NCBI RefSeq assembly: GCF_003589925.1
Contig: NZ_CP032382.1
Location: forward strand, 5,146,001-5,210,000
DNA length: 64,000 bases
Source of the DNA: Chryseolinea soli
GTDB taxonomy: Bacteria; Bacteroidota; Bacteroidia; Cytophagales; Cyclobacteriaceae
Reading direction: 5' to 3'
Shown: positions 1 to 64,000 of the stretch, piece by piece
Numbering within the stretch: position 1 is the first letter of the stretch
Layout: each line of letters begins with the position of its first letter
Notes under the pieces: model-generated
The model's input: the letters and a program-made list of their open reading frames with translations, nothing else
What the model was told of the DNA's origin: nothing
The model's database searches: none
Position numbers and translations under genes: made by a program

Positions 1-1497
1 CGAGTTGATTACCGCGCGGGCTTTGCTCAGCGGTTGGTCCACGATCGCAAAGGTGGTGGGATCCAGGTTGTTGTCGGGGTCGGTGGTGAGCGCCAGCAGG
101 TCGAGGGTGATCTGGTTGGTCTCCAGCGTTGGACTGGGTTGAGCAATGACCGGAGGTTTGTTGCAGGAAGCCTCCACGGTCAGAAAATAATTGCCCGCCG
201 CGAGCCCGGTAAGAGAAGCTTTGCTGGAAGTAAAGTTGTTGGGGCCTGTCCACGAGATCGTGTAAGGCACTTTCGGATCGTCAACGGAAACGCTAAGCGC
301 ACCGTCAAACTTGATGCATTGTGTATTATCCTGGACCACATCAAGGTTTACTTTGATATGGGGAATCGACTCATCGGTAATGGTAAGCGCATTAGGGTCG
401 GTGTCGGGCACGATGGTCTGGCATTTGGTTTGGCTATCGGTGATGATGAAACTATAAACCCCACTGTTCAGGTTGGTGGGGTTTTGTAGCGTGCTAACGG
501 TCTCGTCATTTTTCTGCCAGGTCACTTCAAACGGTCCGGAAGAGCCCGTAATTTCCAGCGTGACCGCCCCATTGAAGGGGCTGCTGCATTGCGTGTTAGC
601 GGTGATATCTTTCAGGGAAAATTGAGGATGCACGGTCTGCTCGGGTACGGTGTAGTACTGGTAGCCGGAACAACCCGAGACCTTATCGCTCACAAACACA
701 CTATAGTCGGCTCCTTTCATGCCGGTCAGATCCTCCTTGTCGGAGACCACGCCATAGCTTGCGAGGTCATACCAGTAGAATTGATATTGACCCGATCCAC
801 CCGCAACACGCACGTCCACCCCGCCGTTTGGCGTGGCACAAGAGGTGTTGGAGGTAAGCGAATTTTGATTGACCGTCAGGGGATTATTGGTCCTGACATA
901 GACGGAAGCAGACACTGAGCATCCCAGCTTAGCGTCGGTGGCGACCAGCAAATACGATCCGGCCTTCAGGCCTGTCAGGTTCTTGGTGGTGACCTCGGTT
1001 CCGTCGGTCATTTTCCAGCGATAGGTATAGGTCCCGGAGCCTCCGGTAACCGTGGGGGTGATCGAGCCGTTAGCCACAGCACAATTGGTCACGTCTGTGT
1101 GCGCGGCGTTGAGGATCAGGTTGGAGTTGACGGTGAACCCATAGATGTAGGTACCGCAGTAGGGGCTTTGAATGTCGGTGACTTCCAGGAAATAACTGCC
1201 GGGCAATACCCCGGTCAGATCTTTCGTAGACGCCACGACAATGCCCGATTGGTTCTTCCATTGATAGAGGAAATCACCCGAACCGCCGGTGGTGCTAATA
1301 GAAATTGCACCATCTTTTTTATCACAAGCGGATGAATTTGTGATTAATTGCGTTACGAAGAGAGAGCAGTTGCAATTCGAGGCGTTCTTCACCGAATACG
1401 CCTGTTCGAATTTTTTGGTCTGGGCACGCACTATCTGGCTATAAAAGGCAAGCAGGGTGAGCAAGACCGCCAAAAGTAAGCGATATTTAGGGCTCAA
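1..1497 (-). CDS. SprB-repeat cell-surface protein, N-terminal part (runs off the left edge)
   Basis: The minus-strand frame is open from base 1497 to the window edge (499 codons, no stop). No ATG lies between the upstream in-frame stop (1540-1542) and the signal peptide, so TTG at 1497-1495 is taken as the start. Residues 1-25 are a signal peptide: Lys4/Arg6, a Leu/Ala-rich core and a cleavage-like VRA-Q. The rest is a series of Ig-like units of about 81 residues, each with a conserved Cys (58, 139, 220, 304), a GGSG-type turn (71-74, 152-155, 233-236) and a closing PGSY...VTD segment. This is the SprB-repeat pattern of adhesins secreted by the type IX system in gliding Bacteroidota. The C-terminus, where a sorting domain would be expected, is outside the window. 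The role as an adhesin is inferred. Confidence 0.8.
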   Translation of the reverse strand, partial: MSPKYRLLLAVLLTLLAFYSQIVRAQTKKFEQAYSVKNASNCNCSLFVTQLITNSSACDKKDGAISISTTGGSGDFLYQWKNQSGIVVASTKDLTGVLPGSYFLEVTDIQSPYCGTYIYGFTVNSNLILNAAHTDVTNCAVANGSITPTVTGGSGTYTYRWKMTDGTEVTTKNLTGLKAGSYLLVATDAKLGCSVSASVYVRTNNPLTVNQNSLTSNTSCATPNGGVDVRVAGGSGQYQFYWYDLASYGVVSDKEDLTGMKGADYSVFVSDKVSGCSGYQYYTVPEQTVHPQFSLKDITANTQCSSPFNGAVTLEITGSSGPFEVTWQKNDETVSTLQNPTNLNSGVYSFIITDSQTKCQTIVPDTDPNALTITDESIPHIKVNLDVVQDNTQCIKFDGALSVSVDDPKVPYTISWTGPNNFTSSKASLTGLAAGNYFLTVEASCNKPPVIAQPSPTLETNQITLDLLALTTDPDNNLDPTTFAIVDQPLSKARAVINS

Positions 1498-1617
1498 GGG
1501 ATAGGTATGGTTTGGTTTAAGGCAACCGAAGATAGTGGTTTAAGTAATTCTTCGGCACCGCCAAATGGGCAATTTGATTATTAGGCAGTTAGAATGTTTT
1601 AATTAAACGACAAGTTG

Positions 1618-2277
1618 ATGAATTTTGAAGGTATTCAGTCGAAGCTAAATGAGTACAAAGAGGCCGGAAAGACCCTTTTTACGACCTCTTCCTTCCAATC
1701 GCACAGCCTGGTGCTGCTCCATATCCTGAGCCGGATAGACCGGTCAATCCCCGTCTATTTTATCAACACGGGCTACCATTTTCCGGAGACCGTGAGCTTC
1801 CGCGACCAGATCACCGAGCAGTTCGGACTCAACACGATCGACCTCAAATCGGACGTTCCCAAGTTCATGCAGCGCGACCCCGAAGGCCGCCTGCTCTTCA
1901 CCTCCGACCCCGACCATTGCTGCCACCTCAACAAGACGGCCCCCATGGATGCCATCCTCCTGGCCAAAGACATTTGGATCAATGGCGTACGCGCCGACCA
2001 AAGCGCCGTTCGCGCCGCCATGAAAGTGGAGCAGCCCGCCAAACACGGGTGCCTCAGGTTCCATCCCATGCTCGACTGGAATCCAAAAATGATCTGGCAA
2101 TACCAAAAGGAATACAAGCTGCCCAAGCATCCGCTGGAAGAAAAGGGATTTGTCAGTATAGGTTGTGAGCCTTGTACGCGTAAATTGGACCCTGAAATGC
2201 AGGAACGCGAAGCCCGTTGGTTCGGAATGAACAAGGTGGAATGCGGCCTGAATACAGATCTAGTCACTACTAAATAA
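1618..2277 (+). CDS. cysH: Thioredoxin-dependent APS reductase (CysH family)
   Basis: This 219-residue protein of the PAPS-reductase fold reduces activated sulfate to sulfite in the cytoplasm. A cysteine pair at 101-102 and a CEPC pair at 183-186 together form the four-cysteine signature of [4Fe-4S] enzymes that act directly on APS. The catalytic Cys is in the C-terminal ECGLN motif (208-212). The nucleotide-binding SSF region lies near residue 25. The start is the ATG at 1618; a TTG at 1615 abuts it and would add one residue. The epimerase gene follows after 15 nt. The other sulfate-activation genes are 26 kb away, and no sulfite reductase is in the window. APS rather than PAPS specificity is inferred from the cysteines. 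Confidence 0.92.
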   Translation: MNFEGIQSKLNEYKEAGKTLFTTSSFQSHSLVLLHILSRIDRSIPVYFINTGYHFPETVSFRDQITEQFGLNTIDLKSDVPKFMQRDPEGRLLFTSDPDHCCHLNKTAPMDAILLAKDIWINGVRADQSAVRAAMKVEQPAKHGCLRFHPMLDWNPKMIWQYQKEYKLPKHPLEEKGFVSIGCEPCTRKLDPEMQEREARWFGMNKVECGLNTDLVTTK

Positions 2278-2292
2278 GCGCGTAAAGAAAGA

Positions 2293-3213
2293 ATGAAGGT
2301 TCTCGTCACGGGCGGTGCCGGCTACATGGGCACTGAGCTAATCAATTTACTGGTTGCAAATGATTCGGTTGAACAGGTGATCATTTACGATAACCTGAGC
2401 CGGTTAAACTATAATTTATTCCTGGGCCTCAAGCTGCAAAAGCATGCCAAGCTCACCTTTGTAAAGGGCGAGTTGCTGGACTCCCGGATGTTGCGCAAAG
2501 TGCTGAAGGGCGTGGATGTGGTCTATCACCTGGCCGCCAAGGTCACCACCCCCTTTGCCCATGCCGACTCGCATGCCTACGAGCAGGTGAACCACTGGGG
2601 CACCGCCGAGCTGGTCTATGCCGTGGAGGAAAGCAACGTCAAGAAGTTTATCTATGCCAGCAGTTCCGGCGTTTACGGCTCATCCGAAACCGCCGTGGAC
2701 GAGCAGTCGGTCACCGATCCCAAAAGCTTTTATGCCATCTCCAAGCTCCGGGGCGAGGAGCATGTGCGCCGCCTCATGGACAAAATGGATACCTGGATCA
2801 TGCGCTGCGGGAACGTTTATGGCTATAGCAAAAGCATGCGGTTCGATTCGGTCATCAACAAGTTTGTGTGGGAGGCCAACTTCAACAAGCTGGTCACCAT
2901 CCAGGGCGACGGCAAACAATCGCGCTCGTTCATCCACATCGACCTGATCTCAAAAGCGCTCAACAACCTGCTCACCGCCAACCTGCCACGCGGCACCTAC
3001 AACCTGGTCGAACGCACCATCAAAATATTCGACATCGTCGACGAGCTGAAGCAGCTGATTCCCGAGTTGGAGTTTATCTTTATCAACCAGCACCTCAAGC
3101 TGTCGGAGTTGAAAGTCAGGGAGAATGCCCTGGTAAACCAGACCCTGGGCATCAGCAACCCGAAGCTTTTGAAGGAGGAGTTGCAGGAATTTTTAGCGCG
3201 GTTTAGCTTCTGA
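2293..3213 (+). CDS. NAD-dependent epimerase/dehydratase (extended SDR)
   Basis: A 306-residue cytoplasmic sugar-nucleotide SDR. The N-terminal GGAGYMG motif (residues 7-13) is the NAD-binding Rossmann signature, and VYHLAAKV follows at about residue 80. The catalytic set is a Ser-rich strand (ASSSGVYG, about 121-128) and Tyr-x3-Lys in YAISK (about 147-151). It lies 15 nt after cysH and 35 nt before the antiporter, so it is probably co-transcribed, although no metabolic link to sulfate reduction is evident. The substrate cannot be told from sequence; UDP- or GDP-sugars are typical for this group. Confidence 0.85.
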   Translation: MKVLVTGGAGYMGTELINLLVANDSVEQVIIYDNLSRLNYNLFLGLKLQKHAKLTFVKGELLDSRMLRKVLKGVDVVYHLAAKVTTPFAHADSHAYEQVNHWGTAELVYAVEESNVKKFIYASSSGVYGSSETAVDEQSVTDPKSFYAISKLRGEEHVRRLMDKMDTWIMRCGNVYGYSKSMRFDSVINKFVWEANFNKLVTIQGDGKQSRSFIHIDLISKALNNLLTANLPRGTYNLVERTIKIFDIVDELKQLIPELEFIFINQHLKLSELKVRENALVNQTLGISNPKLLKEELQEFLARFSF

Positions 3214-3248
3214 TCTCTTAAATTTAAAGTTTAGGCAAAGGCCATAGC

Positions 3249-4835
3249 ATGGAGAACATCGCTACCATTATCATATTGCTTGCTGTTGTGACTGCCCTGG
3301 CCGAGGTGACGGACCGGGTCAAAATTCCGTATCCCATCTTGTTGGTCCTCACGGGCATCACCATCAGCATGGTTCCCGGCTTGCCGGCGATCACCCTAAA
3401 CCCGGACATCGTGTTCCTGGTGTTCCTGCCGCCCATTCTTTATGCCGCCGCATGGACCATGCCCTGGCAAGAATTCAAGGCCGCCAAACGCCCGATCACC
3501 TTGCTGGCCATAGGCTGTGTGATCTTCACCACCTGTGCCGTAGCCTGGGTTGCGCACCTGTTCATCCCCATCATGAGCTGGCCGGAATGCTTCCTGCTCG
3601 GTGCCATCATTTCTCCGCCCGACGCCGTGGCAGCGGCTGCCGCCACCAAGGGGCTAAGCATTCCCAAACGGGTCACGGTCATCCTGGAAGGCGAGAGCCT
3701 GGTCAACGATGCCACGGGCCTTATTGCCTATAAATATGCGATTGCGGCATTGATCACGGGCGCCTTCAGCGTATGGCACGCCAGCCTTCAGTTCCTCGTG
3801 GTGGCCGGTGTGGGCATCGCCCTCGGCTTGCTGGTAGGGCTCATATTCAAGTGGATCCACAAGCTCACCCCCGACAACCCCACAAACGACACGACCCTTA
3901 CTTTTCTGGCACCGTTCGTCGCTTACCTCAGCGCAGAAAGCATTCATGTTTCCGGCGTGCTGGCGGTGGTTGTGTGCGGCTTGTACCTGGGACGCCAGTC
4001 GTCGAAGGTATTTTCACAGCAGGGCAGATTGCAGGCCTATGGCGTTTGGAACACCGTGATCTTCATCCTGAACGGTCTTATTTTTATTCTGATCGGCATG
4101 CAACTCCGCAAGGTGTTGGAAGACATCGGTACACATTCCTTCAGCACGTTGCTTTGGTATGGCGTCATCGTGAGCGTGGCCGTCATTGTGGGGCGCATCA
4201 TTTGGGTATATCCGGGAACCTATCTGCCACGCCTCAGCAAAAGGATACGTACCGCCGAAGTCCGGCCACCCTTGCGCCTGGTAACCGTCATCGCATGGTC
4301 GGGCATGCGCGGGGTCGTTTCGCTTGCGGCCGCCTTGGCGTTGCCCCTGACGCTTGGCGAGGGCCAGCCTTTCAAAAACCGAAACCTGATCATCTTCCTC
4401 ACGTTTTGTGTGATCCTGTCCACGCTGGTTTTACAGGGGCTAACCCTGCGCCCGCTCATTCAATGGTTAGGCATCTCAGCCGGCGACGACGAACATAAAC
4501 AGGAGCAAAAAGCGCGATTGCAAATTGCCTCCGCCGTGATCGAGCACATCGAAGAGAATTATGCCCTGGCGTTAAGCGACGAAGTGTTGAATCAGATCAA
4601 AACGAAATATGAGATCCGGATCCAACGCATCCGGAAAGATGAGTCTTCGCAGAAGATGGCCGAGCAGGAGATCAACGAGTTTCATCGCATCCAACAGGAA
4701 TTGCTGGAGCGTGAACGGCAACTCACGCTGCGCATGCGCGACGAAGGCAAAATCAGCGACGAGGCGCTGCGCAAAATCGAATACGAACTCGACCTCGAAG
4801 AAACCCGTCTCATTCTCGAGCAAGGCATCGCCTGA
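3249..4835 (+). CDS. Na+/H+ antiporter, CPA1 family
   Basis: This 528-residue inner-membrane protein has about 12 hydrophobic segments in the first 415 residues and a charged, helical cytoplasmic tail (about 415-528). The CPA1 hallmark SLVNDATGLIAYK (about residues 152-164) carries the Asn-Asp pair that binds the cation, and FLPPILYAAAW (about 58-68) matches the conserved helix-3 region. It exchanges monovalent cations for protons in pH and salt homeostasis; NhaP/YjcE-like members are the closest type. It is the last plus-strand gene before a bidirectional terminator. Confidence 0.9.
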   Translation: MENIATIIILLAVVTALAEVTDRVKIPYPILLVLTGITISMVPGLPAITLNPDIVFLVFLPPILYAAAWTMPWQEFKAAKRPITLLAIGCVIFTTCAVAWVAHLFIPIMSWPECFLLGAIISPPDAVAAAAATKGLSIPKRVTVILEGESLVNDATGLIAYKYAIAALITGAFSVWHASLQFLVVAGVGIALGLLVGLIFKWIHKLTPDNPTNDTTLTFLAPFVAYLSAESIHVSGVLAVVVCGLYLGRQSSKVFSQQGRLQAYGVWNTVIFILNGLIFILIGMQLRKVLEDIGTHSFSTLLWYGVIVSVAVIVGRIIWVYPGTYLPRLSKRIRTAEVRPPLRLVTVIAWSGMRGVVSLAAALALPLTLGEGQPFKNRNLIIFLTFCVILSTLVLQGLTLRPLIQWLGISAGDDEHKQEQKARLQIASAVIEHIEENYALALSDEVLNQIKTKYEIRIQRIRKDESSQKMAEQEINEFHRIQQELLERERQLTLRMRDEGKISDEALRKIEYELDLEETRLILEQGIA

Positions 4836-4851
4836 AAGCACAACACATAAA

Positions 4852-4877
4852 AAAAGCCACCCGCGAAGGTGGCTTTT
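4852..4877. terminator. Bidirectional intrinsic terminator between convergent genes
   Basis: A perfect 10-bp stem (4852-4861 with 4868-4877, AAAAGCCACC/GGTGGCTTTT) closes a 6-nt loop. It is T-rich on both strands, so it can end both the antiporter transcript and the suf-brx transcript. Confidence 0.9.
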
Positions 4878-4900
4878 CTCTTTACTTATACTTTATTCTC

Positions 4901-5317
4901 TTAACAAAACTCGTCAAAAACTTCAACCAGGTGCTGGCCGATCATTTGGGCATTGCGACCTTCAATGTGGTGACGCTCTACAAAGTGGACCAACTCGCCG
5001 TCTTTGAACAGGGCTATGGCAGGGGACGAGGGAGGATAAGGGAGGGTGTATTCCCGGGCTTTCGCCACTGCGTCCTTGTCTACCCCGGCAAAAACCGTGG
5101 TCAGGTTATCGGGTTTCTTGCCCGAGTGCTGCAAGGCCCATTTCACGCCCGGACGGGCCGCACCGGCAGCGCATCCGCAAACGGAGTTGATCACCAAAAG
5201 GGTTGTTCCCTTCTGATTTTTTAGATTGCTATCCACCTCTTCGGCGGTTTTAAATTCAGTAAAGCCCGCGCTGGTCAGATCGGTACGCATCGGGGCCACT
5301 AATTGTTCGGGATACAT
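4901..5317 (-). CDS. Bacilliredoxin, BrxA/BrxB family
   Basis: This 138-residue thioredoxin-fold protein has the family's CGC active site (residues 47-49, in NSVCGCAAG). Family members remove bacillithiol from S-bacillithiolated cytoplasmic proteins, and some Suf components are known targets. The N-terminal MYPEQLVAPMR and the length match BrxA/BrxB. It is the last gene of the minus-strand suf run, 34 nt downstream of the DUF59 gene, which supports a role in repairing thiol-sensitive Fe-S assembly factors. That functional link is inferred. Confidence 0.9.
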   Translation of the reverse strand: MYPEQLVAPMRTDLTSAGFTEFKTAEEVDSNLKNQKGTTLLVINSVCGCAAGAARPGVKWALQHSGKKPDNLTTVFAGVDKDAVAKAREYTLPYPPSSPAIALFKDGELVHFVERHHIEGRNAQMIGQHLVEVFDEFC

Positions 5318-5351
5318 AAGTTTACAAAGTTAATCGTATTGTTATAACAAA

Positions 5352-5714
5352 TTATAAAAATCCAAGTTCCAGTTTTGCCGCTTCCGACATCATGTCCTGC
5401 GAATACGGCGGGTCGAAGGTAATTTCAACTTTTACATCGTTTACGCCTTCGATGGCTTTTAATTTTTGCTCCACTTCGCCGGGAATCACTTCTGCCGAAG
5501 GGCAGGAGGGCGAAGTAAGGGTCATCTGCACATAAACATTGTTCACCGGGTAGATATTCATCTCATAAATGAGCCCCAACTCATAAATATCTACGGGAAT
5601 TTCCGGATCGTACACCGTTTTTATAGCCGCCAACACTTTCTCCTGCAGGTCAGGAATGGCTGTTGTAGAGACTACTTTTTGTGTCTGTTGGGGTATTTCT
5701 GTTGGCTCGCTCAT
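5352..5714 (-). CDS. SUF-associated DUF59/MIP18-family Fe-S assembly protein
   Basis: A 120-residue protein of the MIP18/DUF59 family. YDPEIPVDIYELGLIYE (about 37-53) is the core motif, followed by TLTSPSCPSAE (about 66-76), whose Cys is the conserved family cysteine. DUF59 proteins (SufT, PaaD and Cia2 types) help mature Fe-S proteins. Its start overlaps the sufE stop by 4 bp, so the two are translationally coupled. The N-terminal 20 residues are low in conservation and polar. The general role is firm; whether it acts as carrier or maturation adaptor is unknown. Confidence 0.88.
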   Translation of the reverse strand: MSEPTEIPQQTQKVVSTTAIPDLQEKVLAAIKTVYDPEIPVDIYELGLIYEMNIYPVNNVYVQMTLTSPSCPSAEVIPGEVEQKLKAIEGVNDVKVEITFDPPYSQDMMSEAAKLELGFL

Positions 5715-6145
5715 GACTTCACTTCCAGTTTGGTTTTAAAGGCGAGGGCATATAATTTCATTTGCTTGATCATGGCCGCAAAGCCGTTGGACCGTTGCGT
5801 GCCGATGAACCGTTCCATACCGATCTTTTGCATGAAATAGAGATTGGCGTTCAATATGGCTTCGGGAGACTGCCCGTTAAAGATGCGGATGAGGAGGCTG
5901 ACGAGGCCTTTCGTGATGGCTGTGTTGCTATCGGCGGAGAAGTTGATCTTGTCGTCGTCCAGGTTGGCGGTGAGCCACACTTTGGACTGACAGCCCTTGA
6001 CGACGTTTTCTTCGGTTTTCAGGGCATCGTTCATGACCGGAAGCTTTTGGCCGAGTTCCATAATATAGAACACCGTCATTTCCATATCGCTGTCGAGCAG
6101 TGAAAACTCGCTGATGATCTCTTCCTGTATGTCGTTAACGTCCAT
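5711..6145 (-). CDS. sufE: SufE sulfur-acceptor protein
   Basis: This 144-residue cytoplasmic protein takes the persulfide from the SufS cysteine desulfurase and passes it to the SufBCD scaffold. The acceptor is Cys52 in VVKGCQSKVWL. Length and the terminal helices match SufE. The gene lies 26 nt after sufS and overlaps the DUF59 gene by 4 bp, in the order expected for a suf operon. Confidence 0.94.
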   Translation of the reverse strand: MDVNDIQEEIISEFSLLDSDMEMTVFYIMELGQKLPVMNDALKTEENVVKGCQSKVWLTANLDDDKINFSADSNTAITKGLVSLLIRIFNGQSPEAILNANLYFMQKIGMERFIGTQRSNGFAAMIKQMKLYALAFKTKLEVKS

Positions 6146-6171
6146 GTATGGCAGAAACAGCCTTTCGGCTG

Positions 6172-7419
6172 CTATTTCATGAAATTAATCACGCGTTCCA
6201 GCCCTTCTACGAGCTGGTCAATTTCTTTTTTCGTGTTGTAAACAGCAAAGGAGGCCCGAACGGTTCCTTCAATGCCATAACGGTCCATCAGCGGTTGGGT
6301 GCAATGGTGGCCCGTACGCACAGCAATGCCGCGGGCATCGAGCATTTGACCGATATCAAACGGATGAATGCCGTCGACGGTGAAAGAAAGCACGCTCACC
6401 TTTTCGGGGGCAGTGCCTACTAAGCTCACACCTTTCAACCGCGACACGCGTTCGGTGGCATACTCCAACAAATTGTGTTCGTGGGCAGCCATGGCAGCCC
6501 GACCGGTTTCGGTGATGAAGTTCATGGCGTAGCGGAACGCCACCACATCGGCAATGTTCGGTGTGCCGGCTTCAAACTTGTGTGGCAGGTCGTTGTAGGT
6601 GGTCTTTTTGAAGGTCACCTCTTTGATCATTTCACCACCGCCCTGGTAGGGAGGCATTTTCTCCAACAGTTCTTTTTTTCCGTAAAGAAACCCCGCGCCG
6701 GTAGGGCCATACATTTTGTGGGCCGATACGGTGTAGAAGTCGCAATCCAGGTCTTGCACGTCAATATCCAGGTGAGCGCCTGCCTGGGCGCCATCGATGA
6801 ACACCACGGCTCCGACCTCGTGGGCGAGGCGGATAATTTCTTTTATGGGGTTGACGGTTCCCAGGCTGTTGGAAGCATGGTTCACCGATACGATCTTGGT
6901 TTTGGGGGAGAGCAGTTTCCGGTAAGCATCGAGATCGAGCTCGCCGCGATCCGTCACGGGGATCACTTTCAGTGTCGCATTTTTCTCCTCGACAACAAAT
7001 TGCCAGGGAACAATATTGGAGTGGTGCTCCAGTTCGGAAACAATGATCTCGTCGCCCTCCTTTATAAAAGTTCTTCCATAAGAAGAAGCCACGAGGTTTA
7101 TGCTTTCGGTCACGCCACGGGTGAAGATGATCTCTTGTTCCGACTTGGCGTTGATATAGTCCTTTGCGGTGAGGCGTGTTTGTTCAAAAGCTTTGGTTGC
7201 CTTTTCCGCCAGCGTGTGAATGCCGCGGTGGATGTTGGCGTTGTAGCCTTTGTAATATTCGGTCAGGGCGTTGATCACCACCAGGGGTTTTTGTGATGTG
7301 GCGGCGTTGTCGAAATAGACGAGGTCGCGACCGTTCACGGTTTGGTGGAGGATGGGGAATTCTTTCCTGATCTTCTCAACGTCGAGGGCAGTGGACAGGG
7401 CAGGAGAAGTGGTTGTCAT
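6172..7419 (-). CDS. sufS: SufS cysteine desulfurase (group II)
   Basis: A 415-residue PLP enzyme that converts cysteine to alanine and a protein persulfide. The PLP-binding Lys is K235 in SAHKMYGPTG. The persulfide-carrying Cys is C373 in RTGHHCTQPLM, on the short loop typical of group II (SufS) enzymes rather than IscS. HHSN (about 132-135) is the cofactor-stacking histidine region. It starts 3 nt after the sufD stop and is followed by its partner sufE. Confidence 0.95.
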   Translation of the reverse strand: MTTTSPALSTALDVEKIRKEFPILHQTVNGRDLVYFDNAATSQKPLVVINALTEYYKGYNANIHRGIHTLAEKATKAFEQTRLTAKDYINAKSEQEIIFTRGVTESINLVASSYGRTFIKEGDEIIVSELEHHSNIVPWQFVVEEKNATLKVIPVTDRGELDLDAYRKLLSPKTKIVSVNHASNSLGTVNPIKEIIRLAHEVGAVVFIDGAQAGAHLDIDVQDLDCDFYTVSAHKMYGPTGAGFLYGKKELLEKMPPYQGGGEMIKEVTFKKTTYNDLPHKFEAGTPNIADVVAFRYAMNFITETGRAAMAAHEHNLLEYATERVSRLKGVSLVGTAPEKVSVLSFTVDGIHPFDIGQMLDARGIAVRTGHHCTQPLMDRYGIEGTVRASFAVYNTKKEIDQLVEGLERVINFMK

Positions 7420-7422
7420 GGG

Positions 7423-8736
7423 TCAGAAGTTTTTGTGAAGCCGTTCACTCACTAACTCATCGAGGTACGCTTTCAGTTCCGGGTGTTTCACATTTTCCAG
7501 GATTTCCGCCGCAAAGGCGTAGAGCATCATCGCGCGCGCCGTTTCCTGGGCAATGCCGCGGGTCTGCAGGTAGAACAATGCTTCTTCGTCCAGTTGTCCC
7601 GTGGTGCAACCGTGAGAGCATTTCACATCGTCGGCCCAGATCTCCAACTGGGGCTTGGTGTTCACTGTGGCCTTGTCGGACATGAGGATGTTCCGGTTGG
7701 CTTGAAACGCATTGGTTTTCTGAGCCTGGGGACGCACATAGATCTTTCCATTGAAAACTCCCCGGGAGTTTCCATCCATAATTCCTTTATAAAGCTCGTT
7801 GCTGAACGAGTTTGCTTTGCGGTGATCTACCACGGTGTGGTTATCGGCCAGCGTGTCGCCCGTTACCAGATACAAGCCGAACATGTGTGACTCAATGCCT
7901 TCACCGTCGATTGAAAGCTGTAAGTTGTTCCGTACGAGTTTGCCGGAAAGGGTAAACGTATACGTATTGACACGACTCGATCTCTCTTGGTGAATGTTGG
8001 TAGTCACAACCTGGTAGCGATTACCGGCGTCGTTTTGAATAGTATAATGGTTGAAGCCGGCATTTTCGGCGACTTCTGCTTCCGTTACGAGCGTGGAGAA
8101 GTGATTGCCATCACCCACCGAATCAAATTTCTCTACGATGGTGACCTCGCTGTTCAACTCCGTGACGATCAGATTGCGGCCGGCTGTGATGACTTGGCCA
8201 CCACGCGCGTCGTGGATGTGATAGATCACGATGGGTTTTTCCACCACTTTGCCTTTCGGCACGTGAATGAATACTCCGCTTTGCCACGTGGCTGTGTTCC
8301 AGGCCGTAAAAGCGTCTGCCGAGGAGTCCGCATATTTGGCCAGATGGGCCATGGCTACCGGATGTTGTCCGGCGATAGCAGTGCCCAGGTTGGTAATGGT
8401 TATTTCCGAGGACGGCGAAACGATAACCGAATGCTCCTCCGAAAAGACTCCGTTGATCACCACGATCACATTTCCCTCGACGCCGGGAATAAAGAAATCC
8501 TTTACATCAAGTTTTTGTGCCGCTGCATTGGGCTGGTCGAGCACAAAGTTCTTTTGCAGCAACCGTGTGATGGGCGTGTTCTTATATTCTTCCGATTTAT
8601 TTTCCGGAAGGCCCAGCTTTTCAAATGCTTCGAGCGCTTCCTTTCGGTAGGCTTGGGCCGGATATTGGGCTATGCTTTTTTGAATTTGGCTAACCACTTC
8701 CGGGGTCGTGTTTTTCTCGTTCACCGCTACGTTCAT
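7423..8736 (-). CDS. sufD: SufD, Fe-S scaffold subunit
   Basis: This 437-residue protein has the SufBD β-helix core, ending in the conserved block HGCTTGQLDEEALFYLQTRG (about 378-397), and an N-terminal helical domain with LPENKSEEYKNTPI (about 48-61). SufD pairs with SufB and SufC in the scaffold that builds [4Fe-4S] clusters. It lies 15 nt after sufC and 3 nt before sufS. Confidence 0.94.
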   Translation of the reverse strand: MNVAVNEKNTTPEVVSQIQKSIAQYPAQAYRKEALEAFEKLGLPENKSEEYKNTPITRLLQKNFVLDQPNAAAQKLDVKDFFIPGVEGNVIVVINGVFSEEHSVIVSPSSEITITNLGTAIAGQHPVAMAHLAKYADSSADAFTAWNTATWQSGVFIHVPKGKVVEKPIVIYHIHDARGGQVITAGRNLIVTELNSEVTIVEKFDSVGDGNHFSTLVTEAEVAENAGFNHYTIQNDAGNRYQVVTTNIHQERSSRVNTYTFTLSGKLVRNNLQLSIDGEGIESHMFGLYLVTGDTLADNHTVVDHRKANSFSNELYKGIMDGNSRGVFNGKIYVRPQAQKTNAFQANRNILMSDKATVNTKPQLEIWADDVKCSHGCTTGQLDEEALFYLQTRGIAQETARAMMLYAFAAEILENVKHPELKAYLDELVSERLHKNF

Positions 8737-8751
8737 GCGCTCTGTTCCGGG

Positions 8752-9507
<756 letters not shown>

Positions 9508-9548
9508 AGTTCGTAATTCCGATGGTAAAAAAAAATAAGATGAGATAA

Positions 9549-10994
9549 TTACCCTACGCTGCCTTCGAGGGTAAGCGCCAGGAGTTTTTGTGCTTCCACG
9601 GCAAATTCCATGGGGAGCTGGTTCAACACTTCCTTGGCATAGCCGTTCACGATCAACGCCACGGCAGATTCTTCGTCGATGCCCCGTTGCAAACAGTAGA
9701 AGATCTGATCTTCGCCGATCTTGGACGTGGTGGCCTCGTGTTCGATGCGCGCCGTGTTGTTCTCTACGTCGATGTAGGGGAAGGTATGGGCGCCGCATTT
9801 ATCGCCCATCAGGAGCGAATCGCATTGCGAGAAGTTGCGCGCGTTTTCGGCGCGTTTCATGATATGCACTTGTCCGCGGTAGCTGTTTTGCGAGTGGCCC
9901 GCAGAAATGCCTTTCGATACGATGCGCGACTTCGTGTTCTTGCCGATGTGGATCATCTTCGTGCCTGTATCCGCTTGCTGATAATTGTTAGTGACGGCTA
10001 CGGAGTAGAATTCACCCATGGAATTGTCGCCTTTCAAAATGCAGGAAGGATATTTCCAGGTAATGGCCGAGCCTGTTTCCACTTGCGTCCAAGAGATCTT
10101 GGAGTTGTCGCCAAAGCAGAGACCGCGTTTTGTTACGAAGTTATAGATACCACCTTTGCCTTCTTTGTCGCCGGGATACCAGTTTTGTACGGTTGAATAC
10201 TTCACTTGCGCATCTTTCATGGCGTAGATCTCCACCACGGCGGCGTGAAGTTGATTTTCGTCGCGCATGGGGGCGGTGCAGCCTTCGAGGTAGCTCACAT
10301 AAGCTCCTTCATCCGCTACGATGAGCGTTCTTTCGAACTGACCCGTGTTCGCGGCGTTGATCCGGAAGTATGTCGACAATTCCATCGGGCAGCGTACCCC
10401 TTTGGGGATGTAGCAAAATGACCCATCGGTGAACACCGCGGAATTCAGTGCGGCAAAGTAGTTGTCGTTCACCGGGACGACGGATCCCATGTATTTTTTC
10501 ACCAACTCAGGATGTTCCTGAACGGCTTCGCTGAAAGAGCAAAAGATGATGCCCAGCTCAGCGAGTGTTTCTTTATAAGTAGTAGCAACAGAAACGCTGT
10601 CGATCACGGCATCTACCGCGATGCCAGTAAGGCGTTTTTGCTCCGTCAAAGAAATGCCCAGCTTCTCGAAGGTTTTGATCAACTCGGGGTCGACATCTTC
10701 GAGGTTTTTGGCCTTTGCTTTTTGTTTGGGCGCAGAATAATAAATGAGATCCTGGTAATCGATGGGAGGGTAGGTCACGTTGGGCCATTTGGGCTCCTTC
10801 ATCTTGGTCCACTGGCGGAAAGCGCTCAGACGCCACTCCAGCAACCATTCAGGCTCGTTCTTTTTGGTGGAAATAAACCGTATGATATTCTCGTTGAGCC
10901 CCTTAGGCGCCGAATCGGTTTCGATATCAATAGTCCAGCCATGTTCGTACTCCTTCGAGGTCAACTCCTCTAAAACCTGATTGTCTTTACTCAT
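9549..10994 (-). CDS. sufB: SufB, Fe-S scaffold subunit
   Basis: At 481 residues this is a normal-length SufB. Family blocks include YSAPKQK (about 91-97), [20 protein letters not shown] (about 193-212) and the C-terminal [19 protein letters not shown]. It is the first gene of the minus-strand suf operon. A Bacteroidota-type -7 element and a 14-nt palindrome lie in its leader (see the separate entries), which suggests regulated transcription of the whole run to the bacilliredoxin gene. Confidence 0.95.
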
Positions 10995-10997
10995 AGC

Positions 10998-11011
10998 AGT
11001 CTATTTAGACT
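10998..11011. promoter_or_regulatory. Palindrome in the suf leader, possible operator
   Basis: AGTCTA-TT-TAGACT is a perfect 6+6 inverted repeat a few bases upstream of the sufB start and just downstream of the predicted -7 element. That position is suitable for a repressor site. The regulator is unknown; an Fe-S or iron sensor would be a plausible guess only. Confidence 0.4.
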
Positions 11012-11027
11012 AATTTTAAACAACCTA

Positions 11028-11035
11028 CAAAAGTA
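11028..11035 (-). promoter_or_regulatory. Candidate -7 element of the suf promoter
   Basis: The minus strand reads TACTTTTG, an exact match to the Bacteroidota -7 consensus TAnnTTTG, 33 nt upstream of the sufB ATG. No clear -33 TTTG is present at the usual distance, so the call rests on the -7 match and position. Confidence 0.5.
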
Positions 11036-11103
11036 TAACAAAAATGCCATTTTTAGGTTCTTTGAGGCCCAGAAGTTTTCGCTATGGGGAGTACGAACCA
11101 CCG

Positions 11104-11568
11104 TCAGGTGAGGTTCAGACTCCTGTCCAGGCTCTCTTCCAACGATATCATGGTCTCCGTCCGTTCGATGCCTTCCACTTGCTGGATCTTGTCGTGTAAC
11201 ACCTGTTTGAGGTGATTGGTGTCCTTACAGTGGATCTTTGTGAACATGCTGTAGTTTCCGGTAGTATAATGGATGTTGGTGATCTCGGGAATGGCTTTGA
11301 GTTTGGCCATCACCTGGTCGTAGAGGGCGCTCTTCTGAAGGAAGATGCCAATGAAGGCCGTGATGTCGTAGCCCAGCTTGGCATAGTTCACTTTCAGGGT
11401 TGTTTTCTCGACAATACCGGCTTCTTCGAGCTTATTCATGCGGACGTGGACGGTGCCCCCGGAGACAAATGCTTTCTTGGCTACTTCCGTATAAGGCTTT
11501 TTGGCGTCTTGCATGAGGATTTCGAGGATCTTCAGGTCGACATTGTCAACTTTATAATTTTCGGCCAT
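11104..11568 (-). CDS. Lrp/AsnC-family transcriptional regulator
   Basis: This 154-residue protein has an N-terminal winged helix (VDLKILEILMQDAKKPYTEVA, about 9-29, then GTVHVRMNKLEEAGIV, about 38-53) and a C-terminal ligand-binding RAM domain (about 65-145, with YTTGNYSMFTKI). Lrp-type regulators respond to amino acids or related metabolites. The gene lies 109 nt upstream of sufB on the same strand and diverges from the tRNA-like RNA locus; its target is not known. The recognition helix reads SGGTVHVR, where Lrp has SxxxVxxR. Confidence 0.9.
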   Translation of the reverse strand: MAENYKVDNVDLKILEILMQDAKKPYTEVAKKAFVSGGTVHVRMNKLEEAGIVEKTTLKVNYAKLGYDITAFIGIFLQKSALYDQVMAKLKAIPEITNIHYTTGNYSMFTKIHCKDTNHLKQVLHDKIQQVEGIERTETMISLEESLDRSLNLT

Positions 11569-11643
11569 GTAAAATTTGAGTTTTGACTATAATTCAAAAA
11601 TATGAAATTAAATTAAAAAATATACAATTATTCAAATGTTTCA

Positions 11644-11675
11644 TTGTTTAGCATAGCAGCTTTTGCGTTACTTTG
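11644..11675 (+). promoter_or_regulatory. Candidate promoter of the tRNA-like RNA locus
   Basis: A TTG at 11644-11646 lies 21 nt before TTACTTTG (11668-11675), which matches the TAnnTTTG consensus at 7 of 8 positions. The site is about 50 nt upstream of the first tRNA-like copy, with no coding region between. Confidence 0.45.
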
Positions 11676-11725
11676 TTAAAGATTTTACAACGCACACACA
11701 TTTATCACACAACAAAAACACAACT

Positions 11726-11843
11726 TGTAGGGTGTTGAAATTTGGCAGACAAGCCCTCCGGTCTCGGGGGTGGGGACAACGGGATAAAGTCCAGCCTTTG
11801 GCGACCTAACTGCTCCGTGGAGGTTCGAACCCTCCCTCTACAG
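11726..11843 (+). ncRNA. tRNA-like RNA, copy 1 (class II, long variable arm, no U33)
   Basis: The 118-nt segment folds by eye like a class II (Leu-type) tRNA. The acceptor stem TGTAGGG pairs with CTCTACA (11836-11842, one G-U), followed by U8-G9. The D arm is TTG/CAA with GG in the loop. A 5-bp anticodon-like stem CCCTC/GGGGG (11754-11758, 11766-11770) closes the 7-nt loop CGGTCTC. The T arm is GGAGG-TTCGAAC-CCTCC (11819-11835). Two features are abnormal: position 33 is G instead of the near-invariant U, and the variable region is 48 nt, closed by GGGG/CTCC. CCA is not encoded. The loop position would give anticodon GTC, but decoding is doubtful. It could be a specialised tRNA-like RNA or a decayed tRNA-Leu; the T and acceptor arms look intact. 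Confidence 0.6.
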
Positions 11844-11875
11844 CAACCACACCGCACACACACACACAACAACAT

Positions 11876-12024
11876 TGTAGGGTGTTGAAATTGGCAGACA
11901 AGCCCTCCGGTCTCGGGGGTGGAGAGTACGGAAGAAAGTGTAAGCACCCTGATCCCAGTAACTACTACCAGGATCAGGTCTGGCACCTAACCGCTCCGTG
12001 GAGGTTCGACTCCTTCCTCTACAG
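11876..12024 (+). ncRNA. tRNA-like RNA, copy 2 (class II, 79-nt variable region)
   Basis: A 149-nt tandem paralogue of the preceding RNA, 32 nt downstream. Acceptor, D arm and anticodon-like arm are identical to copy 1 apart from one base in the D loop. The T arm GGAGG-TTCGACT-CCTTC still pairs, with a G-U. The variable arm closes with GGAG/CTCC, where copy 1 has GGGG/CTCC, so pairing is kept. Inside it is a perfect 8-bp hairpin, CCTGATCC/GGATCAGG. Both inserts share the stretches ACGGnAnAAAGT and ACCTAACnG. The CA-rich leader (CACACAACAA...) is also duplicated. The preserved stems suggest a working structured RNA rather than a random pseudogene. Confidence 0.6.
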
Positions 12025-12060
12025 CTAGCTCAGTTTAGGTTAATGAGTTATTCAGAGCTG

Positions 12061-12088
12061 CCCGTCCCGGTTTCGGGGCGGGTTTTTT
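12061..12088 (+). terminator. Intrinsic terminator of the tRNA-like RNA locus
   Basis: A 9-bp stem (12061-12069 with 12074-12082, CCCGTCCCG/CGGGGCGGG, one T-G pair) with a GTTT loop is followed directly by six T. It lies 36 nt after RNA copy 2. Confidence 0.88.
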
Positions 12089-12185
12089 ATTTTATTCCTT
12101 TCGCATATTCGCTATTGATTTGCTGGCAAACAATCGTTTGCTTTGAATCTGATAAGAAATTGAAGGATTTCCCATTTTTTAGTCC

Positions 12186-13880
12186 ATGTCTATGAAAGAT
12201 TTCCCCTGGTTCAAAAATTACCCGGAAGGCGTTGCTCACGAAATAAAATTATACGACTATCCTTCACTGCTGGCCTTCTTTGACACAGGCTTCAAAAAAT
12301 ACAGTGATCGCGTGGCCTATGAAAACATGGGCGTGACGATGACCTACCGCCAACTGGACGAGCTTTCCACCAACTTTGCCGCCTACCTGCAGCAAGACCT
12401 GGGCTTGAAAAAAGGCGAACGCATCGCGATCCAGATGCCCAACATGCTACAATTTCCCGTCGTCTTCATCGGTGCCCTGCGTGCTGGACTTATCGTGGTG
12501 AATACCAATCCTTTGTATACCCCGCGGGAGATGGAGCACCAATTTAAAGATGCCGAGATCTCAGCCATTGTCATCGTCTCCAACTTTGCCTTCCACCTGG
12601 AAAAGGTATTGACGACCACGAAAATAAAACACGTCATCATTACGCAGCTTGGCGACATGCTGGGCGGATTGAAGGGAGCGCTTGTAAATTTTGTGGTGAA
12701 GAACATCAAGAAGATGATCCCGGCCTACCATGTTCCACAGGCCATTGCTTTCAAGACCGCCATGAAAAAAGGCGCTTCGCTGAAACTGAAGCCGGTGGAG
12801 GTCGATCTGAAAGATATTGCCGTGCTTCAATACACAGGAGGCACCACCGGCATTGCCAAAGGCGCGCAACTTTCGCACGGAAATCTGATCGCCCACAATT
12901 CCATGATCACGGAATGGTTCAAGCCCTACATGAATGCATCGAGCGAGAATTTGATCGTGACCGGGATTCCGATGTACCACATCTTCGCCCTGAGTGTGAA
13001 CGGGCTGCTGATGTTTAGCACCGGCGTGAAGAATGTGCTCATCACCAATCCACGCGACATGGAGGGATTTTGTAAGGAACTGAAGAAACATAAGTTTACG
13101 ATCCTCACCGGCGTGAACACGTTGTTCAATGGCATGCTGAACAATCCACATTTTAAAGATTTGGATTTCTCCCATTTGCATGGTGCCGTTGGCGGCGGTA
13201 TGGCCGTTCAGGATGTTGTGGCGAAAAAATGGAAAGAAGTTACCGGCACGGCGCTCATCGAAGGTTATGGCCTCAGCGAAACCTCGCCGGTGCTGTGCTG
13301 CAACCCCCTTGATGGCAAACACCGGTTGGGTACGATCGGTCTGCCCGTGCCCAGCACCGAAGTGGCAGCGTTTGATGAAGCGGGCAATCAGTTGCCCCAG
13401 GGCGAAACCGGGGAACTTTGCGCGCGTGGCCCCCAAGTGATGTCGGGTTATTGGAGAAAAGACAATGAAGGTGTTTTCTTCCCCGGCGGCTGGTTCCGCA
13501 CGGGCGATATCGGGCTCATGGATGCCGACGGATTTTTCAAGATCGTGGACCGCAAGAAGGACATGATCAAGGTCTCCGGCTTCAACGTGTTCCCCAACGA
13601 GATCGAGAACGTGGTGGCGGCCCATCCCAAGGTGTTGGAAGTAGCGGCCATTGGCGTGCCCGATGCGAAGTCGGGGGAGGTGATCAAGATCTTTGTGGTG
13701 AAGAAAGACCAGAGCCTCACCGAGGAGGAATTGATAAAATATTGTCATGAAAACCTGACGAACTACAAAGTTCCCAAGCACGTTGAATTTCGGAAGGAAT
13801 TGCCCAAGACCAACGTAGGTAAAATTCTACGCAGGGCGTTGAAGGAGGAGGAAGAAGCAGCTCACCACGCTGTGGCATAG
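12186..13880 (+). CDS. fadD: Long-chain acyl-CoA synthetase (FadD-like)
   Basis: This 564-residue adenylate-forming enzyme activates fatty acids to acyl-CoA. The AMP-binding P-loop YTGGTTGIAKG is at 216-226, GYGLSETSP at about 360, and WFRTGDIG plus the hinge DRKKDMIKVSGFNVFP (about 456-471) follow. The catalytic Lys lies in NVGKILRR near residue 545. Length and motif order match FadD. ATG at 12186 fits; a second Met is at residue 3. It stands alone, with a dispersed repeat after it. Confidence 0.92.
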   Translation: MSMKDFPWFKNYPEGVAHEIKLYDYPSLLAFFDTGFKKYSDRVAYENMGVTMTYRQLDELSTNFAAYLQQDLGLKKGERIAIQMPNMLQFPVVFIGALRAGLIVVNTNPLYTPREMEHQFKDAEISAIVIVSNFAFHLEKVLTTTKIKHVIITQLGDMLGGLKGALVNFVVKNIKKMIPAYHVPQAIAFKTAMKKGASLKLKPVEVDLKDIAVLQYTGGTTGIAKGAQLSHGNLIAHNSMITEWFKPYMNASSENLIVTGIPMYHIFALSVNGLLMFSTGVKNVLITNPRDMEGFCKELKKHKFTILTGVNTLFNGMLNNPHFKDLDFSHLHGAVGGGMAVQDVVAKKWKEVTGTALIEGYGLSETSPVLCCNPLDGKHRLGTIGLPVPSTEVAAFDEAGNQLPQGETGELCARGPQVMSGYWRKDNEGVFFPGGWFRTGDIGLMDADGFFKIVDRKKDMIKVSGFNVFPNEIENVVAAHPKVLEVAAIGVPDAKSGEVIKIFVVKKDQSLTEEELIKYCHENLTNYKVPKHVEFRKELPKTNVGKILRRALKEEEEAAHHAVA

Positions 13881-13881
13881 T

Positions 13882-13943
13882 GCCCTCCTTTGCTAAAGCT
13901 CCCGCCTTCGCTAAAGCTACGGCGGGCAAGTCGGCGGGTAAGC
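13882..13943. repeat. Dispersed GC-rich intergenic repeat, copy A
   Basis: The intergenic stretch contains TTCGCTAAAGCTACGGCGGG followed by CAAGTCGGCGGG, preceded by a second, diverged CTTTGCTAAAGCT unit. The same units recur at 29091-29180. It is probably a REP-like element with partly palindromic units. Confidence 0.7.
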
Positions 13944-14018
13944 AAAGTCTGGCGCAAAGAGGTTTTTTATTCGCGCCGGGTTCGGTATTTTAGTTTTTGA
14001 TCCTTAACTCTACCGCAT

Positions 14019-14450
14019 ATGATCGGCTTTTTCGAACATCAGTACCTCTCGTACAAAAAAAATCACATTAAAAACCTTCTTGCCCTGGCCAAGGCAGATG
14101 GGCACATGCACCCCAAGGAGGAGGCTTTGCTGTACAAGATCGCCAAGCGCTATGGTCTGAAAGACCGCCAGGTGCGGGAGCTGGCCGAAACGGACGAGAA
14201 GTTTGACGTGAATGTTCCAGATAATCACAACGATAAAATGAACCTGCTTTACGATCTCATCCTGATGGTGTACGCCGACGAGGTGGTGGACCAGCACGAG
14301 ATCGAATTCTGCGAAGACGCGGTGACGCGCTTTGGTATGAAGAAAGAATTGGTTGGATGGTTGTTACAGGAGTTCGAAAGAGGCACGCCGCCACCCCCTG
14401 AAGAGTGGGAGGAGATCAAGCGTGAAGCGAAAACGAACTTTGTGCTGTAG
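14019..14450 (+). CDS. TerB-like acidic helical protein
   Basis: A 143-residue protein with a TerB-like helical fold. Two acidic Asp/Glu motifs, AKADGHMHPKEE (about 25-36) and VYADEVVDQHEIEF (about 87-100), repeat the metal-binding arrangement of the TerB/DjlA-type domain. TerB proteins bind divalent metal and are linked to tellurite and stress responses, but single TerB domains also occur in unrelated envelope proteins. There is no signal peptide, and no ter neighbours are present, so tellurite resistance should not be assumed. Confidence 0.7.
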   Translation: MIGFFEHQYLSYKKNHIKNLLALAKADGHMHPKEEALLYKIAKRYGLKDRQVRELAETDEKFDVNVPDNHNDKMNLLYDLILMVYADEVVDQHEIEFCEDAVTRFGMKKELVGWLLQEFERGTPPPPEEWEEIKREAKTNFVL

Positions 14451-14561
14451 GTACCTTCACCGTTGCCGGATTGGGTTGAACACTAAACGTGTGCCGGTAA
14501 ACGTTTGAATTTTGTGGAAATCGTTGCCAAATCTTGAAGGGAACCTTAATGGCACGGAATG

Positions 14562-14617
14562 CATTTAAATCTTGCACACCCGAAATGCGGGAGCCCAGTT
14601 GTCGGAAGATTTAAATG
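14562..14617. repeat. 12-bp perfect inverted repeat upstream of the 14679 gene
   Basis: CATTTAAATCTT (14562-14573) and AAGATTTAAATG (14606-14617) are exact reverse complements 32 nt apart. Inside is a smaller CCCG/CGGG hairpin. There is no T-run, so it is not a standard terminator. It lies 62 nt before the next start codon and could be an mRNA leader structure or a paired protein site. Confidence 0.6.
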
Positions 14618-14678
14618 TTATTACCTTTCAACGATTGGACGATTAACGGTAAATTGAGGAGGAAAGCAGTAGCAGGTT

Positions 14679-16112
14679 ATGGATGAATACAGAAAACTCA
14701 CTACCCAGGAGAAAGCCCTTCGTATCAACCTAAGCAGAGCCATCTATGGGTCTTTCGCCGAGATCGGTGCAGGACAAGAAGTCGCCGCCAATTTCTTTAA
14801 AGTAGGAGGAGCCTCCGGCACGGTGGCCAAAACCATGTCGGCCTACGACATGAAGTTCAGCGACGCCATCTACGGCGTGGGCGATCGCTACGTGTGTGAG
14901 GAGCGATTGATCCGCATGCTCGATCACGAATACGTGCTGCTGCCCGAGCGGCTCCCGCACCGCATCGAAACCACCCGCTTTTTTGCATTTGCCGATACCG
15001 TGGAGGTACTCAACTACGACCGCACCAACCAGGGCCACGGCTGGATGGGATTACGCTTCCAACTCACACCCCAGAGCGAGCCAAACGACTGCGTGCTGCA
15101 CTTGAAGATGCACGACAACGATCCCCTGCAACAACAATATGCGCTGGGCATTGTGGGAGTGAACATGCTGTATTCCTGTATGTTCCTGACCAATCCCGAA
15201 GAAATCCTGATGTCGCTGATCGACGGGTTAACGGCCCGCCGGATCGAGATCGACATGTTTCGTTTGAACGGACCGGATTTCAAACACGTCGACAACCGGC
15301 TCATGGCGTTGAAGCTCGTGAAGAACGGCCTCACCAAAGCCGCCATGTTTGGCCCCGACGGCCACGTGATGCAGCCCTCGGACGAACTGTATAAAAAGAA
15401 CGTATTGGTATTGCGCGGCCGCTTCCGTCCGCCCACGCATGTGAATGTGGACATGCTGCTGGCCTCGCGCCGGCATTTCAAGCACGAATCCGATGTGGAT
15501 CGTTCCAATATCGTGTTGATCTCCGAGCTGACGCTCAACGACCTTAGCCCCGACGGCAAGATCGACGAGCGCGATTTCCTGCACCGCGCCGATATTTTGT
15601 GTTCGCTTGGGCAGAACGTGCTGATCTCCAACTATTTTGAATATTACCGCCTGGTAGACTATCTCTCCAAGATCACGCGGGGAAAAAAGATCGGCATCAC
15701 CATGGGGATATTTGCGTTGCAAAAAGTTTTTGAAGAGAAGACCTACGAAAATCTTCGCGGCGGAATCCTGGAATGTTTTGCATCGCTGTTTGGCACCAAT
15801 GTGAAGCTATACATTTACCCGGCATGGCAGAACAACGAGCTGTTCACCCTGAAGACCTTCGAACAAACCCTGCCGCCCAACCTGAAAAGCCTTTTCCGCT
15901 TTCTCATGGACAACAACAAGCTGGAAGAGATTCAGGAAGCCAACGTGAAAAACCTGCACATCATTTCCGACAACGTCTTGGCCATGATCAAGAAAGGCGA
16001 GCCGGGCTGGGAGAAATTCGTGCCCCACAAAGTGGAAGAGGCCATTAAAAACTTCGGCTTGTTCGACTATCCTAAGCAGCAGGAGGCCAACCAGGTTTCG
16101 GTGGAAGGGTAG
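14679..16112 (+). CDS. Conserved protein of unknown function, 477 aa
   Basis: I do not assign a function. The protein is soluble, with no signal peptide or membrane segment. It begins MDEYRKLTTQEKALRINLSR, with GSFAEIGAGQEVAANFFKVG near residues 24-43. A C-terminal half with repeated Asn/Leu helices follows (for example ISNYFEYYRLVDYL, about 319-332). The composition and codon use match the neighbours, so it is unlikely to be a recent import. It is a single-gene unit after a structured intergenic region; no catalytic motif is recognisable by eye. Confidence 0.75.
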   Translation: MDEYRKLTTQEKALRINLSRAIYGSFAEIGAGQEVAANFFKVGGASGTVAKTMSAYDMKFSDAIYGVGDRYVCEERLIRMLDHEYVLLPERLPHRIETTRFFAFADTVEVLNYDRTNQGHGWMGLRFQLTPQSEPNDCVLHLKMHDNDPLQQQYALGIVGVNMLYSCMFLTNPEEILMSLIDGLTARRIEIDMFRLNGPDFKHVDNRLMALKLVKNGLTKAAMFGPDGHVMQPSDELYKKNVLVLRGRFRPPTHVNVDMLLASRRHFKHESDVDRSNIVLISELTLNDLSPDGKIDERDFLHRADILCSLGQNVLISNYFEYYRLVDYLSKITRGKKIGITMGIFALQKVFEEKTYENLRGGILECFASLFGTNVKLYIYPAWQNNELFTLKTFEQTLPPNLKSLFRFLMDNNKLEEIQEANVKNLHIISDNVLAMIKKGEPGWEKFVPHKVEEAIKNFGLFDYPKQQEANQVSVEG

Positions 16113-16376
16113 TGTCGGTTTTTCAATTTCAAGCGACGCGCCACACGTCCTAAAATCCCAATCAACAGAACGATTTTGTAGCGTTATCGCCATGCTCCGT
16201 GGCGATTCGTATGTTTTTTATTTTAAGGAAACAATTGGGCAAAGCTGTGTTACAACGGTTGGGGTGTCTGTTTTTTACTTGAGATAAGAATTTTGGATGA
16301 AATCTATTGTAGGAGTTGTTTGGTGATCTCATGGAAAATGGTTGCTTTGGTTATGCAACGACGGGAGGAAGATCTG

Positions 16377-16886
16377 ATGACAACGATGGAGCTATACAAA
16401 ACACTCCCGGAAGGGTTGCGCGCAGAGATCATCGATAGCCAAATTTATATGTCACCCGCTCCGTTTATGATACATCAACGGATCCTCAATAAAATCAACA
16501 ACAAACTTTTCAACTACCTGGAACAAATGGGGCACGGCGAAGTCGTGATTGCACCCATGGATGTTTTCTTTGACGAAGAGAAAAACTCTGTTCAACCTGA
16601 CCTTGCGGTGTTGTTGGATACGAACCCGGCTGTTCGGGAAAATTCCGGACATATCCATGGATCACCGGATTTATTAGTGGAGGTCCTTTCCGAAGGAAAT
16701 CAAGCCTACGATCTGATCTTGAAAAAGGAACTCTACCAAAGATTTGGAGTCAAAGAGTATTGGGTTGTTGAGCCATATTCAAAACGTACCTATGTTTTTC
16801 AATGGATCGATGGCAGCTATGTGTTGGCAGGCGATCAAATCGGCCAACTCTACTCTCCGTTGCTAAAGATCGATCTGAAATTTTAA
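16377..16886 (+). CDS. Uma2-family (DUF820) putative restriction-endonuclease-fold protein
   Basis: The chosen start gives 169 residues, MTTMELYKTLPEGLRAEIID..., matching the usual Uma2 N-terminus, and GGGAGG (16363-16368) is a good Shine-Dalgarno 8 nt upstream. The frame is open further up, with ATGs at 16338 and 16353 and a TTG at 16293. PD-(D/E)xK-like elements are visible: the core QPDLAVL (Asp), LLVEVLS (Glu) and KKELY, followed by GVKEYWVVEP. Uma2 genes are numerous in some bacteria and their biological role is unclear. No partner gene is nearby. Confidence 0.8.
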   Translation: MTTMELYKTLPEGLRAEIIDSQIYMSPAPFMIHQRILNKINNKLFNYLEQMGHGEVVIAPMDVFFDEEKNSVQPDLAVLLDTNPAVRENSGHIHGSPDLLVEVLSEGNQAYDLILKKELYQRFGVKEYWVVEPYSKRTYVFQWIDGSYVLAGDQIGQLYSPLLKIDLKF

Positions 16887-16973
16887 TCGTCGGGTTCTTT
16901 CCGTTCTACATTCAAAACTATTCTGGGAATTTCAACGTCAGGAATCAGGTGTAGATGGGATGTCTGATGCGTG

Positions 16974-18044
16974 CTACGATTTGCGAATGGCCAATTTTCC
17001 CTGGGAAGCACCCATCCAGTGACAAAGTTGATACAAGAGGCGGGCACCTACATTGGCATCCCAGTCGTCCTTGCCGGGGGCCACTTCATTCAAGTCGAAA
17101 CCGATGATCTTTTTTCCGGAGAGCACTAATTTCTTTAGGAGGTACGTCACCTGCTGGAATTCCAGACCGCCGGGGACGGGTGTTCCCGTGTTGGGGCAGA
17201 GCTTGGGATCGAGGCCATCGATATCGAAACTGATATAGACCAGGTGGGGGAGTTGTTTGATGATCTCGTCGCATTGGGCATACCAGGTTTTTCCCTGGTA
17301 AGCATAGGCCTTGAGATCTTCGTCAAAAAAAGTGGTGATACGGCCCATAGCCCGGTGGATAACGTCCATTTCTTCCGCACAATAATCGCGCACGCCTACC
17401 TGGACGAGCTTGCCGACGGCGGAAATTTTCAAAGCGTTATACATGATCGAGGCGTGCGAATGGGTGAAGCCTTCATAGGATTTTCGCAGATCGGCGTGGG
17501 CATCGATCTGCAGAATGCCGAAGCGGGGATGGTGCTCGCTCAGGGCCCTGAGAAAACCCAATGGCGTGCTGTGATCGCCGCCCACCAGGGCTACCATTTT
17601 TCCTTGCTTCAGATAATTTTGTGTGACCGATTTGATGTAGATATTGAAATTTTCGCAGGCCTCGTTGATCTTGGAAAGCACCACGTCGTCGGGGGAAACG
17701 GTTTCGCCGTTCCCGATGCGGGCCAGGTGTTCACGCGACCAGTTGCGCAGCTTTTTGTTTTCTTCCAGCATATCGGCCGGAACGGGAAGCATGCACACGC
17801 CGAGTTTCCAGGCGTCGGGGATGTCTTGGAGAAAATGATCTACTTGAAGGGACGCATCCAGGATGGCGCGGGGGCCGTTGGCGGTTCCTTCATGATAGGA
17901 AACGGTGACTTCCCACGGTGCGGGCACGAGGATGAGCTCCGCGTTGTCGGGAGAAAACGGGAGACCGAAAATATTCCCTTTCATTCCGGGGCCGTTTGGG
18001 TCGAAACGTTGTATGGCTTCTTCTTTGGAGAGCATTGCCGGCAA
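16974..18044 (-). CDS. Agmatinase/arginase-family ureohydrolase
   Basis: This 356-residue cytoplasmic enzyme of the Mn-dependent ureohydrolase superfamily hydrolyses a guanidino or formimino group. The metal ligands are all visible: GGDHS with H158, DAHAD with D181, H183 and D185, and SFDIDGLDP with D274 and D276. The active-site segment GTPVPGGLE follows. It is longer at the N-terminus than simple agmatinases (about 300 aa). The substrate could be agmatine, arginine or formiminoglutamate; no hut or speA gene is nearby to decide. It lies 15 nt after sixA on the same strand. Met4 is an alternative start. Confidence 0.88.
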   Translation of the reverse strand: MPAMLSKEEAIQRFDPNGPGMKGNIFGLPFSPDNAELILVPAPWEVTVSYHEGTANGPRAILDASLQVDHFLQDIPDAWKLGVCMLPVPADMLEENKKLRNWSREHLARIGNGETVSPDDVVLSKINEACENFNIYIKSVTQNYLKQGKMVALVGGDHSTPLGFLRALSEHHPRFGILQIDAHADLRKSYEGFTHSHASIMYNALKISAVGKLVQVGVRDYCAEEMDVIHRAMGRITTFFDEDLKAYAYQGKTWYAQCDEIIKQLPHLVYISFDIDGLDPKLCPNTGTPVPGGLEFQQVTYLLKKLVLSGKKIIGFDLNEVAPGKDDWDANVGARLLYQLCHWMGASQGKLAIRKS

Positions 18045-18059
18045 GAATTAAAGAGACGA

Positions 18060-18563
18060 TCAATCCGGCTGTAGCATGCCGGGATGGGTGTAATTTTCAA
18101 GTTCTCCGTTTCCTTGACTCACTTCTTTCCAGGAATGGATGTGGAATTTGATGGCGGCCAAGCCTCCTGTGGCCATGTCGCCGATCTCGGATTGTGTGAG
18201 GTATTCGGTCACGTAGGTGATGACGGGATTGTGGCCGACAATTAATATAGTGTTGAACCGGTCGTCGAGGCCGCTGAGAAACTGGAAAAAAGTGCGCGAC
18301 GAAGCTTCATAAAGCTCTTCGACGACGGAAATCCTTTCGGTGTCCATCTTCATAGCATCAGCCACGAAGCGAGCTGTATCTTCGGCGCGCTGCGCTGTGC
18401 TGGTCAGAATGCAATCGAAGGAGATGTTTTGCTGATACAAGTATGTGCCGACAACAACACATTCGCGCAGGCCACGGGGTGTCAGCGAGCGGTCTTTGTC
18501 GGACTGGCCAGACTGTTTTTCGGCACTTTCAGCATGGCGCAATAAATAGAGGTGTCGTGTCAT
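18060..18563 (-). CDS. sixA: SixA-type histidine phosphatase
   Basis: This 167-residue histidine-phosphatase-superfamily protein has the catalytic RHAES motif at residues 9-13 and a second His in VGHNPVI (about 114-120). SixA enzymes dephosphorylate phosphohistidine on phosphorelay or PTS-like proteins in the cytoplasm. It is the first gene of a two-gene unit with the agmatinase-family gene. The length matches SixA (about 160 aa) rather than the longer phosphoglycerate mutases. Confidence 0.88.
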   Translation of the reverse strand: MTRHLYLLRHAESAEKQSGQSDKDRSLTPRGLRECVVVGTYLYQQNISFDCILTSTAQRAEDTARFVADAMKMDTERISVVEELYEASSRTFFQFLSGLDDRFNTILIVGHNPVITYVTEYLTQSEIGDMATGGLAAIKFHIHSWKEVSQGNGELENYTHPGMLQPD

Positions 18564-18739
18564 ACCGGGGATCAGAATAGCAGTATGGTTGGGCTAATCG
18601 GTTCAATATTAAGCAGCCTAAATTAAAAAAGTTGAAAAAGAATGTTGAAAATATGCTAATCGCGTGAAGGTCAGCCTCTAAATAATAGCGCGCAGACCAC
18701 CCATTCATCCCCGTTTAGGGCGTGGATGGAGGGGTCAAA

Positions 18740-18769
18740 TTTGATTTTTTAAAAATTTACTGATATTTG
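18740..18769 (+). promoter_or_regulatory. Candidate topA promoter
   Basis: TTTG (18740-18743) is followed after 18 nt by GATATTTG (18762-18769), a 7-of-8 match to TAnnTTTG, 22 nt before the topA ATG. Spacing and composition fit a Bacteroidota housekeeping promoter. Confidence 0.55.
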
Positions 18770-18791
18770 AACCTCTTGAAAGTTAAGCAGC

Positions 18792-21308
18792 ATGTCAAAA
18801 AATCTCGTAATAGTTGAATCTCCGGCGAAAGCAAAGACCATTGAAGGCTACCTGGGCAAGGATTTTAAGGTCGCCTCGAGCATGGGGCACATTCGCGATT
18901 TGCCGAAGGGAAGTGGGGCCATCGACATTGAAAACAACTTCGAGCCTACCTATGAGGTGAGCGCGGAGAAGAAGGATATCATCGCCAAACTAAGAAAACT
19001 TGCAGACGACGCCGACATGGTTTACCTGGCAAGCGATGAGGACCGCGAGGGAGAAGCCATTTCGTGGCACTTGAAAGAAGTGCTGGATCTGACCGATGCC
19101 AAAACGCGGCGAATCGTATTTACCGAAATCACCAAGAAAGCGATCCTCAACTCGCTGGAAAGCCCTCGTGGCATCGATATAGACCTTGTTAACGCGCAAC
19201 AAGCCCGTCGTGTACTTGACCGGTTGGTGGGCTATGAATTGTCGCCCATTCTCTGGAAAAAGATCAAAACCGGTTTGTCTGCCGGCCGCGTGCAATCGGT
19301 GGCGGTGCGGCTGGTGGTGGAGCGCGAACGCGAGATCACGGAGTTCAAAGCCAAGTCATCCTTCAAAGTGAATGCACTTTTCGACTTAGGCAAAGGAAAG
19401 AATCTTGTGGCGGAGCTTTCGGAGCGTTTCGATACGGAAGAAGAGGCCATGGCCTTTCTGGAGTCGTGCAAAGGTGCAAAATTCGCGATCGCCGATTTGC
19501 AAACGAAACCCTCCAAGCGTTCACCGGCACCTCCCTTCACCACCTCCACGTTGCAACAGGAAGCGGCCCGCAAGTTGGGCTTCTCGGTTATCCAGACCAT
19601 GATGGTGGCGCAGAAGTTATACGAGGCCGGTAAGATCAGCTACATGCGTACCGACTCTGTGAACCTTTCCGATGAAGCGCGCAGTGGTGCGCAGAGACAG
19701 ATCACGTCGGCGTTTGGCAAAGAATTTTTTCAATCGCGTGTTTATAAAACCAAGTCGTCGTCGGCGCAAGAGGCCCACGAAGCGATCCGGCCCACGGACT
19801 TTTCGGTGAACGATCCCGGCATGGACCGCAATGCCCTTCGCTTGTATGATCTCATCTGGAAACGCGCCATCGCTTCGCAGATGGCCGACGCGGAATTGGA
19901 GAAAACGACAGCGACCATCAGCATTTCCACCAACCCAAGAACCCTGATCGCCTCGGGAGAAGTGATCAAGTTTGAAGGATTTTTGAAAGTATATATGGAG
20001 TCGGGCGACGATGACGATGAGGAGGAGAACAGCAAAGTGTTGCCGCCCCTCACGATCGGCCAGCAGTTGACCCTGGAGGAGCTTGTGGCCAAGCAAGTGT
20101 TTAGCCGTCACCCACCGCGTTACACGGAAGCGAGCCTGGTGAAAAAACTGGAAGAGCTGGGCATCGGCCGGCCTTCAACCTACGCGCCCACCATCACCAC
20201 CGTGCAAAAGCGCGGGTATGTGGTGAAAGAAGCCCGCGAAGGCGTTGAGAGAAAATATACGGTGCTTTCCCTGAAGTCGGACGCCATCACGCGTGTGGAC
20301 GAAACGGAAATTACCGGCGCAGAAAAGAATAAACTTTTTCCTACCAACACCGCCATGGTGGTGAACGATTTCCTGGTGGATCACTTTCCCGACATCACCG
20401 ATTTTTCATTCACCTCGGAGATCGAACAAGAGTTCGATGAGATCGCCGATGGCAAGCTGAACTGGAAAAAGATGATCGACAACTTCTACCAGCCCTTTCA
20501 CAAGAAAGTGGCGCTGACGGAAAAAGTGGAGCGATCGTCGGTCGGCAAAACAAAAGAATTGGGTGTCGATCCCAAGACCGGGAAGAATGTGTATGCAAAG
20601 CTGGGGAAATTCGGTGCCTATGTTCAGATCGGCGAGAACCCCGACGACAATGGCGGTGAGAAACCGAAGTTTGCCAGTCTGCGTCCCGGCCAATTCATCG
20701 AGAACATCACGATGGAAGACGCGATGGAGCTTTTCAAAATGCCTCGCGACCTGGGCTTGTTCGAAGAAAAAAATGTGGTGGTGAGCATCGGCCGGTTTGG
20801 GCCTTATGTGTTGCACGACAAGAAATTCGTGTCCATTCCCAAAGACATCGATCCGTATACGATCACCCCCGAAAGAGCTGTCGAGCTCATCGAAGCCAAG
20901 CGCATTGCCGACGCCAACAAGACCATTAAACTCTTTGCGGAAGATCCGGAGATTCAAATTCTCAACGGTCGCTTTGGTCCTTATATCAAAGCCGGTAAGA
21001 AAAATGTGAAGATCCCGAAAGACCGAGAGCCTGCTTCGCTCACGTATGAAGAGTGTGTGACCCTCGCTGCCGCTGCCCCCGAGCGCAGAGGGAGATTTGG
21101 CCGCAAGGCCCCCGCTGAGACGGCGACGAAAACCGCTGCTAAGACAGCAACAAAAACCGGCGAGGTAGCCAAGAAAACCACGGCAACAAAAGCAACTGCC
21201 GTTAAAAAAACTGCGCCAAAGAAAGTGGCCGCAAAGAAAACCGCTGCCAAGAAAACGGCCGCGAAAAAGACAGCCACCAAAAAAGCTGCTCCCAAAAAGA
21301 AGAAATAA
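18792..21308 (+). CDS. topA: DNA topoisomerase I
   Basis: This 838-residue type IA topoisomerase relaxes negative supercoils. It has an N-terminal TOPRIM domain with SDEDREGEA (81-89) and the catalytic Tyr284 in SYMRTDSVN. Several glycine-rich topoisomerase C-terminal repeats follow, for example KLGKFGAYVQIG, SIGRFGPYVLHD and LNGRFGPYIKAG. There are no four-cysteine zinc ribbons as in the E. coli enzyme. Instead the last 75 residues are a Lys/Ala/Thr tail (AAKKTAAKKTA repeats) resembling histone H1, probably for DNA binding. Confidence 0.97.
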   Translation: MSKNLVIVESPAKAKTIEGYLGKDFKVASSMGHIRDLPKGSGAIDIENNFEPTYEVSAEKKDIIAKLRKLADDADMVYLASDEDREGEAISWHLKEVLDLTDAKTRRIVFTEITKKAILNSLESPRGIDIDLVNAQQARRVLDRLVGYELSPILWKKIKTGLSAGRVQSVAVRLVVEREREITEFKAKSSFKVNALFDLGKGKNLVAELSERFDTEEEAMAFLESCKGAKFAIADLQTKPSKRSPAPPFTTSTLQQEAARKLGFSVIQTMMVAQKLYEAGKISYMRTDSVNLSDEARSGAQRQITSAFGKEFFQSRVYKTKSSSAQEAHEAIRPTDFSVNDPGMDRNALRLYDLIWKRAIASQMADAELEKTTATISISTNPRTLIASGEVIKFEGFLKVYMESGDDDDEEENSKVLPPLTIGQQLTLEELVAKQVFSRHPPRYTEASLVKKLEELGIGRPSTYAPTITTVQKRGYVVKEAREGVERKYTVLSLKSDAITRVDETEITGAEKNKLFPTNTAMVVNDFLVDHFPDITDFSFTSEIEQEFDEIADGKLNWKKMIDNFYQPFHKKVALTEKVERSSVGKTKELGVDPKTGKNVYAKLGKFGAYVQIGENPDDNGGEKPKFASLRPGQFIENITMEDAMELFKMPRDLGLFEEKNVVVSIGRFGPYVLHDKKFVSIPKDIDPYTITPERAVELIEAKRIADANKTIKLFAEDPEIQILNGRFGPYIKAGKKNVKIPKDREPASLTYEECVTLAAAAPERRGRFGRKAPAETATKTAAKTATKTGEVAKKTTATKATAVKKTAPKKVAAKKTAAKKTAAKKTATKKAAPKKKK

Positions 21309-21327
21309 TCTTTCCATTCGAAGTTAA

Positions 21328-21353
21328 GCAAAGAAAGCCAGCGCTTTCTTTGC
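21328..21353. terminator. Strong hairpin after topA
   Basis: A perfect 11-bp stem (21328-21338 with 21343-21353, GCAAAGAAAGC/GCTTTCTTTGC) with a 4-nt loop lies 20 nt after the topA stop. No T-run follows, so it may terminate weakly or protect the 3' end. Confidence 0.55.
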
Positions 21354-21451
21354 CTTGACTTTGCATCCGCTGCCGATTCCGTAAAAACGTGAATCGCGGT
21401 TCAGATCCACCGTACAAAATCGTATTTTCGTCCTCATCCATTTTTTTATTT

Positions 21452-22144
21452 ATGAAAAAGAAATTGGTCGTGCTTAGCGGTGCTGGCATCAGCGCCGAGA
21501 GCGGCATACCCACCTTTCGCGATTCGGATGGCCTATGGGAAGGCCACAATGTGATGGACGTAGCCACGCCCGAGGGATGGCGCAAAAATCCTGCCCTGGT
21601 GCTGGACTTCTACAACCAACGCCGCAAGCGTGCCCTGGAAGTGCAACCCAACCGCGGTCACGAGATACTGGCTGAGTTGGAAAATTATTTCGACGTCACC
21701 GTGGTGACCCAGAATGTCGACGATTTGCACGAGCGCGCCGGCTCTTCGCATGTGATCCATCTTCACGGCAGCTTATTTGAATCGCGCAGCACCCGGGACG
21801 AAACGTTGGTCTATCCCATCAAAGGTTGGGAGCTCAACCTAGGTGACGTCTGCGCCAAAGGCTCCCAACTCCGCCCCAACATCGTGTGGTTTGGCGAGAT
21901 GGTGCCCCTCATGGAAGTGGCTGCGGATCACGCCGCGAATGCCGATTTCTTTGTGGTGGTGGGCACGTCGATGGTGGTGTATCCGGCTGCAGGCCTGATC
22001 AGTTATGTCCCACACGATGCATTGAAGTTTGTGGTGGACCCCAAGCTTCCGGAAATGGGTCAGATCCCCAGCCTGCATATGATCGCCGAAAAAGCGAGCA
22101 CGGGCATGGAAAAAGTGAAGCAAGCGTTGATGGGGTTGAGCTGA
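21452..22144 (+). CDS. Sirtuin, NAD-dependent protein deacylase (class III type, zinc cysteines absent)
   Basis: This 230-residue Sir2-family enzyme has GAGISAESGIPTFRD (10-24), TQNVDDLHERAG (86-97), the catalytic His105 in LHGS and NIVWFGE (143-149). The Tyr54/Arg57 pair in FYNQRR is the class III mark that favours succinyl or malonyl lysine. The region that normally holds two CxxC zinc pairs (about 110-140) contains only one Cys (134), so structural zinc is probably missing. ATG at 21452 is the start; the upstream extension of the frame to 21389 has no similarity. It lies between topA and coaX. Confidence 0.9.
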   Translation: MKKKLVVLSGAGISAESGIPTFRDSDGLWEGHNVMDVATPEGWRKNPALVLDFYNQRRKRALEVQPNRGHEILAELENYFDVTVVTQNVDDLHERAGSSHVIHLHGSLFESRSTRDETLVYPIKGWELNLGDVCAKGSQLRPNIVWFGEMVPLMEVAADHAANADFFVVVGTSMVVYPAAGLISYVPHDALKFVVDPKLPEMGQIPSLHMIAEKASTGMEKVKQALMGLS

Positions 22145-22227
22145 GCGGAAAGCATCCCGTTTTAATTTTACAGGAAGGGATGGTAGATTCGGGGAAACTT
22201 AGGTCAAATTTTTCAACACGATGAACT

Positions 22228-23001
22228 ATGGTATTAGCATTCGACATCGGTAATTCCGACATCACGATAGGGGTGTACAAGGACAACGCCTGGAAGCATA
22301 CATGGCGCGTGCCCTCGCAAGCCGAACTGCCCGAAATGTTCTACGCGATGAAAGTACGCGAATATTTTCTGGAGGACAGGATCGCGTTAGACGAAGTGAG
22401 TCGCGTGGTGATCAGCAGCGTGGTGCCCGATCTAACAGGGAAGCTGGTGCATGCAGCCCGGACGTTGTTTGAAAAAGATCCCCTCGTGCTGGGACCGGCG
22501 GTGTACGAAAAGTTATCCATAAAGGTATTACGGCCTTACGAGATCGGTTCCGATTTGGTGTGCAACGCTTTTGCGGCCTATACTTTCTTTCAGCGCAGTT
22601 GTGTGGTGGTTGATTTTGGAACGGCGCTGACCTTCACCACGCTGTCGCAGGACGGGGAAATACTGGGCGTTTCGATAGCGCCGGGGTTGAAGACGGCGAT
22701 CAAGTCGCTGTCACAAAATACGGCAAAGTTGTTCGATGTCCCCTTGGTCATGCCGGCGTCGGTCCTGGGGAGAGGCACCGTGCACGCTATTCAGGCGGGC
22801 GTGTTGGTGGGCTATGAAGGCATGGTAAAACATATGCTGCACCGGATACGCGTTGAGTTGAATGACGATAGTCTGAAATCTGTTGCTACGGGCGGGTTGT
22901 CGTCCATTATTCCTTCGTTGAAAGAAACATTTGATCACATCGATCCGAACCTTACCCTAAATGGGTTGAGGTTGATCGGAGAGGTGTTTGCGAAAAAATA
23001 G
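22228..23001 (+). CDS. coaX: Type III pantothenate kinase (CoaX)
   Basis: This 257-residue ASKHA-fold kinase catalyses the first step of coenzyme A synthesis. The phosphate-binding DIGNSDITIGVY is at 6-17, and VVDFGTALTF (about 129-138) is the second catalytic motif. APGLKTAIKSLS near 152 matches CoaX. Length is normal. The start lies 83 nt after the sirtuin gene. It converges with the minus-strand gene at 23007, leaving 5 nt between stops. Confidence 0.93.
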   Translation: MVLAFDIGNSDITIGVYKDNAWKHTWRVPSQAELPEMFYAMKVREYFLEDRIALDEVSRVVISSVVPDLTGKLVHAARTLFEKDPLVLGPAVYEKLSIKVLRPYEIGSDLVCNAFAAYTFFQRSCVVVDFGTALTFTTLSQDGEILGVSIAPGLKTAIKSLSQNTAKLFDVPLVMPASVLGRGTVHAIQAGVLVGYEGMVKHMLHRIRVELNDDSLKSVATGGLSSIIPSLKETFDHIDPNLTLNGLRLIGEVFAKK

Positions 23002-23006
23002 AAGTC

Positions 23007-23357
23007 TTAATACCACCGCATCTTCCGCTTGTACTTCAACAGGGCTCCTGTTAGCGTAGCAAATCCACCGACCAGTCCACCGATCAGGGCGGTCACCGAC
23101 ATCAGGATAAATTTGTTTTTAACCATGAGGATGGTGGCCACGCGCGTGGAGAGGTCTGACACGGTGTGCGCATCGGCCCACCAGGCCTTTAAAAACCACA
23201 ACACCGCGATGGCCAGGAATCCCGCGAGGAAATTTGCGTTCGACTTGAAAAAATATCCCATGGCCAATGCCACCACGGCCAGGCTATACCAGGGCAGGAA
23301 CCACTGGGCGATAAACGCGGAGACCAAAATCGCGAAGAATTGTATAACGAATTTCAT
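23007..23357 (-). CDS. Small membrane protein of unknown function
   Basis: This 116-residue protein has three or four hydrophobic segments (about 3-25, 26-37, 42-60 and 81-105) and a basic C-terminus. Its start is 6 nt after the stop of the penicillin-acylase gene, so the two are probably co-transcribed. No family motif is recognisable. An inner-membrane location is inferred from hydrophobicity. Confidence 0.75.
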   Translation of the reverse strand: MKFVIQFFAILVSAFIAQWFLPWYSLAVVALAMGYFFKSNANFLAGFLAIAVLWFLKAWWADAHTVSDLSTRVATILMVKNKFILMSVTALIGGLVGGFATLTGALLKYKRKMRWY

Positions 23358-23363
23358 AGACGA

Positions 23364-25829
23364 CTACGGATGGAGTTGGGTTGAGTGTTGAATTTTGGGA
23401 TCGTGCGCATCGCGCAAGAAGGGGATCTGGAAATATTGACCATCTACCCAAGGTTGAAGCAGATCCACATAGTGTGCGCTGCCCAGGTTGCCCGATTGGC
23501 CGCCGGGATAAACGGCCCACATCTTGACGCCGGACTTCTCCAGGCTCACGATCATGCGCCAGGATGGGCCGTGCGTGCGCGAGTGTGCATTCACAATGTC
23601 GCGGTTGCCGCCGGCCTTCACATACACACGCAAGGGCTCCAGGCGCGTCAGGTGCCCCATATAGCCATCTTTATATTCGCCCCACGATGCTGTGGATTGT
23701 GCATGGTCCTTCTTCCACTTCTCCATCGAAGCGACGCTTTGTGAAAACGCTTTGCGTATCACTTCGGTCGCCGTTTCTTTTTCGGGCGTATTCACGATAT
23801 CGAAAAAAGAGAACGTGGGGTTCTCCTTCAGCAGGTAGATCGTGTTGAAGGTGGTGGGGTTTTCGAGGGTCTGGCCCGCCATCTCATCCCAGATCAACGG
23901 CATCAGGCTGTTCCACCAGGCTTCGTAATACGAGGCGCCTTCGGAAGCCTTGTCATTGTAGCGATTCCAGGAGGCCAGTATTTGCCGGGCTTTTTGTTCT
24001 GCCGGCGTGAGCGATGCCGAATCCAGGGCCTTGAGAAAATAGGGGAGGCTCTCTTCGGCTTTCAGATTGAAATTGTCGGTTTGCAATTTCATCATGTCTT
24101 CGGGGCGAACGTGGTCCAGGCCGGCGAGGGTTTGATTGATGCGGCGGTTGCGATAGGCCTCGAAACTTGAAGCGGTGATGTAGTAGGGGTATGTACCATC
24201 CACCGGGTATTGATTGGCAGAACTCACAAATCCTCGCGCCGGATTTTTATCCATGATGTTTTGATCGTTGGGAATAAAGGCCTGCCATCCGTTGGAGCTT
24301 TTGCTTCCGTCGAGCAAAAACTTTCCTTCCTGCTGACGGCGTACGGGGAATTTTCCCTGGATGCGCATGGCGATGTCGCCGGCCACAGAGGCGAAAACAA
24401 AATTTTGCGCCGGCGATTCATAGCGATCCAACGCCTCCATGTAGTCGCCGTGATTTTTGGCGCGGTTGAGTTTATAAAATGCGAGGAATTCGTTTGAAGG
24501 ATCGTGCGAGATCCAGCGGAAGGCATAATATTTTGGATTGCTTTGATCGCCGAACGTGTCGTCGTAGGTCACCGGCCCCCAGTGGGTATAAAGAACCGTA
24601 TCATAGTAAGCCGGTCCGTCTTTCACCAGGAATTTCTCCACCGTTTTCTTCGTGTCCACCCACTGGCCATCGAGCAGGTATTTGTCATGCGTGTTGTCCT
24701 GGAAAGAAACCTGATACCAATCCACCAGGTCGCGTTGCGCATTGGTCACGCCCCACGCGATGGAATCGGTGCAGCCGATAATAATGCCCGGTGCACCCGG
24801 AAGGGATGCTCCCATGGTGTTGACGTCCGGGGCGTGAAGCTGAAGTGCATACCACAGCGACGGGAGATTCAATCCGAGGTGAGGATCGCTGCAAAGCAGG
24901 GGAGAGCCCGTGGCAGTTTTGCTGCCGCTCACGGCCCAGTTGTTGCTGCCGGTGGTGGGATCGGAGCTAGGGAGTTTTTTAACTTTGATCGGTTCGACCG
25001 TGAGTTTTTTGAGTTGGATCAGTTCGTCGGGAAGTGCCAGTGGCACGGTGTCGTTGAGCGTTACCGGTTTGAATTTCCAGCTGTTGGGTTTGTCTACGAT
25101 CGGGTCGCTCACGGGCTCACGGTCGGGGTAGAGTGCCTGCAGCACGTCGAAGCCGAACATTTTCAGCGCGTTGGTCATTTCCATGTCCTTGTCGCGCATG
25201 TTCAGGGTCTGGGCCATGCTTTTGAGGAGCAGGGCGCATTTGAGCAGCGTCCAGGGCTCGGGTTTGTAATGCAGGAGTTTGTATTCAAAGGGCAGGGTCT
25301 TGTAGTCGAGCGTCTGGATATAGGCGTTGACGCCTTCCGTATATTTTTCGACCATTTTGTGCGTCACGGGATCGCTTTCCAGTGACTTTAAGGCCTGCTC
25401 GGCACCAAAGACCAAGCCGAGTCGTCGCTGGCCGCGATCATAGTTCAACACAGCATCGCCTGTGCCGCGCCCAATGATCTCTGTGAGGCGGCCGGCAGCG
25501 GCATGGGTTTGGAATTCCATTTGCCAGAGGCGGTCGTGAGCGGTGATATAACCCTGTGCGAGATAGAGATCTTCTTCATTTTGAGCAAAAATGTGAGGCA
25601 TGGCCAGGCTATCGAACAGCACCGTCACCTTGTCGTGCAGGCCTGGGATGGGCATTGCGTCGGGGATTTGGGGACCGGAAGCCTCCAGATTTGCCCAGAA
25701 TCCTTGAAAAGGGTCCAGGAAACGGCCCACGGGAGGCACCGGCGCATTCTTGATGTTCCAGGGACGATCCAACACATAAACAAGCCCTGCGGTGATGGCC
25801 AGGCAAAGAAAAAATTTGAAGACACGCAT
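23364..25829 (-). CDS. Penicillin acylase-family Ntn hydrolase
   Basis: The 821-residue precursor has an N-terminal signal or anchor (residues 5-20). The autoprocessing site is before Ser295 in TTGSNNWAVSG; that Ser becomes the N-terminal nucleophile of the β chain. Family members cleave amide bonds in β-lactams or acyl-homoserine lactones in the periplasm. HLTRLEPLR and the GGQSGN motif near the C-terminus match the family. The natural substrate is unknown. It heads a two-gene minus-strand unit and diverges from kdsC. Confidence 0.9.
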   Translation of the reverse strand: MRVFKFFLCLAITAGLVYVLDRPWNIKNAPVPPVGRFLDPFQGFWANLEASGPQIPDAMPIPGLHDKVTVLFDSLAMPHIFAQNEEDLYLAQGYITAHDRLWQMEFQTHAAAGRLTEIIGRGTGDAVLNYDRGQRRLGLVFGAEQALKSLESDPVTHKMVEKYTEGVNAYIQTLDYKTLPFEYKLLHYKPEPWTLLKCALLLKSMAQTLNMRDKDMEMTNALKMFGFDVLQALYPDREPVSDPIVDKPNSWKFKPVTLNDTVPLALPDELIQLKKLTVEPIKVKKLPSSDPTTGSNNWAVSGSKTATGSPLLCSDPHLGLNLPSLWYALQLHAPDVNTMGASLPGAPGIIIGCTDSIAWGVTNAQRDLVDWYQVSFQDNTHDKYLLDGQWVDTKKTVEKFLVKDGPAYYDTVLYTHWGPVTYDDTFGDQSNPKYYAFRWISHDPSNEFLAFYKLNRAKNHGDYMEALDRYESPAQNFVFASVAGDIAMRIQGKFPVRRQQEGKFLLDGSKSSNGWQAFIPNDQNIMDKNPARGFVSSANQYPVDGTYPYYITASSFEAYRNRRINQTLAGLDHVRPEDMMKLQTDNFNLKAEESLPYFLKALDSASLTPAEQKARQILASWNRYNDKASEGASYYEAWWNSLMPLIWDEMAGQTLENPTTFNTIYLLKENPTFSFFDIVNTPEKETATEVIRKAFSQSVASMEKWKKDHAQSTASWGEYKDGYMGHLTRLEPLRVYVKAGGNRDIVNAHSRTHGPSWRMIVSLEKSGVKMWAVYPGGQSGNLGSAHYVDLLQPWVDGQYFQIPFLRDAHDPKIQHSTQLHP

Positions 25830-25913
25830 AATCCGGGATTAACGGCTTGCATTCAGAGGAGAGGTTCGGGGAATGCAGCGGAAACAGGGAGGTAAAATAA
25901 AAAGCTTTTCCTA

Positions 25914-25938
25914 ATTTTCGGAACACATCACCGAAAAT
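25914..25938. repeat. 8-bp inverted repeat between divergent genes
   Basis: ATTTTCGG (25914-25921) and CCGAAAAT (25931-25938) are exact reverse complements with a 9-nt spacer, 10 nt before the kdsC start. The position between divergent genes would suit an operator; no regulator is known. Confidence 0.4.
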
Positions 25939-25948
25939 TAACAAACGT

Positions 25949-26488
25949 TTGAAACTCATCTTATCCCTTTACACCAAGGAACTCATCAAAAAGGCCGGCA
26001 ACATCAAAGCCATTTTCTTTGATGCCGACGGTGTGTTGAGCGATGGCAAGATCATCTATGACGAAAATGGCAAGGAGACCAAGAACTTCAACGTGAAGGA
26101 CGGCTTCATCATCACACACTTGAAAAAAGCAGGCATCCTCACCGGTATTATTTCCGGTCGCGATTCCGGCGCTACCGCCAAGCGCGCCGTTGAACTGAAA
26201 CTGGACTTTTGCCACCAGGGCATCCTCGACAAAGCTTCCGTGTTTGAAAAACTGGTGAAGCACTATAAACTCAAAACGAAAGAAGTGGCCTACATCGGCG
26301 ACGACATCAACGACCTGCCTGTGCTGCGACTCGCGGGCCTCAGCGTTTGCCCCAGCGACACGTTCGACTACATGAAGCAGGAAGTGGACCTGGTGACGCG
26401 TGCAGGCGGTGGACAAGGCGCGTTGCGCGAAGTGGCCGACCTGGTGCTGGCCGCCCGCGGCGAAATGGAAAAAATTATAAGAGGATAA
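25949..26488 (+). CDS. kdsC: KDO-8-phosphate phosphatase (KdsC, HAD family)
   Basis: This 179-residue HAD phosphatase releases phosphate from KDO-8-phosphate in lipopolysaccharide core synthesis. The DxDGV nucleophile motif has Asp25 and Asp27 (IFFDADGVLSDG), ISGR is at about 68-71 and GDDINDLPVL at about 110-119. No ATG lies in frame before the catalytic motif; TTG at 25949 gives the expected N-terminal length. kdsA follows after 3 nt, which supports the KdsC assignment over other small HAD enzymes. Confidence 0.92.
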   Translation: MKLILSLYTKELIKKAGNIKAIFFDADGVLSDGKIIYDENGKETKNFNVKDGFIITHLKKAGILTGIISGRDSGATAKRAVELKLDFCHQGILDKASVFEKLVKHYKLKTKEVAYIGDDINDLPVLRLAGLSVCPSDTFDYMKQEVDLVTRAGGGQGALREVADLVLAARGEMEKIIRG

Positions 26489-26491
26489 GCC

Positions 26492-27328
26492 ATGAGAATG
26501 AATACGTTTGAAGAAACCGTGAAGGTGACCGACACCATCACGCTGGGCGGCGATCGCATGGTTTTGTTCAGCGGGCCTTGCGTGGTCGAAAGCTACGACC
26601 TCTGTCTGGAGACCGGCACGCGCATGAAGGCCATCTGCGAAGAACTCGATATCGACTACGTTTTTAAATCCTCGTTCGACAAAGCCAACCGCACAGCAGC
26701 CACCTCGTACCGCGGCCCTTCGCTGGAAGGTGGACTGGAGATCTTGTCGCGTGTGAAGCAAGCGCTGCACGTGCCGATCGTTACCGACGTGCACGAGTCG
26801 TATCAATGCGCCGAGGTGGCCACGGTGGTGGATGTGTTGCAGATACCGGCCTATCTCTGTCGTCAAACGGACCTGCTAAAGGCAGCCGCCCGCACGGGCA
26901 AGGCCGTGAAAGTGAAAAAAGGACAGTTCATGGCGCCGGAAGACATGAAATATGCCGTGGACAAAGTGCGCAACGAAGGCAATCCTAATGTTTTCCTGAC
27001 CGAGCGCGGCATCAGCTTTGGCTATCACACCTTGGTGGTGGACATGCGCTCGTTGCCCATCATGCGCAAGTTCACGCCCGTGGTTTTCGATGTAACGCAC
27101 TCCATCCAACAACCCGGAGGAAGAGGAGCAACATCCGGCGGGCAGCGTGAGTTTGCGCCCTTTCTGGCGCGGGCCGCGGCCGCGGTGGGCGTGGATGGAT
27201 TTTTTATTGAAACGCACCCTCGCCCGGAAAAAGCCCTCAGCGACGGACCCAACATGATTCCCCTGCGGGAGATGGAAGACTTTTTGAGGATGCTGCAGCG
27301 CTATTGGAAAATGGGACGTGAAGAATAG
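26492..27328 (+). CDS. kdsA: KDO-8-phosphate synthase (metal-dependent type)
   Basis: This 278-residue aldolase-like synthase condenses phosphoenolpyruvate with arabinose-5-phosphate. Motifs include FSGPCVVES (26-34), [10 protein letters not shown] (about 59-68), TDVHE and [11 protein letters not shown]. Cys30 stands where E. coli KdsA has Asn, so this is the metal-dependent class. It lies 3 nt after kdsC. The Met at residue 3 (26498) is an alternative start. Confidence 0.95.
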
Positions 27329-27417
27329 AAAAAACAGATACTACGTCGCAACGGTTGCCAGGCCGTTTTCTGCCGGCCAACAAGCGTTAGTGAGAGATAC
27401 TTTTCAAAAACCTCACC

Positions 27418-27447
27418 TTGTAGTTTTATCCATTACTTCTACCTTTG
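27418..27447 (+). promoter_or_regulatory. Candidate promoter of the cysCDN genes
   Basis: TTG (27418-27420), exactly 19 nt, then TACCTTTG (27440-27447) is a full match to the Bacteroidota promoter consensus. It lies 52 nt upstream of the cysC ATG in a gene-free gap. Confidence 0.72.
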
Positions 27448-27499
27448 CCCGAAATACGCTATAGGATAAGTAGACTTTGGCGTAGATCAGCTCCGTCCC

Positions 27500-28093
27500 A
27501 TGAATCATCTGTATCCCATTAAGACGAAAGTCAGCAAACACCAGCGCGAGAAGGTGTTGAATCAACGCGCCTCCGTGATCTGGTTTACGGGTTTATCCGG
27601 TTCCGGGAAGTCAACGCTGGCTGTGCAATTGGAGGCGCAGCTCCACGCCTTGGGATTTAAGACCTACCTGCTGGACGGCGACAACATCCGCACCGGCCTC
27701 AACAAAGACCTGACCTTTACCGACGAAGGTCGCGTAGAAAATATCCGCCGTATCGGCGAAGTATCCAAATTGATGACGGATGCCGGCGTCATCGTGCTGT
27801 CGGCTTTCATTTCGCCTTTCAACGCCGACCGCGATCAGGTGAAGAACATTGTAGGAGCTGAAAATTATATCGAGATCTTTGTCGATGCCCCGCTGGAGGT
27901 GTGCGAGCAACGCGATGTGAAAGGATTGTATAAAAAGGCGCGGGCAGGGGAGGTAAAGAATTTCACCGGCATCGATTCGCCGTATGAGACGCCCGTCCAT
28001 CCCGATCTGACCGTTCCCACGGGCGAATGGAGCGTGGAAGAGTCGATCGGGAAGCTTATGGCGTTTATTTTACCGCGGGTAAAATTGAAGTAA
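27500..28093 (+). CDS. cysC: Adenylylsulfate kinase (CysC)
   Basis: This 197-residue cytoplasmic kinase phosphorylates APS to PAPS with ATP. The P-loop GLSGSGKST is at 31-39, followed by [12 protein letters not shown] (about 58-69), which binds [16 protein letters not shown] and the lid [10 protein letters not shown] complete the family pattern. It is first in cysC-cysD-cysN, behind a good promoter. Because the CysH here looks like a direct APS reductase, the PAPS made by this enzyme may serve sulfotransferases; that is inference. Confidence 0.95.
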
Positions 28094-28153
28094 CGCGAAA
28101 CGCGTCGGACGCGTAATATCAAGAAGTAGAACAGAATTTGTAATAACACCAGG

Positions 28154-29059
28154 ATGAGTCAATATTATTTAAGTCATTTAAAAGAGCTGGAAGCGGAGGC
28201 GATCTTTGTGATCCGTGAAGTGGTGGCGCAGTTTGAGAGACCGGCGTTGTTGTTTTCCGGAGGCAAGGACTCCATCGTGCTGGCCTTTCTGTCGCGCAAA
28301 GCCTTTGCCCCAGCGCGCATACCCTTTCCGTTGGTACACATCGACACCGGCCACAATTTCCCGGAGACAATGGAGTATCGCGACTGGCTGGTGAAAGAAC
28401 TCGACGTGAAGTTGGTGGTAGGCTCCGTACAGGAAAGCATCGACAAGGGCAGGGCGAAAGAGGAGACCGGCTTCAACGCCAGCCGCAATGCCCTGCAGAC
28501 GGTTACACTGCTCGACACCATCGAACAAAATAAATACGATGCCGCCATGGGCGGTGCCCGTCGTGATGAAGAAAAGGCCCGTGCCAAAGAGCGCTTCTTC
28601 TCGCACCGCGACGAGTTTGGTCAATGGGACCCGAAGAACCAGCGTCCTGAGCTTTGGAACCTGTTCAATGGTCGCAAGCACATCGGCGAGCATTTCCGGG
28701 TATTCCCCATCAGTAACTGGACCGAGATGGACGTGTGGCAATACATCCAGGCCGAGAACATTCCGATTCCAAGCCTGTACCTGGCGCACGAACGCGAAGT
28801 GATCGAGCGCGATGGCGCACTCCTCTCTACGTCACCCTGGTTGAAACTGAAGGAGCATGAAGTCCCTACCCGTAAGATCGTTCGCTTCCGTACCTGTGGC
28901 GATATGCCGATCACCGGGGCGGTGGAGTCGGATGCCGATTCGGTGGAGAGGATCATTGAAGAGATCGCCGCTTCGCGTAAAACGGAGCGCGGTACCCGTC
29001 ATGACGACAAGCGTTCGGAGACGGCGATGGAGGATAGAAAAAAGAGTGGATATTTTTAA
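28154..29059 (+). CDS. cysD: Sulfate adenylyltransferase subunit 2 (CysD)
   Basis: This 301-residue catalytic subunit forms APS from ATP and sulfate. The PP-loop SGGKDS is at 35-40, and GGARRDEEKARAKER (about 136-150) and TCGDMPITGAVES (about 250-262) are conserved. It ends in the typical RKKSGYF. It works with the GTPase subunit CysN encoded downstream. A repeat element separates the two genes by 156 nt, which is unusual for this pair. Confidence 0.95.
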   Translation: MSQYYLSHLKELEAEAIFVIREVVAQFERPALLFSGGKDSIVLAFLSRKAFAPARIPFPLVHIDTGHNFPETMEYRDWLVKELDVKLVVGSVQESIDKGRAKEETGFNASRNALQTVTLLDTIEQNKYDAAMGGARRDEEKARAKERFFSHRDEFGQWDPKNQRPELWNLFNGRKHIGEHFRVFPISNWTEMDVWQYIQAENIPIPSLYLAHEREVIERDGALLSTSPWLKLKEHEVPTRKIVRFRTCGDMPITGAVESDADSVERIIEEIAASRKTERGTRHDDKRSETAMEDRKKSGYF

Positions 29060-29090
29060 GAGGGGCTTTGTGGTGAGGATAACAGCTCAC

Positions 29091-29180
29091 CGTCGCTAAA
29101 GCTCCCGTCTTCGCTAAAGCTACGACGGGCTAGTCGGCGGGCCCTCCTTCGCTGAAGCTTCGGCGGGCAAGCAAGCAACC
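29091..29180. repeat. Dispersed GC-rich intergenic repeat, copy B
   Basis: Between cysD and cysN lie three diverged units of the type TTCGCTAAAGCTACGACGGG, related to 13882-13943. The units are partly palindromic around AAGCTT. It looks like a REP-type element inserted inside an operon. Confidence 0.7.
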
Positions 29181-29215
29181 AAAGTCAACACAAGTTTTTT
29201 AAAGGCATTAAGTTT

Positions 29216-30472
29216 ATGAGTAACGTGAATAATCAACTTCTCCGGTTTACGACAGCAGGTAGTGTGGATGATGGTAAGAGTACCCTTATCGGGCGCTTGT
29301 TGTACGATAGCAAATCGATATTTGAAGATCAGTTGGAAGCGGTGGAAGCTTCCAGCGCAAAAAAAGGGTTTGACTATGTGGATCTGTCGCTGCTTACGGA
29401 TGGATTGAAGTCCGAGCGGGAGCAAGGCATCACGATCGATGTAGCCTACCGCTACTTTGCCACGCCCAAGCGCAAGTTCATTATTGCCGACACCCCGGGC
29501 CACATTCAGTATACCCGCAACATGGTGACCGGCGCTTCAACAGCCAACCTGGCCCTCATTCTTATCGATGCGCGCAAAGGCTTGGTGGAGCAAACCCATC
29601 GCCACTCGTTTATCGCCTCGTTGCTGAAGATCCCCCACGTGATTGTCTGCGTGAACAAGATGGACCTGGTGAATTATGCCGAGGACGTTTACGAGAAAAT
29701 TGTAGAAGACTATAAAGCTTTCTCCTCTAAACTGGAGATCTCCGATATCCAGTTCGTTCCTATCAGCGCACTGGTCGGCGACAACGTAGTACACCGTTCT
29801 GAAAACATGGAATGGTACCAGGGCGCTACTTTGATGCACATGCTGGAAACGGCGCACATTGAAAGTGACCATAACCATATCGATAGCCGGTTCCCGGTGC
29901 AGTATGTGGTGCGGCCGCAGTCGAAGGAGTATCATGATTTCAGGGGCTATGCAGGCCGCGTGGCTGGAGGCATTTTCAGACCCGGTGAAGACGTGGTAGT
30001 GCTGCCTTCCGGATTTACGTCGAAGATCAAATCCATTTCATTGGGGAATGAGGTGTTGGAAGAAGCCTTCGCGCCCATGTCCGTCACCATGACGCTGGAG
30101 GACGAGATCGACATCAGCCGCGGCGATATCATCGCCAAACCCAACAATCATCCGCACGCCGACCAGGACATCGACATGATGTTGTGCTGGATGAACCAGC
30201 GGCCGATCCATCTGAATACAAAACTCTACGTGCGCCACAACACCAAAGAGGTGAGAGGCGTGTTGAAGGAGATTCAGTACAAGCTTGATATCAGCACCTT
30301 GCACCGGATCGAGAATGTGGAGCAATTGACGATGAACGAGATCGCGCGGGTCAAGATTCGTACAGCGCAGCCGTTGGCATTTGACAGCTATCGGCGCAAT
30401 CGGATCACGGGAAGCGTGATTTTGATTGATGAGGGGACGAATGAGACGGTGGCGGCGGGAATGATCGTGTAG
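29216..30472 (+). CDS. cysN: Sulfate adenylyltransferase subunit 1 (CysN, GTPase)
   Basis: This 418-residue EF-Tu-like GTPase drives APS formation by CysD. The P-loop GSVDDGKST is at 15-23, DTPGH at about 88-92 and NKMD at about 144-147. β-barrel domains follow, ending at about 418. No APS-kinase domain is fused to it; CysC is separate. A terminator-like hairpin that is part of a repeat follows 38 nt after the stop. Confidence 0.95.
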   Translation: MSNVNNQLLRFTTAGSVDDGKSTLIGRLLYDSKSIFEDQLEAVEASSAKKGFDYVDLSLLTDGLKSEREQGITIDVAYRYFATPKRKFIIADTPGHIQYTRNMVTGASTANLALILIDARKGLVEQTHRHSFIASLLKIPHVIVCVNKMDLVNYAEDVYEKIVEDYKAFSSKLEISDIQFVPISALVGDNVVHRSENMEWYQGATLMHMLETAHIESDHNHIDSRFPVQYVVRPQSKEYHDFRGYAGRVAGGIFRPGEDVVVLPSGFTSKIKSISLGNEVLEEAFAPMSVTMTLEDEIDISRGDIIAKPNNHPHADQDIDMMLCWMNQRPIHLNTKLYVRHNTKEVRGVLKEIQYKLDISTLHRIENVEQLTMNEIARVKIRTAQPLAFDSYRRNRITGSVILIDEGTNETVAAGMIV

Positions 30473-30482
30473 CAAAAAAAAT

Positions 30483-30519
30483 AACCGCAAGGACGCAAAG
30501 ACGCAAAGTTAACGCAAAG
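30483..30519 (+). repeat. Left inverted repeat flanking the GxxExxY gene
   Basis: 37 nt built of CGCAAAG units, beginning AACCGCAAGGACGCAAAGAC and ending TTAACGCAAAG. Its reverse complement recurs at 31010-31047 with only a few differences. Confidence 0.8.
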
Positions 30520-30540
30520 AAATGCCTTTGCGTTTTTTTT
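30511..30540 (+). terminator. Intrinsic terminator after cysN, overlapping the left repeat
   Basis: AACGCAAAG (30511-30519) pairs with CTTTGCGTT (30526-30534) across a 6-nt loop and runs into eight T. The repeat thus supplies the terminator of the cysDN transcript. Confidence 0.75.
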
Positions 30541-30588
30541 GTGTCTTTGCTTCATGGATTGTAAATTTAGTCATCATGTTTAGCGGTT

Positions 30589-30978
30589 ATGAAAACTACA
30601 GATCAATTGAATGCCTTGTCTCGCGAAATTATTAATTGTGCTATAGCGGTTCATAGTGAGATGGGGCCGGGTTTGCTGGAGTCTGTATATCAACATTGTC
30701 TTACGAGGGAATTCTTTTTGCGTGGTATTGCGTATGCTTCGCTTGTCCCCATTCCGCTTATCTATAAGGGTCAGGTATTGAACAAGGATTATGTGATCGA
30801 CATCCTGGTTGAAGACGAAATAATTCTGGAGCTAAAAGCTGTAGAGGGAGTTCTGCCGATCCACGAAGCTCAACTCATCAGTTATATGAAACTTGCCCAA
30901 AAGAGGTTGGGATTTCTTATTAACTTTAACGTCCCTTTACTAAGACAGGGCCTCAAAAGATTCGTAAACAAACTCTAA
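30589..30978 (+). CDS. GxxExxY protein
   Basis: This 129-residue protein carries the family-naming motif G28-LL-E31-SV-Y34 after GP. A PD-(D/E)xK-like core follows: DYVIDILVED, then IILELKAVE (Glu-x-Lys). Such proteins resemble small nucleases, but their function is not known. The gene stands alone between two near-identical 37-38 nt inverted repeats and separates cysN from cysQ, as though a cassette had entered the sulfate operon. Confidence 0.88.
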   Translation: MKTTDQLNALSREIINCAIAVHSEMGPGLLESVYQHCLTREFFLRGIAYASLVPIPLIYKGQVLNKDYVIDILVEDEIILELKAVEGVLPIHEAQLISYMKLAQKRLGFLINFNVPLLRQGLKRFVNKL

Positions 30979-31009
30979 CCGCACAAAACTGCCAAAGTAC
31001 CGATGCACC

Positions 31010-31047
31010 CTTTGCGTTAACTTTGCGCCCTTTGCGCCTTAGCGGTT
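31010..31047 (-). repeat. Right inverted repeat flanking the GxxExxY gene
   Basis: 38 nt, the reverse complement of the left repeat with a few changes and one extra base; it begins CTTTGCGTTAACTTTGCGCC and ends TTAGCGGTT. It stops 9 nt before the cysQ ATG, so it also forms most of the cysQ leader. Confidence 0.8.
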
Positions 31048-31056
31048 CAAACTGAC

Positions 31057-31842
31057 ATGCAAGCACCCACGCTCCTAATCACCGCCATCACTGCCGCAGA
31101 AAAAGCCTGCGCCGAGATTCTCGCTGTCTACCACTCCAACGATTTCCAAGCCGAAGCCAAAGGCGACAACTCCCCGTTAACCCTGGCCGACCGGAAAGCA
31201 CACCAAGCCATCACGGCCATACTACAGGCGTCGTCCGCTTACCCCATTCTCAGCGAGGAAGGCAAAACCATTCCTTACGTCGAACGCAAAGACTGGGGCT
31301 ACTTTTGGATGGTCGACCCCCTGGACGGCACGAAGGAATTCATCAAACGTAACGATGAGTTCACGGTGAACATCGCCCTCATCCACCAAGGTCGGCCCGT
31401 GCTGGGGGTAGTGGCGGTGCCCGTCACGGGCGATGTGTTTTATGCGACAGAGGGTGAGGGTGCGTTTTTGAAGCGAGGCCCCTTCCCCGCGCCCCTTCCC
31501 CGGAAGCCACCAACCGACCTTACTCAGCCAGGATTACGGGTGGTTGCCTCCCGGTCGCACATGAATCCCGAAACGGAGGCCTTTATCGGCCGGCTGACGG
31601 CCCCCGAGTTGGTTTCGGCTGGGAGTAGCCTGAAATTCATGCTCTTGGCCGAGGGAAAGGCCGATGTCTATCCCCGCTATGCCCCCACGATGGAGTGGGA
31701 TACTGCAGCGGCGGACGCGATCGTGCGGGAGGTGGGATTGACCGTGAGAAGCCAGGCACAGGGCGATCGCGACGAAACGGCAACGGGGGTCTTGATGTAT
31801 AACAAGGAAAGCCTTCTGAACCCGTCTTTTTTGGTTTCATAA
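31057..31842 (+). CDS. cysQ: 3'(2'),5'-bisphosphate nucleotidase (CysQ)
   Basis: This 261-residue Mg-dependent phosphatase of the inositol-monophosphatase fold converts PAP to AMP. The metal motif WMVDPLDGTKEF is near residues 87-98, Glu67-Glu68 is in LSEEGK, and the second motif EWDTAAADAI is at about 213-222. PAP arises when PAPS donates its sulfate, so this gene fits the upstream cysC. The repeat cassette now separates it from cysN. Confidence 0.92.
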   Translation: MQAPTLLITAITAAEKACAEILAVYHSNDFQAEAKGDNSPLTLADRKAHQAITAILQASSAYPILSEEGKTIPYVERKDWGYFWMVDPLDGTKEFIKRNDEFTVNIALIHQGRPVLGVVAVPVTGDVFYATEGEGAFLKRGPFPAPLPRKPPTDLTQPGLRVVASRSHMNPETEAFIGRLTAPELVSAGSSLKFMLLAEGKADVYPRYAPTMEWDTAAADAIVREVGLTVRSQAQGDRDETATGVLMYNKESLLNPSFLVS

Positions 31843-31943
31843 CGTGGTTACGTTCTCGCGGGCATTGGAATGGATCGCGGTGTTTTTCTTCAAAGTGTCG
31901 GTCTGGGGTGGCGTTTGACGGTGGTAAAATCTGTCCAGGCTGG

Positions 31944-31951
31944 TATATTTG
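31944..31951 (+). promoter_or_regulatory. Distal candidate -7 element of the glycan locus
   Basis: TATATTTG matches the -7 consensus exactly. The nearest TTTG upstream is 26 nt away, longer than usual. Use of this site would give a leader of about 210 nt. Confidence 0.3.
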
Positions 31952-32130
31952 CACCGCAAACCCGATGTGCCTTGAGAATTGCTTGAAGCCGAGGGGTTTA
32001 GAGTAAATAACCTGGATGGATAGATTTTAGCGCTCTTGCCGTGTGATGGACCGGAAATGTCGGGGACCCGAAGTACCTTCTGGTTTGGCCGTGGATGGAC
32101 GTTTGGCAAAGGCATTTGAAGTTATTGGAT

Positions 32131-32138
32131 TATATTTG
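32131..32138 (+). promoter_or_regulatory. Proximal candidate -7 element of the glycan locus
   Basis: TATATTTG, an exact -7 consensus, lies 29 nt before the first gene's ATG, the common distance in this phylum. No good -33 box is seen at 19-21 nt. Confidence 0.5.
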
Positions 32139-32167
32139 CCCCTTTTGGCAGTTTAAAAACTTAATAA

Positions 32168-32974
32168 ATGAACCGTATCTGGCTGATTTTTGGGCTTGCT
32201 CTGATTGCCCTAAGTTCGTGTGTTCCCAACCGGAAGTTGGTTTATCTGCAGAAGGATGATTTGAAGAACCGCGATGAAATTCCGAAAGACACTGTGCTGA
32301 GAACGCATCAGCTTAAAATACGGGAGTACACCATTCAGCCGTTGGATTTGCTTGCCATTAATTTTGAGACCCTCAGCGATGAAACCGATGCCTTTGATTT
32401 TCTTTCCAAACTAACTCCGCAGCAGAGAACTTCTTCAGGAGGAGGGAGTGGCGGGGGAAACTCAGCCCAAAACGGCATCTTGGTGGACGGCGACGGCTAT
32501 ATTGAATTTGCCGTGCTGGGCAGAATGAAAATGGCCGGGCTGACCCTGTTTGCTGCGCGCGATTCGCTTCAAGCTGTTGCGGGAAAGTATTTGCCGGACG
32601 TTGTGGTTCGGGTGCGGTTATTGAATTTCAGATTTACGCTTTTGGGCGAGGTGAACGGAGAAAGAACCGTTACCTCAACCAACACGCGTTTGACATTGAT
32701 GGAGGCAATAGGCCTTGGCGGTGGCTTGGGGGAGTTAGCGGATAGAACCCACATAAAAGTTGTGCGGCAAGTGGAGAATAGGACCGACGTTTACTATGTT
32801 AATCTTCTCAAGGAGGATTTTATTGAATCGCCATATTACTACGTCCAGCAGAATGACGTGATCATTGTGCCCCCCCTGAAGCAAAGACCCTTCAGAAAAT
32901 ATTTTCTCCCGAATCTAGCCGTCGTCACGGCTTTGATATCCTTTACAGCATTGATTATAACCTTGACCCGCTAA
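32168..32974 (+). CDS. Wza-type polysaccharide export lipoprotein
   Basis: This 268-residue protein has a lipoprotein signal peptide ending at LSSC (Cys18). A polysaccharide-export domain (about 52-150) contains the conserved DGDGYIEFAVLGRM segment. SLBB-like domains follow (about 155-235, with FTLLGEVNGERTV). A hydrophobic C-terminal helix (about 245-265) could cross the outer membrane as in Wza. It would form the outer-membrane channel for the glycan made by the downstream genes. The kinase gene follows after 3 nt. Confidence 0.9.
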   Translation: MNRIWLIFGLALIALSSCVPNRKLVYLQKDDLKNRDEIPKDTVLRTHQLKIREYTIQPLDLLAINFETLSDETDAFDFLSKLTPQQRTSSGGGSGGGNSAQNGILVDGDGYIEFAVLGRMKMAGLTLFAARDSLQAVAGKYLPDVVVRVRLLNFRFTLLGEVNGERTVTSTNTRLTLMEAIGLGGGLGELADRTHIKVVRQVENRTDVYYVNLLKEDFIESPYYYVQQNDVIIVPPLKQRPFRKYFLPNLAVVTALISFTALIITLTR

Positions 32975-32977
32975 CAG

Positions 32978-35386
32978 TTGAGCACCTCTACCACACCGGC
33001 ATCAGACTTTACGGAGGCTTCCGGAAACAAAAACGCTGGAAGTCTGCAAATCAATTTTAAGCGCGTGGCCTCACGCGCCATCAAGTTTTGGTATTTGATT
33101 GTGTTGTCACTGATCGTAGCGGTCTTCATTGCCTATACGACAAACCGATACAGCGCCAGAACCTATCCCATTCGGGCTTCGATCCTGATAAAGGAAAACG
33201 ATGAAAACCTGGGTGCCAAATTTCTGTACAACAATGAACTGTTGAATCCCTACCGAAATTTTCTGAATGAAATTTACATTATGAAGTCCTATCCCCTCAT
33301 CCAGGAAGTTCTGGAAAGCCTGGGGTTTGAGATTTCAATCTTCAGAGAAGGCGATATTGTGACTACGGAGTACTATGATCCGGATTTCCCTGTGAAGTTT
33401 AGAGTGCTACCCGAAAGTAAATCTCCTTACGGGAAATCTTTTTATTTTACCGTGAAGGATGATCAGACCTTTAGTTTGCAGCATCTGGGCGAAAATGAAG
33501 AAATGGGCAATGAATTTTCGGCTCTTCATTTTTCGGATACCATTCGGGTCAATGGTTCGGTTCTGATTGTTCAAAGGGTCGGATCTCTTGCAGAAATCAG
33601 GGGTAAAAGATTTACCGTCCGGTTTAACAACCCGGTCTCCATGGCGATGCAGTATTCCAACCGGTTGAATGCGAATTGGGCGCAACCCGGAGCGGCGGTT
33701 GTGAACCTCGAAATTACCGGAGCTGTCCCACAGAAAGAAATTGATTTCCTAACTCGGTTTATTGAGCGATATCAATTTTATGACGTAGAGAAGAAAAACA
33801 AAGCAGCGACCATGGCGCTACAGTTTCTAGACGACCAGCTTGTGATTATTAGTGATTCGTTGTCCATGTATGAAGATCAAGTGGAGAATTTCAAGAAACG
33901 CAATATCATTACGAACCTGGATGAGGAGACCGACCGTTTGTATCAGAAGCTTATCGGGTATGAAGAACAGAAATTTCAATACCATCTAATTGATAATTAC
34001 TTCGCTTACATAGAGAAGCTTTTGGAGAGCAATCAATATGATGTTGTTTTTACCCCCGCCAGTGTCGGTATTACGGATGAGGTTGTAGGCGGTTTAATAA
34101 CCAGCCTCATTGAACTTCAGGCTCAGATTAATTTGTATGAAACCAATAAATCGAAGGGTGTTGAAAATTTGCAGAATAACCCTCGATTGCAAAGTGCCCT
34201 GCAGCGGATGGAGTTAATAAAGAAGGATATTGGTAAGACCATTGAAAATAGTAGAAAGACACAGGAAATAAATGTAAAGTTTATCAATGATCAAATAAAA
34301 CTGGTGAACGATGAGCTCGCAAAATTACCCAGGACCGAGCGTGAGCTCGTCGGGATTCAACGGAACTATTCATTGCGAGAGACCCTTTATATCTTCCTTT
34401 TGCAGAAACGTGCGGAGGCCGGACTATCCAAGGCTTCGACAACATCCGATGTTGTCGTTGTCAATCCGCCAATGGCAGGAGGAGCGTTGACACCGAAGAT
34501 CGTGCAGAACTATGCCTTAGGCGTGGCCTCAGGGTTGCTCGTACCCCTTTTAGTTTTCCTGCTACTGGAGGTTTTGAATGATAGAATTCAGTCCAAAGAG
34601 GATATAGAGAAACTGACTGGTGTTCCCGTAATCGGAGGCATCGGACATAACAAAGCATCTGATCCGCTCATTGTGTATCGCAAGCCAAGATCGGCGATGG
34701 CGGAATCCTTCCGGGCCTTGCGTTCGAACCTGAATTATTTCACCAGTAACAAGGATCACCAGGTGTTTATGGTGACTTCTTCTATACCGGGTGAAGGAAA
34801 GTCTTTCACCACTTTGAACATTTCGACAGTATTGGCATTGGCGGGAAAAAGAACCGTGATACTGGGTGCCGACTTAAGAAAACCCAAATTGTATGACGAC
34901 TTAGGTCTCCACAATAATGTGGGCTTGAGTCAATACCTCTCGGGTATGGCGACACTGGAACAAGTCATTCAATCCAGTGAAGTAAGTAATCTATTTCTCA
35001 TAGCCGGTGGGCCAATGCCGCCTAATCCAAGCGAATTGCTAATTCGACCCGCTATGGGAGATTTGATCGAACATCTACGTAAGCAATTTGATTTCGTAAT
35101 TATCGATACGCCACCGTTGACATTTGTTACTGATGCGTTTGTATTGTCCGGATTCGCAGACCATACGCTGTTTGTGGTGAGGCAGGATTTTACACCGCGC
35201 GCAGCACTGGAGCATCTGGATGATTTTTATTCGACCGGGAAACTTACAAATATTAGCATTCTCTTCAACGATTTGCGAAAGTCTGGACTTGGCTATGGGT
35301 ACGGTGGATATGGATATGGATACGGATATGGGTATGGGTACGGATATAGAGCGAAAAACGACTCTGGGTACTACTCTGATAATTAG
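32978..35386 (+). CDS. Wzc-type tyrosine autokinase and chain-length regulator
   Basis: This 802-residue inner-membrane protein has a Wzz-like periplasmic part between two membrane helices (about 35-57 and 505-527), with coiled-coil regions (about 265-470). A cytoplasmic BY-kinase domain follows: Walker A SSIPGEGKS near 600, Walker A' GADLRKP near 630 and Walker B FVIIDTPP near 705. The tail (772-790) is an unusual Gly-Tyr repeat, followed by YY near the end; these are the likely autophosphorylation sites. The start is TTG at 32978, right after the upstream stop; no ATG fits. Confidence 0.93.
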   Translation: MSTSTTPASDFTEASGNKNAGSLQINFKRVASRAIKFWYLIVLSLIVAVFIAYTTNRYSARTYPIRASILIKENDENLGAKFLYNNELLNPYRNFLNEIYIMKSYPLIQEVLESLGFEISIFREGDIVTTEYYDPDFPVKFRVLPESKSPYGKSFYFTVKDDQTFSLQHLGENEEMGNEFSALHFSDTIRVNGSVLIVQRVGSLAEIRGKRFTVRFNNPVSMAMQYSNRLNANWAQPGAAVVNLEITGAVPQKEIDFLTRFIERYQFYDVEKKNKAATMALQFLDDQLVIISDSLSMYEDQVENFKKRNIITNLDEETDRLYQKLIGYEEQKFQYHLIDNYFAYIEKLLESNQYDVVFTPASVGITDEVVGGLITSLIELQAQINLYETNKSKGVENLQNNPRLQSALQRMELIKKDIGKTIENSRKTQEINVKFINDQIKLVNDELAKLPRTERELVGIQRNYSLRETLYIFLLQKRAEAGLSKASTTSDVVVVNPPMAGGALTPKIVQNYALGVASGLLVPLLVFLLLEVLNDRIQSKEDIEKLTGVPVIGGIGHNKASDPLIVYRKPRSAMAESFRALRSNLNYFTSNKDHQVFMVTSSIPGEGKSFTTLNISTVLALAGKRTVILGADLRKPKLYDDLGLHNNVGLSQYLSGMATLEQVIQSSEVSNLFLIAGGPMPPNPSELLIRPAMGDLIEHLRKQFDFVIIDTPPLTFVTDAFVLSGFADHTLFVVRQDFTPRAALEHLDDFYSTGKLTNISILFNDLRKSGLGYGYGGYGYGYGYGYGYGYRAKNDSGYYSDN
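35291..35347 (+). repeat. GGnTAy hexanucleotide repeat in the kinase gene
   Basis: 57 nt of near-perfect GGA/GGG-TAT/TAC units encode the alternating Gly-Tyr tail with nine tyrosines. The 6-nt unit keeps the frame if the number of copies changes. Confidence 0.85.
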
Positions 35387-35438
35387 CGCTGAGCAGTAAG
35401 TTGGGTAATACAATGAATCTCAATAATTACATTAAGGT

Positions 35439-37337
35439 ATGATCAGATATTTGATAGATGTGATTGAGAGGGCGTATACGAAAAAGATAGACGGTTCTGG
35501 CTTGGCGCTGTTTAGAATAGTCTACGGTGTGGTGCTATTGTGTGAAGTCATTCAGCTATTCTATTTTCGTCACCTTGTATTCGATAAGATACCCTACCTG
35601 TCTCCTTCGGAGATTGATTTTGCCATTCCATTAATATTTTGGATGATATCGCTTGTCTTTCTAATCGTAGGGCTATATACCCGATATGCCGCGATTGTTA
35701 ACTATATCCTTTCCGTTACGCTTATTGGAACCATTCAATCCTATGAGTATCATATGTTCTACATGTTTGTGGGGACAAATTTCCTGCTGATATTTTTGAA
35801 TGTAAGCCAGGTGAATTCCCTTGACAGGCTTAGAAGTAAGCTGAAATACTCAACAACTCGTTTCCAATTGGAACCAACCCGGAAAGTGAACGCATTACAT
35901 TATTATGCGATTCCGTTAATGTCCGTCGGCTTTACTTACCTGGATTCCGTTTTTTTTAAACTAACGTCTCATATTTGGCTCAGCGGGCTTGGCATGTGGG
36001 CGCCGGTATCGCTTCCACAAACCACACAATTCAATGTATCATTCTTGCTGAATCTAAAGTGGGTAATGCTTGGTTTGGGTTACATAACCTTGATTTTTGA
36101 GCTACTGTTCATTTTTTTATTTTGGAGAAAAAAATGGAGATGGTTCTTATTCGTCGTTGGGGTAGGCTTGCACATCGGTATTGTAGTGATGTTCCCCATT
36201 CCATGGTTTGGGCTCGGTATGATGTCTTTTTATCTTCTGCTGGTGCCCGTTGGTACTTGGAGCAAAATCAGGAAGGCATTCCAAGCGAAGAAACCTCTGT
36301 TGGAATTTTTTTATGACGAGGAGTGCCCGTTGTGTATCCGTGTGAAAATTATTCTGTCTCATTTCGACGTTTTCAACGTCATTGAATTTAAGAGTGTCCA
36401 ACGATACGCGGCTCAAACTCCTGCACTTTCAAACTATTCGCAAGAGCAACTTCTAAACTCCATTTTTTCAGTGTCGTCAAAGGGCAAGGTACTGAAGGGA
36501 ATAGATACTTATATTTTTGTCTTTCTTCGCCTGCCGGCATTGTTTCCACTTGGTCTTATCATGAAGTTCCCTGGAGTATATCAAATTTCTAAGCTGGTTT
36601 ATCGTAAAGTCGCTGAGGATAGAGTTGTTGAACGCTGTACGGAGGACAATTGTGGATATACACCGGTACCGGTATATATTGCAGACACAGATAATATTAA
36701 GCTGCTGAAAAATTTAACGTTAAAGCAATTCAAAATTCGCGTCATTACCTTCTTGTTAGTTTTTTTTGTGATTCTCCAACTAAACGTTTCGTACAATTCG
36801 GATTTGGTCAACGCAGTGAAGACGAAAATAGGATTCAAGAATAGCGCTCCGGAACGGATTATCCAGAAGATAACGAGTCCTGCGCGTAAATTCAGTAAAA
36901 TTTATTTTGGTATATGTCATCACCCGTTATTCCTGGATAGTCACTTCGACGGCTATAATCATATCATTGCAATAGAAGCTGTTGGTGAGAATGGAAAGAC
37001 GTATTGGCTGCCGATTATTGACAAGAATGGAATGCCCGGTTCCTACCTATACGGATTTGTCTGGGCAAAATGGACCTTCAGGGTTAACTCTCCGCGTATT
37101 AATCAAAATCGACTGGCACAAGGAATAAGAGATTTTACGGCATTTTGGGCAACCAACAATGGGATTCCTCTTAACAAGTTTAAATTTAATGTGTACGTGA
37201 AGAAAGTAGAGGTTCCGTCCCAATGGAAATTGGATCATTTAAACAATCAAATAAAGCAAAATTGGCAATTAGCAGGTGAGGCCCATTGGGAAGGAGACAA
37301 TTTTGTATCCAGTCTAAAGCAAATCGAGGACCTTTAA
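35439..37337 (+). CDS. HTTM membrane domain fused to a DCC thiol oxidoreductase-like domain
   Basis: This 632-residue protein has several parts. Residues 1-280 hold about seven hydrophobic segments resembling the HTTM (vitamin-K-carboxylase-like) domain, beginning GLALFRIVYG. Residues 288-420 are a DCC/DUF393 domain with the thioredoxin-like motif FYDEECPLC. One more membrane helix (about 430-450) leads to a likely periplasmic C-terminal part (450-632). Both named domains are of unclear function; a redox role is inferred from the CPLC pair. Its place between the kinase and an acyltransferase, all closely spaced, ties it to the glycan locus. Confidence 0.8.
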   Translation: MIRYLIDVIERAYTKKIDGSGLALFRIVYGVVLLCEVIQLFYFRHLVFDKIPYLSPSEIDFAIPLIFWMISLVFLIVGLYTRYAAIVNYILSVTLIGTIQSYEYHMFYMFVGTNFLLIFLNVSQVNSLDRLRSKLKYSTTRFQLEPTRKVNALHYYAIPLMSVGFTYLDSVFFKLTSHIWLSGLGMWAPVSLPQTTQFNVSFLLNLKWVMLGLGYITLIFELLFIFLFWRKKWRWFLFVVGVGLHIGIVVMFPIPWFGLGMMSFYLLLVPVGTWSKIRKAFQAKKPLLEFFYDEECPLCIRVKIILSHFDVFNVIEFKSVQRYAAQTPALSNYSQEQLLNSIFSVSSKGKVLKGIDTYIFVFLRLPALFPLGLIMKFPGVYQISKLVYRKVAEDRVVERCTEDNCGYTPVPVYIADTDNIKLLKNLTLKQFKIRVITFLLVFFVILQLNVSYNSDLVNAVKTKIGFKNSAPERIIQKITSPARKFSKIYFGICHHPLFLDSHFDGYNHIIAIEAVGENGKTYWLPIIDKNGMPGSYLYGFVWAKWTFRVNSPRINQNRLAQGIRDFTAFWATNNGIPLNKFKFNVYVKKVEVPSQWKLDHLNNQIKQNWQLAGEAHWEGDNFVSSLKQIEDL

Positions 37338-37340
37338 GAT

Positions 37341-38483
37341 ATGAGCATTTTTTTTAAAGGCCTGAACGAACTAAGGGGGCTAGCGGCACTAGCCGTGGTA
37401 TTCCATCATATTGAACTCTATAAGCATAGGGAAAATATTGGAAGCCTGTTCAATGGTTACGGTTACTCGTTTATTGAAGGACTCGGAAAAAATGGAGTCT
37501 ATTTGTTTTTCGTGCTGAGCGGCTTTTTGATCACGTATTTGCTGCTAACTGAACTAAACTTGAAAGGAGATATTGACGCCTTTAAGTTCTATGTTCGGCG
37601 AGTTCTTCGCATTTGGCCGCTATACTATTTGATCACTGTTTTATCATTCTTTGTTTTTCCGTTCATTGTCACTCATTTCGGACTTTCCGAAGGCAGCCGC
37701 TATCATACTTTGGCGTCCTCCCTGCATGAAGATTTCGGATGGCGATTGTTTCTGTTTCTGATGTTCCTCCCCAACCTGGCATTGATACTTTTCAAAGCCG
37801 TTCCCGGAGCAGCGCAAAGCTGGTCAGTCGGCGTGGAGGAGCAATTTTACATCCTGTGGCCGCAGTTGCTCAAGCGTTTTAAGAATAAGGTGTTAATGCT
37901 TTTGATAGGGGTTATCGTTGTAAAGTTTTTGCTTTATTACGCGGCGATCTTTGGGGGCCGAAGCATTCCACAGCTAAAGATCGTTGCTTCATTCCTGCAG
38001 TCGTTCAATATCGAGTTGATGGCCATGGGCGGTATCGGGGCCTATTTTTTAATTCACGGCCGTTTGGAACGGGTGTATGCGCGGCTACCGCGTTTCGCAA
38101 ACACTTTTTTTGTTTTGACCGCACTGCTCATGTTGTGGTTTTCCATGCACTACTTGCTGCTGTCATTCTTTTTTCTGATGCTCATTCTTTTGAACATCAA
38201 CGACAAGCACGCGTTCTTCAGAGGCCGGTTTTTCACCTTTGTGGGGGATATTTCTTATGGTGTGTACATGTACCACCCCTTGGTGATGTTTTTTGTTTTT
38301 ACGGGTGTGCAGCATTTTTTTGGAAATGAAAATTTGGTGCTTTTCAATGGCTTGCTATACGTGCTCATCTTTGGGTTTACCATTTTGGTAAGCTATATGT
38401 CGTTCCGGTATTTTGAATCCTTCTTCCTTCGCCAAAAGGAGAAATTCATTGTGGTTGCGAGTGGAAAAAAAGTAATGCCATGA
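37341..38483 (+). CDS. Membrane acyltransferase, acyltransferase-3 family
   Basis: This 380-residue integral-membrane enzyme has about ten helices. The conserved RGLAALAVVFHHIELY (about 9-24) carries the catalytic His pair, and FFVLSGFLITYLL and SVGVEEQFYILWP follow. Family members (OafA type) transfer acetyl groups from acyl-CoA to sugars of surface glycans. It lies 3 nt after the HTTM-DCC gene and overlaps the next gene by 4 bp. Confidence 0.92.
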   Translation: MSIFFKGLNELRGLAALAVVFHHIELYKHRENIGSLFNGYGYSFIEGLGKNGVYLFFVLSGFLITYLLLTELNLKGDIDAFKFYVRRVLRIWPLYYLITVLSFFVFPFIVTHFGLSEGSRYHTLASSLHEDFGWRLFLFLMFLPNLALILFKAVPGAAQSWSVGVEEQFYILWPQLLKRFKNKVLMLLIGVIVVKFLLYYAAIFGGRSIPQLKIVASFLQSFNIELMAMGGIGAYFLIHGRLERVYARLPRFANTFFVLTALLMLWFSMHYLLLSFFFLMLILLNINDKHAFFRGRFFTFVGDISYGVYMYHPLVMFFVFTGVQHFFGNENLVLFNGLLYVLIFGFTILVSYMSFRYFESFFLRQKEKFIVVASGKKVMP

Positions 38484-39310
38484 CAAAGAATATTCTTGTG
38501 GTCGGCCCCGATGGTTTTCTGGCAAGAGAGGTCTTGACTCAATTGTCGGCAGGGGAGCGTTCGCGGATAATTCTTCTGGGAAGAAAAGAGATGACGGGCC
38601 GGGACAATTATTTTTCAGATGTGGTAACACTGAAGAAGGCCGTGCCTGAGGTGGATGTGGTGTATTTGTTGGGGGCGTATATTCCCTACGGTGCGTTTCA
38701 ATCCGGTGATGCTGCGTTGGTCAAAACGAACATTGAATTGGTGGCCGACCTTTCGCTGTCGTATCCGGAATCAAGAATCGTATTTTCTTCGAGCGTTTCG
38801 GTTTATGGGTCACCGCTTCAACTGCCAATTGCCGTGGACAGTCCGTTTAATAATCCTGACCTTTACGGCATGTCGAAATTGGCGGGCGAAGCGATCGTTC
38901 GGAATCACAAACATTTCGCCATCCTCCGGTTTTCATCCATCCTTGGACAAGGGATGAATAACCTGACCATGATCCCCAGAATGATTGCAGCGGCTAAGGC
39001 TGGAACCATTGTCGTGTGGGGAGATGGTGGGCGCCTTCAAAATTATATTGACGTGCGAGACGCAGCGCGCCTGTGTCTGCTCGCGGCACAATCCGACAAG
39101 AACATCGTTGCGTTGGGGGTTGGTGCGAAATCGTATTCCAATGCGGAAATAGCAGGGCAGATCGGGTTACTTACGCACGCGACGGTGGAATTTAGCGGCA
39201 CGGATAAATCGCCATCGTTTGTGTATCAGGTGGAGGAGTCTTACCGAAGCTTAAACTTTGCGCCGCTTTATTCGATAGAACAAACGCTTAATGATTTGAT
39301 AAAGCCATGA
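38480..39310 (+). CDS. NAD-dependent epimerase/dehydratase (SDR)
   Basis: A 276-residue extended SDR. The N-terminal VVGPDGFLAREVL (about 6-18) is a modified GxxGxxG nucleotide motif. The active site has SSSVSVYGS (about 97-105) and YGMSK (Tyr-x3-Lys, about 130-134). It overlaps both neighbours by 4 bp, so it is tightly coupled to the acyltransferase and the ATP-grasp gene. It probably modifies a nucleotide sugar of this locus, perhaps a 4-keto-6-deoxy intermediate; the exact reaction cannot be read from sequence. Confidence 0.85.
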   Translation: MTKNILVVGPDGFLAREVLTQLSAGERSRIILLGRKEMTGRDNYFSDVVTLKKAVPEVDVVYLLGAYIPYGAFQSGDAALVKTNIELVADLSLSYPESRIVFSSSVSVYGSPLQLPIAVDSPFNNPDLYGMSKLAGEAIVRNHKHFAILRFSSILGQGMNNLTMIPRMIAAAKAGTIVVWGDGGRLQNYIDVRDAARLCLLAAQSDKNIVALGVGAKSYSNAEIAGQIGLLTHATVEFSGTDKSPSFVYQVEESYRSLNFAPLYSIEQTLNDLIKP

Positions 39311-40272
39311 AAAAAATATTGGTCACGGGTATCGGGGGCGTCGTCGGACAAGGAATTCTTCGGAATATTCGAAGCATGGCCAGGGATATTGAAATTGTGG
39401 GTGTAAACATTTCCAAGGTCAGCGCTGGAAACTACTTGTGTGATGCGGTGTACGAGGTTCCCTATTCGTATGATCCAACCTACATCGGGGTGATGAAGGA
39501 ACTGGTCACCCGGGAAAATATCGGGCTCATTATTCCAAGCACGGACTATGAATCCTATTATCTCGGAGCATCCCGTGAAATGTTTGCCTGCCCGGTAGCC
39601 TGTTCGCCGGCCTGGATCACAAAGTTTTGTTTGGATAAGTATTTGAACTTCCAGGAATTTTCGCAGTATGACATTCCGTTCGCTACCTCCATATTGCCTT
39701 CACACTACAAAGGTGAATTCGACCAGTATGTGGTGAAGCCGCGCGAGGGCAGGGGATCGCGCAACATTTATGTGAATCCCCCCAATCCTGAAAAATTTGA
39801 CGACAGTTATGTCGTTCAAAAATATTTGGAAGGCCCCGAAATCACGACCACCGTCTATGTGGATAAACAAGGTGGGGTTCATGGGATGATCACCTTTGTA
39901 CGTGAACTTGAACAAGGAAACACGGCGAAAGCAGAGGTGGTTTTTGAGTATGACGAACCGCTCGGAAAACTGGTTCAAAAGATACTCGCGCATTTTCCTT
40001 TTTCCGGATCATTCAATATTCAATCGCGGGTCACCGACGCAGGCATTGTTCCCTTTGAGATCAACTGTCGGATCTCGGGGACAAATTCCGTGCGGTCGCA
40101 GTTCGGCTTCCAGGACGTGGCCTACACGGTTCAGGAGTATTTTTTTAATGAACCCCCGTCTCCTCCGGCCGTAACGAAGGGGACGGCGCTTCGGGTGATA
40201 TTGGATATCATCTATCCCGGACAAAGCCTGGAAGATATCCAGAACAATAAGAATACATTTTATATTCATTAA
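39307..40272 (+). CDS. ATP-grasp ligase
   Basis: This 321-residue protein has a Rossmann-like pre-ATP-grasp part (TGIGGVVGQGILRNIR, about 6-21) and an ATP-grasp fold: YVVKPREGRGSRNIYV (about 140-155) and the metal-binding EINCRISGTNS (about 249-259). Members join a carboxylate to an amine or thiol through an acyl-phosphate. In this locus it may add an amino acid or other acyl group to an amino sugar; that is inference. It overlaps the epimerase gene by 4 bp, and a HAD hydrolase follows after 9 nt. Confidence 0.85.
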   Translation: MKKILVTGIGGVVGQGILRNIRSMARDIEIVGVNISKVSAGNYLCDAVYEVPYSYDPTYIGVMKELVTRENIGLIIPSTDYESYYLGASREMFACPVACSPAWITKFCLDKYLNFQEFSQYDIPFATSILPSHYKGEFDQYVVKPREGRGSRNIYVNPPNPEKFDDSYVVQKYLEGPEITTTVYVDKQGGVHGMITFVRELEQGNTAKAEVVFEYDEPLGKLVQKILAHFPFSGSFNIQSRVTDAGIVPFEINCRISGTNSVRSQFGFQDVAYTVQEYFFNEPPSPPAVTKGTALRVILDIIYPGQSLEDIQNNKNTFYIH

Positions 40273-40281
40273 ACGAGATTC

Positions 40282-40920
40282 ATGGCCAAGGTAGTTTTTT
40301 TTGATGTTGCCAATACCCTGCTGGAGAAGCCCGCGGTATATCTCGCTATCCAGCGCGTGTTGAAAGAGCATGGATTTGAGACGGACATCAAGGAAATAAT
40401 ACTAAAACATAAGCTCCTGTCGGAAGTTATCGAATTCCCGGATCGAACGTCGAGCGCATTCTATACCGGATTTAACAAGGACTTGCTTTACATGCTGGGC
40501 ATCATTCCATCCGATCATTTGCTGAGCGAGATTTTCAAGGCCTGCACGTATCTTCCATGGGTTCCCTTTGCGGATACATCGATCCTGAAAAAGCTTGATT
40601 TGCCGTTGGGGATCATTTCAAACTGGAACAGCTCGCTGGAAGAGAAATTGACGGAGCACTTTCAGGTCTCCTTTCAATGGATATTGGGATCGGAGAAGGA
40701 GCAGATCAGGAAGCCTCAGCGTGCGTTCTATGAACGCGTGATTGATCGGAGCGGATTTGATGCGCAAGACATGGTGTACATAGGCGATTCCATCAAACTG
40801 GATGTCGAGCCGGCGCAGAGCCTGGGGATTAAGGCAATATTGATTGACAGGATCGGCGCTTATCCGAATGCATCTGTGCGCCGCATCACTTCACTGGAGG
40901 ACTTACCGAAGCATTTATGA
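40282..40920 (+). CDS. HAD-superfamily hydrolase
   Basis: This 212-residue HAD protein has motif I FFDVANTLL with the nucleophile Asp8, but Ala10 where many phosphatases have the acid/base Asp. SNW and KPQRAFYERV (Lys motif) follow, then YIGDSIKLDVEPA. Loss of the second Asp occurs in some HAD groups and may mean a different reaction or weak phosphatase activity. It overlaps the acetyltransferase gene by 4 bp, within the amino-sugar module. Confidence 0.82.
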   Translation: MAKVVFFDVANTLLEKPAVYLAIQRVLKEHGFETDIKEIILKHKLLSEVIEFPDRTSSAFYTGFNKDLLYMLGIIPSDHLLSEIFKACTYLPWVPFADTSILKKLDLPLGIISNWNSSLEEKLTEHFQVSFQWILGSEKEQIRKPQRAFYERVIDRSGFDAQDMVYIGDSIKLDVEPAQSLGIKAILIDRIGAYPNASVRRITSLEDLPKHL

Positions 40921-41549
40921 AGAGACTTGCTATTATCGGATCCGGAGACCTTGGGCAGCAGATTGCCTACCATGCGCGCGAAGACGGGCACTATGAACCT
41001 GCCGGCTTTTTTGATGACTTTGAAGCCCCGGGCACAGTAAAGCATGGCGTGCAGGTTTGGGGTGGAGTCAACGATGTTTTGGCGACTTTTGAACGCGGCG
41101 CGTTTGATTGCCTCATGATCGGCATTGGGTACAACCACATGGCCTTCCGGCAACAACTCTATGAGCGATTCAGGAACACTGTGCCTTTTGGCAAGGTCAT
41201 TCATTCCAGCAGTTATATAGACAAGAGTGCGTCGGTGGGTTCGGGCGTTTTTATCTATCCGGGTTGTGTGTTGGATATGGACGTTGAGATAAAGGACAAT
41301 GCATTGCTCAATGTCGGATGTACCATCGCGCATCACTCCACCGTTGGCGAGGGCTCGTTTTTGTCTCCCGGCGTGAAAGTGGCGGGATTCACGGAGATCT
41401 CCGGCGGCGTCATTCTGGGTATCGGCACAATCGTCATTGATAATATTAAAATTGCACCGGGTGTGCGCACGGCAGGAGGTGCTGTGGTGATCGATCACCT
41501 CGACCGCCCGGGTTTGTATGCGGGAGTACCCGCCCAATTTAAAAAATGA
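40917..41549 (+). CDS. PglD/NeuD-type sugar acetyltransferase
   Basis: This 210-residue protein has an N-terminal Rossmann-like part (LAIIGSGDLGQQIAYHA, about 4-20) and a C-terminal left-handed β-helix (about 95-205) with hexapeptide repeats, for example GSGVFIYPGCVLD and GAVVIDHLDRPGLYAGVPA. This is the architecture of PglD and NeuD. Overlap with the RffA-like aminotransferase suggests that it N-acetylates the 4-amino sugar, doing the job of WecD; that pairing is inferred. Confidence 0.88.
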   Translation: MKRLAIIGSGDLGQQIAYHAREDGHYEPAGFFDDFEAPGTVKHGVQVWGGVNDVLATFERGAFDCLMIGIGYNHMAFRQQLYERFRNTVPFGKVIHSSSYIDKSASVGSGVFIYPGCVLDMDVEIKDNALLNVGCTIAHHSTVGEGSFLSPGVKVAGFTEISGGVILGIGTIVIDNIKIAPGVRTAGGAVVIDHLDRPGLYAGVPAQFKK

Positions 41550-42679
41550 ATATGATTCCTTTTAACAAGCCATTCCTTACGGGAAAAGAGACCGTATACA
41601 TTCAACAAGCCGTAGCCTCCGGGAAAATTTCCGGCGACGGTATGTTTACAAAGAAATGCCATCAGTTTTTTGAAGAGCGTTTTGGCTTCAAAAAATGCCT
41701 GCTCACCACGTCTTGCACCGATGCCCTGGAAATGGCGGCGATCCTCATTAACATTCAACCCGGTGACGAGGTGATCATGCCATCCTACACGTTTGTTTCC
41801 ACGGCAAATGCTTTTGTGTTGCGGGGCGCTAAAATAGTTTTTGCCGACAGCGAGAAGGACACGCCGAACATGGATGTCACCAAGCTCGAAAGCCTGATCA
41901 CGCCGCGCACCAAGGCTATTGTGCCCGTTCACTATGCCGGAGTGGGATGTGATATGGATAGCTTAATGAAGCTCGCCGAAAAGTACAATCTCTTTGTCGT
42001 GGAGGATGCAGCTCAGGCTATTGATTCGTGGTATAAAGGCAAGCCTCTGGGAGGAATCGGCCACCTGGCGGCGTTCTCTTTTCATGAAACGAAAAATGTG
42101 ATCGCCGGAGAAGGAGGGATGTTGGCCATCAATGACCCGCGGTTTGTTGAACGTGCGGAGATCATTCGTGAAAAGGGCACCAACCGCAGTGCATTTTTCC
42201 GTGGCGAAGTAGATAAGTATGGATGGGTGGATGTCGGTTCTTCTTTTTTGCCATCAGAAGTCATCGCCGCCTTTCTCTTTGCCCAGCTCGAGCATTTAAC
42301 GGACATCCAAGACCAGCGCAAACTGCTGTGGAAAAAATACGATGACGCTTTCCGCGCAGCGGGGATTGCTGCGTCTCACCTTCCGTTCTTGCCCGAGGGA
42401 TGCTACAACAATGCGCACATGTATTACCTCGTGCTGGATAGTCTCGATCAGCGAACAGCGTTTATCGATCACTGCAAGAGCGCAGACATTCACCCTGTAT
42501 TTCACTACCTGTCGCTTCACAAGAGTCCGTTCTATCACGAGAAGCATGACGGTAGAGAGTTGGTCAATGCCGATTTTTTCACGGATAGACTGGTGAGACT
42601 TCCGTTTTATTACACCCTGTCGCCCTCCGATCAGGATTTTGTAATCGCTCGCATCCTTCAATTCTTTAAGAAATCGTGA
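41546..42679 (+). CDS. rffA: DegT/DnrJ aminotransferase, RffA/WecE type
   Basis: This 377-residue PLP-dependent sugar aminotransferase closely resembles dTDP-4-amino-4,6-dideoxygalactose transaminase. The N-terminal MIPFNKPFLTGKE, CTDALEMAA near 58, PSYTFVSTANAFVLRGA near 75 and VVEDAAQAID are typical. The PLP Lys lies in SFHETKNVIAGEGG (about 177-190). The product would be a 4-amino-4,6-dideoxyhexose nucleotide. The neighbouring PglD-like acetyltransferase and WecF-like transferase fit an N-acetylfucosamine-4-amine unit. The Met at residue 3 is an alternative start. Confidence 0.9.
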   Translation: MNMIPFNKPFLTGKETVYIQQAVASGKISGDGMFTKKCHQFFEERFGFKKCLLTTSCTDALEMAAILINIQPGDEVIMPSYTFVSTANAFVLRGAKIVFADSEKDTPNMDVTKLESLITPRTKAIVPVHYAGVGCDMDSLMKLAEKYNLFVVEDAAQAIDSWYKGKPLGGIGHLAAFSFHETKNVIAGEGGMLAINDPRFVERAEIIREKGTNRSAFFRGEVDKYGWVDVGSSFLPSEVIAAFLFAQLEHLTDIQDQRKLLWKKYDDAFRAAGIAASHLPFLPEGCYNNAHMYYLVLDSLDQRTAFIDHCKSADIHPVFHYLSLHKSPFYHEKHDGRELVNADFFTDRLVRLPFYYTLSPSDQDFVIARILQFFKKS

Positions 42680-44124
42680 CACAGATCAAGAAGGTCATTT
42701 TAAGTGGGGTGTATTGGTCCACCGTCAATCAAGTGTTCACACAAGTGGTGGGCCTTGGAGTGACGGCGGTACTCGCCAGGTTGCTGACCCCTGCTGATTT
42801 TGGCCTGGTGGCGATGGTCACGCTGGCTACAGGTTTTTTAAAGATCCTCAAGGACTTCGGCATCGGGGCGGCCCTGGTGCAAAAGAAACATGTTTCTCAC
42901 GAGGAGTATAGCACCGTGTTTTGGCTCAACATGGCGTTGGGAGCTTTGTTCACAGCGGTTACTTTCGCGGTGGCGGGTCCTGTCAGCGAATTTTATCACG
43001 AGCCGCTCATCAAGCCGATCACCCAGGTGTTTTCCTTCAGTTTTTTGGTGAATGCTGTTGGCGTGGTGTGGTCAAATCTCCTGATCAAGCAGGTCGACTT
43101 CAAACAGATATTTTACCGTAACCTCGTCTCGGTCGTACTGAGCGGCGGCATGGGGATCGCCGCGGCGCTCTATGGGTGGGGTTTCTGGGCATTGATCCTT
43201 CAACAGTATGCCCTGATCGTTATCAACACCTACCTCAACTACACGCGCTCAGGATGGTGGCCATCGTTTTGTTTTAAACGCGAGTTCCTGTCAGACTTGT
43301 TCAAGTTCAGCCTGCCGTTGCTGGGCGACAAGAGTTTGAACTACTGGATGCGGAATGTCGACAATTTGTTGGTGGGAAGGTTTCTCGGAAAAAATGATCT
43401 CGGCTATTATACCAAAGCGTATTCGTTGATGTTGTTGCCGGTGAAGCAACTTTCGGGAACCATTACCAAAGTGTTGTTCCCGTCTTTCTCGTTGATTCAG
43501 GATGACGTCGATAAAATTGCTTCCATCTATTTGAAGATCTCGCGGGCCATTGCGTTTGTATCGTTTCCCGTCATGATCAACCTTTCCATTTTTGCCGAGC
43601 CGCTGATCCTGATGGTGTATGGCGACAATTGGCGACCGGTGATCCCGCTTTTTCAGGTGCTGAGTTTATTGGGAATGTTTCAGGCCATTGGCACGCTGAG
43701 CGGCAACGTCTACCTGGCCAGAGGAAAGACCTTGTTGATGTTTAAGGTGGGTGTGTTTTCAAGATTGCTCATGATTGTAGGGATCGTGGTGGGACTTTAT
43801 TCCGGCGGCATTATGCCCATGATCTACGGTTATTGTATCACGTCATTGCTGGCGTTTTTGCCGGAGCTATACTTTTTGGGGATCATTATCAATACCAGCT
43901 TGTTCGCGCTGATCCGGAATTTTATGCCCTACTTCTTTATTTCACTCATCACGGGAATTGCCGTTTACTATGCTTTTGCGGCGGTTGAACTGGGCATCAT
44001 CGCCGAAATGACCATCGGAAGCATTGTCTTTGGCATACTGTATATTTTATTGTGCTGGGTCTTTAACTTATCGGCCCTAAAAGAGTTATTAGCATTGGTT
44101 AAATCCTATAGAAAAACAAGATAG
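42676..44124 (+). CDS. Wzx-type polysaccharide flippase (WzxC-like)
   Basis: This 482-residue protein has 12-14 membrane helices. The N-terminal LSGVYWSTVNQVFTQVVGLG and VLARLLTPADFGLVAM (about 33-48) are typical of the polysaccharide-transport MOP family. It would flip lipid-linked repeat units across the inner membrane. The start is GTG at 42676, overlapping the stop of the aminotransferase gene by 4 bp. No separate flippase is seen elsewhere in the locus. Confidence 0.9.
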   Translation: MTQIKKVILSGVYWSTVNQVFTQVVGLGVTAVLARLLTPADFGLVAMVTLATGFLKILKDFGIGAALVQKKHVSHEEYSTVFWLNMALGALFTAVTFAVAGPVSEFYHEPLIKPITQVFSFSFLVNAVGVVWSNLLIKQVDFKQIFYRNLVSVVLSGGMGIAAALYGWGFWALILQQYALIVINTYLNYTRSGWWPSFCFKREFLSDLFKFSLPLLGDKSLNYWMRNVDNLLVGRFLGKNDLGYYTKAYSLMLLPVKQLSGTITKVLFPSFSLIQDDVDKIASIYLKISRAIAFVSFPVMINLSIFAEPLILMVYGDNWRPVIPLFQVLSLLGMFQAIGTLSGNVYLARGKTLLMFKVGVFSRLLMIVGIVVGLYSGGIMPMIYGYCITSLLAFLPELYFLGIIINTSLFALIRNFMPYFFISLITGIAVYYAFAAVELGIIAEMTIGSIVFGILYILLCWVFNLSALKELLALVKSYRKTR

Positions 44125-44126
44125 AT

Positions 44127-45239
44127 ATGTACCTGCACGTCTTCACGGATAGTCCCTTCATAGAAACGATTATTGCACAGTGCGAACGTATATCAACACA
44201 AAACCGGTACGTTGTTTTTAGCGAATCAAGCAACTATGCGAAGTCGCCAAAGATTGAATTCTTTGCATCGTATAAAGCATTAAAAAAGACGAATTTCAAA
44301 GCCCGGGAGTATGAGCGGGTATTCATCCATTATCTCGGAGGAAATGCGGTCGACCTTATCCTGGATAACCCGGGATATCCGGAGTATTATTGGTTCCTCT
44401 GGGGAGCCGACGGCTACTCGCTCATTGGCGACAAGCTAAACATATATCTGCCCAAAACGGCCTCGCTTGCCAAAAGTAAAAAGCCACTGAAGCAAATCGT
44501 TAAGGCATGGCTTCTCAAAATGCTCCGACCAGGTAAAGAGAAAAAGCTGGAGGCTGTGCGTCAGATAAAGATGTGCTGTACCTATGTAACGGGCGATTTT
44601 CAACTCGTACAGGATGCCGCAGGCTCTCAGATGAAGCAACTTGTTTTTGCATATCTGTCAACCGCCGAATTGTTCAAAGGAGATCCGGATATCGTGCTGA
44701 ACCTGGATTTCTCGAAGAAATTGAAAGTGCTCATGGGCAATTCGTTGAATCCGACCAACAATCACATCGAGATGATCGATTTTTTAAGAGGCCTCCCGGA
44801 TGCAAACCACTTGTCGGTTATCATGCCGGCCTCCTATGGTGGCTCTGAGCACTATAAGAAATCACTGTTGCCCTATGCCAAGGCGCAATTGAACGACATC
44901 TCTTTTATTGAGAACTTTATGCCCTACGATGAATACATGAACGTCATCAAGGAGATTGACGTGGCTGTATTTTTCCACATCCGGCAACAAGGCTCGAACA
45001 ACGCCCTGGCCCTGCTGTGGCTAGGGAAAATTCTGATCATGCGAGAGGAGAGCACATTATTTAAAGTGTTCAGGGCATGGGGATTGAGCGTGATGGGACA
45101 CACCGAGGTCCGGTCGGTTGACGACATCCTTCGCTTTAACAAGGCGACGGCAGACCGGTTGAAGTCGAACCAGAAGATCCTCCTTCAGCACTTGTCGCCG
45201 GAGGTGGTTGATCGTTACTATAACGCTCTTTACGAATAA
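44127..45239 (+). CDS. wecF: WecF-like 4-acetamido-4,6-dideoxygalactosyltransferase (GT56)
   Basis: This 370-residue protein is similar to WecF/Rff[15 protein letters not shown] (about 67-80), [31 protein letters not shown] (about 204-223), [16 protein letters not shown] and [13 protein letters not shown]. WecF transfers Fuc4NAc from dTDP-Fuc4NAc to a lipid-linked acceptor in enterobacterial common antigen. With the RffA-type aminotransferase two genes upstream, the pair supports a Fuc4NAc-like residue in this glycan. The acceptor here is unknown. Confidence 0.85.
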
Positions 45240-45243
45240 GCTT

Positions 45244-45933
45244 ATGAGGAACATCGGGCAATATTTCAGAGAGAAACTGGCATCGTGGTTGAGAAACACC
45301 AACTATATCCGATTGGCCGGAGATGCCCGCGTTCACAAGTCGGCAAAATTAAAAGGCGTCCGCCTCAACGGGCAAATCGACATTGCCGAAAATGTGCGGA
45401 TGAGCGGTGTGTCGATGACCGGCAAAATCTCCATTGGGAGGTATTCGATCATCAACGGCCCCAACACCACGCTCAATGCAAAGATCAATGCGATCCGCAT
45501 CGGGAGTTTTTGCTCCCTTGCCCAGGACGTGTTGATTGCCGAGGATAACCATCATGCCGATAAAGTGACGTCCTACTACATTCGAAAGAATGTTTTCAAA
45601 ACGGAAATTTCGGGTGACTATACCAGCAAAGGGGCGATCGTCATCGGTAACGATGTGTGGATTGGCGCCAAAGCTATTGTGCTTAGCGGCGTGACCATAG
45701 GCGATGGTGCGATTGTTGCCGCGGGGGCGGTTGTAACAAAGGATGTTCCTCCTTATGCCATCGTGGGCGGCAATCCGGCGAAAGTGCTGCGAAATAGATT
45801 TGATGACGAAACAATAAACAAGCTGATGAGTTTGAAGTGGTGGGATTGGCCCATCGAGAAAATAAAATCGAGCAAGGAGTTCTTTTGGAATCCATTGCAC
45901 GCGACGCAAGCCAACCTAACGAACAAGGAGTAA
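45244..45933 (+). CDS. Left-handed β-helix acetyltransferase (CatB/xenobiotic acetyltransferase-like)
   Basis: ATG at 45244 gives 229 residues; the frame is open to a TTG at 45208, but that would overlap the previous gene. Hexapeptide repeats run from about 35 to 180. The loop [20 protein letters not shown] holds the catalytic His, and [16 protein letters not shown] and [15 protein letters not shown] are the family C-terminal signature. It most likely O-acetylates a sugar of this glycan. Confidence 0.88.
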
Positions 45934-45942
45934 AGTAGACTT

Positions 45943-47034
45943 ATGATTTTTATCGTCGTTGGATCTTTCAAATTAGGAGGTACGGAGCGGACAGCTTCCA
46001 GGATCGGCCTGGAGTTGATTCGTCAGGGCCATGCGGTTAAGTTTATTTTACTGAAGGGAGTTTTTGATTACAATGAAAAAGAGCTCGTGGAGAACTCGAT
46101 TGTGCTCGACAATCCAAAATGGAAGTTCAAGACCGTTCGAAAGATGCTGTCGCTCTTCACCCTTATCGCGCTGCTGAGGCGTCACCGCCCGCGCTATCTG
46201 GTTTCCTTTTCCATGGGCATCAACCTCTTTGTATTTTTTACATTCTACCGGCGGATCATTTTCCGGATCGAGTCCAATATCTTTATCTACAAGAAAAAAC
46301 TTTATCGACGTTATTTTCAGAAAATCCTTTCGATCAGCCCCAATGTTAAAAAGATAGTGGTGCCATCGAAAGGGCTATACGATGGTTGTTATCAGTATTT
46401 TTTGGCACCCGAGAAATTGGTCCTGATTTCGAATCCCATAGATGTCCCCAGCATTCAGCGTCTTGGCGCCGAGTCAATAGACGATTATCCGCAGTTACAA
46501 AACGGAAAATTTATCGTTACGGCTGGCAGACTTCACGAAAGCAAAGGCTTCAGACAACTGATCCAGGTATTTTTGAAATCAAAACTGGCTGCAACCTATT
46601 CGCTTGTTATCTTGGGAGAGGGGCCACAACGCCCTGCGTTGGAAAAAGTGATTAGCGACTTGTCGGCCGAACAGAAGGTTTACCTGCTGGGATACCAGCA
46701 AAACCCGTATCGTTTTTTTGCCAAGGCACGTTTTTTTATTTTGAACTCGGCGCACGAGAGCTTTGGGAATGTGCTCATCGAATCCATGGCATCGGGGATT
46801 CCGGTGGTGAGCAACGACTGCGATTTTGGTCCCCGGCACATTATCAAACAAGGACGAAACGGCATTCTCTACGACCGATCCAATGAAGCCGAATTCCTCA
46901 GCGCACTCGAACGCGTTGGGTTGGACAATGACTTATGGGAGAGCCTGAAAGAGGCCGCTAAAACGGATGTGGAACACTACAAAATTCAGGAAATAACTAG
47001 TTTCTGGACTCTTAATATTATTAACTTTGAGTAA
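45943..47034 (+). CDS. GT4-family glycosyltransferase
   Basis: This 363-residue retaining glycosyltransferase has the GT-B fold: N-terminal GSFKLGGTERTASRIGLEL (about 4-22) and a C-terminal donor site with ESFGNVLIE (the E-x7-E motif, about 267-275), then MASGIPVVSNDCDFGPRHII. It resembles GalNAc-type transferases of capsule loci, but donor and acceptor are not certain. It lies 9 nt after the β-helix acetyltransferase gene. Confidence 0.88.
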   Translation: MIFIVVGSFKLGGTERTASRIGLELIRQGHAVKFILLKGVFDYNEKELVENSIVLDNPKWKFKTVRKMLSLFTLIALLRRHRPRYLVSFSMGINLFVFFTFYRRIIFRIESNIFIYKKKLYRRYFQKILSISPNVKKIVVPSKGLYDGCYQYFLAPEKLVLISNPIDVPSIQRLGAESIDDYPQLQNGKFIVTAGRLHESKGFRQLIQVFLKSKLAATYSLVILGEGPQRPALEKVISDLSAEQKVYLLGYQQNPYRFFAKARFFILNSAHESFGNVLIESMASGIPVVSNDCDFGPRHIIKQGRNGILYDRSNEAEFLSALERVGLDNDLWESLKEAAKTDVEHYKIQEITSFWTLNIINFE

Positions 47035-47040
47035 ATAACC

Positions 47041-48579
47041 ATGAAGATACTGGACTGCACACTCCGAGACGGAGGCTACTATACGGAATGGGATTTCCAT
47101 CAGGAGCTTGTTCATAGCTACTTTACGTCCTTCAACGAGCTTCCGATCGACTATCTGGAAATCGGATACAGAAGTAATCCGATGAAAGAATATCTCGGTG
47201 AATATTTCTATTGCCCCGACTATGTGCTGGAGAAAGTAAAGAAATTGTCGAACAAGAGGCTGGTTATCATTCTCAATGAAAAGGATGTTCGGCCCGAGCA
47301 CCTGGATAACCTGTTATCGCCGTGTAAGGGTTTTATTGACATGGTGCGCATTGCACTGGATCCCGAGAACTTAGGTCGGGCATTGAAGCTGGCGGAAGGC
47401 ATCAAACGGATGGGCTTCGAAGTCGGGTTCAACGTGATGTACATGAGCAAGTGGAAACAGTACGGCAACTTCCTTTCACAAATCAAAGAAGTCGACGGTG
47501 TAGCCGATTATTTTTATATGGTCGATTCTTATGGTGGCGTATATCCTCAAGACATTAAGGAAACCATCGACCTCGTGAAGCAACGCACGAGTTGCAAAAT
47601 TGGATTTCACGGACACAACAATCTCGAACTCGCACTCATCAACTCATTGACAGCCGTGGAGCACGGCGCAGCGATAATCGATGCAACAGTGACAGGAATG
47701 GGACGTGGCGCCGGCAACCTCAAAACGGAATTGCTGTTGACGGCCCTCAATGCAAAGGAAGGAAAGAAAGTTGATTTCAATGCGTTGAGCAATGTCGTGG
47801 ATGCTTTCGAGAACTTACAGAAACATCACGGCTGGGGTACGAATTTGCCCTACATGGTTTCCGGTGCAAATTCCCTTCCGCAGAAAGACGTGATGGAGTG
47901 GGTCACCCGGAGATTTTATTCTTTCAACAGCATCATACGTGCGCTGAACAATCAAAAGGAAAAGGTACAGGACAATCAAAAGCTTCCTGTTTTTCAACCT
48001 TCGAAAAAATACGGCCAGGTGATTATCGTCGGTGGCGGTCCGAATGCAAAATTGCATCAACAGGCCGTGAAGGAATTCATTCGCACGTTGGACAACCCTT
48101 GCCTCATCCACGCCAGTTCAAAAAATGCCGCGAACTACGAAGATATATCGGCCGACCAGTTCTTTTGTCTGGTAGGCAACGAAGGCCACCGGCTGGAGAG
48201 TGTTTTCCACAACCTCAGCCATTTCAATGGTCAATGTGTGCTCCCACCATTCCCGAGAAAGATGGGCACCTATGTTCCCGCGGCCATCAGCGACAAAAGC
48301 TTTGAGTTGGAAAGTATCACCTTCACCGACCGTTTGCAGGATTCTCATACGGCCTTGGCACTACAGACGGCCCTGGCCTTAGGCGCACGCGAAATTCACC
48401 TGGTGGGCTACGACGGCTATCAGGAGAGCACCATTTCGCAACTCGAGAAAAACCTTTCCGACGAGAACGAATTTCTCATCGATGCTTTCAAAAAATCTCA
48501 AGGACCCTCGTTGCATTCTTTAACACCAACAAACTACAAGAACCTTCCCGTGGCGTCTGTGTATTCATATCTGGTATAA
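47041..48579 (+). CDS. DRE-TIM aldolase fused to a Rossmann-like C-terminal domain
   Basis: This 512-residue protein has two parts. Residues 1-290 are a DRE-TIM metallolyase barrel (HMG-CoA lyase / hydroxy-oxovalerate aldolase type): LDCTLRDGG with Arg9-Asp10, and the metal histidines H190 and H192 in GFHGHNN, then GMGRGAGN. Residues about 318-512 are a Rossmann-like domain (VIIVGGGPNAKLHQQA, then ALGAREIHLVGYDGY) resembling DUF115/MptE proteins. Such barrels join or split pyruvate and an aldehyde. The next gene is a CMP-sugar synthetase, so the barrel may build a sugar acid; this is inference. There is no NeuB homologue in the window. Confidence 0.82.
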   Translation: MKILDCTLRDGGYYTEWDFHQELVHSYFTSFNELPIDYLEIGYRSNPMKEYLGEYFYCPDYVLEKVKKLSNKRLVIILNEKDVRPEHLDNLLSPCKGFIDMVRIALDPENLGRALKLAEGIKRMGFEVGFNVMYMSKWKQYGNFLSQIKEVDGVADYFYMVDSYGGVYPQDIKETIDLVKQRTSCKIGFHGHNNLELALINSLTAVEHGAAIIDATVTGMGRGAGNLKTELLLTALNAKEGKKVDFNALSNVVDAFENLQKHHGWGTNLPYMVSGANSLPQKDVMEWVTRRFYSFNSIIRALNNQKEKVQDNQKLPVFQPSKKYGQVIIVGGGPNAKLHQQAVKEFIRTLDNPCLIHASSKNAANYEDISADQFFCLVGNEGHRLESVFHNLSHFNGQCVLPPFPRKMGTYVPAAISDKSFELESITFTDRLQDSHTALALQTALALGAREIHLVGYDGYQESTISQLEKNLSDENEFLIDAFKKSQGPSLHSLTPTNYKNLPVASVYSYLV

Positions 48580-48580
48580 C

Positions 48581-49279
48581 ATGAAAAAAGATATTTGTTT
48601 CTTTCTGCCTACGCGAAAGGGTAGTCAGCGTGTGAAATCGAAGAACACCAGACCCTTTGCAGGGATCGAGGGTGGCATTCTGGAACTGAAGCTCCGGCAA
48701 CTGATAAAGTCCGAAAGGCTGTCGAGCGTCGTGCTGTCGACAAACGATGAATTGTCCATGGAGATCGCCAAACAGATCGATCCGTCGCAGGAGAAAATCA
48801 AAGTCGTGCAGCGCCCGGACCGTCTTTGTTTGGACACGACCGTATTGACTGATTTGATTAAATACGTCCCGGAAATAATTCCCCATCAGCATATTCTCTG
48901 GGGACACACCACGACACCTTTTGTAACGGGTGCCGACTATGATGCCGGGATCGACAGCTACTTTTCGAAATTGGAGGAGGGCTATGATTCACTCATCGGT
49001 GTGATGCCGTTGCAGAATTTTTTGTTGGATAGCCACGCCAATGTATTCAACTATGATGCAGGCGCGAACCGCTGGCCGCGAACACAAGACCTGCCCATTT
49101 TGTATGAAGTGAATCACGCGATGTTCATCACGTCGCGGGATATTTACATAAAAGATCACAACCGCGTTGGAGCCAAGCCTTTCTTGTATGAACAGGACAA
49201 GATCAAGTCATTTGACATTGATTGGGTTGACGATTTCCTGATCGCAGAAGCCATATATGATAAGCTTTTCAAAGTATAA
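48581..49279 (+). CDS. NeuA-like cytidylyltransferase
   Basis: This 232-residue protein of the CMP-sugar-acid synthetase family has the nucleotide motif PTRKGSQRVKSKNTRPFAG (10-28), equivalent to PARGGSKRIPRKN of NeuA, and FDIDWVDDFLIAEAI near 212-226. It would activate a keto sugar acid with CTP. It starts 1 nt after the aldolase stop and overlaps the HAD gene by 23 nt, so the three genes form a tight unit. The substrate is unknown. Confidence 0.87.
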   Translation: MKKDICFFLPTRKGSQRVKSKNTRPFAGIEGGILELKLRQLIKSERLSSVVLSTNDELSMEIAKQIDPSQEKIKVVQRPDRLCLDTTVLTDLIKYVPEIIPHQHILWGHTTTPFVTGADYDAGIDSYFSKLEEGYDSLIGVMPLQNFLLDSHANVFNYDAGANRWPRTQDLPILYEVNHAMFITSRDIYIKDHNRVGAKPFLYEQDKIKSFDIDWVDDFLIAEAIYDKLFKV

Positions 49280-49892
49280 AGTCGTTCTCTGGGATTTCGA
49301 CGGTGTCCTGATGGACTCCATGCCCATTCGCGAGGAAGGGTTTAGGAGAACCTTGTCGGGCTATCCGAAGGAGGAAGTGGACAAGTTGCTGGTCTATCAC
49401 CATAAAAACGGCGGTCTTTCGCGCTACGTGAAGTTCCGTTATTTCTTTGAGACCATTCGCGGCGAGTCGATCGACAATGACCGGATATTGGAGTTGGCTG
49501 GACGCTTCTCGGAGGTGATGATGGAGTTGCTGATCAACGAGAAGCTTTTGATCCACGATGCATTGGATTTTGTGAAGCGGGCCCATCAGGGACTGCCGAT
49601 GCATGTTGTTTCCGGGTCAGATGGCGTGGAACTGAATAAGATCTGTGAGCGCCTGGATATTAGAAAATATTTCCGCTCCATCCACGGATCGCCAACACCC
49701 AAGAATCAACTTATTGCAGAATTAATGCAGAAACATGGTTACGATCCGGCGACTACCGTATTGATAGGCGATTCGGTCAATGATCATGACGCTGCCGTTG
49801 TGAACAACATCGATTTTTTGGGATACAACAATCCCGATTTGAATTCATCAACCGGTCACTACATACATTCCTTCCGGGAGTTTATGATATAG
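49257..49892 (+). CDS. HAD-superfamily phosphatase, β-phosphoglucomutase-like
   Basis: This 211-residue HAD protein has the complete motif I WDFDGVLMDSMP (both Asp present), VSGSDG near 117, PTPKNQLIAEL (Lys motif) and LIGDSVNDHDAA. It overlaps the cytidylyltransferase gene by 23 nt, so the two are tightly coupled. In NeuB-type and KDO pathways a phosphatase acts just before the CMP step, and the same role is plausible here. Confidence 0.87.
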   Translation: MISFSKYKVVLWDFDGVLMDSMPIREEGFRRTLSGYPKEEVDKLLVYHHKNGGLSRYVKFRYFFETIRGESIDNDRILELAGRFSEVMMELLINEKLLIHDALDFVKRAHQGLPMHVVSGSDGVELNKICERLDIRKYFRSIHGSPTPKNQLIAELMQKHGYDPATTVLIGDSVNDHDAAVVNNIDFLGYNNPDLNSSTGHYIHSFREFMI

Positions 49893-49929
49893 GTACAAAC
49901 CTTAACTAACCCAATAAAGAACATCGGGC

Positions 49930-51345
49930 ATGCTTTTTAATTCTGTTACTTTCCTGTTGTTTTTTATCTTGTTCTTCTTCCTGTACTGGTTTGTTACGGG
50001 CAAGAGTTTCCGGTGGCAGAACATTCTGATTTTGGTGGCCAGCTATATTTTCTACGGCTGGTGGGATTGGCGCTTTGTATTTCTTTTGATCCTCTCCACA
50101 CTCATTGACTATTTTTTTGGATTAGCGATCTACCAGTCCACCACCCGAAAGAAATTGTATTTGTGGCTCAGTGTTGCAAACAATCTGGTCATCCTCGGGT
50201 TTTTTAAGTATTACAATTTTTTCGCAGAGTCATTCCAACAAATGTCACAGAAGATGGGGTGGGAGATCCACCCGTACATTCTGGAAATTGTGTTGCCGGT
50301 GGGCATCTCCTTCTATACGTTCCATGGAATGTCCTATGTGTTTGACATCCATAACGGCAAGCTGAAACCCACCAGCAATTTTATTGAATACGCCGTGTTT
50401 GTTTGCTTTTTCCCGCTCTTGGTGGCTGGACCCATCGAGCGCGCCAATCACCTTCTTCCACAGGTGATCAAGCCGCGCACGTTCCAGTATTCGCAGGCCA
50501 TGGAAGGTATGCGGCTGATCTTGTGGGGCCTCTTTAAAAAGCTGGTCGTTGCCGATAGTCTGGCGGTGATCGTCAATCAAATTTTTGGGCACCACGAGTC
50601 GTACTCCGGGGCAACGCTGGTTTTGGGTGCGGTCTATTTCGCATTTCAGATCTATGGCGACTTTAGCGGGTACACCGACATTGCCCTGGGCACGGCAAAA
50701 CTGCTGGGCTTTGAACTGCTGACAAACTTCAAGTTTCCCTATTTCTCGAGGGACATTGCAGAATTTTGGCGTCGCTGGCACATATCGCTGTCGTCGTGGT
50801 TCCGCGACTATGTATACATCCCCTTGGGGGGATCAAAAGATGGGAAGTGGGGCTCGTTGAAAAATATCTTTATCATTTTCTTATTGAGTGGATTTTGGCA
50901 TGGCGCCAAATGGACCTATGTGGTGTGGGGTGGTTATCACGCGTTGTTGTACGTTCCTTTGTTTCTGCTGAATATAAACCGGAAGCACAGCGACAAAATC
51001 GTGGCCCACGACAGGAAGCTGCCTACACTGAAGGAGTTCCTCCAAATGAGTTTGGTGTTTGCCATGGTCACGATCGGGTGGGTGGTGTTCAGATCAAGTT
51101 CACTGGTCGACGCGGTACACTATTTTGAAGGAATGACCCGGAACCTGTTTGCCATGCCCAAAGAAACGGACGGCCTTAAACTCGTCGTGCTGTTTTTGAT
51201 CTTGGATTGGTTTGCCCGGAAAGATGAACGCAAACCCCATGCTTTTGTGCGCGACGAGGTCTACATTATCCTGTTGACCATCGCCTTGCTGATTTTTGGA
51301 AAGGGGACGAACGAGAACATCGAATTTATTTATTTTCAATTCTAA
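49930..51345 (+). CDS. MBOAT-family O-acyltransferase (AlgI-like)
   Basis: This 471-residue membrane protein has about ten helices and the MBOAT core: AEFWRRWHISLSSWFRDYVY (about 277-296), IPLGGSK and SGFWHGAKWTYVVWGGYHA with the catalytic His near 325. AlgI-type proteins move acyl groups across the inner membrane for O-acylation of exported glycans. The next gene encodes an SGNH-like protein, the usual partner. Confidence 0.92.
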   Translation: MLFNSVTFLLFFILFFFLYWFVTGKSFRWQNILILVASYIFYGWWDWRFVFLLILSTLIDYFFGLAIYQSTTRKKLYLWLSVANNLVILGFFKYYNFFAESFQQMSQKMGWEIHPYILEIVLPVGISFYTFHGMSYVFDIHNGKLKPTSNFIEYAVFVCFFPLLVAGPIERANHLLPQVIKPRTFQYSQAMEGMRLILWGLFKKLVVADSLAVIVNQIFGHHESYSGATLVLGAVYFAFQIYGDFSGYTDIALGTAKLLGFELLTNFKFPYFSRDIAEFWRRWHISLSSWFRDYVYIPLGGSKDGKWGSLKNIFIIFLLSGFWHGAKWTYVVWGGYHALLYVPLFLLNINRKHSDKIVAHDRKLPTLKEFLQMSLVFAMVTIGWVVFRSSSLVDAVHYFEGMTRNLFAMPKETDGLKLVVLFLILDWFARKDERKPHAFVRDEVYIILLTIALLIFGKGTNENIEFIYFQF

Positions 51346-51348
51346 GAA

Positions 51349-52197
51349 ATGAAGACTTTTCTCATCCGGATCGGGTTTTGTCTCTGCATCGTTTTGCTGT
51401 TCGATGTCGCCTATGTGTTTTTAATCGGTGGCAATTTGCGAACCTATGCAAAGAAGTACCTTGACCTTCCCGGAAATGTAGAAGTGCTGGTGCTGGGCGA
51501 TTCGCATGCTGATCGGGCGTGGTTCAGTAACACCGATAAAAAAGTATATAATTTTGCCAACGGATCGGATAACATTTCCGACATGAAGCAAAAATTTACA
51601 TTCGCCGCAGAACACAGCCAAGGCGGAACGAAGAGAATTGTCGTGCTCCCATTCGATGCACACTTGATCTCTCCCTACCGGGAGGTCAAACAAAACAATC
51701 GCATCAATAACATCCTGAATCACGCCTATTTGAACCAACGCGTGGTCAACGCGCTTCCTTTGATCTTTGACCCGGATACCGAGTTCGATCTGAAGCGGTT
51801 TTTCTTGTCCCTTCATAAAAAGCAGACCGATGCTAACCGTTACTTTAGCCGCGCACACGCCACGGCCCGGTTTCAGGATCAATTTCCCGATAGTTTGAAA
51901 AGCAGAAAACTTTTGGTGGAGTACCAGGAACTGATTGAAAGCATCCGCGGCAAGGGATATCAGATCATCGCGGTCAAATACCCGGTTCACCCTTTCTATG
52001 ACTCCTTGGTTCAAGCCGATCCAAGAAGCCGGAGCCTGAACCACGCCATGGACTCGCTGGCACAGGCGAACCACCTGACCGTTTCTGACTTTTCACAGCA
52101 CATCAAGGCGCCTGAGTTGTTCCTGGATCAAGACCATGTGAACAAGGAAGGATCTTCGATTTTTGTTACAGAGTTTAAAAAAGCATTCTCTCAATAG
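51349..52197 (+). CDS. SGNH-like protein partnering the MBOAT acyltransferase
   Basis: This 282-residue protein has an N-terminal membrane anchor (about 5-25) and an SGNH-hydrolase fold in the periplasm: block I VLVLGDSHADRAWF (about 47-60) and block V DQDHVNKEGS with the Asp-x2-His pair (about 263-272). It follows the MBOAT gene by 3 nt. AlgJ/AlgX or DltD-like partners complete the acyl transfer to the glycan; the specific role is inferred. Confidence 0.8.
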   Translation: MKTFLIRIGFCLCIVLLFDVAYVFLIGGNLRTYAKKYLDLPGNVEVLVLGDSHADRAWFSNTDKKVYNFANGSDNISDMKQKFTFAAEHSQGGTKRIVVLPFDAHLISPYREVKQNNRINNILNHAYLNQRVVNALPLIFDPDTEFDLKRFFLSLHKKQTDANRYFSRAHATARFQDQFPDSLKSRKLLVEYQELIESIRGKGYQIIAVKYPVHPFYDSLVQADPRSRSLNHAMDSLAQANHLTVSDFSQHIKAPELFLDQDHVNKEGSSIFVTEFKKAFSQ

Positions 52198-52198
52198 T

Positions 52199-52930
52199 AT
52201 GAATAAGTTGATACGTGCGCTGAAGGGTTTAAAGCTCGCCTTTTCCCATATCGAACGATTTGATTCAAGTTATTTTCGTTCCAAACGGATTGCTATCGTG
52301 GGACCGGCAAGCTCGGCCTTCAATACAGACAAGGGCAAAGATATCGACGGTTATGACATTGTGGTGCGGGTAAACAAATCGGCCCTCACGGTCGACGTTG
52401 GAAAAAGCAGCAAGGACATCGGGATCCGGACGGACATCCTGTTTCATTGCTTTCTCGAGAACCTGTATAGCGGGGGTGGCCCGCTGGATTTCGAGATGTA
52501 CCGGCGCCAGGGAATTCAGTATGTGATCAACCCGCGGAACGAATGGACGGGGCTAAGGAATAGCTACAACTTCTATAAGAAGTATTTGTCCGCTCAAAGA
52601 ACATATGTTCTGCCCCGTGGTTTATACAAACGCATCGCATCGTCATTGAACGGTTTCAGGCCCACGACAGGGTATTCGGCGCTCTACGCATTGCTGGAGG
52701 CGGAGTTTGATGAACTGTATATCACAGGCTTCACGTTTTTTAAAACAGCCTATGGCACGGGGTACCGCGATGAAATGAAAGAGTCGGCGCAGGCCCGGAA
52801 TTTTATGAACGAGGTGGGGCTTCACAATCCTGATGTGGAGCTGCAGGAATTTAAAAAATTAGTGAAACGCCACGCCAACAAGCGCGTCGTGCTGGACCGG
52901 GAGCTATCGGAGATACTGGCGAACTACTGA
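52199..52930 (+). CDS. GT29 sialyltransferase-like glycosyltransferase
   Basis: ATG at 52199 gives 243 residues. The sialyl motifs of GT29 are visible: motif L (about 31-60), with IAIVGPASSAFNT then GYDIVVRVNK; motif S (about 155-180), with PTTGYSALYALLE and LYITGFTFF; and the VS-type H-x4-E as His209 and Glu214 in HNPDVE. GT29 enzymes use CMP-sialic acid and are best known from animals; bacterial members are few. The NeuA-like gene three positions upstream supplies the logical CMP donor. There is no signal anchor, so it is probably cytoplasmic. Confidence 0.8.
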   Translation: MNKLIRALKGLKLAFSHIERFDSSYFRSKRIAIVGPASSAFNTDKGKDIDGYDIVVRVNKSALTVDVGKSSKDIGIRTDILFHCFLENLYSGGGPLDFEMYRRQGIQYVINPRNEWTGLRNSYNFYKKYLSAQRTYVLPRGLYKRIASSLNGFRPTTGYSALYALLEAEFDELYITGFTFFKTAYGTGYRDEMKESAQARNFMNEVGLHNPDVELQEFKKLVKRHANKRVVLDRELSEILANY

Positions 52931-52931
52931 C

Positions 52932-54053
52932 ATGAAGATCATTTATATATCCGATTCGGCCATACCTTCATCCAGCCCCAACAGCATTCACGTGATGAAG
53001 ATGTGTCAGGCGTTTGCTGAGCTTGGCCACGAAGTAGAGCTGATCGGAAAGAATACAACGGCGTGTCTGAAGGATGTGACGGACATTCACCGGTTTTATG
53101 CCGTAAAGAATAACTTTCAGTTGAGAGTCTTCCCGTCAAAGGCGTTTAAGGGATCGGGTGCCTACTACAATGTTAGCTTAGGCTGGCGTGTCCTGGGTCT
53201 GCAGGCTGATCTGATCTATACGCGCTCCATCACTGCTGCATATTTCTTGCTTCTTTTCGGGAAAGCCGTGGCCTTTGAAGTGCACGAACCTTTCGAAGGC
53301 AAAGGCACAAGACTAAAAAAGATGTTTCGCTTCATCGTCCATCACAAAAAATTGGTGAAGCTGGTGGTGATCTCTGCCGCCCTTAAGGATTACTACCGGA
53401 ATACATTCAATGTCGCCGAGGATCATATTTTTGTAGCACACGATGGAGCAGATCCCTTTCCGCCGGCGTCGCCCGTTCTGAAGAACGATGCCTTTAAAAT
53501 TGGCTATGTGGGAAGCTTGTACCCAGGAAAAGGCATGGAGATTTTAATTCCCCTGGCGGAACAATGCCCACAGATTCAATTCCACATCCTGGGCGGAAAT
53601 TCAAAACAGATCGCAGAAAATAAAGAGCGTGCGAAAGGTTTGGAGAATCTCTTTTTTCACGGGTTTAAATCACAGCAGGAGCTTCCGGCCTATGTGGTTT
53701 CGTTTGATGCGGTCATCGCGCCGTACACAGCCTACATAAAAGTGAGTGAGAAAACTGGGGCCAACAACCTGGCGCTGTGGATGTCGCCGTTGAAGATATT
53801 TGAATACATGTCGTCGGGCAAGGCCATCATCACATCCGATCTTCCCGTGATTCGCGAGATCTTGGAGCACGGGCAAAATGCCTTGTTGTGCGACCCTGCA
53901 GACCTGGCGCAGTGGAAATCCGCCGCCGTGCAACTGAGCCAGGACGACGCATTGAGAGCGACGCTTGCCGGGAATGCGCTGCGTCTGTTCACGGGGCATT
54001 ATACCTGGAAAAAACGGGCGGAACACATACTGAACGCTTTACAGATCTCATGA
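52932..54053 (+). CDS. GT4-family glycosyltransferase
   Basis: A 373-residue GT-B glycosyltransferase. The N-terminal ISDSAIPSSSPNSIHVMKMC (about 5-24) and the C-terminal PLKIFEYMSSGKAIITSD (about 284-301) with IREILEHGQNALL are typical of GT4. The classical E-x7-E region is shortened, around KTGANNLALWMSPLKIFEY. It starts 1 nt after the GT29 gene stop and overlaps the next transferase by 4 bp. Donor unknown. Confidence 0.86.
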   Translation: MKIIYISDSAIPSSSPNSIHVMKMCQAFAELGHEVELIGKNTTACLKDVTDIHRFYAVKNNFQLRVFPSKAFKGSGAYYNVSLGWRVLGLQADLIYTRSITAAYFLLLFGKAVAFEVHEPFEGKGTRLKKMFRFIVHHKKLVKLVVISAALKDYYRNTFNVAEDHIFVAHDGADPFPPASPVLKNDAFKIGYVGSLYPGKGMEILIPLAEQCPQIQFHILGGNSKQIAENKERAKGLENLFFHGFKSQQELPAYVVSFDAVIAPYTAYIKVSEKTGANNLALWMSPLKIFEYMSSGKAIITSDLPVIREILEHGQNALLCDPADLAQWKSAAVQLSQDDALRATLAGNALRLFTGHYTWKKRAEHILNALQIS

Positions 54054-55153
54054 AGATACTGCAACTCATCCAAAAGCCTCAACTGCGCGGCGCCGAGATC
54101 TTTGCTTGCCAACTGTCCAATCATTTGCTGGACGAGGGACATGACGTGCGCATGATCGCATTGCTGAGCGGTGATGCAAGCATGCCGTTTCGAAACAAGA
54201 TCGAAACCCTTGATCTGTCTTTATCAAAGCGTTTTTTTGATTTTGCAGGGTGGAAGAAACTTGCGAACGCGATCGAAGAGTTTCAACCCGACATCGTACA
54301 ATCGAACGCCGGCGACACTTTGAAGGTGGCTGCATTGTCAAAACTTGTTTATCGCTGGAAGGCCCCCATCATTTTCAGGAATGCAAACCTGGTGAGTGGT
54401 TTTGTGAACACGTGGTCGAAACGGATGTTCAATGGCTTTTTGGTGAAGCAGGTCAGCTACGTGATCTCGGTGAGCGAACTGTGTCGTCTCGATTTTATAA
54501 AAACCTATAACGTATCACCGGCGAGGACCAGGATGGTGCCCATCGGTATCGAACCGCACAAGCTGGATGCTGAACTGCCGGCCGATGTAAAAAAATATTT
54601 TGAGGGACACCGGGTGCTGGTGAACATCGCCAGCTTGGTTCCGGAGAAGAACCACGAGGCATTGATTCGACTGGCGGCTAGCCTTGCCACGCAAAAGCTA
54701 AACGTAAGAATATTAATTCTGGGGGATGGAAAACTGCGCGCCACCCTGCAACAGAAAATTGAAGCACTGGGTCTCAAAGACAACATAGTGTTGTTGGGCT
54801 ATCGGAACGACGTCCAATCTATTCTTCAGCACTCCAACGGTTTTGTATTGCCCAGTAATATTGAGGGATTGCCGGCGGTGATCCTCGAGGCCTTCTATTG
54901 TAAGGTGCCTGTGGTCGCTACCAACGTGGGAGGGATCAGCGAAGTGGTGGTGAACGAACAAACCGGCTGGTTGGTAGCGCGCGGCAATGACAACGATCTT
55001 TTAAACGCAACGCGCGAAGTGTTGACCGATCAGGCAAAGTGTGCACTCGTAACCGAGAATGCCTATCGACTCGTGACCGGGGATTTCACCAATCGAGCTA
55101 TCGCACATCGCTTTAGCGAAGCCTATAAAGACGCGCTTGAAAAGAATCGATAA
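54050..55153 (+). CDS. GT4-family glycosyltransferase
   Basis: ATG at 54050, overlapping the previous stop by 4 bp, gives 367 residues. A longer frame from 53888 only re-reads the previous gene. The N-terminal LIQKPQLRGAEIFACQLSN (about 5-23) and the donor motif EGLPAVILE (E-x7-E, about 277-285) with FYCKVPVVATNVGGISEVV fit GT4. It lies in a row of four glycosyltransferase genes. Donor and acceptor are unknown. Confidence 0.9.
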   Translation: MKILQLIQKPQLRGAEIFACQLSNHLLDEGHDVRMIALLSGDASMPFRNKIETLDLSLSKRFFDFAGWKKLANAIEEFQPDIVQSNAGDTLKVAALSKLVYRWKAPIIFRNANLVSGFVNTWSKRMFNGFLVKQVSYVISVSELCRLDFIKTYNVSPARTRMVPIGIEPHKLDAELPADVKKYFEGHRVLVNIASLVPEKNHEALIRLAASLATQKLNVRILILGDGKLRATLQQKIEALGLKDNIVLLGYRNDVQSILQHSNGFVLPSNIEGLPAVILEAFYCKVPVVATNVGGISEVVVNEQTGWLVARGNDNDLLNATREVLTDQAKCALVTENAYRLVTGDFTNRAIAHRFSEAYKDALEKNR

Positions 55154-55174
55154 CACCTTTAAAATCATAATCAG

Positions 55175-56302
55175 TTGCAACCTAAAATCAAAGTCTTACA
55201 CTTGATCAAAAGCCTTGGACGAGGGGGTGCGGAAATGTTGCTTCCCGAAACGTTGAGGTTGCACGATCAGGCGAAGTTTGAATTCCACTATATCTATTTC
55301 CTGCCGTGGAAAGATGCCATGGTGGATGCGATTCGCAGTCAGGGTGCCAGGGTAACCTGTTTGGCCGCAAATAATAACGTGCAGTTGATTGCGAGGGCCA
55401 AGGCCGTGGCCAATTATATCCGTGACCATCAGATTGCGTTGGTACACGCGCATTTGCCCTGGGCGGGAATTGTGGCCCGTCTGGTGGGAAAGATGACGGG
55501 TGTTCCGGTTATCTATACCGAACACAATAAGCAAGAGCGATATCATTTTGCTACGCGGTGGATGAACCTGGCCACGATGAACTGGCTCCGCCGGGTGATT
55601 GCCGTGTCAGAAGACGTTGAGCAGTCGATTCTTAAACACAAGCCGAAATTGCGTCCACCTGTGCAGACGGTTTTGAATGGTGTGAACACCGAACGGTTTG
55701 CTCCAGGTTTGTTTGAGCCATCGGCCATCCGGTCGGCACTGAAAATTCCCGATCATGCTGCGGTGATCGGTACCATTGCCGTGTTTCGTTTTCAAAAGCG
55801 GCTCGATCTGTGGATCGACATCGCGAAGCGCATACTCGCACAGAAGCCCGATACCCATTTTATCATCGTAGGCGACGGTCCGTTAAAAGAACTCCTGCAT
55901 ATCAAACAAACAGAGCACGGATTGGAAAACAACCTGCACTTTGTCGGTGTTCAGGTAGAAGTTCGTCCCTATCTGGCAAGTTTTGATCTGTACATGATGA
56001 GCTCCATCTTCGAAGGCTTGCCCATTGCCCTGCTCGAAGCCATGGCCTCGGGCTGTGCCGTGATCAGCACCGATGCCGGGGGCATTAAAGAAGTGATCCG
56101 GAACGAGCGGGATGGATTGGTGTGCTCAGTGGACGACCCTTTTCGATTGGTTGACTTTGCCGTGGAGCTGATCACCAACAAGGAAAAAAGAAAGACACTG
56201 GCAGCAAACGGGCGGACGAGGGTAATGGAGAGCTTCAGTATGGTAAAAATGGTCAAGGAGTTGGAGGAGATCTATACGCTCGAGACGGGTGCAAGGGCAT
56301 AA
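55175..56302 (+). CDS. GT4-family glycosyltransferase
   Basis: A 375-residue GT4 enzyme starting at TTG 55175, which gives the usual start of the fold, KVLHLIKSLGRGGAEMLLPE (about 5-24). The donor motif EGLPIALLE (about 283-291) and MASGCAVISTDAGGIKEVI are conserved. No ATG lies close. The gap from the previous gene is 21 nt. A weak hairpin with T residues follows, so this may end the first transcript segment of the locus. Confidence 0.9.
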   Translation: MQPKIKVLHLIKSLGRGGAEMLLPETLRLHDQAKFEFHYIYFLPWKDAMVDAIRSQGARVTCLAANNNVQLIARAKAVANYIRDHQIALVHAHLPWAGIVARLVGKMTGVPVIYTEHNKQERYHFATRWMNLATMNWLRRVIAVSEDVEQSILKHKPKLRPPVQTVLNGVNTERFAPGLFEPSAIRSALKIPDHAAVIGTIAVFRFQKRLDLWIDIAKRILAQKPDTHFIIVGDGPLKELLHIKQTEHGLENNLHFVGVQVEVRPYLASFDLYMMSSIFEGLPIALLEAMASGCAVISTDAGGIKEVIRNERDGLVCSVDDPFRLVDFAVELITNKEKRKTLAANGRTRVMESFSMVKMVKELEEIYTLETGARA

Positions 56303-56318
56303 TTTTTCGCCAGGCAAT

Positions 56319-56340
56319 CCCGAAAATCGGGTCGGTTTTT
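56319..56340 (+). terminator. Weak internal terminator or attenuator
   Basis: CCCGA (56319-56323) pairs with TCGGG (56327-56331) across AAA, followed by TCGG and five T. The stem is short, so partial read-through into the GNAT genes is likely. Confidence 0.4.
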
Positions 56341-56393
56341 GACTTCGACAGAAGGAAAATTAATCGTACTTTGCATATTAAGGAAGACTAACT

Positions 56394-57380
56394 ATGGAGA
56401 TTAGGCCGGCCAGTGAACAGGACATTCCTGCGATCGTAGTGTTGTTGAAGTTGAGCTTGGGGGAGGACTTGATGCCCAAGTCGGAGGCGTACTGGCGATG
56501 GAAACATGTCGACAATCCCTTTGGTCCGTCTCCTGTCTTGCTGGCGTTTGACAAGGATTTACTGGTGGGAGTACGGGCCTTCATGCGTTGGAGATGGAGG
56601 CTCGGAAACGAAGTGTTTGAGGCCGTCAGGGCTGTCGACACCGCCACCCACCCGGAATACCAGGGCAAAGGCATCTTCAAGAAACTGACCCTGACTTTGC
56701 TGGAGAAGTGCCGCCAGGAAGGCTTTCATTTTGTTTTTAATACCCCCAACAAAAGCAGTATGCCCGGGTATATAAAGATGGGATGGGAAGAAGGCGGGAA
56801 GTTACCCGTCAAGTTGAAATGTGTGAAGCCGCTCTCGATGATGTTGCACGTGGCAGGATGGAAGGGGGAGGGCCGGGCGTTCACGGGAGACAATCCGCTA
56901 AAGGAACTGTTAAAGGAAAACAACCTGGAGAACGTACTGCTTAGCGATCGCGCAGGGCAAAAAGGAATCATCACCGACCATTCGCCGGCGTCACTAAAGT
57001 GGAGATATCACGATGTTAGCGTTGCTCAATACTTTGGGGTGGGCATTGAAAAAGGGGGAGCCCTCCGCGCAGCGGCATTTTACCGGGTGAAGAACACCAA
57101 AGCCGGAAATGAGTTGCGGGTAACGGATGTTTTCATGGAGTCTGCGGCCTATAAAAATGACGTGGCGGCGCTGCTCCAGGAGAGAATGAAAATGCACGAT
57201 GCAGAATATATGACGCTCTCGGCTGCGCAAGAGCCGGTGGCGCTGCGAGGTCTTGTACCGAACCTGGAGATGCGTATTGGGCCCATGGTGACGCTTCGTG
57301 AAATGAATGCAGCACCGATGGACAAGCTGAGGAACTTTAATCAATGGAGGCCGTCATTAGGAGACCTCGAATTATTCTAA
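56394..57380 (+). CDS. GNAT-family N-acetyltransferase, paralogue 1
   Basis: This 328-residue protein has a GNAT domain in its first half: VDTATHPEYQGKGIFKKLTL (about 82-101) contains the acetyl-CoA pyrophosphate loop QGKGIF, followed by NTPNKSSMPGYIKMGW. The second half (about 150-328) is a domain of unknown type. It ends WRPSLGDLELF, like its tandem paralogue, with which it shares its whole length. It may acylate a sugar or lipid of the glycan locus; the substrate is unknown. Confidence 0.85.
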   Translation: MEIRPASEQDIPAIVVLLKLSLGEDLMPKSEAYWRWKHVDNPFGPSPVLLAFDKDLLVGVRAFMRWRWRLGNEVFEAVRAVDTATHPEYQGKGIFKKLTLTLLEKCRQEGFHFVFNTPNKSSMPGYIKMGWEEGGKLPVKLKCVKPLSMMLHVAGWKGEGRAFTGDNPLKELLKENNLENVLLSDRAGQKGIITDHSPASLKWRYHDVSVAQYFGVGIEKGGALRAAAFYRVKNTKAGNELRVTDVFMESAAYKNDVAALLQERMKMHDAEYMTLSAAQEPVALRGLVPNLEMRIGPMVTLREMNAAPMDKLRNFNQWRPSLGDLELF

Positions 57381-57463
57381 ATGTTCAATAATTTGTATGA
57401 GGATGTAACATAAGGAGCAAATGCTTTAAGTTATAGCGGAGCCAAAGTTTAACCCCCCCAACA

Positions 57464-58453
57464 ATGGAAACCCGATTCGCAACCGAAGATGATATCCCGG
57501 CAATCATTGATTTGCTAAAAACCGGACTGGGAGAAACCTTGGTTCCAAAATCGGAAGGCTACTGGCGTTGGAAGCATTTGGAGAATCCCTTCGGAGATTC
57601 TCTTGTTTTACTGGCCGTCAAAAAAGAAAACATAATCGGAGTGCGTACCTTTATGCGGTGGCAGTGGAAAGTAGGAGAGGAACCCATTGAAGCCGTGCGC
57701 GGCGTCGACACCGTGATTCATCCGGACTATCAGGGCAATGGCATTTTTGGTGAACTCACCATGGAGCTTATGAAAAAATGTGAGGAGAAGGGGTATCATA
57801 TATTGTTCAGCACTCCCAATGAAAGGAGCAAAAGAGGGTATTTGAAGTTAGGCTGGGAGAGACCGGACCACTTGCCCGTCAACGTAAAAGTCATCAGGCC
57901 ATTTAGGATCCTGACGAACGTGCTGAGAAAAAGGAAGCCGCTCGAGCCCGGTCAGGGAGTACACAACTCGGTGGCCTATTATCTGTCCAGACCCGATCTG
58001 GACGCACTGCTGGTGATGAATGAAAAACACTATCCCTCCAAGATCATCACAGCGCATACCCGGCAGAGTTTGCAGTGGCGATATGCCCAGGTGCCCGTGG
58101 GGCGGTATTATGCGATTGGTGTGGAAATGCAGGGAACAAAGGCATTGTGTTTTTACCGGTTGAAGTCGACGTATGCCGGAACAGAGATGAGAATAACGGA
58201 TATCTTCCTGGAGTCTGCCAGGTTTGAGAAAGATTTAAAGAACGTGCTGGTGAAAAAGATTGTGGAACATGATATCGATTTTGTGACCTCGGGAAGTTTC
58301 AATGTGGCGCGCCTGGTGAGCGGTGTTTTGGCATTGTCAAGGAAATCGATTGGTCCCTGCGTCACCACGCATAAAATTTCCTTGCCGGACCTAAGGAATT
58401 TTGGTGGATTTGCAAACTGGAGTCCTTCCTTGGGTGACCTTGAACTTTTTTAG
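57464..58453 (+). CDS. GNAT-family N-acetyltransferase, paralogue 2
   Basis: A 329-residue tandem paralogue of the preceding gene. It has the same N-terminus (DDIPAIIDLLKTGLGETLVPK), the same KSEGYWRWKHLENPFG block, the acetyl-CoA loop QGNGIF and the same ending, WSPSLGDLELF. Identity between the two is high around the GNAT core and lower in the middle of the C-terminal half, so the copies have probably diverged in acceptor. The polymerase candidate follows after 3 nt. Confidence 0.85.
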   Translation: METRFATEDDIPAIIDLLKTGLGETLVPKSEGYWRWKHLENPFGDSLVLLAVKKENIIGVRTFMRWQWKVGEEPIEAVRGVDTVIHPDYQGNGIFGELTMELMKKCEEKGYHILFSTPNERSKRGYLKLGWERPDHLPVNVKVIRPFRILTNVLRKRKPLEPGQGVHNSVAYYLSRPDLDALLVMNEKHYPSKIITAHTRQSLQWRYAQVPVGRYYAIGVEMQGTKALCFYRLKSTYAGTEMRITDIFLESARFEKDLKNVLVKKIVEHDIDFVTSGSFNVARLVSGVLALSRKSIGPCVTTHKISLPDLRNFGGFANWSPSLGDLELF

Positions 58454-58456
58454 CAG

Positions 58457-59689
58457 ATGCTTGGAGGTATACTAGTGATCATATTTGGCACCGTCATCTC
58501 GTTTGTTCATATCGACGCGCTGAAGAAAAGCCATCCCGGCATAGACACGGGACTGCTGAAGAGAATGTTTCTATACCACGTTGTGTTGAGCTTGTGCTAT
58601 TTTGGTTACATCATGTTTAACCCGTCCGACTCACGGGCCTACTACGAGAAGATCACACTTGATTTCCGGGGCGACACGTGGGGAAGTTTTTACGGTACCA
58701 GCACAACGTTCATTGAGTTTGTCGGGTATCCTTTTGTAAAATACATGGGTTTTTCGTTTGAAGCCATGATGGCTTTATTCTCCCTTTTTGGTTTTTACGG
58801 ATTCCTCTACTTCTACATATTCTTCAAGGAAAATATAAAGTTCAAGCACACCTTTGCGGGCTACGATTTGCTGACGCTCACATTCTTTCTTCCCAACCTT
58901 CATTTTTGGTCCGCTTCGCTTGGAAAAGGGTCGATCATTTTTCTGGGGCTTGGATTGTTCTTTTACAGTATCAGTAAGATACCCACTCGCCTCGTCGCCT
59001 TGGCCTTGGGTTCGTTCATCATCTATCACGTGAGGCCTCACGTCATGCTGGTCGTATTGGTGTCGTCGGCTATAGGATTCATTTTTACTACCAAAGGCGT
59101 GAGCATTGCGTTGCGGGTGCTTTTTCTGGTGGGGGCGTCCATTGCATTCTTTTTTATCTATAAGGATGTGCTCACCATGGTGGGGATAGACGAAGAGCAA
59201 TTGGTCTCACAAAGTTTCGGCTTGTCCAACCGGGCGAAAGAACTGAGCAAAGCCACGTCGGGTATAGACATCAGTCAATATAGTTTGCCCCTCCAGGTTT
59301 TTACATTTTTGTACCGGCCATTGTTTTTTGATGCCCCGGGTCTTCTGGGGATCATCGTTTCTTTTGAAAACGTTTTTTATGTCATGGTATCCCTGACCCT
59401 CATCGGGAGTTTTCGGGGAATCAGGTTTCTCGTCATGGGTAATTTTTTGGCCAAGAGCGCCTTTTTAAGTTTTATTACCATCTCGATTGCCCTGGCGCAG
59501 ATTTCCGGAAATCTGGGTCTGGCCATGCGGCAAAAAAGTCAGGTGATGATCTTGCTCATGTATGTGATATTGGCATTTCGCGATGACGAGTCGTTAAAAG
59601 TATGGCGACGAGAGCAAATCAGAAAGAAATTCAAACGAGAGGCTCAAAGTCTCAGGATGCAACCCACCACGCCCAAACCTTCCGTATGA
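58457..59689 (+). CDS. Multi-pass membrane protein, EpsG/Wzy-like polymerase candidate
   Basis: This 410-residue protein has 10-12 hydrophobic segments and a basic cytoplasmic tail (about 380-410). The central loop with FNPSDSRAYYEKI (about 53-65) and LPNLHFWSASLGKGSIIFLG (about 149-168) recalls EpsG/Wzy polymerases, in which short Arg/His loops carry the active site. It is the only polymerase candidate in the locus, so it probably joins the repeat units. Sequence evidence is modest. Confidence 0.65.
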   Translation: MLGGILVIIFGTVISFVHIDALKKSHPGIDTGLLKRMFLYHVVLSLCYFGYIMFNPSDSRAYYEKITLDFRGDTWGSFYGTSTTFIEFVGYPFVKYMGFSFEAMMALFSLFGFYGFLYFYIFFKENIKFKHTFAGYDLLTLTFFLPNLHFWSASLGKGSIIFLGLGLFFYSISKIPTRLVALALGSFIIYHVRPHVMLVVLVSSAIGFIFTTKGVSIALRVLFLVGASIAFFFIYKDVLTMVGIDEEQLVSQSFGLSNRAKELSKATSGIDISQYSLPLQVFTFLYRPLFFDAPGLLGIIVSFENVFYVMVSLTLIGSFRGIRFLVMGNFLAKSAFLSFITISIALAQISGNLGLAMRQKSQVMILLMYVILAFRDDESLKVWRREQIRKKFKREAQSLRMQPTTPKPSV

Positions 59690-60678
59690 CGTCCACCTTC
59701 ATCATCTCCCTCGACTTCGAACTGCACTGGGGTGGCTTTGAAAAATGGCCGTTGGAGAATTACCGGCAGTATTTTCTAAATACACGGAAAGTCATTCCCG
59801 AGATGCTCCAACTTTTCCAGCAACACGATGTGCACGTCACCTGGGCCACCGTGGGCATGCTTTTTCATTCGGACAAGCCATCGCTGGAAAAAAATATACC
59901 CGTGTTAAAACCCACGTATGCGCTACCGGAACTTTCGGCGTACCAGTATATAAAAACAAAAGGCATAGGCGAAGACGAAGAAGGAGACCCGTTTCATTTT
60001 GCCGGCAGCCTGGTGAACCGCATCCAGCAAACCGCCGGACAAGAGTTGGCCTCGCATACTTTTGCGCATTACTACTGCAATGAGGCGGGGCAAACCGTAG
60101 AGCAATTCAAAGCCGATCTCGGTGCGGCACAACAGTCGGCCGCGGTCCATGGAGCCAAACTGCGTTCGCTCGTATTTCCCCGCAACCAGTTCAACGAAGA
60201 ATATTTGAAAGCCTGTCATCAACAAGGTTTCGTCGCCGTGCGCGACAATCCCCGCGACTGGTTCTGGAACATTCGAAGCACCCAGGGCGAGTCGATGTGG
60301 AAACGCCTGAACCGGGGTTTGGATGCTTATTTGCCGGTGGGAGAAGCCAACACTTATCCCTTGGCCAGCGTCAAGAGAACTCCAGGGCTACCGTTGTGTA
60401 TCCCCGCCAGCCGGTTGCTGCGTCCGTACCGGCCCAAGGAATTGTTTCTCAACAGCATGAAGATCGCGCGCATCCAGACCGAAATGGAGCGTGCGGCGAA
60501 ACAGCAGCTGGTGTATCACCTGTGGTGGCACCCCCATAACTTTGGAAATTATCCCGCGCAAAGCATGGAAGGCTTGAAGCGCATCCTCGATACTTTTGCC
60601 GTCTGTCGCGAGCGCTATGGCATGACCAGTCTGTCCATGGGCGAGACCGCAGACCTTATCTTGTCGCAACATGAATAA
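59686..60678 (+). CDS. Polysaccharide deacetylase-family protein
   Basis: ATG at 59686, overlapping the previous stop by 4 bp, gives 330 residues beginning MTSTFIISLDFELHWG, the NodB-fold start with Asp11 and Glu13. VTWATVGMLF (about 49-58), ASHTFAHYYC (His motif, about 122-131) and the C-terminal HLWWHPHNFGNYPAQSME match the family. Such proteins remove N- or O-acetyl groups from sugars. The lack of a signal peptide suggests cytoplasmic action on a lipid-linked intermediate. Confidence 0.88.
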   Translation: MTSTFIISLDFELHWGGFEKWPLENYRQYFLNTRKVIPEMLQLFQQHDVHVTWATVGMLFHSDKPSLEKNIPVLKPTYALPELSAYQYIKTKGIGEDEEGDPFHFAGSLVNRIQQTAGQELASHTFAHYYCNEAGQTVEQFKADLGAAQQSAAVHGAKLRSLVFPRNQFNEEYLKACHQQGFVAVRDNPRDWFWNIRSTQGESMWKRLNRGLDAYLPVGEANTYPLASVKRTPGLPLCIPASRLLRPYRPKELFLNSMKIARIQTEMERAAKQQLVYHLWWHPHNFGNYPAQSMEGLKRILDTFAVCRERYGMTSLSMGETADLILSQHE

Positions 60679-61867
60679 CAAAAGGCCTGTCCTGCTTCGC
60701 ATCACTACGGTCCCCATTTCATTGCATCTTCTGCTGAAAGGCCAGTTCCGCTACATGAAAGAGCAGGGCTATGATGTCTATACGCTCAGCGCCGACGGTC
60801 CCGAGATCCCCGAAGTGGAAAAAGAAGGCGTGCCTCACCTGATGCTGCCGTTCACCCGGAAAATAACGCCCCTCCAGGACCTGGTTTGTCTCGTAAAATT
60901 GATCCGCCTCATCCACCGGATCAAGCCCGACATCGTGCACACCCATACGCCCAAGGCCGGTCTGCTCGGCATGATGGCCGCGCGTTGGTGTGGGGTGGAC
61001 GTTCGCATGCACACCGTGGCCGGCCTTCCCCTCATGGAAGCCACCGGGCTGAAGCGGAAAGTGCTGGAGCTCACCGAGAAGATCACCTACGCCTGTGCCA
61101 ACCACGTCTATCCCAATTCAACCGGCTTGAAGACGTTTATGCTGGAGTCGCTCAACACCAGGCCGCGCAAGGTTTCCATCATCGGCAAAGGAAGCAGCAA
61201 TGGCATCGACACCACATTCTTCCAACGAACGCCGGCCTTAGAGGAGCAGGCCCGCACCTGGCGGCAGCAGCAAGGCATCGAGAGCGGCGACGTGGTCTTT
61301 TCCTTTGTCGGGAGGATCGTGCGCGACAAGGGCATTGTAGAGCTAACGGAGGCCTTTAAAATGCTAAAGGCAAAGCAAGCTTCCACGGGGAAGGCGTCGC
61401 GGTTGTTCCTGGTTTTGGTTGGTCCCTTCGAGCAGGACTTGGATCCGTTGCCGCCGGAGGTGCTCTCGTTCTTGCAGCAAGACAAGGCTGTGGTCCTGGC
61501 GGGCTTTCAGCGCGACGTTCGTCCCTGGATCATGGCCTCCGATGTATTCGTATTCCCCAGTTACCGCGAGGGATTCCCGAACGTGGTGATGCAGGCCTGC
61601 CTGCTCGGGGTGCCCTGCGTGGTGTCGGACATCAACGGCTGCAACGAGATCATCCAGGATGGAGCGACCGGCCTCATCGTGCCGCCCAAGAACAGCACGG
61701 CCCTGGCCGCGGCAATGGAAGTGTTGATGCAGGATGGGGAGAAGCGCAGCACCTTTGCCACAAAAGCCCGCGACTACGTGGCCACGCACTTTGACCGCGT
61801 GCAGGTATGGACCGCCATACAACGGGAATATGAGCGCCTCATGGCCGAAGCCGCCACGCGTTCGTGA
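60671..61867 (+). CDS. GT4-family glycosyltransferase, PglA-like
   Basis: This 398-residue GT-B enzyme has an N-terminal LRITTVPISLHLLLKGQFRY, HTHTPKAGLLGMMAAR (about 97-112) and HTVAGLPLMEATG. The donor site reads EGFPNVVMQ, so the second Glu of the E-x7-E motif is Gln. The rest (LLGVPCVVSDINGCNEII) is normal. It overlaps the deacetylase gene by 8 bp and is the last gene of the locus before a strong terminator. Enzymes of this type often add an early sugar of the repeat unit; that is inference. Confidence 0.88.
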   Translation: MNNKRPVLLRITTVPISLHLLLKGQFRYMKEQGYDVYTLSADGPEIPEVEKEGVPHLMLPFTRKITPLQDLVCLVKLIRLIHRIKPDIVHTHTPKAGLLGMMAARWCGVDVRMHTVAGLPLMEATGLKRKVLELTEKITYACANHVYPNSTGLKTFMLESLNTRPRKVSIIGKGSSNGIDTTFFQRTPALEEQARTWRQQQGIESGDVVFSFVGRIVRDKGIVELTEAFKMLKAKQASTGKASRLFLVLVGPFEQDLDPLPPEVLSFLQQDKAVVLAGFQRDVRPWIMASDVFVFPSYREGFPNVVMQACLLGVPCVVSDINGCNEIIQDGATGLIVPPKNSTALAAAMEVLMQDGEKRSTFATKARDYVATHFDRVQVWTAIQREYERLMAEAATRS

Positions 61868-62179
61868 GTATTTCGCGAAGGTTAAGAAATTCGGCACACC
61901 ATTCGCAATACCTTCATCGTATTTGAAGTGGCGTTATCCGCCTCATTCGGAAAACAAGCCTAAGAGGCTTTCAGAACAGACGGTTTTGAAAGCCTCTTCC
62001 TTTTTTGCGCCCATCCTTACCCTGATCGTTGTTCGCTTTTTGTGGAACAAACTCCTCAGCGGTGGGGAAAAGTGTGGATCAATGCCACCAGTCCCCGCCA
62101 AATCGCCGACACGAAATAAGTTCTAACCTTTCATCAATCTCCCTCGTATTACACTATTTGAATTTTATAACTTTGAACC
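61868..62179. other. Gene-free region after the glycan locus
   Basis: 312 nt without a credible gene. It contains the terminator at 61962-62006. TAACTTTG (62168-62175) matches a -7 box but lies only 4 nt before the AraC-family start, so it would give a leaderless transcript or be chance. Confidence 0.6.
61962..62006 (+). terminator. Strong intrinsic terminator of the polysaccharide locus
   Basis: A perfect 12-bp stem (61962-61973 with 61987-61998, AAGAGGCTTTCA/TGAAAGCCTCTT), a 13-nt loop, then CC and six T. It lies 95 nt after the last glycosyltransferase. Confidence 0.9.
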
Positions 62180-63082
62180 ATGCAGAAAAAAGAGACGCTG
62201 GCAGATTTTTACAAGCGTTATCCCCAAAAGGCCCGGCCCGAAGACGAGCCTGGAGCGGTCCAGAACGAACTGGGCCACTTCAACGTTAGCTCGCGCGAAT
62301 TCTGCAAGAAATTTGCCCCCTACAACCGCCGCGATTTTTATAAGATCTCGCTCATCATCGGCGAGGGGATCTTGTACTATGCCGACAAAGCGATCGAGAT
62401 CAATCGCACCGCGCTGGTTTTCTTTAATCCCAACGTGCCGTATTCCTGGGAGGCCACATCCGAAAAGCAAGCGGGCTATTTCTGCTTGTTCACCGAAGGA
62501 TTTATCAACGTACACCGGAACAACAGTCTGCTGGAGTCGCCGCTGTTTCAGATCGGCGGAAACCCCGTGTTCTTTATTAATAAAGAGCAGCAGGACCACC
62601 TGAGCCAGATCTACCAAAAAATGCTTCAGGAGATAGATTCGGGCTATATTTATAAGTATGAGCTGTTGCGAAACTACGTGCACCTCATCATCCACGAAGC
62701 GTTGAAACTGCAGCCGGCGGATGCCTATTTTAAATACGCCAACGCCTCATCGCGCATCGCCGCTTTATTTATCGAACTCCTAGAGCGACAGTTTCCCATC
62801 GATTCCCCCGATCATGTGTTGAAGCTGCGCACAGCAAACGATTACGCCGAACGACTGTCTGTTCACGTCAATCATTTGAACCGCGCCGTCAAAGAAGTAA
62901 CGGGCAAGACCACCACCGAGCACATCACCGAACGGGTCATCAAAGAATCCAAGGCATTGTTGAAGCATACGGGCTGGAGCGTCTCCGAAATCGCGTACGG
63001 ACTGGGATTTGAGTACCCCGCGTACTTCAATACCTTTTTCAAAAAACAGACACACCTTACGCCGACTTCTTTCCGGCAGTAA
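62180..63082 (+). CDS. AraC-family transcriptional regulator
   Basis: This 300-residue protein has a cupin-like N-terminal sensor part (about 30-130, with VFFNPNVPYSWEA) and a C-terminal double helix-turn-helix (about 205-300): ADYAERLSVHVNHLNRAVKE and the AraC signature VSEIAYGLGFEYPAYFNTFF (about 273-292). It lies directly upstream of an aldo/keto reductase gene, a common pairing, and probably controls it. Confidence 0.92.
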   Translation: MQKKETLADFYKRYPQKARPEDEPGAVQNELGHFNVSSREFCKKFAPYNRRDFYKISLIIGEGILYYADKAIEINRTALVFFNPNVPYSWEATSEKQAGYFCLFTEGFINVHRNNSLLESPLFQIGGNPVFFINKEQQDHLSQIYQKMLQEIDSGYIYKYELLRNYVHLIIHEALKLQPADAYFKYANASSRIAALFIELLERQFPIDSPDHVLKLRTANDYAERLSVHVNHLNRAVKEVTGKTTTEHITERVIKESKALLKHTGWSVSEIAYGLGFEYPAYFNTFFKKQTHLTPTSFRQ

Positions 63083-63144
63083 GATTGTTTGAATTTTATA
63101 AGTATTGGTTTGAAATGTATAAGCCTTCAGGGCCACCCCACGGG

Positions 63145-63152
63145 TAGCTTTG
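63145..63152 (+). promoter_or_regulatory. Candidate -7 element of the aldo/keto reductase gene
   Basis: TAGCTTTG matches TAnnTTTG exactly and lies 15 nt before the ATG at 63168, giving a very short leader. No -33 box is clear. Confidence 0.4.
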
Positions 63153-63167
63153 TCGTATACAAAGCAT

Positions 63168-64000
63168 ATGAAATACAGAACACTGGGAAACACAACCGAA
63201 AAGCTATCCGCCGTTGGTTTAGGATGCATGGGGATGAGCTTTGCGTACGGCCCGATCGACAACACCGAATCGATCGCCACGCTCCACCTCGCACTGGACC
63301 TGGGAATTAATTTCTGGGATACGGCTGATATGTATGGCAAGGGACACAACGAAGAGCTGATCTCGCAAGTGCTCGTGCCCAACCGCGACAAGATCTTTAT
63401 CGCCACCAAGTTCGGCTTCCGCAGCCGCGAGGATGGCTCCACGTATTTCGACGGCTCTGTCGCACACCTGAAGAAAGCGGTGGAAGACAGTTTGCGCCGT
63501 CTGAAGATCGACACCATCGACTTGTACTACGCACACCGCATCGACCCGAACGTGCCCGTGGAGGAAATGGTGGGTGCCATGGCCACGCTGGTGAAGGAGG
63601 GTAAAGTGCGCTACCTCGGCCTGTCCGAAGCCTCCGCGGTCTCGATCCGAAAAGCACATCGCGTACACCCCATCACTGCCTTGCAAAGCGAGTACTCGCT
63701 GCTGACGCGCGACGTGGAGAAAGAGATCCTGCCGCTGTGCCGTGAGCTGAACATCGGGTTCATTCCCTATAGCCCGTTGGCCCGCGGACTGGTGACGGCT
63801 ACTGTGTCCGACACCAACAAGCTCGCCGCCGATGACTTCCGCAGAACACTGCCGCGCTTCAACGACCAGCACATGGACAACAATCGCAAGCTGGTAGATG
63901 CGTTTGCCGCCTTTGCCAAAGAAAAGCAATGCACGCCTTCACAACTGGCCTTAGCCTGGGTGCTGGCACAAGGCGAAGACATCATCCCCATACCGGGCAC
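63168..64000 (+). CDS. Aldo/keto reductase, partial (runs off the right edge)
   Basis: ATG at 63168 opens a frame of 277 codons with no stop in the window. The (β/α)8 NADPH-dependent reductase motifs are present: FWDTADMYGKGHNEELI (about 50-66) with the catalytic Asp and Tyr, ATKFGFR with the Lys, YYAHRIDP with the His, and IGFIPYSPLARG near 200-211. The C-terminus is missing. Most of the opposite-strand frames here are shadows. The substrate is unknown. Confidence 0.92.
   Translation, partial: MKYRTLGNTTEKLSAVGLGCMGMSFAYGPIDNTESIATLHLALDLGINFWDTADMYGKGHNEELISQVLVPNRDKIFIATKFGFRSREDGSTYFDGSVAHLKKAVEDSLRRLKIDTIDLYYAHRIDPNVPVEEMVGAMATLVKEGKVRYLGLSEASAVSIRKAHRVHPITALQSEYSLLTRDVEKEILPLCRELNIGFIPYSPLARGLVTATVSDTNKLAADDFRRTLPRFNDQHMDNNRKLVDAFAAFAKEKQCTPSQLALAWVLAQGEDIIPIPG

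What the first reader, a model, noticed from the sequence alone, without database searches (positions are those of the whole stretch)
11726..12024. Tandem pair of tRNA-like RNAs with expanded variable arms and no U33
Both copies keep a tRNA-Leu-like acceptor stem, D arm, T arm and TTCGA loop, but the anticodon-like loop CGGTCTC has G at position 33. The variable regions are 48 and 79 nt, against the usual 15-20 nt of class II tRNAs. The closing pair changes from GGGG/CTCC to GGAG/CTCC, so pairing is kept, and both inserts share ACGGnAnAAAGT and ACCTAACnG. Copy 2 adds a perfect 8-bp hairpin. A promoter-like site and a strong terminator bracket the pair. This may be an undescribed RNA family derived from tRNA-Leu that does not decode, or decodes unusually.
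Basis: partly seen in the sequence, partly recalled or inferred. Interest (0 to 1): 0.8.

Follow-up and report, generated by a model that had tools for sequence, protein, structure and literature searches.

The report
Non-decoding tRNA-like asparagine-carrier RNA
A conserved family of tRNA-shaped RNAs in Bacteroidota and their phages does not look built to read the genetic code; its sequence, gene neighbour and genome distribution suggest it carries aspartate while an enzyme turns it into asparagine, which would make it an RNA working as an amino-acid synthesis cofactor.

Summary
In detail: two tandem tRNA-like RNA genes at 11726-11844 and 11876-12025. They belong to a large family with no Rfam match in the window, missed by ARAGORN and RF00005. 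The model finds it in 106 of 148 genomes of the window's order, in other orders of the class, and in 55 IMG/VR stretches. Covariation supports the structure. The body is tRNA-Leu-like. The fixed positions are U1-A72, G2-C71, G73, U35, C36 and C38 (295 of 298 scored copies): most of the aspartate identity set plus the GatCAB determinant (PMC9976931, passages). Position 37 is a pyrimidine and 33/34 drift, so decoding is unlikely. The gene often lies divergently beside an AsnC-type regulator (57 of 119 loci). It co-occurs with GatB (class: 14 of 15 GatB+ genomes, 0 of 36 without), and E. coli-type AsnB was seen in 0 of 46 RNA+ and 20 of 34 RNA- genomes. Best model: AspRS charges it, GatCAB converts Asp to Asn on it, under AsnC control. 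Charging, amidation, release and regulation are inferred, not shown.

The parts
11726..11844 (+). Copy 1 of the tRNA-like RNA (U1 to C74)
   Evidence: (R1, 120.1 bits; CM match 11726-11846)
11876..12025 (+). Copy 2 of the tRNA-like RNA (U1 to C74)
   Evidence: (R1, 126.8 bits; CM match 11876-12027)
11754..11770 (+). Anticodon-type stem-loop of copy 1 (CCCTC CGGTCTC GGGGG); U35 C36 U37 C38 = 11762-11765
   Evidence: covariation of pair 30:40
11772..11816 (+). Expanded variable arm of copy 1: 4-bp base stem, 3-bp inner stem, NAUAAA/CUAA internal loop, hairpin
11836..11844 (+). 3' acceptor strand CTCTACA, then G73 and C74 of copy 1
   Evidence: same N73-C74 organisation as most ordinary tRNA genes seen
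12020..12025 (+). 3' acceptor end TACA, G73 and C74 of copy 2
11104..11568 (-). AsnC-type Lrp/AsnC-family regulator, divergent neighbour (154 aa)
   Evidence: NF008384 AsnC 170.9 bits, below its 227 cut-off; LrpA 87.4; best solved relative 2cg4 AsnC, 129 bits
11668..11675 (+). Candidate Bacteroidota-type -7 element TTACTTTG (7 of 8 to TAnnTTTG)
   Evidence: enrichment in relatives
12060..12083 (+). Intrinsic terminator-like hairpin followed by a T tract

Best explanation
The two genes encode a tRNA-derived, non-decoding carrier RNA for asparagine synthesis. The RNA is transcribed from its own promoter beside asnC, processed like a tRNA, and given CCA (inferred). The cell's AspRS charges it with aspartate because it has G73, U35, C36, C38 and mostly G34 (inferred). 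GatCAB then amidates Asp-RNA to Asn-RNA because it has U1-A72 and lacks U20a (inferred). It is kept out of translation by a pyrimidine at 37, drifting positions 33/34 and usually a bulky structured variable arm (inferred). Asn is then released, by hydrolysis or to an unknown acceptor (the weakest step). Shown here: the family, its structure, the fixed determinants, the asnC neighbourhood, co-occurrence with GatB, and no E. coli-type AsnB seen where the RNA occurs. Phages carrying it would be supplementing the host's Asn supply (speculative).
For: (1) Fixed positions are the AspRS and GatCAB determinants: 295 of 298 scored copies have U1-A72, G2-C71, G73, U35, C36 and C38 together (256 of the 300 distinct copies match the scan pattern that fixed 35, 36 and 38). 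In the set picked by model, all 91 rows (85 distinct) have U1, A72, G73, U35, C36 and C38. Acceptor pairs 4-7, anticodon-stem pair 30:40 and two of three D-stem pairs vary by compensation. Literature: Asp identity G73, G34, U35, C36, C38; amidation needs U1-A72, with G1-C72 and U20a as antideterminants (PMC9976931, passages). (2) The host's ordinary tRNA-Asp has G1-C72 and, by my numbering, U20a; its four Leu tRNAs have A73: the family is a Leu-type body with Asp/GatCAB-type ends. (3) GatB co-occurrence, RNA+GatB+/RNA+GatB-/RNA-GatB+/RNA-GatB-: class outside the order 14/0/1/36, with both states in two families (13 genomes) changing together; GlnRS+ genomes of the order 48/2/3/12. (4) The window's genome has AsnRS, GlnRS and GatB, so GatCAB is not needed there to make Asn- or Gln-tRNA; PMC4206432 (passages) reports 68 genera with all three enzymes, and Bacteroidetes among the 18 of them without an Asn synthetase. 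(5) E. coli-type AsnB in 0 of 46 RNA+ and 20 of 34 RNA- genomes. (6) An AsnC-type gene is divergent from the RNA in 57 of 119 loci; in E. coli AsnC activates asnA and asparagine damps this (PMC8707732, passage). (7) A 79-nt natural copy without the variable arm keeps these positions.
Against: No charging, amidation or expression data. G34 is not fixed (257 of 298). Many RNA+ genomes carry long AsnB-like proteins over the TIGR01536 cut-off that might make Asn. The co-occurrence is not corrected for phylogeny. G368 and G410 have the RNA without a GatB match. In the order 25 RNA- genomes have a GatB match; 22 of these lack GlnRS over cut-off, so GatCAB may serve Gln there, but G334, G361 (GatB fragments only) and G413 have GlnRS; in the class G099 is GatB+ RNA-. 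Most genomes outside the class also have GatB without the RNA. AsnC was not found beside asnB in 12 RNA- genome stretches. The host's AspRS could instead be non-discriminating and use tRNA-Asn. No release step is known. AspRS handles class I tRNAs, so the large arm might hinder it.
Confidence: 0.58

Rival explanations
1. The RNA binds AspRS and/or GatCAB but as a scaffold, competitor or sensor (a regulatory RNA of the asparagine branch), not as a turnover carrier of the amino acid.
For: Same determinants, co-occurrence and asnC neighbour. The large structured, sometimes palindrome-bearing variable arm would suit a scaffold.
Against: The strictly kept G73-C74 3' end, like that of chargeable tRNAs, is more than a scaffold needs; the arm-less 79-nt copy.
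Confidence: 0.15
2. It is a decoding tRNA that reads GAN codons, inserting Asp, or Asn at Asp codons (programmed mistranslation).
For: U35 and C36 fixed, G34 in 257 of 298 and U33 in 243 of 298 copies; many phage copies lie among tRNA/tmRNA genes.
Against: Pyrimidine at 37 in 296 of 298 copies; 33 can be G or C; 34 can be A, C or U; variable arms of 36-112 nt in 220 unmasked distinct arms; an ordinary tRNA-Asp is present.
Confidence: 0.1
3. It is a decoy or replacement for tRNAs attacked by tRNA-cutting defence or toxin systems, which is why phages carry it.
For: 55 IMG/VR stretches carry it, 35 of them with at least one other ARAGORN tRNA or tmRNA hit in the fetched stretch.
Against: 106 of 148 order genomes carry it; 20 of 55 phage stretches show no tRNA gene in the part fetched; it does not explain the link to GatB or asnC.
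Confidence: 0.06
4. A Ser- or Leu-accepting class II tRNA relic without dedicated function.
For: Leu-type D loop and variable-arm base; G73 as in Ser tRNAs.
Against: Covariation and wide conservation speak against a relic. G73 instead of the A73 of all four host Leu tRNAs found. Ser and Leu identity do not explain fixed U35, C36 and C38.
Confidence: 0.06

Closest known systems
tRNA-dependent asparagine synthesis (ND-AspRS + GatCAB on tRNA-Asn)
   Same: Proposed chemistry Asp-RNA to Asn-RNA by GatCAB, recognised through U1-A72; same gene company (AsnRS, GlnRS, GatCAB).
   Different: The carrier would be a separate, non-decoding RNA with an Asp-type (C36, C38) loop that a discriminating AspRS could charge; in the known pathway the carrier is the decoding tRNA-Asn.
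E. coli asnC-asnA locus
   Same: AsnC-type regulator gene next to, and divergent from, the supposed Asn-synthesis gene (the E. coli gene order is recalled; the regulation is from PMC8707732, passage).
   Different: The neighbour would be an RNA gene instead of a synthetase gene; AsnC binding here is untested.
tRNA-Leu (class II)
   Same: D loop, T arm, U44 plus stem plus G-U48 at the variable-arm base.
   Different: G73 not A73, U1-A72 not G1-C72, no Leu anticodon, arm several times longer.
tmRNA and viral tRNA-like structures
   Same: tRNA mimics with non-decoding tasks.
   Different: Here a full cloverleaf with an anticodon arm, and neither ARAGORN nor RF00023 calls it tmRNA; the genome has a separate normal tmRNA.
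Non-translational tRNAs such as staphylococcal cell-wall tRNA-Gly (recalled)
   Same: tRNA isoacceptors diverted from decoding to metabolism.
   Different: Other amino acid, pathway and architecture.

Membership tests
Ordinary tRNA (RF00005) | Covariance-model hit over the gathering score | tested here: not met
   48 hits in the genome at E up to 0.001, none of them the two copies; none in the window
Ordinary tRNA (RF00005) | Cloverleaf helices and T loop | tested here: met
   98.2% of cells paired, 18 of 27 pairs with double-sided changes
Ordinary tRNA (RF00005) | U33 and purine 37 for decoding | tested here: not met
   U33 243 of 298; purine 37 in 2 of 298; the window copies have G33, U37
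tRNA-Leu | A73 | tested here: not met
   G73 in 298 of 298 scored copies
tRNA-Asp (AspRS substrate) | G73, U35, C36, C38 | tested here: met
   298 of 298; 35, 36 and 38 were fixed by the pattern that fetched much of the set, but 91 of 91 in the model-picked set
tRNA-Asp (AspRS substrate) | G34 | tested here: inconclusive
   257 of 298
tRNA-Asp (AspRS substrate) | Aspartylation in vitro or in vivo | not testable with these tools
   needs experiment
GatCAB substrate RNA | U1-A72 and no U20a | tested here: met
   U1-A72 295 of 298; D loop GGCAGA in the window copies, A at the place I number 20a; 20a was not counted over all copies
GatCAB substrate RNA | Host encodes GatB | tested here: met
   window genome 545 bits; class 14 of 14 RNA+, order 104 of 106 RNA+
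GatCAB substrate RNA | Host encodes GatA and GatC | not tested
GatCAB substrate RNA | Amidation of the charged RNA | not testable with these tools
   needs experiment
tmRNA | RF00023 hit, mRNA-like part with tag | tested here: not met
   tmRNA lies elsewhere in the genome, 117.7 bits; no tmRNA call in the window

The most novel reading that the evidence does not exclude
A dedicated RNA cofactor of amino-acid biosynthesis: a tRNA-derived RNA that has given up decoding and serves only as the platform on which AspRS and GatCAB make asparagine, regulated by AsnC in place of an asparagine synthetase gene, and carried by phages as an auxiliary metabolic RNA gene.
Probability: 0.45. Interest if true: 0.95.

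Novelty: new variant of a known kind. Interest (0 to 1): 0.86.

Why it matters
It would add a widespread structured RNA family that the tRNA finders and Rfam models tried here miss. It would also offer an answer to a stated puzzle: why many bacteria with both AsnRS and GlnRS keep GatCAB (PMC4206432, passages). If the model holds, a modern cell uses an RNA as a biosynthetic cofactor, with an Asp-type anticodon loop reused purely as a synthetase address. That makes the question of tRNA's metabolic roles outside decoding testable, and phages would be carrying an auxiliary metabolic gene made of RNA.

Tried and rejected
Ideas dropped. (a) tRNA with an intron: the anticodon-type loop is continuous and in register in the relatives. 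(b) Substitute for a missing tmRNA: a normal one is present. (c) Replacement for a missing tRNA-Asp: an ordinary tRNA-Asp(GUC) is present. (d) A 6-nt loop register: unlikely because copies with GAGGG or GCGGG pair fully only in the 7-nt register. (e) Dimerisation through palindromic hairpin loops: enriched among arms with the GACCAC motif (22 of 61 with a palindrome of 8 nt or more after it, shuffled mean 3.4, maximum 11; the 22 are phage copies) and mildly overall (36 of 221 of 10 nt or more, expected 13.8), not seen in many cellular copies; left open. (f) AsnC beside asnB in RNA- genomes: not found in 12 stretches. (g) Copies in sequenced phages or plasmids: none in INPHARED (two queries) or PLSDB (one query) by blastn. 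(h) Minimum-free-energy folding is uninformative. (i) Literature: the listings of ten paper searches and the passages opened (PMC7609411, PMC9976931, PMC4206432, PMC8707732) showed no description of this family; most subscription journals are not held, so this is not proof of novelty.

The pattern scans fixed positions 35, 36 and 38; 256 of 300 distinct copies match that pattern, so conservation there is quoted also from the model-picked set, which itself leans on a model built from earlier copies. Co-occurrence tests are plain Fisher tests without a tree, made from handle lists I copied. RNA status is the model score: 88 bits or more in the class; E up to 1e-14 in the order, which includes the arm-less G048 copy (68.5 bits) and a few other lower scores whose sequences I did not inspect. 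GatB+ in the order means any match at E up to 0.001, fragments included (129; 126 over cut-off). E. coli-type AsnB was called from hit shape in the listing, which is capped (weaker hits not shown), and checked by NCBIfam on three RNA- and six RNA+ proteins. In one search two copies cut by contig ends (L180, L135) were not scored and one with masked bases (L125) was dropped.

Full report
What is there. The window holds two tandem RNA genes, 11726-11844 and 11876-12025, on the + strand between a divergent AsnC-type regulator gene (11104-11568, - strand) and a terminator-like hairpin at 12060-12083. ARAGORN finds no tRNA in the window. Rfam 15 gives no match at gathering thresholds, and no tRNA-family match is listed for 11600-12150 even at E up to 10. 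RF00005 finds 48 tRNAs in the genome but not these.

A real and large family. By blastn, 43 of 59 relatives match. A covariance model built from 41 copies (R1) finds the family in 106 of 148 genomes of the order at E up to 1e-14 (100 of 127 good ones). In a phylum-wide draw of 247 genomes, 23 have copies of 88 bits or more and one (G048) an arm-less copy of 68.5 bits; the next best matches are 85-90 nt long and score 62.5 bits or less, presumably ordinary tRNAs. In the window's genome the gap is 120-127 bits against 53.6 for a tRNA-Leu.

Structure. On 85 distinct copies picked by model and not by sequence pattern, 98.2% of cells of the 27-pair structure are paired, 18 of 27 pairs show changes on both sides, none of 500 shuffles reaches either value, and slid versions pair at 51-60%. 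In 186 of 221 distinct variable arms the arm fits a 4-bp base stem, a 3-bp inner stem, an internal loop N-A(U/C/A)AAA / CUAA, and a hairpin whose first pair forms in 96% (45% when partners are shuffled). A second variant, UGAA in place of CUAA, appears in 24 of the other 35. Unmasked arms run from 36 to 112 nt. One natural copy of 79 nt has no such arm but keeps the rest (L309).

What is fixed. Of 298 scored copies, G2-C71, G73, U35, C36 and C38 are present in all, U1-A72 in 295, G34 in 257, U33 in 243, and a pyrimidine at 37 in 296. Much of that set was fetched with a pattern that fixed 35, 36 and 38. In the 91 model-picked rows U1, A72, G73, C74, U35, C36 and C38 are invariant, while acceptor pairs 4-7, two D-stem pairs and anticodon-stem pair 30:40 (UG, UA, CG, GC, AU) change in compensation. 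Conservation therefore sits at the two ends where synthetases and amidotransferases look. A review of tRNA identity gives G73, G34, U35, C36 and C38 for Asp, and U1-A72 as the positive element for Asp-tRNA amidation with G1-C72 and U20a as antideterminants (PMC9976931, passages only). The genome's own tRNA-Asp has G1-C72; its Leu tRNAs have A73; its tRNA genes end N73-C74, mostly without an encoded CCA, like these RNAs.

Not decoding. Pyrimidine 37, drifting 33 and 34, and the usually large arm argue against ribosomal use; an ordinary tRNA-Asp(GUC) exists.

Neighbour. In 57 of 119 named loci the gene just upstream and divergent (mean distance 150 bp) belongs to the cluster of the AsnC-type regulator; homologues of the window's protein, 50-99% identical, occur in 59 of the 119. 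The window's protein scores 170.9 bits with NCBIfam AsnC (cut-off 227, so below it) against 87.4 with LrpA, and its best solved relative is AsnC, 2cg4. In E. coli AsnC activates asnA and asparagine damps this (PMC8707732, passage). A Bacteroidota promoter element (consensus recalled) precedes the RNA in 83 of 109 loci against 17.5 in base shuffles. About half of the loci do not have this neighbour.

Gene distribution. GatB (TIGR00133), AsnRS (TIGR00457) and GlnRS (TIGR00440) were searched in the 148 order genomes: 129 have a GatB match (126 over cut-off), 145 AsnRS and 65 GlnRS over cut-off. The window's genome has all three. Among the 65 GlnRS+ genomes the table RNA+GatB+/RNA+GatB-/RNA-GatB+/RNA-GatB- is 48/2/3/12; among all 148 it is 104/2/25/17; among 51 class genomes outside the order it is 14/0/1/36, or 14/0/3/34 if two weak GatB-like hits count. 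Two families contain both states (13 genomes), and RNA and GatB change together there. Outside the class GatB is common without the RNA, so GatB does not need the RNA; the claim is that the RNA needs GatB. E. coli-type AsnB was seen in 20 of 80 genomes examined, all RNA-; 0 of 46 RNA+ genomes show it, though many have longer AsnB-like proteins, six of which were scanned and score below the AsnB cut-off. Plain Fisher p values are 1.2e-11 (class; 5.3e-10 with the weak hits), 3.4e-9 (order), 9.2e-9 (GlnRS+ order genomes) and 3.9e-10 (AsnB), without tree correction. Alperstein and colleagues describe genera with AsnRS, GlnRS and GatCAB, 18 of them without an Asn synthetase and with Bacteroidetes among these, and propose Asn synthesis on tRNA-Asn (PMC4206432, passages).

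Mechanism. The simplest reading that fits all of this is a dedicated carrier: AspRS charges the RNA, GatCAB amidates Asp to Asn on it, and its inability to decode keeps these aminoacyl forms out of proteins. Regulation by AsnC would close the feedback. Shown: family, structure, determinants, neighbourhood, co-occurrence. Inferred: charging, amidation, release and regulation. The release step has no support yet.

Phages. All 55 IMG/VR stretches contain a copy: 54 score 74 bits or more (one of them cut by the contig end) and one is a fragment of 55.8 bits. In 35 of 55 ARAGORN reports at least one other tRNA or tmRNA in the fetched stretch (in L176 and L184 a single doubtful one); in 20 none. PHROGs hits (terminase, endolysin, holin, exonuclease, helicases) on eight chosen proteins from four of these stretches support phage origin; the other 51 were not tested. 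Phage copies keep the fixed positions, with A1-U72 in two (L176, L184), but have their own arms, sometimes with a D-loop hairpin. Carrying an asparagine-supply RNA is a guess consistent with the model.

Verdict. My best explanation is an RNA cofactor of asparagine synthesis (0.58), with scaffold/sensor and decoding readings as the main rivals.

Noticed in passing
L160:7680-7830 (-), L160:6140-6262 (-), L160:6475-6616 (-), L197:5062-5185 (-), L197:5267-5412 (-), L162:4907-5052 (+), L162:5866-5976 (+), L196:3170-3301 (+), L190:39-156 (+): A second odd phage family: Leu-like acceptor, D arm and T arm (AGTCAGGTGGCG...CCTGACTAC) around inner sequence that mostly differs from copy to copy, with no obvious anticodon arm; up to three per stretch.
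   Followed up: no
L309:101-179 (-): Natural 79-nt copy (genome G048) without the variable arm, with a fully compensated anticodon stem (CTAGC/GCTAG) but the same fixed positions.
   Followed up: partly
L155, L157, L161, L165, L171, L188, L204 (phage copies): Phage copies with an extra hairpin-like insert in the D loop.
   Followed up: no
L101:3685-4630 (-): Five head-to-tail copies of the RNA in Flammeovirga pacifica.
   Followed up: no
L262 (G000:C1 about 1707914-1710799): Group of divergent tRNAs in the window's genome, some with an unusual T loop (GGATCGTGCCC), perhaps of prophage origin.
   Followed up: no
G342:C6:121127-122509 and G326:C111:3191-4567: Second GatB-like proteins in open frames of about 1125 codons; nature unknown.
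   Followed up: no
L161, L165, L166, L178, L188, L192, L195: Phage tmRNAs with long related tag peptides (for example DVELSTMTFEDAMAFVGADYAVAA) in the same stretch as the RNA.
   Followed up: no
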